A stretch of 42,260 bases of DNA, taken from contig JAPPJZ010000060.1 in NCBI GenBank assembly GCA_028874365.1, forward strand, positions 1-42,260, given 5' to 3'. The translations under genes were made by a program, and so were the position numbers. This DNA is from Chloroflexota bacterium. Its GTDB lineage: Bacteria; Chloroflexota; Dehalococcoidia; Bin125. Position 1 is the first letter of the stretch. Every line of letters starts with the position of its first letter. The notes under the pieces are model-generated. The model ran no database searches, was not told the origin of the DNA, and saw only the letters and a program-made list of their open reading frames with translations. Below are positions 1 through 42,260 of this stretch, piece after piece.

Positions 1-89
1 TCACGCTAGGGAGGGTCGCCCAACCTGTCAACCTTTAGGATTCATTCCCATTCGAAGCTGGGGTTTCAAATCGCTTAGAAACTCGTGGA

Positions 90-112
90 GACTCAGAGAG
101 TCACTCTCAGTC
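90..112 (-). terminator. weak hairpin downstream of the amidohydrolase gene
   Basis: GACT pairs with AGTC and GAGAG with CTCTC around a TCA loop, with a two-base bulge. It lies about 50 bases past the stop of the minus-strand amidohydrolase gene. No T-run follows, so a terminator role is only a guess. I see nothing else in positions 1-164, which hold no convincing coding sequence. Confidence 0.2.
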
Positions 113-164
113 GGGGCATCGGCCACTCTATTGTCTCCTCATTAGGTGCTGCGCGTGGAGCGGC

Positions 165-1298
165 TCAGCTCAGACTCCATAGGTTCTGCGCGTTGCCGCC
201 GACGATCTTTTGGGCGTCTTCGATCGAGTCGGTGGCGTCGAAGACGTCCCAGATGCTTTGCTGGGTGTAGCCGACGGCGCTTTCGGGGTGGGGGTAGTCC
301 GAACCCCAGAGGACCTTGTCGACGCCGATCAGGTCGAGTTGGCGCAGGCCGCTTGGGTCTTCGATGAAGGTGGCGTAGCAGTTCTCGAACCAGTAGTGGC
401 TGGGCGGCTTGGCCAGCTTGGGGGTCATCTCGCTCTCGAACGAGGCGTAGACCTTGTCGCAGTCGAAGAGGCAGCTCGGCACCCAGGAGATGCCGCCCTC
501 GGTGAAGACGACGCGGATGCCCGGGTTGCGCTCGAAGATGCCGGCGAAGGCGAGCAGGGCGAACAGGCGGCGGAAGGGCTGGAAGGCGACGACGATGGTG
601 GTGGCCAGACCGCCCTGACCGCGCGCGTCGAAGGTCTCGCCGACGTGGAAGCTGAGCGGCAGACCGGCCTCGCCGATCGCCTTCCACATGGGCTCGAGGG
701 CGCGGGCGTTGTAGTAGACCTTGGCGTGCGGCGGCGGCAGTGAGGGCATGAGGATGCCCTTGAAGCCGAGTGCCTTGATCTTCTGTAGCTCGTCCTCGGT
801 CCGCTCGGGGTCCCAGTAGTTGAGCAGCGCCAGACCGTGCAGCTTGTCCGGGTGCTCGGCGCAGAAGTCGGCCAGCATCTCGTTGTAGGCGTCCATGCAG
901 GCCTGGATGTAGTCGAAGTCCTTGTTGCGGATGACGCCGAGCATGCGCTGGGGGAAGAGGATTTCCTGGTCGACGCCTTCGCGCGAAATCTCCTCGACGC
1001 GGATGCCGGCGTCCCACATCCCGGCGCGGCCTTCGATCATTTCGCTGGGCATGGCCGGATTGTCGGTCGTCTCGCCGTCGATCTCCATGTGGAAGCCGCG
1101 CTCGTTGAAGACGCCGCGCGGTGCGCGGTCGCGGTACTTCGCGGGCATGCGGTCGATGAATTCGCCTGTCTCCAGCCAGTGGCTGTCGGCGGAGACCACG
1201 GTGGTGCCGGCGGGGAGCGGTCGGGTGGTCTCAGGGAGTTCGCGCTGGTTGGGCCAGGGCAGAGGAGTCGTGCTGATACTGCTCAGGGTGGTGGTCAT
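165..1298 (-). CDS. amidohydrolase family protein (Amidohydro_2, ACMSD-like)
   Basis: Predicted 377-aa TIM-barrel metal-dependent hydrolase or decarboxylase of the Amidohydro_2 (PF04909) type. The substrate is not determinable; relatives act on ring-cleavage acids and similar carboxylates in the cytoplasm. Residues 38-40 read DSH, where the family has its first metal-binding motif near the N terminus. A FHVGE segment lies mid-protein, and WGSDYPHPE at about 331-339 supplies the conserved C-terminal Asp (334). I chose the ATG at 1298 because the protein becomes family-like there and a GAGAG motif lies about 7 nt upstream; the reading frame is open for 55 more codons of low-complexity sequence. 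It diverges from the MFS permease gene, so the two could share a substrate, but that is only positional. Family is confident, function is not. Confidence 0.85.
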   Translation of the reverse strand: MTTTLSSISTTPLPWPNQRELPETTRPLPAGTTVVSADSHWLETGEFIDRMPAKYRDRAPRGVFNERGFHMEIDGETTDNPAMPSEMIEGRAGMWDAGIRVEEISREGVDQEILFPQRMLGVIRNKDFDYIQACMDAYNEMLADFCAEHPDKLHGLALLNYWDPERTEDELQKIKALGFKGILMPSLPPPHAKVYYNARALEPMWKAIGEAGLPLSFHVGETFDARGQGGLATTIVVAFQPFRRLFALLAFAGIFERNPGIRVVFTEGGISWVPSCLFDCDKVYASFESEMTPKLAKPPSHYWFENCYATFIEDPSGLRQLDLIGVDKVLWGSDYPHPESAVGYTQQSIWDVFDATDSIEDAQKIVGGNAQNLWSLS

Positions 1299-1415
1299 GC
1301 GGCGTCTCTCAGGCTGCGGCGGTCTGTGGCAATCAGGATAGTGGGTGGGGGCTCTGGTCTGGCCTGCCTGGATGGCGACGGCTGCTTGAGCGGAGCCCCC
1401 CTCTGCCTGCGGCAT

Positions 1416-1439
1416 CTCCCCCCGCTGGCGCGGGGGGAG
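1416..1439. repeat. GC palindrome, possible copy of a dispersed intergenic repeat
   Basis: A perfect 10-bp inverted repeat (CTCCCCCCGC / GCGGGGGGAG) around a TGGC loop lies between the divergent amidohydrolase and MFS genes, followed by a purine-rich GAGAGG/GGGGAGAG tract. Related CTCCC...GGGAG hairpins occur at 4071-4098 and 27300-27318. It sits upstream of both flanking starts, so it is not a terminator for either. Confidence 0.5.
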
Positions 1440-1469
1440 AGAGGAAAGGGGAGAGAGTGACACTGCGAG

Positions 1470-1475
1470 TAGCCT
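1470..1475 (+). promoter_or_regulatory. TANNNT -10 box for a leaderless-type MFS start
   Basis: TAGCCT ends 7 nt before the ATG at 1483, which has no Shine-Dalgarno sequence in front of it. That spacing would put the transcription start at or next to the ATG. I see no good -35 element. It is one of six sites in the window with this geometry. Confidence 0.4.
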
Positions 1476-1482
1476 GCGGGCT

Positions 1483-2784
1483 ATGGCTGTTGAGACGACG
1501 ACTTACGAGCCCCGGGCCAAGCGGCGGTGGCGAATCTCGCGGGTCTACTACGGCTGGTACGTGCTGTTTGGGATGGTGGTGGCGCTGATCGTCGCCGAGG
1601 GTGTGACGATCGGTTCGCTCAGCGCCTACACACAGCCGCTGGAGAATCACTTCGGCTGGACACGCGCCCAGGTTTCGATGGGCTTCTCGGTCACCGTCGG
1701 GACGATCGGGTTGTTCGCGCCGATCATCGGGCGGCTGATCGATGTGGTCGGGCCGCGTCGGCTGATGCTGATCGGGGCGCCACTGTGCGGGGCCGCGTTC
1801 GTACTGCTCGCGTTCATGACCGAACTCTGGCAGTGGTACGTCTACCTCGGTATCTCCTCGCTGGCGCTGGGGTTGATCGCCTATATCCCGGCGCAGGCGC
1901 TGGCGGTGCGCTGGTTCGACCAGCGTCGGGCCGTTGCGCTGAGCATCATCGGAGCGTCGGTCTGGATGGGCCAGCTACTGATGCTGCCCCTGGTCCAGGT
2001 GATCATCTCGAGCCTTGGCTGGGAAGACGCGTTCATCTACTCGGGCATGCTGGTCGTGGGCGCCTACATCGTGGCCTTCATCTTCGTGCGTGACCAACCT
2101 CGAGCAAACGAGAGCGACTCCGGGACGGCGTCTGCTGCGGTCGGGAGCTCGCAGGGACCGGTCGTGCTGAGCGGAATGACCCTAGGTCAGACGATGCGCA
2201 CGCCGCTGTTCTGGGCGCTCGTCTTCGGACTGATGTTGCTTTACTTCGTCGTGTTCGGCTGGATGTCCCAGGGTGTTCCGTACTACCAGTCGGTTGGATT
2301 CTCCGACACCTGGTCGGCGCAGATCGTCTCGTTGACCGCTGGCGGCGCGGTGGTGTGGTTGCTGGTCGCCGGATCGCAACTGGAACGCTTCCGTCGACCG
2401 GAGCGCATCGCCGCGGTGGGCGCGTTGTTCGTATGCGGTTCGTTGATGGTGCTCTATGTCACCGGAGGCGACATCCCTGGGGTCAGCGTTGCGGTCGTCC
2501 TGTACATCGTTGGATTTGCCGCGACGCCGCCGCTGGAGGCGTTGATGCTGTCGCGGGCGTTTGGACTCAAGAACTTCGCCACGATCATGGGGTCGGCGTT
2601 TCTGTTTCAGACGATTGCGATCGTGTTCTCGCCGATCATCGCCGGCAGCATCTACGATCGCGACGGCAACTATGACCTCGTGCTGATCATCTACGCGGTC
2701 TGCGTTGCAGCGAGTTGCCTGGTGTTCCTGGTCGCGAGCCGATTGCCGCAGCCGTTCGCCCATCAGGCTCGGTTGGATGCGTAA
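1483..2784 (+). CDS. MFS transporter (oxalate/formate antiporter or monocarboxylate-transporter-like)
   Basis: A 433-aa integral membrane transporter with about 12 hydrophobic segments. The first starts near YYGWYVLFGMVVALIVAEGV at residue 25, and the central hydrophilic loop lies around residues 205-235, splitting the protein into two six-helix halves. The loop between helices 2 and 3 carries GRLIDVVGPRR, the MFS signature position. The YYGWY N terminus and QPLENHFGWTRAQVSMGFSV resemble the oxalate/formate and monocarboxylate branches, so an organic acid is a plausible substrate. The adjacent divergent amidohydrolase fits carboxylate uptake and breakdown. There is no clear ribosome-binding site; see the TAGCCT box. 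The end of the gene lies 17 bases from the tRNA-Pro 3' end on the other strand. Confidence 0.88.
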   Translation: MAVETTTYEPRAKRRWRISRVYYGWYVLFGMVVALIVAEGVTIGSLSAYTQPLENHFGWTRAQVSMGFSVTVGTIGLFAPIIGRLIDVVGPRRLMLIGAPLCGAAFVLLAFMTELWQWYVYLGISSLALGLIAYIPAQALAVRWFDQRRAVALSIIGASVWMGQLLMLPLVQVIISSLGWEDAFIYSGMLVVGAYIVAFIFVRDQPRANESDSGTASAAVGSSQGPVVLSGMTLGQTMRTPLFWALVFGLMLLYFVVFGWMSQGVPYYQSVGFSDTWSAQIVSLTAGGAVVWLLVAGSQLERFRRPERIAAVGALFVCGSLMVLYVTGGDIPGVSVAVVLYIVGFAATPPLEALMLSRAFGLKNFATIMGSAFLFQTIAIVFSPIIAGSIYDRDGNYDLVLIIYAVCVAASCLVFLVASRLPQPFAHQARLDA

Positions 2785-2800
2785 GACCGAAGGAATAGTG

Positions 2801-2878
<78 letters not shown>

Positions 2879-2902
2879 ACGGATTCAGCTTACTACCAGC
2901 CT

Positions 2903-4042
2903 CTACCAATTCGTGAAGGAGCCGTCACGGCGCTTGAGCATGGGCGCGTAGCCGACGCCGGGTTCCGGGTACTGCGACGCAGCTTCTGCGTCAAACGTGA
3001 TACCCCAGCCAGGCTGGTCGGTGGGCAGCGCGTGGCCGCGCTCGAACGGGGTCTGTTGCGGGAAGACGTCCTCGAGCGAGGTGCCGGGTTCCTTCGCCAT
3101 CTCCAGGACACCGGCATTGACCGCGGCGAGGGTGAGATGCGCTCCGGCGGCTGAGGAGACCGGGCCGAGGGGATTGTGGGGGACGATCTGGATGTGATGC
3201 GTCTCGGCCCAGCGAGCAATCTTGAGCGCCTCGGTGAATCCGCCGACGAGACAGAGGTCGATGCGCGCGTAGTCGATCAGTTCCTCCTCGATCGCCGTGG
3301 CGAAGCCCCACTTGGTGAACCACTGCTCGCCGGCGGCGAGCGGGACGCTGGTGCGTTCGCGTAGGCGACGGTAGGACTCGGGCCGCTCGGAGCGGAGCGC
3401 GTCCTCGATGAAGTAGGGGTTGACGTGCTCGACGGCGCGACAGTAGCGGAGCGAGTCGGGCAGATCGATGCGGGTGTGGACGTCCACGCAGAGTTCCAGT
3501 TCGGGGCCGAAGTGAGAGCGCACGGCTTCGATGGCTCGAATCGATTTGCGCACGGCGTCTGAGGGATCAAAGGCTTCGCCGGTAGTCCCGCTGAATCCCC
3601 AACGGGCGAAACGCCAGCCGTCGGCGACGGTTTGCTCGATGTCGTCGATGAGTTTGGCGGGGTCGTCCTCGCCCTCGTTGTGGGGATAGCAGTGAATGCG
3701 GTCGCGGACGAGTCCGCCGATCAGGTTGTAGACGGGCTGGCCGAGCAGCTTGCCCTTGAGATCCCAGAGCGCGAGATCGATGGCGGAAATAGCGGCGCAG
3801 TTGATCCGATCGGCGGGGAAGAACGAGGCGCGGGCCATGAGCTGCCAGAGATGCTCGGTACGCATCGGATCTTCGCCGATGGCTAGCTCGGCGAAGCGCT
3901 CGACGGCGGCGGCGACCGGCTTCTCTTGCCAGCTCAGACCGGATTCTCCGACGCCGTAGGTGCCATCGTCGGCGGTGACAGTGACGAAGAGGTGGGGTCG
4001 CCAGGCCATGATCGGATAGACGTCGACGCTGGTGATTTGCAT
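2903..4042 (-). CDS. enolase-superfamily (mandelate racemase/muconate lactonizing) acid-sugar dehydratase-like protein
   Basis: A 379-aa protein with the N-terminal capping domain and TIM barrel of the MR/MLE enolase superfamily. It probably dehydrates a sugar acid through an Mg-stabilised enolate. Visible landmarks are [17 protein letters not shown], then DVHTR (first metal Asp, with a His two residues on, as in galactonate-dehydratase-like enzymes), FIEDAL (second metal Glu), AAGEQWF (third acidic ligand) and VPHNPLGPV with the catalytic-type His of the seventh strand. The lysine pair typical of racemases is not obvious; that stretch reads RFARWGF. The ATG at 4042 has GAGG upstream. The gene is 88 bases beyond the zinc-ribbon gene on the same strand, separated by a hairpin repeat. 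SAR202 genomes are known for many paralogs of this superfamily. The substrate is unknown. Confidence 0.9.
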
Positions 4043-4070
4043 GATGCTTGGCCTCGGGTGCGCTGATCTC

Positions 4071-4098
4071 TTCTCCCGCCGCGCTACGGCGGGGAGAA
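4071..4098. repeat. hairpin repeat between zinc-ribbon and enolase genes
   Basis: An imperfect inverted repeat TTCTCCCGCCG / CGGCGGGGAGAA with loop CGCTA and one extra G on the right arm. It lies between two minus-strand genes and resembles the hairpins at 1416-1439 and 27300-27318. It could act as a transcription terminator for the upstream gene or be a REP-like element. Confidence 0.45.
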
Positions 4099-4130
4099 CG
4101 GGTCAGCGCGCAGCCTGGCGTTGAGTTCGA

Positions 4131-4355
4131 CTATCGCCGGTCGTCGCGGCCGTCGTAGATCGGCTCGTTCAGATAGACGTCGCCGTTTCGGATCTTGAGG
4201 TTGAACAGGCACTTGGGGTCGGTACAGACCCAAGCCTTGAAGTGGACGGCTGCGCCCTGTCCGCCGAAGTCCGAGAGCGGGACCAAGACTCCGCCCTCGC
4301 ACTGCGCGCACCTCGGGTATCCGCCCTGCACCACGCCGAGATCATCGTTCGCCAT
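4131..4355 (-). CDS. 74-aa putative zinc-ribbon protein
   Basis: A small cytoplasmic protein of unknown function. It has one CxxC pair (CAQC, around residue 16) and a second pair CTDPKC about 33 residues later, the spacing of a treble-clef or zinc-ribbon knuckle. The rest is beta-prone (FKAWVC, LFNLKIRNGDVYLNEPIY). The ATG at 4355 is chosen because GGGAGAG lies about 9 nt upstream; the upstream extension of the frame is low-complexity. It follows the citramalate synthase gene on the same strand after 140 bases. That gap holds a loose promoter-like pair (CGTCAA at 4466-4471 and ATGGTA at 4441-4446, read on the minus strand), but with a poor 19-bp spacer. Real gene likely, function not recognised. 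Confidence 0.6.
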   Translation of the reverse strand: MANDDLGVVQGGYPRCAQCEGGVLVPLSDFGGQGAAVHFKAWVCTDPKCLFNLKIRNGDVYLNEPIYDGRDDRR

Positions 4356-4495
4356 CGCCCCGCTCTCCCTTGGGCCACGCCCGCTCACCGGCATCCACAG
4401 CACAGTCCCGCTCAGCAGCGGCCCACGTTGTCCAATGGGTATGGTAGCGGCTGCGGCTGTTGGATCGTCAACGGCTCGCGCCAGAGGGAGCGCTG

Positions 4496-6136
4496 TTAGT
4501 CGTCCGACTGGTCCTCGCTCTGCCACTGTTCGCGGTACAGGAGGTAGTACTCGTAGGCCTCGGCGAGGGCGATCCATGAGGCTTCGATGACGTCAGGCGA
4601 GGCGCCCACGGTGGTCCAGATGCGGCGACCGTCGGTCGACTCGATCAGGACTCGGGTTTGCGCCCTGGTACCGGCGTCGGTGTCGATGATGCGCACCTTG
4701 TAGTCGAGCAAGGAGACGGACGCCAACTCGGGGTATGCGAGTTCGAGGCCCTTGCGCGCCGCGCTGTCCAGCGCGTTGACGGGGCCGTTACCGTCGGCCG
4801 TGGTGTGGAACAGTTCGTCGCCGACGCGGATCTTGGTGGTCGCTTCGGCCATCATCAACGATTCGTCTGCGCCGTTCGCCCGTTGCGGTGAGCCGGGGCG
4901 GCGGCGTTCGATGACGAGGAAATCGTCCAACTCGAACGGGGCGCGATAGTCCGGCCGCGAGCGCAGCGCGAGCAGCTCGAAGGATGCGTCGGCGGCTTCG
5001 TACTGGAACCCGCGCGATTCCATCTGCTTGACTTGGCCGAGCAGGGCGGTGGTCTCTTCCGGGGTCAGGGGTAGGTCGTGGCCGCGCTCGGCGAGCTTGA
5101 CCTGGATGTTGCGCCGGCCGGAGAGCTCGGAGACGAGGACACGGCGGTCGTTGCCGACCTCGGCCGGTTCGATGTGCTGGTAGTGCATCGGGTCTTTGAC
5201 GACGGCCGCCACGTGATAGCCAGCCTTGTGGGCGAAGGCCGACGCGCCGACGTAGGGCGAGAGTCCGTTCATGGGCAGGTTGGCCAGTTCGGCGATGAAC
5301 CGGGACGCGGTGGTGATCTCGCGCAACTGATGGTCCTCGACGACTCGAATGCCCATCTTGAGTTGCAGGTTGGGGATGATCGAGGACAGGTTGGCGTTGC
5401 CGCAGCGCTCTCCGTAGCCGTTGAGACAGCCCTGGACTTGCTCGACGCCGGCCTGTACTGCGGCCAACGAGTTGGCGACGGCGAGGTCACAGTCGTTGTG
5501 CGTGTGAATGCCCAACCTGGCATCGGGCAGCATCTCGCGGACGGCGCTGATCGCAGTGGTGACCTCGTCGGTCATCGCGCCGCCGTTGGTGTCGCAGAGA
5601 ATCAGGTACTGCGCACCGGATCGGTAGGCGGTGCTGACGACGTTAAGCGTGTAGTCGGGGTCTTCCTTGAAGCCATCGAAGAAGTGCTCGGCGTCGAAGT
5701 GGACCTCGCGTCCGATCGAGGCCATGTACTCGACCGACTCGCGGACCATCGACAGGTTCTCTTCACGTGAGGTGCTGAGGACGGTCTTGACCTGTGAGGC
5801 GATCGCTTTGCCGACGAAGGTGACGACGGGCGTTTCGGCCTCTCGCAGAGCGACGATGTTGAAGTCGGTCTCGACGTCCGCGCCCGGTTTGCGCGTGCCA
5901 CCGAAGGCAACCAACTGCGCGCGCTCGAGCGGACGCTCCTTCATCTGTTCAAAGAAGGCCTTGTCCTTCTCGTTGGAGCCGGGGAAGCCGCCCTCGACAT
6001 AGTGCATGCCGAGCGAATCGAGGCGATGGGCGACGGTGATCTTGTCCTGCAGGGAGAAGGCAATGCCTTCCATCTGCGAACCGTCTCGGAGCAGCGTGTC
6101 GTAGAGCGCGATGGGAGAGTCGGTGAACGTGGACAT
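4496..6136 (-). CDS. cimA: citramalate synthase
   Basis: A 546-aa enzyme of the DRE-TIM metallolyase family, closest to (R)-citramalate synthase. It condenses pyruvate with acetyl-CoA to give citramalate for threonine-independent isoleucine synthesis. The N terminus ALYDTLLRDGSQMEGIAFS carries the RDG catalytic motif typical of CimA. EGGFPGSNEKD, the HTHNDCDLAVANSLAA metal motif and NGYGERCGNANL follow, and a LeuA-type regulatory domain occupies roughly the last 120 residues. The length fits CimA (about 530 aa) better than 2-isopropylmalate synthase of the LeuA1 type. There is no Shine-Dalgarno before ATG 6136, but TAACCT sits 6 nt upstream. It follows the AICAR formyltransferase gene after 19 bases, so it may be both read through and separately initiated. 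A LeuA2-type activity is the main alternative. Confidence 0.9.
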   Translation of the reverse strand: MSTFTDSPIALYDTLLRDGSQMEGIAFSLQDKITVAHRLDSLGMHYVEGGFPGSNEKDKAFFEQMKERPLERAQLVAFGGTRKPGADVETDFNIVALREAETPVVTFVGKAIASQVKTVLSTSREENLSMVRESVEYMASIGREVHFDAEHFFDGFKEDPDYTLNVVSTAYRSGAQYLILCDTNGGAMTDEVTTAISAVREMLPDARLGIHTHNDCDLAVANSLAAVQAGVEQVQGCLNGYGERCGNANLSSIIPNLQLKMGIRVVEDHQLREITTASRFIAELANLPMNGLSPYVGASAFAHKAGYHVAAVVKDPMHYQHIEPAEVGNDRRVLVSELSGRRNIQVKLAERGHDLPLTPEETTALLGQVKQMESRGFQYEAADASFELLALRSRPDYRAPFELDDFLVIERRRPGSPQRANGADESLMMAEATTKIRVGDELFHTTADGNGPVNALDSAARKGLELAYPELASVSLLDYKVRIIDTDAGTRAQTRVLIESTDGRRIWTTVGASPDVIEASWIALAEAYEYYLLYREQWQSEDQSDD

Positions 6137-6142
6137 GGTTTG

Positions 6143-6148
6143 AGGTTA
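6143..6148 (-). promoter_or_regulatory. TANNNT -10 box for a leaderless-type cimA start
   Basis: On the minus strand TAACCT is followed by 6 nt and then the cimA ATG (TAACCT-CAAACC-ATG). A TTG-containing hexamer (TTGTTC) lies about 16 bp further upstream, inside the end of the preceding gene. No ribosome-binding site is present. Confidence 0.45.
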
Positions 6149-6155
6149 CAACTGA

Positions 6156-7325
6156 TCAGTGACGGAACAAACGTTGTCCTGTTAGCGCCATGGTGATGCC
6201 GTACTGATTGCAGGCGTGGGTCGTATCGGCGTCGGCGATGGATCCGCCGGGCTGGAGGATGTGCGTGACGGCCGATGCCTGGGCGCGGTCGACGTTGTCG
6301 CGGAAGGGCATGAAGGCGTCGTGGCTCAGCACGGTCCGAAACCGGCCGATCCAGTCATGGCGATCGTCATTCGAGAGCGGACCGGTCCAATTGACGATCT
6401 GCGACCGCAGCCGCTCGCGTTCCGGTTCTGAGAGCTCGCTCCAGGCGATGTATTGCTCGCGGGCGGCGAAACGGTCGGGTCGCTTGAGCGATGAGTCGAA
6501 CTGGAGGCCGAGCACCTGATCGTGTTGTTGGAGCATCCAGCGATCGGCTTTGCCGCAAGCGAGACGGCTGCAGTGGATCCTCGACTGCTGGCCGGCGCCG
6601 AGACCGATTACCTGTCCCTCGGCGGCTACGCAGACCGAGTTGGACTGCGTGTAGCGGAGCGCGATCGTGGCGACGAGGAGGTCACGACGGACATCATCGG
6701 GGAACTCGGTCAGCTCGGTGACAGGATTGGCGAAGATTGAATCGTCGATCGTCTTGCCATCGAGCGGCTGCTCAAGTCGGATGCCGAAATGGTCGCGCGA
6801 CTCGACGGCGGGCGTTGGCGCGTCGGGATCAGCCTGCAGGATGAGGTAACGTCCGCCCTTCTTCCTGCGCAGGATCTCCAGCGCTTCCACTTCGTAACCG
6901 GGGGCAATGATGCCGTCCGAGACCTCGCGGCGGAGGAAGCGGGCGAGTGGTTCGTCGACCGTGTTCGAGACTGCGGCGAAGTCGCCATAAGCGCTGACGA
7001 GGTCGCCGCCTCGAGCGCGGACATACGCAGCCGCCACAGGCGACAGTTCCAGCTTCTCCACCTCGTAGGAGCGGGCGAGCCGCTCGGAGAGCGGCAATCC
7101 GATTGCGGCCCCGGCCGGAGACACGTGCTTGAAGGACGCCGCCGCCGGTTGGTCAAGGGCTGCGCGTAGTTCTCGGACGAGATTCCACGAACTCAAGGCA
7201 TCAAGCAGGTTGATATAGCCCGGCTGCCCGTTCAGGATCTCAAACGGCCACTCGCCGATTGGCGACGCGTTGGCCGGCGCCTGGTGAGGATTGATGCCGT
7301 AGCGCAGCGGGACGGTGTCGGACAT
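6156..7325 (-). CDS. stand-alone AICAR formyltransferase (PurH C-terminal domain only)
   Basis: A 389-aa phosphoribosylaminoimidazolecarboxamide formyltransferase. It transfers a formyl group from 10-formyltetrahydrofolate to AICAR, the penultimate step of IMP synthesis. The protein starts with LRYGINPHQ, the point where the AICARFT domain of fused PurH begins. The catalytic Lys-His pair is K66-H67 in SFKHVSPAG, followed by EVSDGIIAPGYE, YTQSNSV, GAGQQSRIHC and a DAFMPFRDNVD near the C terminus. The IMP cyclohydrolase domain (MGS-like, about 190 aa) is absent and must be supplied elsewhere. Many blocks match the human ATIC formyltransferase half better than E. coli PurH, as judged from memory. 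The ATG at 7325 lies 5 bases after the epimerase stop, so the two genes are probably co-transcribed. Confidence 0.9.
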   Translation of the reverse strand: MSDTVPLRYGINPHQAPANASPIGEWPFEILNGQPGYINLLDALSSWNLVRELRAALDQPAAASFKHVSPAGAAIGLPLSERLARSYEVEKLELSPVAAAYVRARGGDLVSAYGDFAAVSNTVDEPLARFLRREVSDGIIAPGYEVEALEILRRKKGGRYLILQADPDAPTPAVESRDHFGIRLEQPLDGKTIDDSIFANPVTELTEFPDDVRRDLLVATIALRYTQSNSVCVAAEGQVIGLGAGQQSRIHCSRLACGKADRWMLQQHDQVLGLQFDSSLKRPDRFAAREQYIAWSELSEPERERLRSQIVNWTGPLSNDDRHDWIGRFRTVLSHDAFMPFRDNVDRAQASAVTHILQPGGSIADADTTHACNQYGITMALTGQRLFRH

Positions 7326-7330
7326 ATCGG

Positions 7331-8212
7331 TCAGGCGACGAGATCCTGGAGGGCGGCATCGATGTCGGTGAACTTGAACCGATAGCCGAGGTCGAGCGTC
7401 CTGGTCGGCAGGATGCGCTGAGAGGCGAGCAACACGCTGGCGCCTTCGCCGAGCGCGAGTTTCAGGGCCAGCGGTGGCACGGGCATTAGAGCCGGCCGGC
7501 CGAGCGCTCGACCGAGCGCGCCGGAAAACTGGCTGTTGCGAACCGGGTTGGGCGCGGTCAGGTTGATCGCACCCTCGACGTGATTCTGTTCCAGCGCGTA
7601 GAGGATCGCGCCGACTGCGTCGTCGATATGGATCCAACTCCACCATGCCCGGCCGAGTCCGATTGGTCCGCCCAAACCGAGCCGGAACGGGAACAGCAGA
7701 CGGGGGAGTGCGCCGCCTTCGTTGGCCATGACGATGCCGAATCGAGCATTCACCGTGCGCACGCCCGCACCCTGGGATTCTGCCTCCCAGTCGACGCACA
7801 GTTGCGCCAGGAAGTCGTTGCCGGCCGGCGCGACTTCGGTCGATTGGCGCTCGACCTGGTTGCCGTAGTAACCGATGGCCGATGCGCAGACGAGCACCCC
7901 CGGCTTCTCGGCGGCCTCCTGGATCGCCTGGACGACCTGGCGGGTCGTTTCGATGCGGCTGTCGCGGAGCGCGGCCTTGCGGGCATTCGACCAGCGTTGG
8001 TCGACGATGCCCTCGCCGGCCAGGTGGACGACACCGGCGGCGCCGGCGACGGCGTCGGTGAGACCGTCCCAGCCAGTCCAGTTGACGCCGGTGAGCGCGG
8101 TGTGCGCTCGGGGATTGCGGGACACGGCGGTGACGCTGATGCCGCGGTTTCGGAGTTCACGAATGAGCGCTCCTCCGACCAGACCACTGGCGCCGGTAAT
8201 GACGATGTGCAT
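7331..8212 (-). CDS. TIGR01777 family NAD(P)-binding epimerase
   Basis: A 293-aa atypical extended SDR of the TIGR01777 (YfcH/SDR39U1) family. Its physiological reaction is unknown; it is called an epimerase by fold. GASGLVGG at residues 7-14 is the dinucleotide-binding loop. HLAGEGI, RWSNARKAALRDSRI, SAIGYYG (the Tyr of the active site) and the family hallmark WWSWIHIDDAVGAI follow, and the C-terminal DUF1731-like region ends in FTDIDAALQDLV. Length is normal for the family. GGGAAGGGAG before ATG 8212 is a strong ribosome-binding site. It sits 43 bases after the DinB gene and 5 bases before the AICAR formyltransferase gene. Confidence 0.9.
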   Translation of the reverse strand: MHIVITGASGLVGGALIRELRNRGISVTAVSRNPRAHTALTGVNWTGWDGLTDAVAGAAGVVHLAGEGIVDQRWSNARKAALRDSRIETTRQVVQAIQEAAEKPGVLVCASAIGYYGNQVERQSTEVAPAGNDFLAQLCVDWEAESQGAGVRTVNARFGIVMANEGGALPRLLFPFRLGLGGPIGLGRAWWSWIHIDDAVGAILYALEQNHVEGAINLTAPNPVRNSQFSGALGRALGRPALMPVPPLALKLALGEGASVLLASQRILPTRTLDLGYRFKFTDIDAALQDLVA

Positions 8213-8255
8213 CTGTCGGCTCCCTTCCCGTTCCCGTTGCCGCAGCGTTGCGCAA

Positions 8256-8792
8256 TCAGCCGCCCATGTTCGGCCGGACCGGGTCGAGGCCGTGCATTCC
8301 GCGAATCAGGTTGATCTCACCGCGGTGGCCGTTGAGGTGCGTGCAGAGATGCAGCGTGATCGACTGCCCGAGCGTTTCGGTCGCTTCACCCAGTTTGACT
8401 TCGCGCGCCAGGTCTTCGTCGCTGAGCGAGTCGAGAAACGCGTGTGTCGATTGGTTGACGGCGTCCTGGTACGCCCAGAAGGCGTCCATGTCGCCGATCG
8501 CTACGGCAGAGGCTTCCTCGGTCGACTGTCCGGTGCCGAAGCCGCGTTCGGGCAGACCGGTTTTCTCCGCCCAGTTGCCCTCGCGCCAGATCTCCTGCTT
8601 GCCTTGCCAGGCGCCCTGAACGAGCAGGTCCTCCACCCGCGCAGCGTGCCAGAGTACCCAGGCGACCGAGTGCGATTCCCCGTCGGGAACGAAGTGCAGT
8701 TGCTCGTCGGTTTGTCCGCTGCGTGCATCGAGGAATCCGCCGTGGATGAACGAGAGCATGTCTTTGATGTAACCAACTGCAGAGGTACTCAT
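8256..8792 (-). CDS. DinB-superfamily four-helix protein
   Basis: A 178-aa protein with the DinB_2/DUF664-like pattern. It has a helical bundle with a first metal-type His in WVLWHAARVED (about residue 49) and a second cluster HLCTHLNGHRGEI near residue 150, giving the three-His site of the fold. Members include thiol-dependent transferases (mycothiol and bacillithiol S-transferases) and many uncharacterised proteins, so no substrate can be assigned. ATG 8792 has AAAGGA upstream. Its start overlaps the stop of the 185-aa gene by ATGA, which suggests translational coupling. A second, divergent DinB protein lies at 23164-23706. Confidence 0.8.
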   Translation of the reverse strand: MSTSAVGYIKDMLSFIHGGFLDARSGQTDEQLHFVPDGESHSVAWVLWHAARVEDLLVQGAWQGKQEIWREGNWAEKTGLPERGFGTGQSTEEASAVAIGDMDAFWAYQDAVNQSTHAFLDSLSDEDLAREVKLGEATETLGQSITLHLCTHLNGHRGEINLIRGMHGLDPVRPNMGG

Positions 8793-9346
8793 GTGGTCGG
8801 TCCTTTCGGAGAATCGTCCGATTCATCTTGCTGGGCGTCGGCGTCCGGCTCCGTCGTATCGGAATCGGCGAGGAGGTCTTCGAGTTGCTGCATGATCTTG
8901 GGGTCGAGGGCCGGATTGTCGTCCTTCGACGGTTCGTCAACCGGCTCGGCTTCCATCTCGAGCGCATCGGCCTCGAGTCCGAATGCCCGCGATAGCTCCT
9001 GCGCGACGCGCGGATCGAGACCGCCGGCTTCGGCCAGACGCTGCGCCAGCTCCCGCAACTGATCTTCGCTGACCCCCATGGAGGTCAGCGTTTCGCGAAC
9101 GAGCCGCTGGACCTCGGCGTGGTCCTGGCGAATGAGCGCGTCGGCCAGTTCGAGCTGCGTCTCGATTGCGCGAAACCCGACGCGGCGCTGTGCCTCGCCG
9201 CGCTGGAGCAGCGTGGACATCAATCGGGTGAAGAGCGTTGTCGTCCTGGCGATGCGCATGCGGTCATCGGGATGCTCCGGGAAATCGCCGGTGACGGAGA
9301 CTTCGAAGCCGGTGTTCTTGTCCCTGGCGACGTATTGCTCGGCCAT
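8789..9346 (-). CDS. 185-aa acidic protein of unknown function
   Basis: I do not recognise this family. The first third (to about residue 75) is mixed, with FEVSVTGDFPEHPDDRMRIARTTTLF followed by helix-prone sequence. Residues about 75-115 are charged helix (RLVRETLTSMGVSEDQLRELAQRLAEAG in pieces). From about residue 130 the chain is very acidic and low in hydrophobics (DDSPKGPTT at the end), so it is probably disordered. No signal peptide or membrane segment is visible. It lies between an alpha/beta hydrolase gene (18-base gap) and the DinB gene (4-base overlap). Its start has no Shine-Dalgarno but has TACCAT 6 nt upstream. A scaffold or adaptor role is possible, but this is speculation. Confidence 0.6.
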   Translation of the reverse strand: MAEQYVARDKNTGFEVSVTGDFPEHPDDRMRIARTTTLFTRLMSTLLQRGEAQRRVGFRAIETQLELADALIRQDHAEVQRLVRETLTSMGVSEDQLRELAQRLAEAGGLDPRVAQELSRAFGLEADALEMEAEPVDEPSKDDNPALDPKIMQQLEDLLADSDTTEPDADAQQDESDDSPKGPTT

Positions 9347-9352
9347 GAGTCG

Positions 9353-9358
9353 ATGGTA
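9353..9358 (-). promoter_or_regulatory. TANNNT -10 box for a leaderless-type start of the 185-aa gene
   Basis: On the minus strand TACCAT-CGACTC-ATG places the hexamer 6 nt before the start codon inside the 18-base gap after the hydrolase gene. No ribosome-binding site is visible. This suggests an internal promoter in what otherwise looks like one operon. Confidence 0.4.
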
Positions 9359-9364
9359 CGCCTG

Positions 9365-10321
9365 TCAGTCCTCAGATGCCGCCGCCAGGAAGTCTGACAC
9401 CGCCTCGATGAATCCCGGGGTGTTCTGCGAGTGCACGTTGTGACCACAATCGGGCACTTCGACGAGCCGCGCGTTGGGCAGATCGCCGACGAATCGTTCG
9501 GCCGCGTCGGCTTCGAGGATGTTGCTGGACTCGCCTCGCACCAGGAGAGCCGGGCCCTGGAACTCGTGGAATCCGTCGGCCACATCACGGCGGTCGGCGG
9601 CGGGCCGGCGGAAGCCGGGGTCGTGCAGGATGCGGTCCGACTTGGAGACGTACTTGCCGTCGGAGCGGTGGACGAGGTTGTAGCGCGCGGTGCGCTCCAT
9701 GTGTTCGCGGGAGCGGAACGGGTCGTAGGCGGCGACGCGGTCGATGAACTCGTCCAGGTGATCGAACTCGACGTTGCGCACGACGAAGTTGCGAATCGCC
9801 TGTGCGCCGCGCTGCGAGACCTCCGGTCCGACATCAACCAGCACGACCGCGCGCGGTAACGAGGGCTCACGCGACGTCAAGCGCATCGTGACCATTCCGC
9901 CCATGGAATGGCCCATGACGATGGGCTGCTCGATGCCATCTTCGTGGATGAGCTGGAGCGCGTCCGAGGCCATCTGATCGGGGCCGTAATCGGCGTCGCG
10001 GGCCCACTCGGAGTCGCCGTGCCCGCGCTGGTCGGGAGCGATGATGTGGAAGCGGTCGGCCAGATGTAGCGCAACCAGATCCCAGCTATGCGCGGATTGG
10101 TTGCCGCCGTGCAGCATGACGATCGTCGGATTGGCCGGGTCGCCCCACTCGAGCAGGTGCAGTCGCAGGTGGTTGATCACCTTGTTGCGGGAGACATAGC
10201 GAACCTGATCGGCGTGCGAAATGCCGAGGTCGGCGGCTGATTCGCACAACGAGGCGAACTCGTCCGTCTGGGTCATATCGACGGCGTCAGCGGTCGGAGC
10301 AAAGGTGTTGAGATAAGGCAC
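9365..10321 (-). CDS. alpha/beta hydrolase
   Basis: A 318-aa alpha/beta-hydrolase-fold enzyme. VMLHGGNQSAHSWD forms the oxyanion-hole HG motif, GHSMGG (about residue 138) the nucleophile elbow with Ser, and PDCGHNVHSQN near residue 295 the catalytic His. The acid is probably an Asp or Glu near LLVRGESSNILEAD. The reading starts with GTG at 10321. An in-frame ATG at 10276 (residue 16) is an alternative, and neither has a convincing ribosome-binding site. On the minus strand TACACT (10360-10365) is a possible -10 about 38 bases upstream. It heads the minus-strand run that continues to citramalate synthase. Esterase, lactonase or C-C hydrolase are all possible. Confidence 0.85.
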   Translation of the reverse strand: MPYLNTFAPTADAVDMTQTDEFASLCESAADLGISHADQVRYVSRNKVINHLRLHLLEWGDPANPTIVMLHGGNQSAHSWDLVALHLADRFHIIAPDQRGHGDSEWARDADYGPDQMASDALQLIHEDGIEQPIVMGHSMGGMVTMRLTSREPSLPRAVVLVDVGPEVSQRGAQAIRNFVVRNVEFDHLDEFIDRVAAYDPFRSREHMERTARYNLVHRSDGKYVSKSDRILHDPGFRRPAADRRDVADGFHEFQGPALLVRGESSNILEADAAERFVGDLPNARLVEVPDCGHNVHSQNTPGFIEAVSDFLAAASED

Positions 10322-10376
10322 GGGCAGGGTGTCTCGGGCTGTGCTAGCGGTTCGGACGCAGTGTATCGCGGAGGGT

Positions 10377-10390
10377 GGCTAACCTAGCCC
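10377..10390 (+). promoter_or_regulatory. GGCTAACCTAGCCC element with a TAACCT -10 box
   Basis: The 14-base element contains TAACCT (10380-10385) inside a short GGCTA-ACC-TAGCC inverted repeat, 36 bases before the sulfurtransferase ATG. The identical 14-mer occurs on the minus strand at 34357-34370, directly before the luciferase-like oxidoreductase gene. Here a start about 7 nt downstream would give a short leader containing AAGGA. Confidence 0.4.
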
Positions 10391-10425
10391 TGAACCCGAG
10401 CATCACTGACAAGGACCCACCGATC

Positions 10426-13451
<3,026 letters not shown>

Positions 13452-13452
13452 T

Positions 13453-13475
13453 CAAGGGCGCGACAACGCGCCTTG
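13453..13475 (-). promoter_or_regulatory. hairpin abutting the katG ribosome-binding site
   Basis: CAAGGGCGCG and CGCGCCTTG pair around ACAA, with one bulged G. It lies directly upstream of the AAGGGA that precedes the katG GTG start, so it would be in the katG leader if transcription starts further up. It could be a 5' stabilising hairpin or a regulator site. The rest of the 230-base katG-aquaporin interval shows only weak promoter-like words (TTGTCA at 13537, TATCAC at 13559 on the plus strand). Confidence 0.25.
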
Positions 13476-13669
13476 CCGAGCGCCGAGGCTCGATTCAGCC
13501 CAAATGAGTCTGGCGGCGCTCCCGGCAAATCTTCTCTTGTCAAACAGCGTGCGTAGCCTATCACCGAGTCTTGCCGCCGAGAGCATGCGCGCCAACACCT
13601 GAATCCCCTATTGCAGATAGCTAGCCTCACCCAACAACAGTTGGCAGCGCTTCCTTGCGAGGGACTCAG

Positions 13670-14443
13670 ATGGACTCCGAACAGCTTGGTCTGACAGAGA
13701 TCGCGTCGCGAGACAACATTCGCGCCTACGTGGCCGAGTTGATTGGAACCATGCTCTTCGTCCTGATTGGTACGGGCGCAGTGATCGCCACCGGCGGCGG
13801 TGATCTGGTCGCGATCGCCCTGGCCCACGGCATCGGCATCGCCGTCATGGTCTACGCCACCGCGAGCTACTCCGGCGGTCACCTGAACCCCGCCGTGACC
13901 CTCGCCATGATCGTGACCCGAAACATCAAGGTCGCGCCGGGCTGCGTATACATGCTCATGCAGTTCCTCGGCGCCGTCCTGGCAACCTCCTTGCTCTACG
14001 CGATCCTGTTCAACGAGGTCGGCAACCTGACCAACTTCGGAGCCCACGGTATTAACCAACTGGCTCTTGGAGAGGGCGGCGCCCTGCTGCTCGAGCTGCT
14101 CCTGACCGCCGCACTGGTCTCGGTGATCTTCGCCGTGGCCGTCTCGAAGAAGGGATTCGGCGTAGCAGCCCCGCTGGCGATCGGACTGACCGTGGTGATC
14201 ATCCACCTGATCGCCGTACCGATGACCGGCGCGTCGGTCAACCCGGCCCGCACCTTCGGACCGGCCTTGATCTCGAACGCATTCGACTCATTCTGGGTCT
14301 ACGTCCTCGGCCCAGGCATTGGCGCCATCGCGGCCGGCCTCCTCTACCACCACCTCTTCCGCGCGGGGAATGAGGCTGAGGAAGAAACTGAGGAAGAGGT
14401 TGCGGAGGCCGAAGAGGCTGAAGAGCCCGCCGAGACTGCCTAG
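13670..14443 (+). CDS. MIP-family aquaporin
   Basis: A 257-aa six-helix channel of the major intrinsic protein family in the cytoplasmic membrane. Both pore motifs are present: SGGHLNPAVTLAM and GASVNPARTFGPAL. The second NPA is followed by R-T rather than R-D, which favours an aquaporin over a glycerol facilitator. The C-terminal tail of about 25 residues is almost entirely Glu and Ala, which is unusual. ATG 13670 is chosen because GAGGGA lies about 6 nt upstream; an upstream TTG at 13655 has no such site. Its divergence from katG suggests a link to peroxide or osmotic stress; hydrogen peroxide transport is possible but unproven. The next gene is convergent, 5 bases away. Confidence 0.92.
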   Translation: MDSEQLGLTEIASRDNIRAYVAELIGTMLFVLIGTGAVIATGGGDLVAIALAHGIGIAVMVYATASYSGGHLNPAVTLAMIVTRNIKVAPGCVYMLMQFLGAVLATSLLYAILFNEVGNLTNFGAHGINQLALGEGGALLLELLLTAALVSVIFAVAVSKKGFGVAAPLAIGLTVVIIHLIAVPMTGASVNPARTFGPALISNAFDSFWVYVLGPGIGAIAAGLLYHHLFRAGNEAEEETEEEVAEAEEAEEPAETA

Positions 14444-14448
14444 CCGGC

Positions 14449-15192
14449 CTATCCCGCTGGCGCCTCCTCGCAGCGCTCAATGAAGGCGACCGTCTCCTCA
14501 ACGAAGCGCTCCGACTCCGTGACCAGCGGCGCGTGACCCGACTCCTCGAACGTCCTCAGCGTCGCGTTCGATATCTCCTGGGCCATGTACTCGGCGGCCG
14601 CGTGTGGACAGATCGGATCGTGCCGGCCAGGAAAAATCGCGACTGGGATGTCGATGTCTGGCAGGGCGGCTTCGAGATCGCATGTCGCACGCGAATGCTG
14701 CGAACCTTCCCAGCATGCTTCAGTCGATGGCCGAAACTGCTGACCCCAGACCTCCCGAGGCGGCGCATCCTGATCCGGCGGCGTCAGCGGTTGTCCGCCA
14801 AAATTGGGAGAGGGTGGGCCGGCGACGAGGATTGCCTGTCCAACGCGATCGGATCCGTGCCGATGCAGGTAGGCCAGCGTCGTCCGAACGCCCAGCGACC
14901 AGCCCATCATCGTGATGTTTCGATACCCACGCTGCTCGATGAACGCCGCCTGGTCGTCGGCGAACTGCTCGATGTTGTAGACCGATGGATTATCCGGCGA
15001 TTCAGACGGCGGCCGTCCGCGATGATTCAGCGCCGCGCAGCGGAAGCGGTCGGACAGCACGTCGATCAGGTCCGCCCAGAGCGATGCATTGCCCTGCGTT
15101 CCGTGGACGAAGACGATCGTCGGCGCGTCAGGATTGTTCGGTCCCTGCTCGTGATAGAAGAGTTGCAAGCCGTTGATCTCGGCGAATGGCAT
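14449..15192 (-). CDS. alpha/beta hydrolase
   Basis: A 247-aa alpha/beta-fold hydrolase. VFVHGTQGNASLW is the oxyanion loop, MMGWSLGVR the nucleophile elbow (Ser in GWSLG), FPGRHDPICP carries the acid Asp and EESGHAPLVTE the catalytic His. The lid region between about residues 125 and 175 is Pro- and Gln-rich. The length suits an esterase, lactonase or haloperoxidase-like enzyme; the substrate is unknown. It starts with ATG 15192, which has no clear ribosome-binding site, and diverges from the DSD1-like gene with 47 bases between. Confidence 0.85.
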   Translation of the reverse strand: MPFAEINGLQLFYHEQGPNNPDAPTIVFVHGTQGNASLWADLIDVLSDRFRCAALNHRGRPPSESPDNPSVYNIEQFADDQAAFIEQRGYRNITMMGWSLGVRTTLAYLHRHGSDRVGQAILVAGPPSPNFGGQPLTPPDQDAPPREVWGQQFRPSTEACWEGSQHSRATCDLEAALPDIDIPVAIFPGRHDPICPHAAAEYMAQEISNATLRTFEESGHAPLVTESERFVEETVAFIERCEEAPAG

Positions 15193-15239
15193 CGGTCGGC
15201 GTTTCGTTACGATTCCTGTGGTTCAGTTGGGAGCATGCT

Positions 15240-16310
15240 ATGACTTCAATTTGGGAGTTGGACACCCCGGCCCTGCTGGTCGATCTGGATGCGCTCGATC
15301 ACAACGCCTCGCTGATGGCTCAGCGCTGTGCCGATGCCGGCATTGCCTGGCGGCCGCACGTCAAGGCCTGCAAGGCCCCCGCCATGGCGCTGCGTCTGAT
15401 CGAGGCGGGGGCGGTTGGTGTGACCTGCGCCAAGGCTTCAGAGGCGCTGGCCATGGCCCGCGGCGGCGTGACCGACATCCTGATCGCCAACGAAGTCGTC
15501 GGGACGCAGAAAGTCGATCGGATGGTCGAAGTCGCCCGGCTGGCAACCGTTTGCGTCGCCGTCGACGATGCCGCCAACATCCGCGAGATCTCGGCCGCCG
15601 CCGACTCGGCAGGTGTGACGATCGACCTGCTCGTGGACATCGATGTGAATCTGCATCGCTGCGGTGTCACGCCGGAGGAAGCGCCCGCTCTGTGTGCGCT
15701 GATTGCCGACCTGCCGTCGATCCGACTGCGAGGCTTGATGGGCTATGAGGGTCACGTGATGGGCCTGCCGGATGAGGAGAAGGAACGGGAGACGGCGACG
15801 TCCGCGTCGATCCTGGCACGGGCGAATGAGCTCTGCCAGTCCGACGGTCACGAGATCGGCGTGCTGTCCGGCGGCGGGAGCGGCAACTATCGATACGTCC
15901 TGAACCAGGGCGTCCTGAACGAACTCCAGGCCGGCGGAGCCGCATTGATGGACCTGACTTATGAGCTGATGGGGGTAGGCGGTCATCGTCGAGCGCTCAG
16001 TTTGATCTGTCAGGTGGTTTCGGCATCGGACCCTGAGCGGGCAGCGGGCGACGCCGGATGGAAATCGACCGGTCGACACACCGGCTTGCCCTCAGTGGTC
16101 AAGCCCGACGGCTGGCGTTGCGCAGGTCTGAGCGCGGAGCACACACACCTTTCACGTGATGGCGGCGAGCCAGTCCAGCCCGGCGACCGGATCGAGATGG
16201 TTCCGCACTACTCGGACAGCACCGTGCTATTGCATCGGACCCTTCATGCGCATCGCAACGGGGTCGTCGAGGACACGTGGCAAATCAGCGGTTCGGGCGC
16301 TTTGCAGTAA
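15240..16310 (+). CDS. DSD1-family PLP enzyme (D-threonine aldolase / D-serine dehydratase-like)
   Basis: A 356-aa protein with an alanine-racemase-type PLP barrel followed by the D-Ser dehydratase-like C-terminal domain. Characterised relatives cleave D-threonine or deaminate D-serine with a divalent metal. ELDTPALLVDLDALDHN starts the fold. PHVKACK (K42, K45) holds the PLP lysine, although the family usually has HxKTHK. SGGGSGNYRY binds phosphate. The C-terminal metal motif reads PHYSDST (322-328): the Asp (326) and Thr align, but the His two places before the Asp is Tyr324 and the His is one place earlier. ATG 15240 has GGGAG upstream, and TACGAT about 30 bases upstream may be the -10. It heads a plus-strand run ending with three SDRs. 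Substrate uncertain. Confidence 0.85.
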   Translation: MTSIWELDTPALLVDLDALDHNASLMAQRCADAGIAWRPHVKACKAPAMALRLIEAGAVGVTCAKASEALAMARGGVTDILIANEVVGTQKVDRMVEVARLATVCVAVDDAANIREISAAADSAGVTIDLLVDIDVNLHRCGVTPEEAPALCALIADLPSIRLRGLMGYEGHVMGLPDEEKERETATSASILARANELCQSDGHEIGVLSGGGSGNYRYVLNQGVLNELQAGGAALMDLTYELMGVGGHRRALSLICQVVSASDPERAAGDAGWKSTGRHTGLPSVVKPDGWRCAGLSAEHTHLSRDGGEPVQPGDRIEMVPHYSDSTVLLHRTLHAHRNGVVEDTWQISGSGALQ

Positions 16311-16370
16311 CCCGCCGACCGCCATCCGCTTGCGATACCCTTCAATCGCTGAGCGGGAGGAGGTCGCCGG

Positions 16371-17612
16371 ATGCTGTTGACGCCGTACCGCGTGTTGGAC
16401 CTGACCAATCAGCGGGGTATGTTGACCGGCCAGATCCTGGCCGATCTGGGCGCGGATGTGATCGCGATTGAGCCTCCCGGGGGCTCTACCGCTCGCTCGG
16501 TTGGTCCGTTCGCTGGCGATGACCCGGGAACGGATCGGTCCCTGTTCTGGTGGGCCTATGCCCGCAACAAGCGCGGGATCACCTGCAATCTCGATCATCC
16601 CGACGGTCAAGCGCTGGTACGTCAGCTCGCGGCCGGTGCCGATTTCGTCCTCGAGTCTGAGGATCCCGGCGTGATGGCCGCTCGCGGGCTGGGCTACGAC
16701 GACCTGTCGGCGGAGCGCGACGGGCTGATTTACACGTCGATTTCCGCGTTTGGACAATCAGGCCCCAAAGCCGGCTACCAGGCGACCGACCTGATCCTGA
16801 TGGCCGCAGGCGGCCCACTGATTCTCTCGGGCGGCGTGGGTGAGGCACCGGTTCGCGTGTCTGTGCCGCAGGCCTGGAGCCATGCCTGCGGTGAAGCGGC
16901 GATCGCAGCGATGGTCGCGCTGCGTGCGCGGAGCCAGATCGGGCGAGGACAGTACATCGACATTTCGGCGCAACAGTCGGTGGCCGCCGCCACGATGTCG
17001 GCCAATCTCGCCGCCTCGATCGGCGCCGCGGAGACCGCCCGCGTGGCCGGCGGCATGGCCGTCGGACCTTTCACCGGCAAACTGATCTGGGAAGTCGCCG
17101 ACGGCTACATCTCGTTGACCTTCCTCTTCGGCTCCGGGATCGGGCCGTTCTCGCAGCGGCTGTTCAACTGGATGTACGACGAGGGCGAGTGCTCGCTCGA
17201 GGACCGCGACCTCGACTGGATCGGACTCGGGGCTGAGTTCATCTCGGGCGCGCGCCCGCTGTCCGACTGGGCACGGCTGATGGAGGTCGTCGGAGAATTT
17301 CTAAGGAAACGCAGCCGCGACGAACTGTTCGCTGAGGCTCAGTCGCGCTCACTCCTGATTGTTCCGGTGACGACCGTTGACGAAGTCGCCAACTCCGAAC
17401 AGTTCGAGGCCAGGGAGTTCTGGCGCGAACACGAGATGCCCGGCTGGCCCGATCCGGTGCGCTTCCCCGGGCCATTCGTCAAGCTCTCCGACAACGAGAT
17501 CGAGTATCGACGCCGCGCGCCGACAATCGGTGAACACAACGCCGAGGTCTATGCGGAGCTCGGCCTTGACGATGCCGCGCTCGGCGACCTGCGGAAACGT
17601 GGGGTGATCTAG
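16371..17612 (+). CDS. CaiB/BaiF family III CoA-transferase subunit lacking the catalytic Asp
   Basis: A 413-aa CaiB/BaiF (family III) CoA-transferase. VLDLTNQRGMLTGQILADLGADVI and NKRGITCNLDHPDG are the usual N-terminal blocks, and GRGQYIDIS (191-199) is the block after the active site. In this family the acyl-anhydride-forming Asp lies 25 residues before the Gln of GxGQ. Here that position is W169 (VSVPQAWSHACGEAA), with no Asp nearby, so the chain is probably not catalytic alone. ATG 16371 has GGGAGGAGG upstream. Its stop abuts the ATG of the next CoA-transferase gene with no spacer, which suggests a heteromeric enzyme like benzylsuccinate CoA-transferase. Acyl substrate unknown. Confidence 0.9.
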   Translation: MLLTPYRVLDLTNQRGMLTGQILADLGADVIAIEPPGGSTARSVGPFAGDDPGTDRSLFWWAYARNKRGITCNLDHPDGQALVRQLAAGADFVLESEDPGVMAARGLGYDDLSAERDGLIYTSISAFGQSGPKAGYQATDLILMAAGGPLILSGGVGEAPVRVSVPQAWSHACGEAAIAAMVALRARSQIGRGQYIDISAQQSVAAATMSANLAASIGAAETARVAGGMAVGPFTGKLIWEVADGYISLTFLFGSGIGPFSQRLFNWMYDEGECSLEDRDLDWIGLGAEFISGARPLSDWARLMEVVGEFLRKRSRDELFAEAQSRSLLIVPVTTVDEVANSEQFEAREFWREHEMPGWPDPVRFPGPFVKLSDNEIEYRRRAPTIGEHNAEVYAELGLDDAALGDLRKRGVI

Positions 17613-18857
17613 ATGGCAACGCTCAGCAACGCTCCCGCCATCCCGACCGAGGGCGCATTGGCCGGACTCAAGGTGCTCGACCTGATGTGGGTCGTGGCCG
17701 GACCGACCGCGACCCGGGCGATGGCCGACTTCGGCGCCACGGTTGTACGCGTCGAGTCGGCGAACCGGATCGAGACGGCGCGTGGGATTGGTCCCTATCA
17801 CAACAACGGGCAGGGCCCGGATCACTCGGGCTTGTTTAGCAACATGAACATCAACAAGCTCGGACTCTCGCTCAATCTCGGCACCGACGAGGGGCGCGCC
17901 GTCCTGCTCGACCTGATCAAGTGGTGCGACGTGCTGACCGAGTCCTTCTCGCCTCGCGCCATGCGCGCCTGGGGCATGGACTACGAGTCGCTCAAGCAAA
18001 TCAAACCCGAGCTGATCATGCTCTCGACCTGCCTGTTCGGGCAGGAAGGCCCGCTGTCCCGCGTGGCTGGATTCGGCACGATGGGCGCGGCGATTGGCGG
18101 CTACATCGCTCTGGCGGGGAATCCCGGCGGCTCGCCGATTGGTCCGTACTCCGCGTACACCGACTACCTCTCGCCGCGCTTTGCCTTGCCGACGATCCTC
18201 GCCGCGCTGGACCACCGCGATCGGACAGGCGAGGGGATCTACATCGACCAGGCGCAGGCTGAGTCGTCGCTGCACTTTATGAGCACGGCGTTGCTCGACT
18301 ATCACGTCAATGGTCGTGTGCCGCAACTCGTCGGCAACGCCGACCCCGACATGGCTCCGCACGGCTGCTTTGCCGCCTCGGGCGACGATGACTGGGTCGC
18401 CATCGCTGTGCGCGGCGACGGCGATTGGGCCAATCTCTGCTCTGCGATGGGTATGGGCGAACTGACCTGCGACGACCGCTTCGCCGACATCGCCGCGCGT
18501 AAGGCCAACGAGGACGAACTCAACGGGATTATCTCGACCTGGACTTCCGAGCACGGTGCAATCGAGATCGAGTACATGCTGCAAGCCTTCGGGGTTCCGG
18601 CGCACGCGGTGTCGAACAGTTCGGCTGCGGCACAGGATCCACAGATGCGGCATCGCGGACACTTCATCGCCATGGAGCATCCCGAGCACGGCACGACCAC
18701 CTTCGAGTCGGCCAAGGGTCAGATGACGGAGACTCCGCCGAGCTATCGGTCGGTTGCCCCATCGATCGGGCGCGACAACGACCTGGTGCTGCGCGACATC
18801 CTCGGCTACGACGACGAGAAGATCGCCGAACTTGCCATCGCGGACGCGCTGACCTAA
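17613..18857 (+). CDS. CaiB/BaiF family III CoA-transferase subunit with the catalytic Asp
   Basis: A 414-aa family III CoA-transferase that would transfer CoA between carboxylates through an aspartyl anhydride. LKVLDLMWVVAGPTATRAMADFGA, NKLGLSLNLGTDEG and GEGIYIDQAQAE are the family blocks. D184 in YSAYTDYLS is exactly 25 residues before the GEGI position, where the preceding gene has Trp. The start follows the previous stop directly, with GTGGGGTGA as a probable ribosome-binding site inside that gene. The WVVAGPT N terminus is common in alpha-methylacyl-CoA racemase-like and BbsF-like proteins. The pair is followed after 97 bases by three SDR genes, so an acyl-CoA degradation pathway with beta-hydroxy intermediates is plausible. 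Confidence 0.9.
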   Translation: MATLSNAPAIPTEGALAGLKVLDLMWVVAGPTATRAMADFGATVVRVESANRIETARGIGPYHNNGQGPDHSGLFSNMNINKLGLSLNLGTDEGRAVLLDLIKWCDVLTESFSPRAMRAWGMDYESLKQIKPELIMLSTCLFGQEGPLSRVAGFGTMGAAIGGYIALAGNPGGSPIGPYSAYTDYLSPRFALPTILAALDHRDRTGEGIYIDQAQAESSLHFMSTALLDYHVNGRVPQLVGNADPDMAPHGCFAASGDDDWVAIAVRGDGDWANLCSAMGMGELTCDDRFADIAARKANEDELNGIISTWTSEHGAIEIEYMLQAFGVPAHAVSNSSAAAQDPQMRHRGHFIAMEHPEHGTTTFESAKGQMTETPPSYRSVAPSIGRDNDLVLRDILGYDDEKIAELAIADALT

Positions 18858-18954
18858 GCGCGGCGGCGGCGACCGCTCCGACATCACATCGTCGCAAGCT
18901 CTACCCTCCCAACGGTGTGCGGCGCTGGCCGCGCCTCTATCGGGAGGTTCTGAG

Positions 18955-19761
18955 ATGGCTGGTCTGTTGGATGGCAAGGTCGCGGTGATCACCGGCGCCG
19001 GCTCAGGCATGGGCCGGGCAACAGCGGAGTTGTTTGCAGAAGAAGGCGCTCGCGTTCTGGTCATGGATCGATGGGCGGAGCGGGCGGAGGAAGCTTCGGC
19101 CGCGATCGGCGAAGCGGCAGCTGCATTCACCGGCGACGTTTCCAAGGGCGAGGACGTCCAGGCGATGTACCAGGCCGCCGTGGATGCCTTTGGCGGAGTG
19201 AACATCATCTACAACAACGCCGGCATCGGCGGTCGCGAGGACAACGTGCGCGACTGTCCGGAGGAAGTGTTCGACGAGATTCTGGCGATCAACCTGCGCG
19301 GCGTCTGGCTGGGGATGAAATACGGCATTCCTCATCTGGAACGGGCGGGAGGCGGATCGATCATTTCCACCGCCTCCGTCGCGGGCATCTCCGGCCTGTC
19401 GGGGATCACCGCCTACTGCGCCTCCAAGGGCGGCGTGATCTCCCTGACCCGGACCGTTGCGGGTGAATTCGCCTCGTCGGGTATCCGGGTCAACTGCATC
19501 TGTCCCGGCGCGATCGCGACGCGGATCGGCGACAACTCGCCCGGTCCTGGCGACCCGGACGCCCTGGAGCGACGGCGCGAGCGCAACGCCAGAGTCCACC
19601 CGTTGGGCCGTTCCGGAGAGGGCAGCGACATCGCTCAGGCAGCGCTGTTTCTCGCGTCAGATGAGTCGTCATTCATGACCGGACAGGCGATTGTCGTTGA
19701 CGGTGGTTGGACCGCGGTCGATCAGCGCTGGTTCGACTTCACCGGCCTGGACTTCTCGTAG
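18955..19761 (+). CDS. short-chain dehydrogenase/reductase, first of three tandem paralogs
   Basis: A 268-aa classical SDR that would oxidise or reduce a hydroxyl/keto group. TGAGSGMG (13-20) binds the cofactor, and D38 at the end of the second strand favours NAD(H). NNAG is at 87-90 and the catalytic residues are S141, Y154 and K158 (YCASK). VDGGWTAVD near the C terminus is the usual SDR end, followed by an extra tail finishing in GLDFS that is also found in modified form in the next two proteins. ATG 18955 has GGGAGG upstream. TACCCT at 18902-18907 may be a -10 box. It lies downstream of the CoA-transferase pair, so a hydroxyacyl-CoA substrate is a reasonable but untested guess. Confidence 0.92.
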   Translation: MAGLLDGKVAVITGAGSGMGRATAELFAEEGARVLVMDRWAERAEEASAAIGEAAAAFTGDVSKGEDVQAMYQAAVDAFGGVNIIYNNAGIGGREDNVRDCPEEVFDEILAINLRGVWLGMKYGIPHLERAGGGSIISTASVAGISGLSGITAYCASKGGVISLTRTVAGEFASSGIRVNCICPGAIATRIGDNSPGPGDPDALERRRERNARVHPLGRSGEGSDIAQAALFLASDESSFMTGQAIVVDGGWTAVDQRWFDFTGLDFS

Positions 19762-19787
19762 AGCGGTCACGGAGAGAGGAGCAGTTC

Positions 19788-20585
19788 ATGGCTCACCGAC
19801 TTGAAGGCAAGGTCGCTGTCATCACCGGAGGCGCCTCGGGGCTGGGCGAAGCGTCCGCCAGGCTCTTCGCCTCTGAGGGCGCCAGAGTTGTGATCGCCGA
19901 CCGCAATACGTCGCGCGGACCGCAGGTCGCTGCCGAGATTGGCGATGCGGCCCGCTTCGTCGAGGCTGACGTACGCTCCGGGGAGGACGTACAGGGCATG
20001 TTTGCCGTGGCCGACGAGGCCTGGGGCCGCGTGGATGTGATCTACAACAATGCCGGCGTGGGAGGGCCCGAGGGCCGGGTGACCGAGTGTTCCGAGGAGC
20101 GCTACGACCTGATCTCGGACATCAACATCCGCGGCGTCTGGCTGGGCATGAAGTACGGGATCCCGCACCTGGAGCGTGCGGGCGGTGGATCGATCATCGT
20201 CACCGCCTCGATTGCGGCGATCACCGGCGTTGCTGGGGTGTCGGCTTACTGCGCCTCGAAGGGCGCCGTGGTCGCCATGGTTCAGGCAGCCGCGGGCGAG
20301 TGGGCCTCGAAGAACATCCGCATCAACTGCATTCTGCCGGGCAATATCGCGACCGGCCAGGGAACACGCAGCGAAGAGCAGATCGACCAGTCACGGGCGT
20401 TCATGGCGAGCTACAACCCGATCCGGCGATCGGGCGAGGCGATCGACATCGCCAATGCGGCGCTCTTTCTCGCCTCGGATGCTTCCTCGCTGATCACGGG
20501 GCAGAAGCTGGTCGTCGACGGCGGCTGGACCAGTCTCGACGACCGCTACGTCCAGGTGATGGGACCGCAGTACTCACAGGGATAG
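19788..20585 (+). CDS. short-chain dehydrogenase/reductase, second tandem paralog
   Basis: A 265-aa classical SDR in register with its neighbours: TGGASGLG at 13-20, NAD-type D38, NNAG 87-90, S141, Y154, K158. By eye it is much closer to the third SDR than to the first (both have ADRN, GEDVQGMF, DEAWGR, YCASKGAV, GQKLVVDGGWT), so the 2-3 duplication is the more recent. The tail ends YVQVMGPQYSQG. ATG 19788 is chosen for the AGGAG just upstream; the frame is open into the end of the previous gene. The gap to the previous stop is 26 bases, so the three SDRs are one transcription unit. Confidence 0.92.
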   Translation: MAHRLEGKVAVITGGASGLGEASARLFASEGARVVIADRNTSRGPQVAAEIGDAARFVEADVRSGEDVQGMFAVADEAWGRVDVIYNNAGVGGPEGRVTECSEERYDLISDINIRGVWLGMKYGIPHLERAGGGSIIVTASIAAITGVAGVSAYCASKGAVVAMVQAAAGEWASKNIRINCILPGNIATGQGTRSEEQIDQSRAFMASYNPIRRSGEAIDIANAALFLASDASSLITGQKLVVDGGWTSLDDRYVQVMGPQYSQG

Positions 20586-20598
20586 GGAGGATCGAGTT

Positions 20599-21402
20599 AT
20601 GGCCGATCGATTGACGGGCAAGGTGGCAGTGATCACCGGCGGGGCGTCCGGTATCGGCGAGGCGACGGCGCGGCTCTTTGCCTCCGAAGGAGCGAGAGTC
20701 CTGATCGCTGACCGGAATGCGGAGCGAGGACCATGGATCGCTTCAGACATCGGCGACGCGGCGTTGTACGTCGAAACCGATGTGCGCAACGGCGAGGACG
20801 TGCAGGGTATGTTCTCGGCTGCCGATGAGGCCTGGGGCCGGATCGACGTGATCTACAACAACGCCGGCGTCGGGCCGCCCGAGGGCAGCGTTATCGAGTG
20901 TCCCGAGGAACGCTACGACCTGGTCTCGGACGTCAACATCCGCGGGGTCTGGCTTGGGATGAAGCACGGCATTCCGCATCTCGAGCGCGCCGGTGGTGGG
21001 TCGATCATTGCGACCGCCTCGGTCGCCGGTCTCGTCGGCCTGGCCGGGATGGCGGCGTATTGCGCATCCAAGGGCGCGGTGATCGCCATGGTGCAGGCCG
21101 CGGCCGGCGAGTGGGCATCCAAGGGCATCCGGATCAACTGCATCTGCCCAGGCGGGATCGCGACCGGTCAGGGCTGGCTGAGCGAAGAGCGGGTCGAGCA
21201 ATCGAGACAGAACTGGGCGAAGATGCACCCGATCGGAAGATCAGGTGAAGCGAGCGACATCGCCAATGCGGCGCTGTTCCTGGCGTCGGACGCCTCGGCG
21301 CTGATCACCGGACAGAAGCTGGTCGTCGATGGCGGCTGGACCGGGCCCGACGCCCGCTACAACCAGATCACCGGCCGCGACTGGAGCCAGCCACGCGGCT
21401 GA
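20599..21402 (+). CDS. short-chain dehydrogenase/reductase, third tandem paralog
   Basis: A 267-aa classical SDR with the same landmarks as its two neighbours (TGGASGIG 13-20, D38, NNAG 87-90, S141, Y154, K158) and a tail ending GRDWSQPRG. GGGAGG lies upstream of ATG 20599, 13 bases after the previous stop. The tail after VDGGWT differs in each of the three copies, and the stretch before it (GWLSEERVEQSRQN here) also varies. That stretch forms part of the substrate lid in classical SDRs, so the copies may have different substrates or form mixed tetramers. The next gene is convergent, 13 bases downstream. Confidence 0.92.
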   Translation: MADRLTGKVAVITGGASGIGEATARLFASEGARVLIADRNAERGPWIASDIGDAALYVETDVRNGEDVQGMFSAADEAWGRIDVIYNNAGVGPPEGSVIECPEERYDLVSDVNIRGVWLGMKHGIPHLERAGGGSIIATASVAGLVGLAGMAAYCASKGAVIAMVQAAAGEWASKGIRINCICPGGIATGQGWLSEERVEQSRQNWAKMHPIGRSGEASDIANAALFLASDASALITGQKLVVDGGWTGPDARYNQITGRDWSQPRG

Positions 21403-21415
21403 GCCGAACCCAGTT

Positions 21416-21853
21416 TCAGTAGCTACCCGATGCCGACCAGCGCGTGACGCGGTCGGGTGTGAGCTTGAGCAACGGCCGCTCCTCAAGCGACATCGATTGA
21501 TACTGCGTGTACTTGGCTCGTAGCGCAGCAATGACCCCTGCAGCCTCCTCCGTGTCCCACTCCGATGGCCAGAGTACGTCGGCCGGACCACGCAACAGGA
21601 TCCACCAGAGCCGATTCCAGTCGTCGTCGTAGTGGTCGACCATCAGCGCGAACTTCGGGTTTGACTCGATGTTGGTCAACCGTCGTAGCCGAAGCGTCGT
21701 CTTGGGCTTCTCATCGATGGCGATGTAGACGGAGTCTCCGATGATCTGGAAGACCACCGGTTGCAAGTGAGGGTCGGCAGTCGGAGAGGCTGTGGACAGA
21801 TAACCGTGACGCGCGGTCTCAAGAGTCGTGCGGACGTCGTCGAGGGATGCCAT
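21416..21853 (-). CDS. PPOX-class F420-dependent protein (Rv0121/TIGR03668-like)
   Basis: A 145-aa split-barrel flavin/deazaflavin-binding protein of the pyridoxamine-5'-phosphate-oxidase fold. GYLSTASPTADPHLQPVVFQI is the first barrel block (shown here in order, with DPHLQPV contacting the cofactor in relatives). IAIDEKPKTTLRLRRLTNI is the hallmark of the probable F420-dependent branch related to Rv0121. DHYDDDWNRLWWILLRG and a C-terminal TRWSASGSY follow. It probably uses F420H2 to reduce an unknown substrate. No F420 synthesis gene is in the window. The start lacks a clear ribosome-binding site. It is divergent from the pterin dehydratase gene, with AT-rich CTACCTATACT between them. Confidence 0.85.
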   Translation of the reverse strand: MASLDDVRTTLETARHGYLSTASPTADPHLQPVVFQIIGDSVYIAIDEKPKTTLRLRRLTNIESNPKFALMVDHYDDDWNRLWWILLRGPADVLWPSEWDTEEAAGVIAALRAKYTQYQSMSLEERPLLKLTPDRVTRWSASGSY

Positions 21854-21905
21854 CGGCTACCTATACTCGCGGCACGTCCACCGTGAAGTCCCAGGGGAGG
21901 TTGTC

Positions 21906-22196
21906 ATGCCCGAGCGACGCAAGCTTGATGATTCCGAGATTAGCGGTCGGCTGTCCGAGATACCCGGCTGGGCCTACGACGACGGCTCGCTGACCCGCGA
22001 ATTCCAGTTCGACAACTTCGTGGCCGCCTTCGGGTTTATGTCGTCAGTGGCGCTCCTGGCCGAGAAACTCGATCACCATCCCAACTGGTCGAACGTGTAC
22101 AACACGGTCTCGATCGCGCTCAACACTCACGATGCCGGCGGCGTCACCGACTTCGACTTCGTCCTGGCCGGACAGATCAACGACGCGGCGGGTTAG
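21906..22196 (+). CDS. pterin-4a-carbinolamine dehydratase
   Basis: A 96-aa 4a-hydroxytetrahydrobiopterin dehydratase (PCD/DCoH, PhhB-like). It dehydrates the carbinolamine formed by pterin-dependent hydroxylases. The signature EKLDHHPNW gives H57, H58 and P59, and NTHDAGGVTDFD supplies H75 and the following turn; both are needed for activity. Length is typical. ATG 21906 has GGGGAGG upstream. TATACT at 21862-21867 is a plausible -10. No aromatic amino-acid hydroxylase gene is nearby, so it may serve molybdopterin or another pterin, as proposed for orphan bacterial members. Its stop overlaps the convergent dehydratase stop by 4 bases. Confidence 0.95.
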   Translation: MPERRKLDDSEISGRLSEIPGWAYDDGSLTREFQFDNFVAAFGFMSSVALLAEKLDHHPNWSNVYNTVSIALNTHDAGGVTDFDFVLAGQINDAAG

Positions 22197-23167
22197 TCGG
22201 CCAACCAGTCGACGAGTTGCTCCCGGGTGGCGTTGGCGCCACTGATCACGATCACCACCCGTTTGCCGATGAGCCGATCCCGCTCCTGTTCAGCAGCGGC
22301 GACCGCGACCGCGCCGGACGGTTCCGCCATCACGTGCTGCATGTCCCAGAGCAGCCTCGTTGCTTCGAGGATTTGTGAGTCGTCAACGAGGATGAAGTCG
22401 TTCAGGCGATGCTGCAGGATCTCGATGGCGAACGGAAATGGCGTGCCGGTGGCAAGGCCCTCCGCGATGCTTCGATTGGGTCGGTCTTCGATCGTTCCGG
22501 AGCGCCAGGCGTCGTGGGCGGCGGGAGACTGAGCTGACTGCGCGGCCCAGATCTCAGCGGAATGGCCCAGCCCGTCCCGGACGGTGACCCAGCCGCTCGA
22601 GCCGGTGCCGCCGCCCAGCGGCAGCAGGACAAGATCGGTCTGCGGCTGCTGGTCCTCCAGCACCTCCAGTGCGGCCGTTCCGACTCCGGCGATCAGCTTC
22701 GGCTCCTCGACCGGTTCGACGTAGCGAGCGCCGCGCTCTACGGCGTACTCCTCGGCCTTGCGGCGTGATTCGTCGAAGCGCTCGCCTATCAGCTCGACCT
22801 TGCCGCCGAGCCGCTCGATCGCCGCGATCTTGTCCGCGTTGGCATCGGTCGGCATGAAGATCGTCGCCTCGGCGCCAATCGACGCGGCTCCGAAGGCGAT
22901 TGATTGCCCGTGATTGCCGGTTGACGACGTGACGAGACCTCGCTCCAGTTCGTCTGCTGAGAGTTGCGACGCGAAGTACACGCCGCCACGCACCTTGAAT
23001 GCGGAAGTCGGTGTCATGCATTCCAGCTTGAGCGAGACGTGCGCATCCCACCGTTCGGATAACCCCGGGCTATGAACCAGCGGCGTCGGGAGCGAGAGTG
23101 TGCGGCGGATGATCTCGCGCGCTCGGCGAACGTCCTCAAGCGTGGGCGGAATGAGCTTGGCGCTCAC
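22193..23167 (-). CDS. threonine/serine dehydratase-like PLP enzyme
   Basis: A 324-aa fold-type II PLP enzyme, similar to catabolic threonine dehydratase or serine racemase/dehydratase. It probably eliminates ammonia from a hydroxy amino acid to give a keto acid. LECMTPTSAFKVRGG holds the Schiff-base Lys (SAFK), SSTGNHGQSIA is the substrate loop and LPLGGGTGSSGW binds the PLP phosphate. The C-terminal VIVISGANAT replaces the usual SGGN. There is no ACT regulatory domain, so it is the short catabolic form. EutB-like hydroxyectoine dehydratases are another possibility. The start is GTG at 23167, overlapping the stop of the DinB gene as GTGA. Confidence 0.88.
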   Translation of the reverse strand: MSAKLIPPTLEDVRRAREIIRRTLSLPTPLVHSPGLSERWDAHVSLKLECMTPTSAFKVRGGVYFASQLSADELERGLVTSSTGNHGQSIAFGAASIGAEATIFMPTDANADKIAAIERLGGKVELIGERFDESRRKAEEYAVERGARYVEPVEEPKLIAGVGTAALEVLEDQQPQTDLVLLPLGGGTGSSGWVTVRDGLGHSAEIWAAQSAQSPAAHDAWRSGTIEDRPNRSIAEGLATGTPFPFAIEILQHRLNDFILVDDSQILEATRLLWDMQHVMAEPSGAVAVAAAEQERDRLIGKRVVIVISGANATREQLVDWLAD

Positions 23168-23706
23168 GAGCGGTACTTCGCGATCTGCTCAGGCTGGCGC
23201 TCGGCGATCGTCTCAGCGGAGCGGAAGTAGATGTCGGGCGGATTCCAACCGTTGAGTCCGGCGTAGGTGTCGATTTGCGAGCGGTGGTGGATGTCGTGCT
23301 CCATCATCATCAGCAGCAGACGCCAGCCGCTGAGCGTGGCTCCGGGCGTGTCGATCATCTCGATCTGCCGGGACAATCCATCGGGGCCGACTTCGGTCAC
23401 GAGACGGCTGAACTCGTCGAAACTCGCATCGAGTGCAGGCGCCCAGAGGTCGGGGCTGCTGACATCGGGTGGCTCGGGTGAGATCCAGCCCTGGCGCCGG
23501 TAGGCGCTGGCGAAGTAGAGCCGTGAGCCGCACATGTGGCCGATCAGCTTGTTGATTGACCAGGCCCCTTCTCCCGCTAACTTGGCGCCCTCGCCGCCGA
23601 CCGGCGTCCAGCCGTCCGCCTCAGGCGGCAACGCGGTCACATCGCGGACGGCGCGGCGGTTGACCGATCGGAAGTAGCGAAGGAAGCCGTCGATATCGGT
23701 GAACAT
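23164..23706 (-). CDS. DinB-superfamily protein
   Basis: A 180-aa protein with the DinB_2 helical bundle. AWSINKLIGHMCGSRLYF carries the first metal-type His and MMMEHDIHHRSQIDTYAGL the second pair, the usual three-His arrangement. It may be a thiol-dependent transferase; the true function is unknown. ATG 23706 has GGAG upstream. It is coupled by a 4-base overlap to the dehydratase gene and follows the SRAP gene by 14 bases, so SRAP, DinB and dehydratase could be one transcript. It is only distantly similar to the DinB protein at 8256-8792. Confidence 0.82.
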   Translation of the reverse strand: MFTDIDGFLRYFRSVNRRAVRDVTALPPEADGWTPVGGEGAKLAGEGAWSINKLIGHMCGSRLYFASAYRRQGWISPEPPDVSSPDLWAPALDASFDEFSRLVTEVGPDGLSRQIEMIDTPGATLSGWRLLLMMMEHDIHHRSQIDTYAGLNGWNPPDIYFRSAETIAERQPEQIAKYRS

Positions 23707-23720
23707 GTGGCGCTCCAGGG

Positions 23721-24425
23721 TTACGAGAGGTCGAGCCTCGGCTGTTCTTCGGGCTCCAGCAAGCTGGGGTCATCGTGCTTGACCGAGTTCACGCGAGTGG
23801 AAACCGGCTGGGCGATGAACGCATCGTCGGGAGGGATGTCCAGCAGAGGCAGTAGTGACTCGCTGTCACGGTTGCCGGCGTCGAGCCAGGCTTCTTGACG
23901 ATCGGCCGGCAACACAACCGGCATCCGCGGGTAGATGCTGGCCAATGCGTCGGTTGCGTCCATTGTGAGAATTGTGAAGGTCAGTGTCGGGCGGTCCGGT
24001 TCGGGATGCCAGATGTCGTAGAGGCCGGCGAAGAGGAAGGGTTCGCGATCGGCGCGGTGGATCCAGTGCGGCTGGCGCTCATTCTTCGGCCCGCTCCATT
24101 CGTACCAGCCGTCAGCCGGCACCAGGCATCGCTGGCGCTTGAACGGCCGGGCGTAGGCGCGGGACTCGGCAACGGTCTCGGAGCGCGCGTTGATTTGCCG
24201 CGCGGCGCGCTTGGCGTCCCTGGCCCAGGCATTGACCAGTCCCCAACGCGCCGGTTGGACCAGGAGCGCTTCGCGGTCCGCGAGAATGATGGGATGCAGT
24301 TGGGTTGGGGCGATGTTGAAGCGCGGCACGATGGAGAAGTAGTCGAACGAGACCTCGATCCCGTACTTCAGCATGTTTTCGACTAACTGCTGCTGTTCGA
24401 CGGTGAGCGTGAATCGTCCGCACAT
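23721..24425 (-). CDS. SRAP (YedK/HMCES-type) abasic-site protein
   Basis: A 234-aa SOS-response-associated peptidase family protein. Relatives form a reversible thiazolidine crosslink with abasic sites in single-stranded DNA through Cys2 after Met removal. The start at 24425 is fixed by MCGRF, since Cys2 must be at the N terminus. N79 in INARSET and E109 in GWYEW match N75 and E105 of YedK with the same 30-residue spacing. The third active-site residue, His160 in YedK (IHxRMP), is Tyr165 here (SIYPRMPVVLP). Length is normal. There is no ribosome-binding site, but TACACT lies 6 nt upstream. Family certain; whether release of the crosslink is altered is open. Confidence 0.93.
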   Translation of the reverse strand: MCGRFTLTVEQQQLVENMLKYGIEVSFDYFSIVPRFNIAPTQLHPIILADREALLVQPARWGLVNAWARDAKRAARQINARSETVAESRAYARPFKRQRCLVPADGWYEWSGPKNERQPHWIHRADREPFLFAGLYDIWHPEPDRPTLTFTILTMDATDALASIYPRMPVVLPADRQEAWLDAGNRDSESLLPLLDIPPDDAFIAQPVSTRVNSVKHDDPSLLEPEEQPRLDLS

Positions 24426-24431
24426 GAGGTC

Positions 24432-24437
24432 AGTGTA
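24432..24437 (-). promoter_or_regulatory. TANNNT -10 box for a leaderless-type SRAP start
   Basis: On the minus strand TACACT-GACCTC-ATG puts the hexamer 6 nt before the start codon, whose position is independently fixed by the required Cys2. No Shine-Dalgarno is present. This is the cleanest of the six leaderless-type sites. I see no SOS-box-like palindrome nearby. Confidence 0.5.
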
Positions 24438-24527
24438 GGCAGGTGGGGGCTTAGCATTGAGCAGACATTGTTCGCTCGACACACCAAGTGAGTTGCTCAC
24501 TCGGCGACCTTGAGGAAAGGCTCAACC

Positions 24528-25343
24528 ATGTCAGAATCCAACGGCGAGGCGACGGTCATTCTCGACAAGCGCGACGACGGCGTCGCCCTGATTACGTTGA
24601 ATCGACCGGAACGCCTGAACGCGTTCGGCGACGACTTGCTGCAACGACTGACCGAGGCATTGGTCGACTGCGAGGACGACCCGCACGTGCGCTGTGTCGC
24701 GCTGACCGGCGCAGGACGCGGATTCTCCGCCGGAGCGGACATCAACAACATGGGGCGGCGCTCCGACGGTCCGCCGCCGGGACCCGGCGTGGTCAACCGG
24801 CGCAGTCATCGCAGTCAGCAGCAGACCTCGGGCATGCTGCATGAGATGGGCACGCCGACCGTGTCACTGGTCAACGGTCCGGCCGCGGGCGGCGGGCTGG
24901 GCCTGTGCCTGGCGACCGACTTCCGCATCGCATCCGACCGCGCACGCTTCGTGACTGCATTTCGCAACATCGGCGTCTCGGGCGACTACGGCGTGGCCTG
25001 GTTCCTGAACCAGATGGTGGGGATCACCCGCGCGCGTGAACTGCTGATGCTTGACCGGCGGATCAACGCGGATGAGGCCGAAGCACTGGGCATCGTGACG
25101 AAGGTCGTGCCGCACGACGAGCTGTTGTCTGAGGGGCTGGCATTCTGCCGCGAACTGGCGCAGGGCCCGACTGCGGTGCTGTCGATGATGAAGTGGACGC
25201 TGAACTATGCGGCGACATCGAGCTTGAGTGATTCGCTGTACCAGGAGGGATCGCACGTAATGCTGTCCTTCACCGGCGAAGACAACAAGGAGGCGGCTCG
25301 GGCGTTCCTCGAGAAGCGCCAGCCGAACTTCGTGGGTCGATAG
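24528..25343 (+). CDS. enoyl-CoA hydratase/isomerase (PaaG-like)
   Basis: A 271-aa crotonase-fold enzyme acting on acyl-CoA thioesters. FSAGADINNMG (66-76) and PAAGGGLGLCLATD (118-131) form the oxyanion hole. The hydratase Glu at the E144 position is absent. D153 in IGVSGDYGVAWFL lies at the position of the catalytic Asp of PaaG and related enoyl-CoA isomerases, so double-bond or ring isomerisation is more likely than hydration. ATG 24528 has AGGAAAGG upstream; the open frame extends 6 codons further. It stands alone on the plus strand, divergent from the SRAP gene. A GC hairpin 28 bases after its stop may end transcription. Confidence 0.88.
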   Translation: MSESNGEATVILDKRDDGVALITLNRPERLNAFGDDLLQRLTEALVDCEDDPHVRCVALTGAGRGFSAGADINNMGRRSDGPPPGPGVVNRRSHRSQQQTSGMLHEMGTPTVSLVNGPAAGGGLGLCLATDFRIASDRARFVTAFRNIGVSGDYGVAWFLNQMVGITRARELLMLDRRINADEAEALGIVTKVVPHDELLSEGLAFCRELAQGPTAVLSMMKWTLNYAATSSLSDSLYQEGSHVMLSFTGEDNKEAARAFLEKRQPNFVGR

Positions 25344-25370
25344 GGTCGAGTGATCGAGCAGATAAACCGA

Positions 25371-25395
25371 ACCCCCGGACGTGATGTCCGGGGGT
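25371..25395. terminator. strong GC hairpin, possible bidirectional terminator
   Basis: A perfect 10-bp stem ACCCCCGGAC / GTCCGGGGGT around GTGAT. It lies 28 bases after the enoyl-CoA hydratase stop on the plus strand. On the minus strand it is followed by TTCGGTTTAT, a modest T-rich tail, about 185 bases past the c-di-AMP riboswitch. It could stop transcription from both sides. Confidence 0.55.
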
Positions 25396-25580
25396 CGGCC
25401 AGGAAGGACGGGGCCGGGCGAGCGAGAAACCCGTGCCCCTGAGTGCGCCAGGCGGTCGCTCCCGGCGTTACTCCTACGTTCGCGGCCGATCACTGCCTTA
25501 CGACAGTTGGGCGAACCGGTGGAGTCGTGCTCAAGACACGGGTTCTTGAATCGCGCGCTGGAGCGTGAACTCCGACGCGC
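25396..25580 (-). other. non-coding stretch downstream of the riboswitch
   Basis: This is the sequence a transcript from the c-di-AMP riboswitch would enter before the hairpin at 25371-25395. No frame gives a credible protein: the first ATG after the aptamer opens only 17 codons, and the GTG frame from 25493 is just antisense to the hydratase gene. A small hairpin (TCAAGA/TCTTGA, 25531-25549) and several GC-rich complementary words suggest structured RNA. AGGAG occurs once without a usable start after it. Confidence 0.4.
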
Positions 25581-25735
25581 ATCTCCCTCGGTCGCCTACG
25601 GGGTTAGCTGACGGGTTCGGCGCGAAGGAGTGCGCCGTGCGGTTCCTGTTCAGTCAGGAAACGCATTCACCCCAAGTGTTGGGTCCCCCGCTCCCTGCTC
25701 GGCTGTTGGGCTGTACAGGGATTCGGCCCCAATAT
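25581..25735 (-). ncRNA. cyclic di-AMP riboswitch (ydaO-yuaA type)
   Basis: Read on the minus strand, the conserved blocks of the ydaO/yuaA aptamer occur in order: GCCGAATCC, GGAGCGGGGGACCCA, TTGGGGTGAAT, CAGGAACCGCA, then GAACCCGTCAGCTAACC followed by CCGTAGGC and GAGGGAG. These match the T. tengcongensis and B. subtilis aptamers as I remember them. Such RNAs bind c-di-AMP and usually switch off cell-wall hydrolase, osmolyte or potassium transport genes. Here the downstream strand carries no gene before a convergent hydratase gene ends. The 140 bases upstream, after the 65-aa gene, include TACGCT as a possible -10. The 5' boundary is approximate. The rest of the 25344-25869 interval is non-coding. 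Confidence 0.88.
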
Positions 25736-25869
25736 TCAGTTGTGTGACCAAGCGTAGCCAGTTGCGGACGCAATTGCCACTGCCGCCCGTCGACTGTTAA
25801 GCGAATGTGAATCCGGGAGAAGGCGATTCTCGCGTCTGCCCGCGGGAGAGCGGGGACGAACCTTGTCGG

Positions 25870-26067
25870 TCAAGGTTTGCAGCCCATTGCGAGGAGTTCC
25901 TTGCGCAGATCGTTGATCTGGTCGTAGATGCGGCGCAGCTCGGGATTTGGGCGTCCGAGGGGTCCGTCGCCAGGTTGCGGCGGCAACTTGCCGGGCATGT
26001 CATCGGCGAGTCTGTTCAAGCGGGCTCGCTCCACGCGGATCTCTTCACAGCGTGCATCGTCGGCCAT
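25870..26067 (-). CDS. 65-aa charged helical protein of unknown function
   Basis: I do not recognise it. The sequence is dominated by charged helix: an N-terminal stretch ending in RLNRLADDMPG, a Pro/Gly-rich centre (PPQPGDGPLGRPNP) and a second helix RRIYDQINDLRKELLAMG. That pattern suits a helical hairpin or small coiled coil. No membrane segment or Cys pairs are visible (two single Cys). AGGAG lies 8 nt before ATG 26067, so translation is likely. It starts 11 bases after the 93-aa gene's stop and probably shares its transcript. The riboswitch lies 135 bases downstream on the same strand. Confidence 0.6.
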   Translation of the reverse strand: MADDARCEEIRVERARLNRLADDMPGKLPPQPGDGPLGRPNPELRRIYDQINDLRKELLAMGCKP

Positions 26068-26078
26068 CTTCGGAACTC

Positions 26079-26360
26079 CTAGGTGCTTCGTTCTCTGTGC
26101 GCGCTGTCCAGCGCCTCAGCCTCGATTCGAGACAATGCTACGCGCGATGTCAGCTCGAGGCCGAGCTCCGACGCTTCGCGGCCGATGCGAAAGAGGGAGA
26201 GATCATCGGGCGTCTCAATGGTCAGCGACAGTCCATCCTCGAGCTGCAAGACCTGCACGACCTGACCGCCGGTGCGCTGGACGATCGTATCCAGCGATTC
26301 AAGCACCTGGCTTAGAGGCTGCACAGCATCCCAGCTGGCATCTGAGAGATACATCGGCAT
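26079..26360 (-). CDS. 93-aa protein of unknown function
   Basis: Not recognised. The protein is soluble, alternating helix-prone (PLSQVLESLDTIVQ, SRIEAEALDSAHRE) and strand-prone (QVVQVLQLEDGLSLTIE) segments, with no signal or motif. ATG 26360 has no ribosome-binding site but has TACGAT 7 nt upstream; an in-frame ATG at 26354 is the alternative. It is divergent from the 3-hydroxyisobutyrate-type dehydrogenase gene with 44 bases between, and is followed closely by the 65-aa gene. Confidence 0.55.
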   Translation of the reverse strand: MPMYLSDASWDAVQPLSQVLESLDTIVQRTGGQVVQVLQLEDGLSLTIETPDDLSLFRIGREASELGLELTSRVALSRIEAEALDSAHRERST

Positions 26361-26367
26361 GAGTCGT

Positions 26368-26373
26368 ATCGTA
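26368..26373 (-). promoter_or_regulatory. TANNNT -10 box for a leaderless-type start of the 93-aa gene
   Basis: On the minus strand TACGAT-ACGACTC-ATG places the hexamer 7 nt before the start codon, with no Shine-Dalgarno and no strong -35. It lies in the 44-base interval shared with the divergent dehydrogenase gene. Confidence 0.4.
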
Positions 26374-26404
26374 GTTGCAGTCGAGCGCAGGAACGGAGTC
26401 AGCG

Positions 26405-27298
26405 ATGGAGCGGATCGGATTTATCGGGCTGGGGATCATGGGTGTGCCGATGGTCGCGAATCTGATCAAGGCGGGGTTTGTGCCGACGGTCTGGAACCGT
26501 TCCCAGCCTGGGGTCGATGCCTGCGTCGAGTTGGGCGCGACCGCAGCCGACTCGCCCCAGGCGGTCGCGGAGGTGAGCGACATCCTGATCACGATCGTGA
26601 CCGACTCGCCCGACGTGGAGTCGGTGTTGGTTGGTCGCGACGACGCGGCGATTCATGGACTCGCCCGAGGCTCCGTCGTGATTGACATGTCGACCATCTC
26701 ACCAGCGGTCACGAGGGAGATTGCGTCCAGGCTGTCCGAGCGCGGCGTGTCGATGCTGGACGCGCCGGTTTCGGGCGGGGACACCGGCGCGAAGGCCGGA
26801 ACGCTCTCGATCATGGTCGGCGGCGACGCGGACGTGCTCGAACGTTGTCTGCCAGTGCTCGAGGCGATGGGCGCGACGATCACGCATTGCGGTCCGACCG
26901 GGGCAGGCCAGACTGTGAAGCTCTGTAACCAGGTCGCGATCGCGGGTGCGCTGCTGGGCGTCTGCGAGGCGCTATCGCTGGCCCATAAGTCGGGCGTTGA
27001 CCAGGAGCGGATGCTGGCCGCGATTTCTGCAGGAGCGGCGGGAAGCTGGCAGCTCACGAACTTGGGACCGAAGATCGCCGTCGAAGACTACGCGCCCGGT
27101 TTCATGGTGAAGCTGATGCAGAAGGATCTGCGGCTCGCGTTGGAAGCGGGCGGCGACGTGTTGCAGCCGTTGCCGAACACGTCGCTGGTACAGCAGTTGT
27201 ACTACCAACTGCAGACATCGGGGCTCGGGGACGAGGGAACTCAGGCGCTGGCGCGAGTGATCGCTGGATTGGGGCAGGGGGTTCGGCCCTCACCCTAG
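26405..27298 (+). CDS. 3-hydroxyisobutyrate / tartronate-semialdehyde reductase-family dehydrogenase
   Basis: A 297-aa beta-hydroxyacid dehydrogenase (GarR/MmsB type). It oxidises a 3-hydroxy acid to the semialdehyde or the reverse, using NAD(P). IGFIGLGIMGVPM is the Rossmann loop and WNRS after the second strand suggests NADP. DAPVSGGDTGAKAGTL is the substrate motif, K172 in GAGQTVKLCNQ the catalytic Lys and KDLRLAL the C-terminal motif. Length is normal. ATG 26405 has GGAG 7 nt upstream. It could work in valine degradation, glyoxylate or sugar-acid metabolism, the last linking it loosely to the enolase-superfamily dehydratase. A hairpin repeat begins 2 bases after its stop. Confidence 0.92.
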   Translation: MERIGFIGLGIMGVPMVANLIKAGFVPTVWNRSQPGVDACVELGATAADSPQAVAEVSDILITIVTDSPDVESVLVGRDDAAIHGLARGSVVIDMSTISPAVTREIASRLSERGVSMLDAPVSGGDTGAKAGTLSIMVGGDADVLERCLPVLEAMGATITHCGPTGAGQTVKLCNQVAIAGALLGVCEALSLAHKSGVDQERMLAAISAGAAGSWQLTNLGPKIAVEDYAPGFMVKLMQKDLRLALEAGGDVLQPLPNTSLVQQLYYQLQTSGLGDEGTQALARVIAGLGQGVRPSP

Positions 27299-27299
27299 T

Positions 27300-27318
27300 C
27301 CTGTCCCAGCGGGAGAGG
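27300..27318. repeat. hairpin repeat between convergent genes
   Basis: CCTGTCCC / GGGAGAGG with loop AGC, one G-G mismatch, preceded by CCCTCACCCTAG. It lies in the 55-base interval between the converging dehydrogenase and cNMP-binding genes, where a two-way terminator would be expected. Related in sequence to the elements at 1416-1439 and 4071-4098. Confidence 0.45.
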
Positions 27319-27353
27319 GGATCAAGAGTTCCTGCTTGCGGGGGATGGATGCC

Positions 27354-27794
27354 TTAGTGCGAGTGCATCTCGCCGATTGTCTCGTCGGCGTGGGCGAGTC
27401 GCTCGGCGACGTGTTGAAGCATTGACCAGAGCACCGGGGCTGTGGCGCCTTCGGCGAACGAGTTGCGCAGGATCTGGAGGCACTCGGTCTCTTCCTTGGC
27501 CACCACGGTGGCCGAGCGCGGCCGGCCCAGGAGGAGCGCCATTTCGCCGAAGAAATCGCCCTCACCAAATGAGGCGAGCAACGTCTGGTCGTCCGACTCA
27601 TAGCTCTGGTACACGTCAACGGAACCGCTGCGAATGATGTGCAGGGTTGTTCCCAGGTCGCCTTCGCGGTCAATCACCTGACCCGGCTTGTAGTCCTGGA
27701 TTTGCACCCAGCCGGCGATCTGGTGCAACTCGTCGCGATCGACGCGAGAGAACAGCGAGGTGTTGGCGAGCATGTCTTCGATGGAAACCGGCAT
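27354..27794 (-). CDS. stand-alone cyclic nucleotide-binding domain protein
   Basis: A 146-aa protein consisting essentially of one cNMP-binding domain of the CRP/PKA-regulatory fold. PGQVIDREGDLGTTLHIIRSGSVDVYQ is the beta-roll, and FGEMALLLGRPRSATVVA is the phosphate-binding cassette with the Glu and Arg that contact the cyclic nucleotide. There is no helix-turn-helix or kinase after it, only about 35 residues of helix ending in a His-rich tail. ATG 27794 is chosen because GGAGG sits 5 nt upstream; the ATG at 27815 would add 7 residues without such a site. It may act through a partner protein. The upstream 146 bases hold a GATAG...CTATC inverted repeat (27854-27872) of unknown meaning. Confidence 0.85.
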   Translation of the reverse strand: MPVSIEDMLANTSLFSRVDRDELHQIAGWVQIQDYKPGQVIDREGDLGTTLHIIRSGSVDVYQSYESDDQTLLASFGEGDFFGEMALLLGRPRSATVVAKEETECLQILRNSFAEGATAPVLWSMLQHVAERLAHADETIGEMHSH

Positions 27795-27940
27795 TTCAAC
27801 CTCCGAAGCTGACATCCAATGTCTGCGCTGGTTCCGCGCGTCTTCATAAGCAAGATAGCGCGTATATCTATCGGTGCTGTCCGATCTCAGGTCGCGGATC
27901 GCTGCTTGTGAATCAGGTTGCTATCGAAGCGGCTTGCCGT

Positions 27941-29227
27941 TTACGCCAATTCGTGGCGAAAGTCGGGGTGCGCGATTGCGCGCAGCGCATCGGCGCGAGC
28001 GGCGAGCGTGCGTCCGGCCAACTCGGCCTGGCCGTACTCGGTGATGATCCGATCGGCGAGGGTTCGGGGCGTGGTAACGACGGCGCCGGGATCGAGTTGC
28101 CTGACGATTCGCGAGACCTTGCCCCGCGCCGCGGTCGCGGGCATCGCGACGACCGAAACGCCTCCGTTGAGCATCGAACCTGCGGCAAAGTCAGGCTGTC
28201 CGCCTGGACCGGAGATCTGTCGCGGGCCGAGCGATTCGGCATTGATCGTGCCATCCAGGGTCACCTGGACAGCGGAGTTGATGCCGACGAAGTTGCTCTG
28301 CTGGGCCAGGATCTCGAGCGAGTGGGTGTAACCGGCGGGCGCCATGCAGACTGCCGGATTGCGGTCGATCCAGTGGAAGAACTCGGCGCTGCCGGCGGCC
28401 TCCGTGGTGATGATTAGCTCGGGAGCGGTCGCCTTTTGGGAGCCGGTCAATGCGCCGCTCTCGACCATGCCCATGACGCCATCCGAGATCAGGCCGGAGT
28501 GAATGCCCAGGTCACTGCGGTCGCCGAGCATGCCCATGATCGCCTCGGGCACACCGCCGATGCCGAACTGGAGAGTCGCACCGTCGGTGACGAGGTTGGC
28601 GACGGAAGCCGCGATCTCTCGCTCCAGCGCGCCGGGCTCCGAGCGGCGTAGTTCCAGAACGTCGCTCGGGAACGGAACGAGCCAGTCGAACTCCTCGCGA
28701 CGCAGTTCAGCGGCGCCGAAGGTGTAGGGCAGGTTGGGATTGACCTGTGCGATCACCAGCGGGGCGGTGCGCACGACATCGACGATGCCGCCAACGGAGG
28801 TCCCGAGCGAGTACATGCCTTCCGGCCCGGGTTCGGAGACCTGAATCAGGATCGCGTCGGCGGGCAGCGGACCAGTTGGCCGAAAGAGCGTGGGCAGCTG
28901 CGCGTACGTGGCCGGGATGTGTTGCAGCGCGCCCGCTGCATCGACATCGCGCAACGGCCCGCTGGTCTGGTAGGTCGAGAAGCGGAACGGTTCGTTGGGA
29001 TGGTCCAGCGGCGGCACGTGGGTGAAGAGGTTGCCGGTCGCAATCTCGATGTCAGTCCAGCCGTCGCGCAAGTCGTCGAGTGCGGCCAACAACGCGAGCG
29101 GGGTCGCCGACATCGGCGGCACGACCACACGCGCTCCGTCCGGTATCTGGCGGAGCGCCTGGTCGGCTGTGCCATCGCGCGTCGGGCGCGGGGCAGAGCG
29201 CGGCGGGAGGTAGGAGTCGAAGTTCAT
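27941..29227 (-). CDS. acetyl-CoA hydrolase/transferase family protein with Gly at the catalytic Glu position
   Basis: A 428-aa protein of the family I (Cat1/4-hydroxybutyrate CoA-transferase) type. LQFGIGGVPEAI (220-230) and DLGIHSGLISDG (239-250) are the two central motifs, and GGQPDFAAGSMLNGG is the C-terminal GGxxDF block. In characterised members the second motif reads HTEM or HSEM and its Glu forms the glutamyl-CoA intermediate (E238 in 4-hydroxybutyrate CoA-transferase, E294 in AarC). Here it is G245. The protein may be a thioesterase, use another nucleophile, or belong to a known Gly-bearing subgroup. No clear ribosome-binding site precedes ATG 29227. It lies 73 bases after the alcohol dehydrogenase gene, separated by a hairpin. 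Confidence 0.85.
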   Translation of the reverse strand: MNFDSYLPPRSAPRPTRDGTADQALRQIPDGARVVVPPMSATPLALLAALDDLRDGWTDIEIATGNLFTHVPPLDHPNEPFRFSTYQTSGPLRDVDAAGALQHIPATYAQLPTLFRPTGPLPADAILIQVSEPGPEGMYSLGTSVGGIVDVVRTAPLVIAQVNPNLPYTFGAAELRREEFDWLVPFPSDVLELRRSEPGALEREIAASVANLVTDGATLQFGIGGVPEAIMGMLGDRSDLGIHSGLISDGVMGMVESGALTGSQKATAPELIITTEAAGSAEFFHWIDRNPAVCMAPAGYTHSLEILAQQSNFVGINSAVQVTLDGTINAESLGPRQISGPGGQPDFAAGSMLNGGVSVVAMPATAARGKVSRIVRQLDPGAVVTTPRTLADRIITEYGQAELAGRTLAARADALRAIAHPDFRHELA

Positions 29228-29249
29228 CGTCGGTATTGGTGATACGCGA

Positions 29250-29279
29250 ACGCGCCGCCCGATGGCTCGGACGGCGCGT
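29250..29279 (-). terminator. hairpin between alcohol dehydrogenase and CoA-transferase genes
   Basis: ACGCGCCG pairs with CGGCGCGT and, after one mismatch, CCGA with TCGG around TGGC: a 13-position stem. It starts 22 bases past the alcohol dehydrogenase stop and ends 22 bases before the next start. No T-run follows, so it may attenuate or stabilise rather than fully terminate. Confidence 0.4.
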
Positions 29280-29300
29280 CGGATGGTCGCTGATTGCAGG

Positions 29301-30416
29301 CTATGGCTGGGAGATGTCGAGCACGCCTCGGGCGACTTCGCCGGCCTGCATGGCGGCGAAGGCGTCGTTGATCTCATCGAGCGCGAAGCGCTTCGAAACC
29401 AGACCGGACAGGTCGAGCTTGCCCTGTCGGTAGAGGTCGAGCAGCTTGGGCATGTGCTCGCGGAAGCGAGTCGAGCCGTACATGCAGCCGATCGCCTTCT
29501 TCTCCTGCAGGAACTCCGGACCTGGCAGGTTGACTTCGGAGCCGAGCGGCATCATGCCGACGATGCAGGCAGTGCCGCCGGGGCGGACCATGTCCCAGGC
29601 CTGTCGTGCGGCGTTGACGTTGCCGATGGCCTCGAACGCAATCTCGACGCCCATGCCTTCGGTCAGATCCTTGACCGCCTCGACGGCGTCGACCTCGGTC
29701 GCGTTGATGCGGTCGGTTGCGCCGAACTGCTCGGCGAAGTCGAGCTTGTTGTCGAGGATGTCAACGGCGATGATGCGGCTCGCGCCGGCGATCCGGCAGC
29801 CCTGGATGACGTTGAGGCCGACACCGCCGCAGCCAATCACCGCGACGATCGAGCCGCCCGGCACCTTGGCGGTGTAGAGCGCGGCGCCGACGCCGGTCAT
29901 CACGCCGCAGCCGACCAGAGCGGCCTCCGCCGGCGGGACGTCCTCGGGAATCTTGAGGACACCGGACTGAGTGGTGAGCATGTACTCGCCGAACGAGCCG
30001 ACCGAGGCCATCTGCATGACCGGGCGGCCGTCCCAGCTCAGGCGGCTCATCGAGAGTTGCGTGTCATTGGGTGCGGGGCAAAGGTTTGGCTCGCCGCGCC
30101 AGCACCAGTAGCAGTCACCGCAGAAGGGGCGGAACGACATGATGACGTGGTCGCCGGGCGACACATAGGTCACATCCGAGCCGACCTCTTCGACGACGCC
30201 GGCGGCCTCGTGGCCGAGGATGGTCGGTCGTCCGCCGAATGCCGCGCCCCATTTGCCGTCGATGAAGTGGAGGTCAGAGTGGCAGACACCGCTCGTCGTT
30301 GTGCGAACCAGCACCTCGGTTGGCTGCGGGTCGCGCACTTCAACGTCGTGGACTTCCAAGACGTCGCGGTCGCCGTCCTTGGCCTGAGCTCCCGGTTCCC
30401 AGATGGCAGCTTTCAT
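29301..30416 (-). CDS. zinc-dependent alcohol dehydrogenase (class III-like, MDR superfamily)
   Basis: A 371-aa medium-chain dehydrogenase that oxidises an alcohol or thiol adduct with NAD. Catalytic zinc ligands are C45 (GVCHSD), H69-E70 (GHEAAG) and C170 (VGCGVMTG). Structural zinc ligands are C99, C102, C105 and C113 (FCGDCYWCWRGEPNLC). The Rossmann motif is GCGGVGLNVIQG, and AVDILDNK after the second strand points to NAD. Overall it resembles the class III formaldehyde dehydrogenase and NDMA-dependent mycothiol branches, but thiol specificity cannot be told. ATG 30416 has GGGAAGGGA upstream. The following CoA-transferase-type gene on the same strand suggests alcohol to acid or acyl-CoA metabolism. 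Confidence 0.92.
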   Translation of the reverse strand: MKAAIWEPGAQAKDGDRDVLEVHDVEVRDPQPTEVLVRTTTSGVCHSDLHFIDGKWGAAFGGRPTILGHEAAGVVEEVGSDVTYVSPGDHVIMSFRPFCGDCYWCWRGEPNLCPAPNDTQLSMSRLSWDGRPVMQMASVGSFGEYMLTTQSGVLKIPEDVPPAEAALVGCGVMTGVGAALYTAKVPGGSIVAVIGCGGVGLNVIQGCRIAGASRIIAVDILDNKLDFAEQFGATDRINATEVDAVEAVKDLTEGMGVEIAFEAIGNVNAARQAWDMVRPGGTACIVGMMPLGSEVNLPGPEFLQEKKAIGCMYGSTRFREHMPKLLDLYRQGKLDLSGLVSKRFALDEINDAFAAMQAGEVARGVLDISQP

Positions 30417-30525
30417 CGCAGTTCCCTTCCCAGGTTGTGCCGATTCAACACGCCGTGCGGGGTCGTACGGCTGGCGATCATGCTACGCGAGCGCCATTGC
30501 GGAGACAACAATCCGACGTAGGCGG

Positions 30526-30870
30526 CTAGGCAGGGGGGAGGAGACCGAAGAGTCGTCGTTTCTTCGGCGGCGGGTTGCGTCGCTCCTGGACCCGCTGGGC
30601 TGCGATCTGGAGCAACGCGAGCATGCCCTGGGCCGACCAGCGATCCTCTTCCAGCCAGGCGGCGAGTTTGGCGTCGGCCGCGGCGACGTTGCCCGCGATT
30701 CGCCGTTCGTGGAAGCGTTCGAGGCGGCGCACGATTCGGAATGCCGTGAGTGACGCCTTGAGTACGGCCACGAGGAAGATGAAGGCGACCACGGACGCGC
30801 CGATCCCGGCCAGGATCAGGACCGCGTCACGCAACTCGGCGAGGTCTCTGAAAACCGCCAGTTCGGCCAT
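30526..30870 (-). CDS. 114-aa single-pass membrane protein of unknown function
   Basis: The protein has a short N-terminal soluble part, one membrane segment (about residues 16-41, VLILAGIGASVVAFIFLVAV), then a basic helix (FRIVRRLERFHERRIAGN) and a further helical region ending in a Pro/Lys-rich tail (PPPKKRRLFGLLPPA). By the positive-inside rule the C-terminal part is cytoplasmic. I do not recognise the family. Weak AGG before ATG 30870. It is divergent from a 36-aa membrane microprotein with only 28 bases between the two starts, so they may be co-regulated. Confidence 0.6.
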   Translation of the reverse strand: MAELAVFRDLAELRDAVLILAGIGASVVAFIFLVAVLKASLTAFRIVRRLERFHERRIAGNVAAADAKLAAWLEEDRWSAQGMLALLQIAAQRVQERRNPPPKKRRLFGLLPPA

Positions 30871-30898
30871 CGATTAGCCTGTCCATCGGAGGTTGACC

Positions 30899-31009
30899 AT
30901 GCCGAAGCGAGGCCCCGCCGAGAGTCTGATTCTATTCCAGCTGCTACTCGGAGCCGGGTTTCTGGCGATGGTGGTCTGGACGATCCTCGCCTGGGCTGGA
31001 GCGTTCTAG
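30899..31009 (+). CDS. 36-aa membrane microprotein
   Basis: A short gene starting ATG CCG AAG CGA and ending TAG at 31007. It has a basic N terminus (MPKRG), then one unbroken hydrophobic helix from about residue 10 to 34 (LILFQLLLGAGFLAMVV continuing to the end). GGAGG lies 6 nt upstream of the ATG, a near-ideal site, and the protein looks like a single transmembrane peptide with its N terminus inside. It is divergent from the 114-aa membrane protein and convergent with the acyl-CoA dehydrogenase gene (15 bases). Function unknown; small partners of transporters or envelope enzymes often look like this. Confidence 0.55.
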   Translation: MPKRGPAESLILFQLLLGAGFLAMVVWTILAWAGAF

Positions 31010-31024
31010 ACCTCGCGGCTGCGG

Positions 31025-32191
31025 CTAGGCGAAGTAGCGGTTCTGGATGTTCCGGGCGATCACCATTCGCTGGATCTGATTGGCGCCCTCAAAGATCTGG
31101 AAGATCTTGGCGTCTCTCATCCACTTTTCGAGTGGGAGTTCGCGCATGAAGCCGACGCCTCCGCAGACCTGAACGGCGTCCGTGGTGACTTTCATCGCCA
31201 TGTCGGAGGCAAAGGTCTTGGCCTTGCTGGCTTCCTCGAGGTCGAACGGCTGGTTGCTGGAGGCCATTTCTCCAGCGCGCCAGGTGAGCAAGCGGGCGGC
31301 ATCGATGGCGATGTCCATATCGGCGAGCATGAAGCCGACGCCCTGGTGCTCGATTAGGGGACGCTTCATCGTCTTGCGCTCGCGGGCGTAGTCGGCGGCG
31401 TACTCGAAGGACGCGCGAGCGAGGCCGACGGCGAATGCGCCGATCCAGGGACGGGTGGCGGCGAGGGTGCCCAGCGCGCCGCGTCCGCCCGAGCGGAAGT
31501 CGGGGTCGGGGTCGCCGAGCCGGTTTTCGAGGGGAATGCGCACGTCGTCGAAGGCAAGGTCGGCGGTGTGCGAGGCCCGGATGCCCATCTTGTCCCACAT
31601 CTTGATCTGCGAGAAGCCTTCGGCGTCCTTGGGCACGACGAAGGCGGAGACGTCGCGCCATCCCTCGGAGTCGGACTCTCGGGCGAAGACGACGGTGATG
31701 TCGGCGATGCCGCCGCCGGTGATGAAGCGCTTGGTGCCGTTGAGCACGTATTCGTCGCCATCGCGGACGGCGCGAGTCTTGATCATGCCGGCGTCGGAGC
31801 CGGCGTCCGGCTCGGTCAGGGCGAGCGCGCCGAGGCGCAGCTTGCCATCGTCGGAAGTGCACTCGGGAATCCAGCGCTCGTTCTGCTCAGGCGTGCCGAT
31901 CACCGAGATGGCGGTCGCGGCGAGTCCGGAGACCTGTGTACCGAGCGCAATGCCGGCGCAGCCCCAGCTCAGCTCCTCGGCCGTGATCATCGCCGTGATG
32001 CCGGGCTCGGATGAGAGCCCGCCCAGCGGCACGCCGGTCAGGCCGATCTCGGCCGCCTTGGAGGCGACATCCCAGGCGAACTCGTTGCGCTCGTCGTACT
32101 CCATGGCGACGGGTCGCACCTCTTTGGCTGCGAAGTCGTGCGCGGTCTGCTGGACCATGCGGTCGGCTTCGGAGAGCTGGAAGGTGGTCAT
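31025..32191 (-). CDS. acyl-CoA dehydrogenase
   Basis: A 388-aa FAD enzyme that introduces the alpha-beta double bond in an acyl-CoA and passes electrons to ETF. ALTEPDAGSDAG is the flavin/substrate motif, NGTKRFITGG the second, CGGVGFMRELPLEKWMRDAK the C-terminal one. E368 in FQIFEGANQIQR is the catalytic base, at the position used by short- and medium-chain enzymes. ATG 32191 has AGGAG 8 nt upstream and overlaps the DUF2277 stop as ATGA. The open frame runs 115 codons further but that part is only the shadow of DUF2277. It is the last gene of an operon with an oxidoreductase, a hydratase and DUF2277. Confidence 0.93.
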   Translation of the reverse strand: MTTFQLSEADRMVQQTAHDFAAKEVRPVAMEYDERNEFAWDVASKAAEIGLTGVPLGGLSSEPGITAMITAEELSWGCAGIALGTQVSGLAATAISVIGTPEQNERWIPECTSDDGKLRLGALALTEPDAGSDAGMIKTRAVRDGDEYVLNGTKRFITGGGIADITVVFARESDSEGWRDVSAFVVPKDAEGFSQIKMWDKMGIRASHTADLAFDDVRIPLENRLGDPDPDFRSGGRGALGTLAATRPWIGAFAVGLARASFEYAADYARERKTMKRPLIEHQGVGFMLADMDIAIDAARLLTWRAGEMASSNQPFDLEEASKAKTFASDMAMKVTTDAVQVCGGVGFMRELPLEKWMRDAKIFQIFEGANQIQRMVIARNIQNRYFA

Positions 32192-32433
32192 CTCGTGATC
32201 TCCTCTGGCGTTGATTGACGTCGCGGCCGTTGCAGCGGCGGAAGGTCCTGCAGCAATTGTGCCGCGATGACGCTGATTTCGTCGATGGCTCTCTGGAAGG
32301 CGTCCTCGGTTCTGGAGGACGGGTGTTGGATGCCGGAGATTTTGCGGACGAACTGCCGGGCAGCCTGTTCGACTTCGTCCTGCGTGGGGTCGATTCCGGC
32401 GGGTTGGCGTAGGCGTTTGATTGAGCGGCACAT
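32188..32433 (-). CDS. DUF2277 family protein
   Basis: An 81-aa protein matching DUF2277 as I remember it: MCRSIKRLRQPAG at the start, then AARQFVRKISGIQHPS and an FxRAIDEI helix. Function is unknown; the single conserved N-terminal Cys and basic first helix are typical. The C-terminal third (LPPLQRPRRQSTPEE) is likely flexible. ATG 32433 has AGGA upstream and lies 8 bases after the hydratase stop. Its stop overlaps the acyl-CoA dehydrogenase start, implying translational coupling. The context hints at acyl-CoA oxidation, perhaps as an accessory. Confidence 0.85.
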   Translation of the reverse strand: MCRSIKRLRQPAGIDPTQDEVEQAARQFVRKISGIQHPSSRTEDAFQRAIDEISVIAAQLLQDLPPLQRPRRQSTPEEITR

Positions 32434-32441
32434 GCTGAGTC

Positions 32442-33299
32442 CTAGAAGCCTGTGAACTTTGGCTCTCGGCGTTCTCGGAACGATTGGCCACCTTCGATGC
32501 GGTCGAAGGAGCCTGTGACGAGGGGAAGGACGCCACCGGAGAGTTCGAGGGCGGATTCGTAGTCGAGATAGGCGGTGCGGTAGGCCATGAGTTTGCCGAC
32601 CTTCTGGCCGACGGGCGGGCCGTTCTCGACTTCCTGGGCGAATTCGAGCAGCTTCTGGTGGAACTCCTCGGGCTCGAACAGGTAGTTGCTGAGACCAGCC
32701 TCGTGGCCCTCCTGGGCGGACATGAAGCGGCCGGTAAACATCATCTCCATAGCTTTGCGCCAACCGATGATCTTGGGGATAGCCCAGAAGCCGCCGAGGT
32801 CGGCGTAGAGACCGCGCTTGACGTAGGCGACCTGGTAGCGGGCGTTGGTCGAGGCGACGAGCAGGTCGCAGAGGCAGGCCATGTCGAATCCCGCGCCGAC
32901 GCAGGGACCGTTGACGCCGGCGATCACGGGAATGTCGAGGCGGCGCAGCTCGGCGAACGTCTTGGTCTCGTAGCGGAAGTTGAGCCGCTGACCTTCGTTG
33001 TCGGTGTAGTTGGGAGAGTCTGGCGCGCCCAGGAGCGGGTCGGGATTGTCGTCCCAGAATTCTGTGCCGCGGCCGTCTCCACCGCCGCCGGCATCCATCC
33101 CGGCGCAGAATCCGCGACCCTTGCCGGTGATCACGAGCACGCGGGCGGTGCGGTCCATGCGGATCTTCGTAAGCGCGTCGTACATCTCGGCGAGCAGCGG
33201 GAAGGTGAGCGCGTTGAGTTTTTCCGGCCGGTTGAGTTCCAGCCAGATAATGCCGTCCTGCTCGCCCTTGCGTTCGACGGTGATGAGTTCGTAGGTCAT
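32442..33299 (-). CDS. enoyl-CoA hydratase/isomerase family protein
   Basis: A 285-aa crotonase-fold enzyme. FCAGMDAGGGGDG (64-76) and NGPCVGAGFDMACLCD (130-145) make the oxyanion hole. D167 in KRGLYADLGGFWAIPKIIG sits at the isomerase-type acidic position, and no Glu is seen at the classic E144 site. A 35-residue Gly/Asp/Pro-rich insertion (about 70-105) follows the first oxyanion loop and is longer than usual. ATG 33299 has GGGAGG upstream. It is 30 bases after the luciferase-like gene and 8 before DUF2277, in one operon with acyl-CoA dehydrogenase. Substrate unknown. Confidence 0.9.
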   Translation of the reverse strand: MTYELITVERKGEQDGIIWLELNRPEKLNALTFPLLAEMYDALTKIRMDRTARVLVITGKGRGFCAGMDAGGGGDGRGTEFWDDNPDPLLGAPDSPNYTDNEGQRLNFRYETKTFAELRRLDIPVIAGVNGPCVGAGFDMACLCDLLVASTNARYQVAYVKRGLYADLGGFWAIPKIIGWRKAMEMMFTGRFMSAQEGHEAGLSNYLFEPEEFHQKLLEFAQEVENGPPVGQKVGKLMAYRTAYLDYESALELSGGVLPLVTGSFDRIEGGQSFRERREPKFTGF

Positions 33300-33329
33300 C
33301 GTTGTGGCCTCCCTGAGTGGATGCTCGGG

Positions 33330-34355
33330 CTACTGGAAATGAGGCATGACGTCGTTGGTGAAGCGGAGGAAGGAATCGTGGGAGAAGGGTGAGGCGATCA
33401 GGTAGTCGAGGTCGATGGTCTCGCGCAGTTCCTCGAGCTGGTCGATCACCTTCGAGGCGCTGCCGTGGATCACGACCTGGTTGGCATAGCGATCGATGCG
33501 CTCGTCGTCGGACATTTGGGTGGTGCGGCTTGAGTTGCCGCTGACCTTTTCGTTGGCGTAGGAGCCGATCGTCCACTGCGCGCCGTTGATGGCGATCTGT
33601 TCGGCTTCGGCGTCGGTCTCGGCGACGGCGATCAGCCGGGCCATGGGAATGGAACGGCCCTCGGTCTCGTGGCCGTGCTGGCCGAGCGCCTTGAAGTAGT
33701 TGCGGCGCTTGTCGCCGAGTTCTCCGTGGGTGGCGTGCGGGTCCATGAGGATCGAGTAGCCCTGCCTGGCCGCCCAGTCGATGGCGTCGGGCCCGCCGGC
33801 GGCGACCCAGAAGGGCGGCGTGGGCTGCTGATAGGGCTTGGGCAGAACTTCGATCTCGTCGAAGTCGTAGTAGTCACCGTGCCAGGTGATGCGTTCCTGG
33901 CGCCAGGCCTCGAGCACGACCTGGACCGACTCGCGGAAGCGGGGGTAAGACTCCTCGAAGTCGACGCCGAAGGCGCGGAACTCGGTGCGGTCGAAGCCGC
34001 GGCCGGCGCCCCAGTTGACCCGTCCGCCAGAGAGGATGTCGAGCAGGGCGACTTCCTCGGCAATACGCAGGGGGTGATAGAAGGATGCGAGTGTGACGGC
34101 GGTGCCGATGCGCAGGCTCGTGGTGCGCCCGGCGACGTGCATGCCCATCAGGTGGACGGAGGGGCAGACGGAGTAGGTGGAGAAGTGGTGTTCGGCCAGC
34201 CAGACGCAGTCGTAGCCGGTCTCGTCCATGATGTCGATGCGGTTGAGGGCGCGCTCGTAGACGGTGGGCAGCGGCACGCGACGGCCAGGCCAACTGAAGA
34301 ACTGCAGCACGCCGAACTTCATCTGGCCGTTGTCTACATCGGGGGTGGTGGTCAT
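33330..34355 (-). CDS. luciferase-like (LLM class) flavin-dependent oxidoreductase
   Basis: A 341-aa TIM-barrel flavin or F420 oxidoreductase of the bacterial luciferase family. It probably hydroxylates or desulfonates a small molecule with reduced FMN, or is F420-dependent. WLAEHHFSTYSVCPS, RIGTAVTLASFYHPLRIAEEVALLD (in pieces), GGRVNWGAGRGF and PPFWVAAGGPDAIDWAARQGY are the family blocks. The AEHHF and GAGRG motifs resemble the luciferase alpha-like branch. The start at 34355 has no ribosome-binding site but TAACCT lies 6 nt upstream. It heads the operon with hydratase, DUF2277 and acyl-CoA dehydrogenase. SAR202 genomes are noted for many such paralogs. Confidence 0.9.
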   Translation of the reverse strand: MTTTPDVDNGQMKFGVLQFFSWPGRRVPLPTVYERALNRIDIMDETGYDCVWLAEHHFSTYSVCPSVHLMGMHVAGRTTSLRIGTAVTLASFYHPLRIAEEVALLDILSGGRVNWGAGRGFDRTEFRAFGVDFEESYPRFRESVQVVLEAWRQERITWHGDYYDFDEIEVLPKPYQQPTPPFWVAAGGPDAIDWAARQGYSILMDPHATHGELGDKRRNYFKALGQHGHETEGRSIPMARLIAVAETDAEAEQIAINGAQWTIGSYANEKVSGNSSRTTQMSDDERIDRYANQVVIHGSASKVIDQLEELRETIDLDYLIASPFSHDSFLRFTNDVMPHFQ

Positions 34356-34356
34356 G

Positions 34357-34388
34357 GGGCTAGGTTAGCCGCACTCCGGGTGCTAACC
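34357..34388 (-). promoter_or_regulatory. leaderless-type promoter and inverted repeat before the luciferase-like gene
   Basis: On the minus strand TAACCT (34362-34367) is 6 nt before the ATG, inside GGCTAACCTAGCCC, a 14-mer also found at 10377-10390. A perfect 7-bp inverted repeat (GGTTAGC at 34363-34369, GCTAACC at 34382-34388) overlaps the box and includes the stop codon of the upstream ureohydrolase gene. It could be an operator or a terminator of that gene. Confidence 0.4.
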
Positions 34389-35396
34389 GTCGCCCTTACG
34401 CCGCACGGCGACTCCGGAGAGTGTCTCCAGGACGACTCGATTGGCGAGCAACGCGGTGACGTCCGAGGTGTCGTATGGAGGCGAGACCTCGACCACGTCG
34501 ACACCGAGCAGGTTGGACTCCATGCCGATGCGGCGGACGGCGTCGAGGAGTTGGCGCGAGGTGAGTCCGCCCGACTCGGGGGTGCCGGTGCCGGGGGCCA
34601 TGCCGGGGTCGACTACGTCGACATCGACGGAGAGGAAGACGCCGTCGCAGTCGTCGGCGGCGACCTCGATTGCCTCGTCGAGGCAATCGTCGAGACCGCG
34701 CTGGACGACCTCGGTCATTTCGAACCAACGCATGCGCTGGTCGGCCATCCATTCCAGGATGGGCGGATCGGGCCAGTATCCGCGTAGGCCGATCTGGAGG
34801 AACCGGTCGCCGCGGACGGCGCCACTGAGGATGAGCCGTCGCATCGGTGTTCCGTGGCCCCAGAGTCCGCCGTCGGAATCGCCGGTGTCGGCGTGGGCGT
34901 CGAAGTGGATCAGGGCGATGCGTCCGAATCCGTGGTGCTTGGCTACACCCTGAGCGGTGGCGTAGGTGATGGTGTGGTCACCGCCAAGCACGACGGGGAT
35001 CGCGCCTGCCGCCGACACTTGGCGGCAGGCGTCCATCAGCCGCTGCAGACTGGGTTCGCTGTCGAGTTGCTGCATGTTGACATCGCCCGCGTCGACGACG
35101 CCCAGTTCGCCGAGGGGATCCACCCCGAGTCCCAGATGGGGGCGATAGCCGGAGTGGGGAATGTAGTCGGCGGAGCGGATTGCCTGGGGTCCGAAGCGTG
35201 CGCCGGGCCGGTAGCTGGTGCCGGCGTCGAAGGGCGCGCCGAGAATGACCGCACCTGCGTCCTGGATCGTTTCGGGTCGGCGCAGGTTGGCTCGGGGCAC
35301 GCCGAGGAAGGTGAATGACGGACCGTAGCGATTGGCCGGGCGCGCCCTGAGGTGGGCTTCCTCGTATGAGCCAGGCGGGTTCGAATGCTCAGCCAT
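34383..35396 (-). CDS. agmatinase/arginase-family ureohydrolase
   Basis: A 337-aa binuclear manganese ureohydrolase that hydrolyses a guanidino compound, most likely agmatine to putrescine and urea. Metal ligands are H141 (GGDHTI), D166, H168 and D170 (FDAHAD), and D258 and D260 (SVDVDVVDP). GAPFDAGTSYRPGARFGP is the family N-terminal block. The chain is about 30 residues longer than E. coli SpeB at the N terminus (YEEAHLRARPANRYG). ATG 35396 has GAGGAG upstream. Guanidinobutyrase or a related substrate cannot be excluded. It diverges from the formate dehydrogenase genes. Confidence 0.92.
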   Translation of the reverse strand: MAEHSNPPGSYEEAHLRARPANRYGPSFTFLGVPRANLRRPETIQDAGAVILGAPFDAGTSYRPGARFGPQAIRSADYIPHSGYRPHLGLGVDPLGELGVVDAGDVNMQQLDSEPSLQRLMDACRQVSAAGAIPVVLGGDHTITYATAQGVAKHHGFGRIALIHFDAHADTGDSDGGLWGHGTPMRRLILSGAVRGDRFLQIGLRGYWPDPPILEWMADQRMRWFEMTEVVQRGLDDCLDEAIEVAADDCDGVFLSVDVDVVDPGMAPGTGTPESGGLTSRQLLDAVRRIGMESNLLGVDVVEVSPPYDTSDVTALLANRVVLETLSGVAVRRKGDG

Positions 35397-35495
35397 CGTC
35401 GCTCCTCACTCACGTGGGGGCTGTCGGAGTGGTATCTAGAATGGTATCCAGCACGTCTCCCGGGGCTATCGAGCGGGCGGAAGGGCAAACTCGAC

Positions 35496-37067
35496 GTGAC
35501 CACCGCGACGGCAACCGAGGCTCATCTGAGTGAGCTCCAGCGAGCGCTGGCGGCGTTGCCGCGGCAGCGAACGCAGGTCCTGCCGGCGCTTCACATCGTG
35601 GACGAGATTTATGGGCATCTCGAGCATGCCGCGCTCGAGGAGGTGGCTCGCTGGGTGCATATGCCGCGTGCCGAGTTGTTCGCCGTGGCGACCAGTTACA
35701 CCGAATTCCGCTGGAGTCCGTTGGCGTCGGATGCGGTTCGGGTGTGCCGTGGGATGACATGCCAGATCGCGGCGGGCGGGTCGGAGGTTGAGGGCGAGGA
35801 TCACGAGTGCATGTTCCTGTGCGCGGCTGCGCAGAGGGAGCCGATTGCGGTCGGCGGGTCGGATCGATTGGAGGCATCAATCGATGATGCGATCTTTGCT
35901 GCGGCGCGCGCGACGGTGCCGGGCGGGCTGACTCGCGTCAGCGCCAGACGCACGACTGAGCCGCCCGAGTGGCGCGGCTGGGCAGAGGCGGCGCGGCTAA
36001 GTCCGTCCGAGTGCCTGGGGTTGGTGGAAGCTGCGGGACTGCTGGGCCGCGGCGGCGCGTATTTTCCGGTACACCTGAAGTGGGGCGGGGCGGTGGATGC
36101 CGCGGCACGCAACGGTCAGCCGATTCTGGTCGCGAATGGGGAAGAGGGTGAGCCGGGAACGTTTAAGGATCGCTGGCTGATGGAGTCGGATCCGCAGCGG
36201 ATCCTGGAGGGCATTCGGATCGCCTGCTACACGCTGGGCGCGTCGCAGGCGTTCTGGTACATCAACGGGATGGCAGATCGCTCGGCGGCCGCCGCCGCAT
36301 CAGCGATCGCCGAGGCGCGATCGTCGGGTTTGCTGGGCGGGCTCGATGTCGAGATTCGCCGCGGCGCCGGTGGGTACGTGTGCGGGGAGGAGTCGGTGAT
36401 CCTGGAGTCGATCGAGGGTCATCGGGCCGTACCGCGGCTGAAGCCGCCGTATCCGACCGAGCGCGGGCTGTGGGGGCGTCCGACGGCGATCAACAGCGTT
36501 GAGACGCTGGCGAATGTGCCCGACATCTTCGAGTTTGGCGCCGACTGGTTCAGAGAGGTCGGAGCCGAAGGAATGCCGGGGACGAAGCTGGTCCAGTTGA
36601 GCGGGGCGTTTCGCAATCGCGGCGTGATCGAACTGCCGCTGGGAACCTCGGTTTCCGAGATTGTCGAGCTCGGCGAACCGACCGAGTCGCTGGCCGGGGT
36701 CACGATGGGTGGACCGTCGGGCGGCTTCCTTGCGCCTGAGAACTTTGACACGCCGATTGCACCCGGACAGATGGACGGCCATGGGGCGCTGCTGGGGGCG
36801 GGTGGAATCATTGCGATTCCGGAGTCGTTCGGGATTGAGCGGGCACTCCGGGTCTGGACCGAGTACAACGCCAACGAGTCATGCGGGAAGTGCACGCCGT
36901 GCCGCGAGGGATCGGGGCGGATGGCCGCCGCTCTCGCCGATGGGAACTGGGCGGACATCGAGGCGCTGATCCCGTTGATTGCCGCGGGGTCGCTGTGCGG
37001 GCTGGGTCAGATGGCGCCGAATCCGATTACTTCTGCGCGGCATCAGTTTGGCGGGAGCGTCCTATGA
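35496..37067 (+). CDS. formate dehydrogenase beta subunit, NuoE-NuoF fusion
   Basis: A 523-aa diaphorase subunit that would pass electrons from formate dehydrogenase to NAD. Residues about 1-135 are NuoE-like with a complete [2Fe-2S] site: C84, C89, C105, C109 (Cx4C, Cx3C). The rest is NuoF: GRGGAYFPVHLKWGG from 184 (FMN), NGEEGEPGTFKDRWLME (NADH/FMN), GAGGYVCGEESVILES, and a [4Fe-4S] site with C463, C466, C469 and C501. The GTG at 35496 is preceded by GGAAGGG; the open frame upstream overlaps the ureohydrolase start region. Its stop overlaps the alpha-subunit ATG (ATGA), so the two are translated together. The order fused NuoEF then alpha subunit is known in NAD-linked formate dehydrogenases. 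Confidence 0.92.
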   Translation: MTTATATEAHLSELQRALAALPRQRTQVLPALHIVDEIYGHLEHAALEEVARWVHMPRAELFAVATSYTEFRWSPLASDAVRVCRGMTCQIAAGGSEVEGEDHECMFLCAAAQREPIAVGGSDRLEASIDDAIFAAARATVPGGLTRVSARRTTEPPEWRGWAEAARLSPSECLGLVEAAGLLGRGGAYFPVHLKWGGAVDAAARNGQPILVANGEEGEPGTFKDRWLMESDPQRILEGIRIACYTLGASQAFWYINGMADRSAAAAASAIAEARSSGLLGGLDVEIRRGAGGYVCGEESVILESIEGHRAVPRLKPPYPTERGLWGRPTAINSVETLANVPDIFEFGADWFREVGAEGMPGTKLVQLSGAFRNRGVIELPLGTSVSEIVELGEPTESLAGVTMGGPSGGFLAPENFDTPIAPGQMDGHGALLGAGGIIAIPESFGIERALRVWTEYNANESCGKCTPCREGSGRMAAALADGNWADIEALIPLIAAGSLCGLGQMAPNPITSARHQFGGSVL

Positions 37068-39874
37068 CGACTGAGGCATCCGCTGCAATGATCAACGTCA
37101 GCATCGACGGCAGGACGTGCGAGGCTCCGCCGGGATCGAGCATTCTCGACGCGGTGTTGGAGGCGGGGATTGACCTGCCGCACCTGTGCAAGGACCTCGA
37201 CGGACCGGCGCTGGGGGCGTGCCGGACGTGTCTGGTCGAGATCGATGGTCAACGGGGGTTGCCTGCGGCCTGCCATACACCTGTGGTGGAGGGGCAGGTG
37301 ATCCTGACCGACTCCGAGAATGCCCGCGCTGCGCGGCGGGGCATCCTTGAGCTGACGTTGGCGATGACGGACAGCGCGGCGCACTCGACCGACTCGGATG
37401 GCGCTGCATCAACGGAGCTGCGGCATCATGCGTCGGCGCACGAGGCTGCGATCGATCGGTGGGTGGCTCGGGCGAACGAACACCAGGACGAGACGAACCA
37501 CTTCTACCGCTTCGACGCGACCGACTGCATTCTGTGTGGCCGGTGTGTATCGGCCTGCTCGGACCGGCAGCACATCGGCGCGATCGGGATTGCGGGAGCG
37601 GGGAAGGCGGCTCGGATCGCTTCGTTCGGCGATGAGCCGTTGGGTGAATCGACCTGTACGTCCTGTGGATCCTGCGTCGCAGCCTGTCCGACCGAGGCGC
37701 TGATGCCCAAGCGCGAGGCGTCGGGGGTGAAGACGGTTTCCACGGTCTGCCCGTATTGCGGGGTTGGATGCGGAATCAAGGTCACGGCTGAGGACGGCAT
37801 TCTGACGCATGTCGATGACGATCCCGACAACCTGTCGTCCAAGGGGCTGCTGTGCGTCAAGGGGCGGTTCGGGACGGCGTTCGTCAACCATGCTGATCGT
37901 CTCACGACACCGCTGATTCGAGGGCCCGAGGGCTTGCGGCCGGCATCGTGGGATCAAGCGCTCGATCTCGTCGCCGAGAAGTTCGCTGAACATCAAGGTG
38001 CATTCGGCGCTTTCTCGTCGGCCAAGGCGACAAACGAAGACAACTACATCCTGCAGAAGTTCGTGCGCGCCGTGATGGGCACGAACAACATCGACCATTG
38101 CACGCGGCTGTGTCACTCGCCGTCGGTTGAGGCGATGCTGGCGCAGCTCGGCTCTGGTGCGACCTCGAACAGCTACAGCGACTACGAAGCCGCCGACTGC
38201 CTGTTCGTGGTTGGGGCCGATCCGTCGTCGAACCATCCGGTGGCGGCGTCGCGGATGCGGACGGCGGTCGATCGGGGGGCGGCGCTGATCGTGCTCAATC
38301 CGAAACGGATCGAGCTTTGCGATCACACCGACCTCTGGCTCAGGCAGTATCCGGGTACCGACGTGGCGGTGCTGAACGGGATGGCGAGGGTGATCCTGGA
38401 CGACGGGCTGGCGGACCAGCCGTTCATTGCGGAGCGGACCGAGGGTTACGACCGTTGGCTGGCGGAGCTGGACGAGTACACGCCGGCAGCGGTCGAAGCG
38501 ATGTCGGGCGTGCCGGCCGACCTGCTGATTCGCGCCGCGAGGACGTACGCACAGCCGAAACCGACGGACGACGATCCCGGCGGTTCCTGCCTGATCTGGG
38601 GCATGGGGGTGACGCAGCACACGAACGGCACCGCGAATGCGACGGCGCTGCTCAACCTTGCCCTCCTGACCGGACAGATGGGACGTGTGGGGAACGGCGT
38701 CTCTCCGCTGCGTGGTCAGAACAATGTGCAGGGCGCGGGAGACGCCGGTTGCATCCCCGATGCGCTGCCGGGGTATCAGCGCTACACGCCGGACGTGTTG
38801 GACAAGTTCAACAGCGTCTGGGAGTCCGATTTGCCGTCGGCGGAAGGTCTGCGCGCGACCGACATGGTAGAGAGCATGCTCTCGGATGACGGCGTGCGCT
38901 GCATGTACATCGTCGGCGAGAACCCGCTGCTCACGGAGCCGAACCTTGCCCACGCGCATGAGGCGATCGCGAACCTGGACTTCCTGGTCGTGCAGGACAT
39001 CTTCATGCACGAGACGGCGGAACTGGCCGACGTCGTGCTGCCGGCCGCATCGTTCGCCGAGAAGGAAGGCACGTTCACCAACTCCGAACGACGTGTGCAG
39101 CGCGTGCGTCAGGTGATTGCGCCGGTTGGGCAGTCGCGCGCCGACTGGGAGATTGTGCAGGATGTGGCTCGGCGCACGGCTCAACGGCTGGGTATGTCGT
39201 CGTACGGCTTCGAGCACGGTTCGGCGGCGTCCGTCTTCGACGAACTCGCCTCACTGACCCCGATCATGGCCGGACTGTCACATGTCCGGCTCGACCAGGA
39301 GGGCGGCATCCAGTGGCCGTGCCCGAGCGAGGATCATCCCGGGACGGCGCGTCTGTACGACGAGTCGTTCCCTCGCGGGTTGGGCAAGTTCATTCCCGTG
39401 CGGCAGCTTCCGCCGTCCGAAGAGGCGCCGGACGATCGCTACCCGCTGATTCTCAACACCGGACGCGTCCTCTACCACTGGCACGGCGGGACAATGACGC
39501 GGCGCGTCGACGGTCTGGTTGACTCGTTTCCGGAGTTGCGCGTCGCAATCCACCCGAACGACGCCGCCAGGCTGGAAATCGTGAACGACGAAGTGGTATG
39601 GGTCGCTTCTCGTCGGGGACGACTGGAGGGAGTCAGCTTCGTCACGGACGATGTCGCCGAGGGTTCCGTCTTCGTGCCGTTCGTGCGACTGGCCGACTCG
39701 GCCGCCAACTGGTTGACCAACAACGTCTATGACGAGGTCGCGCGAATCCCCGAGTACAAGGTCTGCGCGGTGGCGGTGGAGCGGGCGGCGGAGCCGTCGG
39801 AGTGGCGCCATAGTGGACCGGGCGGAGGCGGCGGCAAGCGTGGTCGGCGGGGCAAGCGTCGTCAGTACTGGTAG
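37064..39874 (+). CDS. formate dehydrogenase alpha subunit (Mo/W-bis-MGD)
   Basis: A 936-aa NAD-linked formate dehydrogenase catalytic subunit. The N-terminal plant-type [2Fe-2S] domain has C42, C53, C56 and C70. Two [4Fe-4S] ferredoxin sites follow (C155, C158, C161, C165 and C198, C201, C204, C208). The molybdopterin domain starts with a further [4Fe-4S] site (C229, C232, C236, C264), and C350-H351 (RLCHSP) is the Mo/W ligand and adjacent His, so cysteine rather than selenocysteine. The His-Cys [4Fe-4S] motif expected near residue 100-125 is missing: only His residues remain there. The C-terminal molybdopterin domain ends in a Gly/Arg/Lys-rich tail (GGGGGKRGRRGKRRQYW). No FdhD or cofactor gene is in the window. 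Confidence 0.92.
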   Translation: MTTEASAAMINVSIDGRTCEAPPGSSILDAVLEAGIDLPHLCKDLDGPALGACRTCLVEIDGQRGLPAACHTPVVEGQVILTDSENARAARRGILELTLAMTDSAAHSTDSDGAASTELRHHASAHEAAIDRWVARANEHQDETNHFYRFDATDCILCGRCVSACSDRQHIGAIGIAGAGKAARIASFGDEPLGESTCTSCGSCVAACPTEALMPKREASGVKTVSTVCPYCGVGCGIKVTAEDGILTHVDDDPDNLSSKGLLCVKGRFGTAFVNHADRLTTPLIRGPEGLRPASWDQALDLVAEKFAEHQGAFGAFSSAKATNEDNYILQKFVRAVMGTNNIDHCTRLCHSPSVEAMLAQLGSGATSNSYSDYEAADCLFVVGADPSSNHPVAASRMRTAVDRGAALIVLNPKRIELCDHTDLWLRQYPGTDVAVLNGMARVILDDGLADQPFIAERTEGYDRWLAELDEYTPAAVEAMSGVPADLLIRAARTYAQPKPTDDDPGGSCLIWGMGVTQHTNGTANATALLNLALLTGQMGRVGNGVSPLRGQNNVQGAGDAGCIPDALPGYQRYTPDVLDKFNSVWESDLPSAEGLRATDMVESMLSDDGVRCMYIVGENPLLTEPNLAHAHEAIANLDFLVVQDIFMHETAELADVVLPAASFAEKEGTFTNSERRVQRVRQVIAPVGQSRADWEIVQDVARRTAQRLGMSSYGFEHGSAASVFDELASLTPIMAGLSHVRLDQEGGIQWPCPSEDHPGTARLYDESFPRGLGKFIPVRQLPPSEEAPDDRYPLILNTGRVLYHWHGGTMTRRVDGLVDSFPELRVAIHPNDAARLEIVNDEVVWVASRRGRLEGVSFVTDDVAEGSVFVPFVRLADSAANWLTNNVYDEVARIPEYKVCAVAVERAAEPSEWRHSGPGGGGGKRGRRGKRRQYW

Positions 39875-39886
39875 GCGGGTCGGCAG

Positions 39887-40822
39887 CTACGCGTCGGGAG
39901 CGGCGACCGCGCTGAGCAGCGCCACGACGATGAGACGTTCCTCGTAGCTGTGGGTTTCCTCGTCGAAGTCGCCTGAGCAGGTGATCAGCGTGACCACCGA
40001 CTCCCGCGTCTGGCTCAGGTATCTGATCGCTTCCTTGGAGTCGGGACGAATCGTCGCCTTGTCGACGATGTCGTACACGTAGTAGCGGTTCTGCGCCTCG
40101 TCGAACATGATCAGCTGGTCGCCGACGCTCGTTTCGTCGAGCTTCCAGCAGACGCCAACGTCGATGTTGCCGTCGCGGTCCTGGTAGTCACGGTGACCAC
40201 CCAGCAAGGCATTGCCCAATTCGCCGGGCAGGGCGGAGCGATTGAACCATCCGACCACAAACGGATTGTCGGGCGAGCCCATCGCGCCGTCGGCGGTGAG
40301 GCCGACCTGGACCACGGCTGCGCGGATACCGGCGGAGGGCAGGATGAGCTCCCATTGAGTATCGAACCGTGGTCCGCTCGACGGTACGACTCCGTTGTCG
40401 AGCGGCAGGATGCTGCCTTCGGAACCGTCTGAGCCGTAGAGCAGGTCCGAATCGTCAAAGCGATCGCGAAGGACTTCCGAGAGCGGGCGAAGTGCGACGG
40501 TGCGTCGATCCGTCTCGACCGCCGGGGCGTCGGCAGCGGATTGTTCGGATTGCTGGTTGGCGAGTCCGTTGTAGGGCACGTAACGAACCGATTGCTCAGC
40601 GTCGCCGGCCGCGCTGACCGAGCGCTCGGGCCACTGAGCATCACCAGGGTGTTTGGACCCTCCACCGCTGATTCCGACGATGGCGACGAGCACCAGGACG
40701 AACAGCGCGAGGAATGCGCCGACCATGGCGACGAAGAGCCTGGGTTGCTGCTCGCGAAGGTTCGAGACGTACCACTGCAGGTCGAGGCACCAGCCACGCA
40801 ATGCCTGCAACTGTCGCCGCAT
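39887..40822 (-). CDS. class E/F-like sortase
   Basis: A 311-aa membrane-anchored cysteine transpeptidase that attaches proteins to the cell wall or links pilins. A cytoplasmic N terminus of about 29 residues precedes a signal anchor (30-52), then a disordered linker to about residue 150. The catalytic domain carries H210 (LLGGHRDY), C282 (TLITCSG) and R296 (EERLIV), in the right order. GSPDNPFVVGWFNRSALPG precedes the His. GAGG lies before ATG 40822, 18 bases after the stop of the second sortase gene, so both are one transcript. No LPxTG-type substrate is in the window. Class cannot be set by eye. Confidence 0.88.
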   Translation of the reverse strand: MRRQLQALRGWCLDLQWYVSNLREQQPRLFVAMVGAFLALFVLVLVAIVGISGGGSKHPGDAQWPERSVSAAGDAEQSVRYVPYNGLANQQSEQSAADAPAVETDRRTVALRPLSEVLRDRFDDSDLLYGSDGSEGSILPLDNGVVPSSGPRFDTQWELILPSAGIRAAVVQVGLTADGAMGSPDNPFVVGWFNRSALPGELGNALLGGHRDYQDRDGNIDVGVCWKLDETSVGDQLIMFDEAQNRYYVYDIVDKATIRPDSKEAIRYLSQTRESVVTLITCSGDFDEETHSYEERLIVVALLSAVAAPDA

Positions 40823-40840
40823 GCGCCAGACCTCGAGATC

Positions 40841-41887
40841 CTACGCGTCGACTGACGCGACGGCTGCGAGTTCCGCAACGACGACGAGCCGATGCGAGTA
40901 CTGGTGGGTATCGGCGTTGAACGACCCTGTGCAGGTGATCAGGGTGATCACCGGCTGATCGGTGTTCCACAGATAGCGGGCGGAGTCCTGGTCCCTCGGA
41001 TCGACGGTGGCGGTCTCGGTGACCGTGTAGACGTAGTAGATTCCCTGCTCGTTGTCGCGGACCAGGACGTGATCACCCGGCTGAGTGCTGACCAACTCCC
41101 AACAGACACCGGTGCCGATGTTGCCCGAGAGGTCCTCGAAATCGCGGTGTCCGGCGAGCAGAGTATTGCCCGATTCACCGGGAGCAGCGCTCGAGTCGAG
41201 CCAGCCAATCACGTATGGATTGTCGGGCGCGCCCATTGCGCCGGAGGGCGTTCGGCCGACCCGGACGATGGCGCTCTTGAGCGAGGCGGAGGGGACGATC
41301 AGCTCCCACCGAGTCTGGTCTTCGGGCCTGCTTGAAACGACGACGCCGTTGTCGATCGGCAGGATGCCGCCCTCCAACCCGTCGGTGCCGTGCTTGAGGG
41401 ATTGCTCGTCGAGATCGTCCTCGATCACCGAACTCAACGGGACGACCGGCCTTCCGGCAACCTCTGTCGGCGGCCGTGGTTTCGAGTCCTGCTGATCGGA
41501 CTCGCTGATGTCCGACACCGCGGACGACTGAGCATCCGACTGTTCGGATTGCGCCGGTTCTGTCTGGGTCGACTCGGACTGGGGCTGCTCTCGGGAGCCT
41601 GGATCCTCGGCGGCGCTCGGGTCGTCCTGAGCTTGTTGTGACTGGTCGCCTGTCTTGACTTCGATCTCGACGACGTTGGCCTGACGCGTCGCGGTGGCCT
41701 GCTGCTGTTCTTCTGTGGTCGGCTGGGCGTCGAGCTCGGCGGCTTGCTGCTGGTGGGGTGCCTGGTCGCCGTTGCCGACGACGAGGAAGAGGATGAGCAG
41801 CGTGACCACAAATGCCACGGGTGCGATCACCGAGGCCGCGATGACCGCCGGCCGTTCGACCCACAGCTTCTTGAGTCGGTCAAGCAT
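40841..41887 (-). CDS. class E/F-like sortase with long Gln/Ser-rich linker
   Basis: A 348-aa sortase paralog of its neighbour. A signal anchor at about 14-38 is followed by a roughly 120-residue linker of Gln, Ser, Glu, Asp and Ala with hardly any hydrophobic residues, a spacer that would hold the catalytic domain away from the membrane. Catalytic residues are H247 (LLAGHRDF), C319 (TLITCTG) and R333 (YSHRLVV), with the same spacing as in the other copy. ATG 41887 has AAGGGA upstream; the frame opens at a TTG 14 codons earlier without a site. The 248 bases between this start and the tRNA-Ala gene hold no credible gene. Confidence 0.88.
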   Translation of the reverse strand: MLDRLKKLWVERPAVIAASVIAPVAFVVTLLILFLVVGNGDQAPHQQQAAELDAQPTTEEQQQATATRQANVVEIEVKTGDQSQQAQDDPSAAEDPGSREQPQSESTQTEPAQSEQSDAQSSAVSDISESDQQDSKPRPPTEVAGRPVVPLSSVIEDDLDEQSLKHGTDGLEGGILPIDNGVVVSSRPEDQTRWELIVPSASLKSAIVRVGRTPSGAMGAPDNPYVIGWLDSSAAPGESGNTLLAGHRDFEDLSGNIGTGVCWELVSTQPGDHVLVRDNEQGIYYVYTVTETATVDPRDQDSARYLWNTDQPVITLITCTGSFNADTHQYSHRLVVVAELAAVASVDA

Positions 41888-42135
41888 GGCGGTCAATCCC
41901 TTGCGCCCCCGCGACGCCAGTTGCGTCAATGTACGAAGTGATTGCGTGGGGCGACAAACGCGATGCGCAATCTCAGTTAGCTCAGCGTAAAGCGCTGGGT
42001 ACGCGGCTGGGTGGGCGTTGCCGGATCAACAGCGGAAATCAACATGGGGACTGGCCGCAGTCGGCCTGGCGAGCCCGGAGTGGCGCGGGGGCTGTGCCGG
42101 GCGTAGGCTGGTGATCCGCGCCGAGGGGCGTACGT

Positions 42136-42211
42136 GGGGCTGTAGCTCAGTTGGGAGAGCGTTTGACTGGCAGTCAAAAGGCCGGGGGTTCGAGTCCCCC
42201 CAGCTCCACCA
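42136..42211 (+). tRNA. tRNA-Ala (anticodon GGC)
   Basis: A 76-nt gene with acceptor stem GGGGCTG/CAGCTCC (including the G-U third pair common in tRNA-Ala), D-arm TAGCTCAGTTGGGAGAGC, anticodon stem TTTGA/TCAAA with loop CTGGCAG (anticodon GGC) and T-arm CGGGGGTTCGAGTCCCCC. The discriminator is A and the 3' CCA is encoded. Confidence 0.97.
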
Positions 42212-42260
42212 ACACGTACCGATTTGCGAACTCCGCTGTCCAAGCCCAGTTCAGCGCGGT

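Follow-up and report, generated by a model that had tools for sequence, protein, structure and literature searches.

Glycine at the nucleophile position in a widespread branch of Cat1-type CoA-transferase homologs, and how such enzymes may still transfer CoA

Cat1-type CoA-transferases such as AbfT and AarC work through a covalent route in which an active-site glutamate is the nucleophile. How, then, could a homolog operate when this glutamate is replaced by glycine? The question is raised by a gene in a stretch of 42,260 nucleotides of DNA (contig JAPPJZ010000060.1, here called the window) from a Chloroflexota bacterium whose genome assembly comprises 82 contigs. A sequence-only reading of the window had claimed that Gly stands where the nucleophilic Glu should be, that the other motifs are intact, that the chemistry must differ and that a subfamily rather than a lone mutation may be involved. 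The gene and its key codon are as follows.

27941..29227, minus strand: Gly-type Cat1-like CoA-transferase homolog (frame of 428 amino acids plus stop)
28493..28495, minus strand: codon of Gly245 (GGC; AbfT Glu238, AarC Glu294), from the multiple alignment and codon reading

The kind is already known, since a Cat1 enzyme with Gly at this site and a function established by assay was described in 2024. ThnP, which belongs to anaerobic naphthalene degradation in culture N47, is described as a Cat1 protein with Gly238 in place of the catalytic Glu that catalyzes intramolecular CoA transfer in vitro, acetyl- and succinyl-CoA being reported not to serve as donors (Kong et al. 2024, PMC11659651). Its locus tag is N47_E41340, and NPH_5902 in a second strain (PMC12016498). 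Regarding the breadth of the Gly clade, the coupled residue replacements and a clade-wide comparison of Glu276, no earlier account was found in open-licence papers; a search of the same literature for CoA-transferases of SAR202 or of sponges returned nothing.

A Cat1 fold with glycine at residue 245

In the 428-residue protein, the Pfam scan matched PF13336 alone (161.2 bits), which corresponds to the C-terminal domain, and PF02550 gave no match at E <= 0.001; in a search of the whole genome, the sole PF02550 match was a paralog on contig C2. The best NCBIfam model, TIGR03948 (butyryl-CoA:acetate CoA-transferase), scored 205.5 bits, below its cut-off of 674.8. The best solved relatives found by phmmer are the 4-hydroxybutyrate CoA-transferases 9vag, 3eh7, 3d3u, 2oas and 3gk7 (AbfT), the alignment with 3gk7 spanning residues 17–427. 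The AlphaFold2 model (pLDDT 90.8, pTM 0.90) is closest to 2oas (Z 52.9, 1.7 Å over 412 residues) and also matches 3gk7 (Z 49.6); because both matches have high Z, the modelled fold is that of a plain two-domain Cat1 protein. The structural match covers residues 14–428 of a single chain of 428 residues, with no split into alpha and beta subunits. Fold, length and CoA motifs are shared with AbfT, 2oas, 3eh7 and butyryl-CoA:acetate CoA-transferase, and the fold is shared with AarC (4eu3, Z 33.9). A related fold is found in MdcA and the citrate lyase alpha subunit (5vit, Z 24.4; 1xr4, Z 27.2).

The nucleophile motif reads HSGLISDG (residues 243–250), with Gly at residue 245. In the phmmer alignments, this stretch is gap-free against all five solved relatives, each of which has Glu at the site (Glu238 in 3gk7); among the matches, the site was read in these five. 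In the multiple alignment, Gly245 corresponds to Glu294 of AarC and Glu238 of AbfT. Misalignment of the motif is ruled out, since both kinds of alignment are gap-free.

An ortholog was recovered from 12 of the 14 other genomes of the genus, the exceptions being G003 (89% complete) and G012 (88% complete). All 13 genus sequences, window included, have Gly245, encoded by any of GGC, GGG, GGA and GGT, and Glu276, His302, Asn329 and Gly343 are likewise invariant (13/13). Over 78 genus pairs, the median dN/dS is 0.094 and the largest 0.159, at a median dS of 1.09 that is near saturation. The 13 glycines, the four codons and the low dN/dS rule out a sequencing error or a pseudogene. Judged from these codons, residue 245 is strongly selected while its third codon base has drifted. 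The open frame, the gap-free alignments and the 13 genus sequences agree in bearing out the substitution claimed at the outset.

Common descent and a remodelled active site

The 187 matches in the fetched loci correspond to 156 unique homologs, to which the window protein and three PDB chains were added to make 160 rows. Removal of same-genus and repeat copies left 150 rows, and removal of those with >93% identity left 144; the rows removed included one with a gap at 245. The tree was computed with FastTree on the 144 rows after deletion of the columns around 245 and 276. It places 36 of the 37 Gly rows, together with an Ala row (L165) and a Thr row (L105), in one group with local support of 98 and with no Glu member inside it, the 37th Gly row (L177) falling outside. 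IQ-TREE on 65 of the tree rows again gave two changes between Glu and non-Glu. FastTree issued two kinds of warning, one for long branches (at L174, and where the Gly rows L106 and L176 meet) and one for an unusual letter composition in eleven rows. The clade spans Chloroflexota (inside and outside the class of the window), Pseudomonadota and Actinomycetota, its members beyond Chloroflexota being known from plasmids only. These plasmids come from Burkholderia, Paracoccus, Paraburkholderia, Cupriavidus, Pseudomonas luteola, Sphingobium, Acinetobacter, Sulfitobacter, Methylobacterium, Rhodococcus, Pseudonocardia and Mycobacterium paragordonae. On the evidence of these trees, the Gly members share common descent in an old and widespread branch derived from Cat1. 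The suggestion of a subfamily rather than a lone mutation is thereby upheld, with 36 of 37 Gly rows in one clade and the genus fixed for Gly.

Further departures from Glu were seen in single homologs, namely Ala in L165 and L175, Thr in L105 and Gln in L129. A second Gly lineage, of the long type, is represented by L188 (248–1750; G053:C2:28047-29549), an AarC-type homolog of 500 amino acids with Gly (FTGT) at the position of AarC Glu294; the next gene on the same strand encodes a Glu-type Cat1 homolog (L120). Within the Gly clade, an HTG subgroup (L023, L024, L045 and L046) has a shortened loop before position 276 and Val, Ile or Leu at that position.

The remaining active-site positions of the window protein are given below.

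28553..28570, minus strand: QFGIGG, residues 220–225, mobile loop (Ile223 corresponds to AarC Val270), from the alignment
28400..28402, minus strand: codon of Glu276 (AbfT Phe269 by alignment; ThnP Glu269 by offset)
28322..28324, minus strand: codon of His302 (AarC Asn347, AbfT Asn295), from the multiple alignment
28199..28201, minus strand: codon of Gly343 (AarC Gly388, external oxyanion hole), from the alignment

In AarC, Asn347, which belongs to the internal oxyanion hole, is reported to polarise and orient the Glu, and the external oxyanion hole is made up of Gly388 and an amide of CoA (PMC4876117). The window protein keeps the equivalents of AarC Gly388 and Val270, but Glu294 and Asn347 are replaced by Gly245 and His302. 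In comparison with AbfT-type enzymes, Glu, Asn and Phe at 245, 302 and 276 have become Gly, His and Glu, and the Phe residues at AbfT positions 81, 101 and 269 are Gln, Thr and Glu, respectively.

Replacements at these positions are found across the clade when its 36 Gly rows (L177 and the Ala and Thr rows being left out of the counts) are compared with 60 short Glu-type rows. Position 245 is Gly in 36/36 versus Glu in 60/60. Position 276 is never Phe in the clade (Glu 12, Val 9, Leu 5) and is Phe in 58/60 of the Glu type, while position 302 is His in 32/36 versus Asn in 57/60, His occurring there in only 2/103 of all Glu rows. Other columns also differ: Asn at 329 in 34/36 versus Cys in 40/60; His or Arg at 107 in 24/36 versus Phe in 41/60; Phe at 87 in 5/36 versus 59/60; and Val, Ile or Leu at 338 in 35/36 versus Tyr or Phe in 56/60. 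The position of AbfT Phe101, where 24/36 clade rows have His or Arg, is Thr in the window genus and His in AarC too; as judged from residue type, His or Arg here would be fit to hold a carboxylate. In RipA and 4-hydroxybutyrate enzymes, three phenylalanines are described as forming the acyl pocket (PMC3180442), and the Gly clade has lost Phe at three to four pocket-like columns, which may be the counterparts of the RipA residues. Conversely, Gly at 222, 224, 342 and 343 is present in 36/36 clade rows. Gln344, the counterpart of AbfT Gln337, which is reported to bond CoA (PMC11659651), is Gln in 22/36 rows, including the window protein.

Because 245, 276 and 302 have changed while 222, 224, 342 and 343 are invariant, the residues assisting the nucleophile were swapped jointly with it, and the glycines that hold and polarise the thioester were kept. 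As read from these columns, Glu, its supporting Asn and Phe269 are replaced as a coupled set, with the oxyanion-hole Gly retained. The view that all other motifs are intact thus stands in part: QFGIGG and GPGGQ are kept, but Asn has given way to His302, three Phe are lost and PF02550 is unmatched.

Replacement nucleophile or substrate carboxylate

The covalent Glu route of AarC and AbfT cannot operate in the window protein. The sequence-only reading was right on this point, but its options for the altered chemistry (hydrolysis, another nucleophile or CoA binding only) did not include attack by a carboxylate of the substrate. In CtfAB, mutants E46A and E46S are reported inactive and E46D is a hydrolase devoid of transferase activity (PMC12400318). 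From these mutants it follows that a stable, selected enzyme lacking the Glu needs another carboxylate or base.

The first candidate source is the protein itself, with Glu276 carrying the covalent intermediate in place of a Glu at 245. This residue lies 31 positions after Gly245, by which offset it would correspond to Glu269 in ThnP, and it aligns with AbfT Phe269. It is invariant in the 13 genus sequences, Phe takes its place in 58/60 rows of the short Glu type, and the ThnP authors judged Glu269 topologically similar; in their model, this residue is 6.5 Å from the CoA sulfur, and they weigh it against an internal anhydride (PMC11659651). Against relocation stand this distance, the loss of transfer in CtfAB upon even a Glu to Asp change (PMC12400318), and the distribution of the residue, since only 12/36 clade rows have Glu276, the others having Val, Leu, Ile, Ala, Gln, Met or Thr. 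In L079 and L081 (the proteins of L015 and L017), which come from the same family and adjoin an alcohol dehydrogenase gene, the residue is Val. With 24/36 rows lacking the Glu and Val in L079 and L081, a relocated nucleophile at Glu276 cannot explain the clade as a whole; for the window protein alone it is possible but unlikely. The sequence-only reading had envisaged a nearby Glu in the nucleophile position, for example in the following helix, as the contrary case. Such a Glu does exist at the ThnP offset, but the distance modelled for ThnP and its presence in one third of the clade rows weaken the objection.

Other candidates were rejected. Glu256, in the following helix, is present in 25/36 Gly rows but also in 44/103 Glu rows and, being common in Glu rows too, is no replacement. 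A clade-wide screen for polar residues present in >=75% of Gly rows and <30% of Glu rows gave Gln129, Asp268, His302, Asn329 and Arg404. Among these, Asn329 also occurs in AarC (Asn373), the window protein has Ala in place of Asp268, an Asp that AbfT shares, and His302 is no likely acyl carrier. An acidic residue at 402 is present in 83% of Gly versus 24% of Glu rows, but Glu is found there in AbfT too. Acidic residues at 268 and 402 are, by sequence columns alone, commoner in the Gly clade, which counts against a nucleophile supplied by the substrate.

Alternatively, the thioester could be held and hydrolyzed by water activated by His302 or Glu276. The near fixation of His302 speaks for an acyl-CoA hydrolase of this kind, as does the hydrolase activity of CtfAB E46D, for which general-base catalysis was proposed (PMC12400318). 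Yet the inactivity of E46A and E46S indicates that a carboxylate seems needed, and the 24 rows without Glu276 lack this one; moreover, ThnP is reported to keep the thioester (PMC11659651) and an operon devoted to acyl-CoA would presumably gain little from a thioesterase. Hydrolysis is thus unlikely.

The preferred reading, to which a probability of about one half is given, is that the clade enzymes work without glutamyl-CoA, through substrate-assisted and probably intramolecular CoA transfer. It is based on the alignment columns and on analogy with characterized systems. The acyl-CoA would still be bound, the retained oxyanion hole receiving its thioester carbonyl, and a dicarboxylic acyl-CoA would place its second carboxyl group where Glu and Phe are missing. 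This carboxylate would attack its own thioester to form an internal anhydride, and re-attack of the CoA thiolate on the other carbonyl would complete an intramolecular CoA transfer in which the thioester energy is kept. In the case of the window protein, the substrate may be, as a guess, an acid whose formation involves the neighbouring alcohol dehydrogenase.

Known systems argue both ways. MdcA is reported to have no acidic residue in its site, and direct attack by the malonate carboxylate was proposed (PMC5534430). MdcA and ThnP thus provide two precedents for a carboxylate from outside the protein, while Mct, which belongs to another family and transfers CoA intramolecularly by means of an enzyme aspartate (PMC9813914), and IpdAB count against it. 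MdcA, described as working without an enzyme nucleophile, and citrate lyase alpha are class II ACP transferases that act intermolecularly on an acyl-carrier protein substrate. Additionally, in the subclade of the window Glu276 sits in the pocket or close to it, unlike in MdcA and 24/36 clade rows, so that an enzyme carboxylate is not absent in the window genus. This speaks against substrate-assisted transfer, as do the Thr of the window genus at the position of AbfT Phe101 and the retention of Gln344 in 22/36 rows only. ThnP, according to its description, shares the Cat1 subgroup, Gly at the nucleophile position, a Glu 31 residues later and a QxGhG loop. It differs in having a known substrate and an anaerobic pathway, and in the 46% identity to a P. 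gingivalis butyryl-CoA:acetate CoA-transferase reported for it (PMC11659651), clade members with Glu276 having <=42.5% identity to 3eh7, which also comes from P. gingivalis but may be a different protein.

A broader version of substrate-assisted transfer is put forward more tentatively, on the same comparisons: a deep Cat1 clade in at least three phyla may have dismantled Glu, Asn and Phe as a unit and arrived independently, on a class I scaffold, at a transfer that resembles that of class II and has no enzyme nucleophile, the attack being left to the second carboxylate of the substrate; ThnP would then be the first assayed case.

Gene neighbourhoods and functional assignment

The genes nearest to the Gly gene in the window are the following.

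29301..30416, minus strand: zinc alcohol dehydrogenase, directly upstream (PF08240/PF00107)
27354..27815, minus strand: cyclic-nucleotide-binding domain protein, downstream (PF00027)
26375..27298, plus strand: 3-hydroxyisobutyrate-dehydrogenase-type protein, convergent (PF03446/PF14833)

The alcohol dehydrogenase gene adjoins the Gly gene on the same strand in 10/10 genus loci, with a gap of 77–123 nt in nine and 1737 nt in one. The pairing is kept in three of four other loci of the family (L079, L080 and L081, 47–84 nt); in the fourth, L082, the two genes are 3.1 kb apart, and in the more distant loci L083–L086 the pairing was not seen. The cyclic-nucleotide-binding gene lies behind the Gly gene in 10/10 genus loci; the hydroxyisobutyrate-dehydrogenase-type gene is found in the same ten, in L079 and, 3.8 kb away, in L081. 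Further upstream in the window are genes for an acyl-CoA dehydrogenase, an enoyl-CoA hydratase, a luciferase-like oxidoreductase and an arginase-family protein. None of the 12 window proteins scanned with Pfam was named as a carrier protein or as a lyase or decarboxylase subunit.

Plasmid regions were fetched for 20 homologs (14 Gly, 1 Thr and 5 Glu), 13 of the 15 Gly/Thr regions being annotated. These loci were hand-picked from match lists, each with 1 to 5 kb of flanking DNA, and the counts from this small sample are therefore not those of a random one. Genes for acyl-CoA dehydrogenase, thiolase, enoyl-CoA hydratase or MaoC occur in 12 of the 13 annotated Gly/Thr regions (none in L095), acyl-CoA dehydrogenase and thiolase each in eight. 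In the Glu-type regions, acyl-CoA dehydrogenase or thiolase is found in 0/5, and the wider set gives 1/5 (L107, enoyl-CoA hydratase RipB). Such neighbourhoods suit an enzyme within acyl-CoA breakdown pathways, although they do not name its substrate, and the nearest neighbours in the window, the alcohol dehydrogenase and the hydroxyisobutyrate-dehydrogenase type, spell out no dicarboxylate pathway.

Neighbouring genes also bear on two other possibilities. In IpdAB, a COCHEA-CoA hydrolase related to type I CoA-transferases, Gly57(beta) occupies the nucleophile site, short acyl-CoAs are reported to give no CoA transfer and the enzyme is assigned to steroid ring opening (PMC5380842). By analogy, the Gly-type proteins could hydrolyze a C–C bond to open the ring of a cyclic keto acyl-CoA, and one Gly-type operon does contain a menB-annotated gene, of the crotonase type that includes ring-opening enzymes. 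However, IpdAB is a two-subunit enzyme akin to glutaconate CoA-transferase (PMC5380842) and the window protein is a single-chain Cat1 protein, which makes C–C hydrolysis improbable. The adjoining cyclic-nucleotide-binding gene may hint that CoA or acyl-CoA is only bound, in a regulatory or scaffolding role, or that some other reaction takes place. This is very improbable in view of the active-site glycines invariant in 36/36 rows, the kept oxyanion-hole Gly and active-site loop, the coherent remodelling of the acyl pocket and the gene neighbourhoods.

In annotated plasmid records, Gly and Glu types share one name, as 'acetyl-CoA hydrolase/transferase' family or C-terminal domain proteins. Residues 245, 302 and 276 separate the two types in the present sample and predict which proteins are unable to form glutamyl-CoA at the usual place. 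Overall similarity is therefore not a safe ground for assigning a butyrate or 4-hydroxybutyrate CoA-transferase function, and the Glu-free working of ThnP becomes open to comparison across dozens of natural variants.

Several loci contain other features. Between the alcohol dehydrogenase and acyl-CoA dehydrogenase genes of the window (30526–30870, minus strand) lies a gene for a genus-conserved protein of 114 amino acids with a sub-threshold Pfam match only, and on the plus strand (35385–37067) a fused NuoE/NuoF-like protein (2Fe-2S thioredoxin-like and 51K domains) is followed by a frame of 997 amino acids. In L082 (10020–13617), from a genome in the family of the window, two hydantoinase_B genes stand directly upstream of the Gly-type gene. 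Genes of the ferredoxin-oxidoreductase type, recognized by eye from translations, seemingly lie near the Gly gene in L088 and L090.
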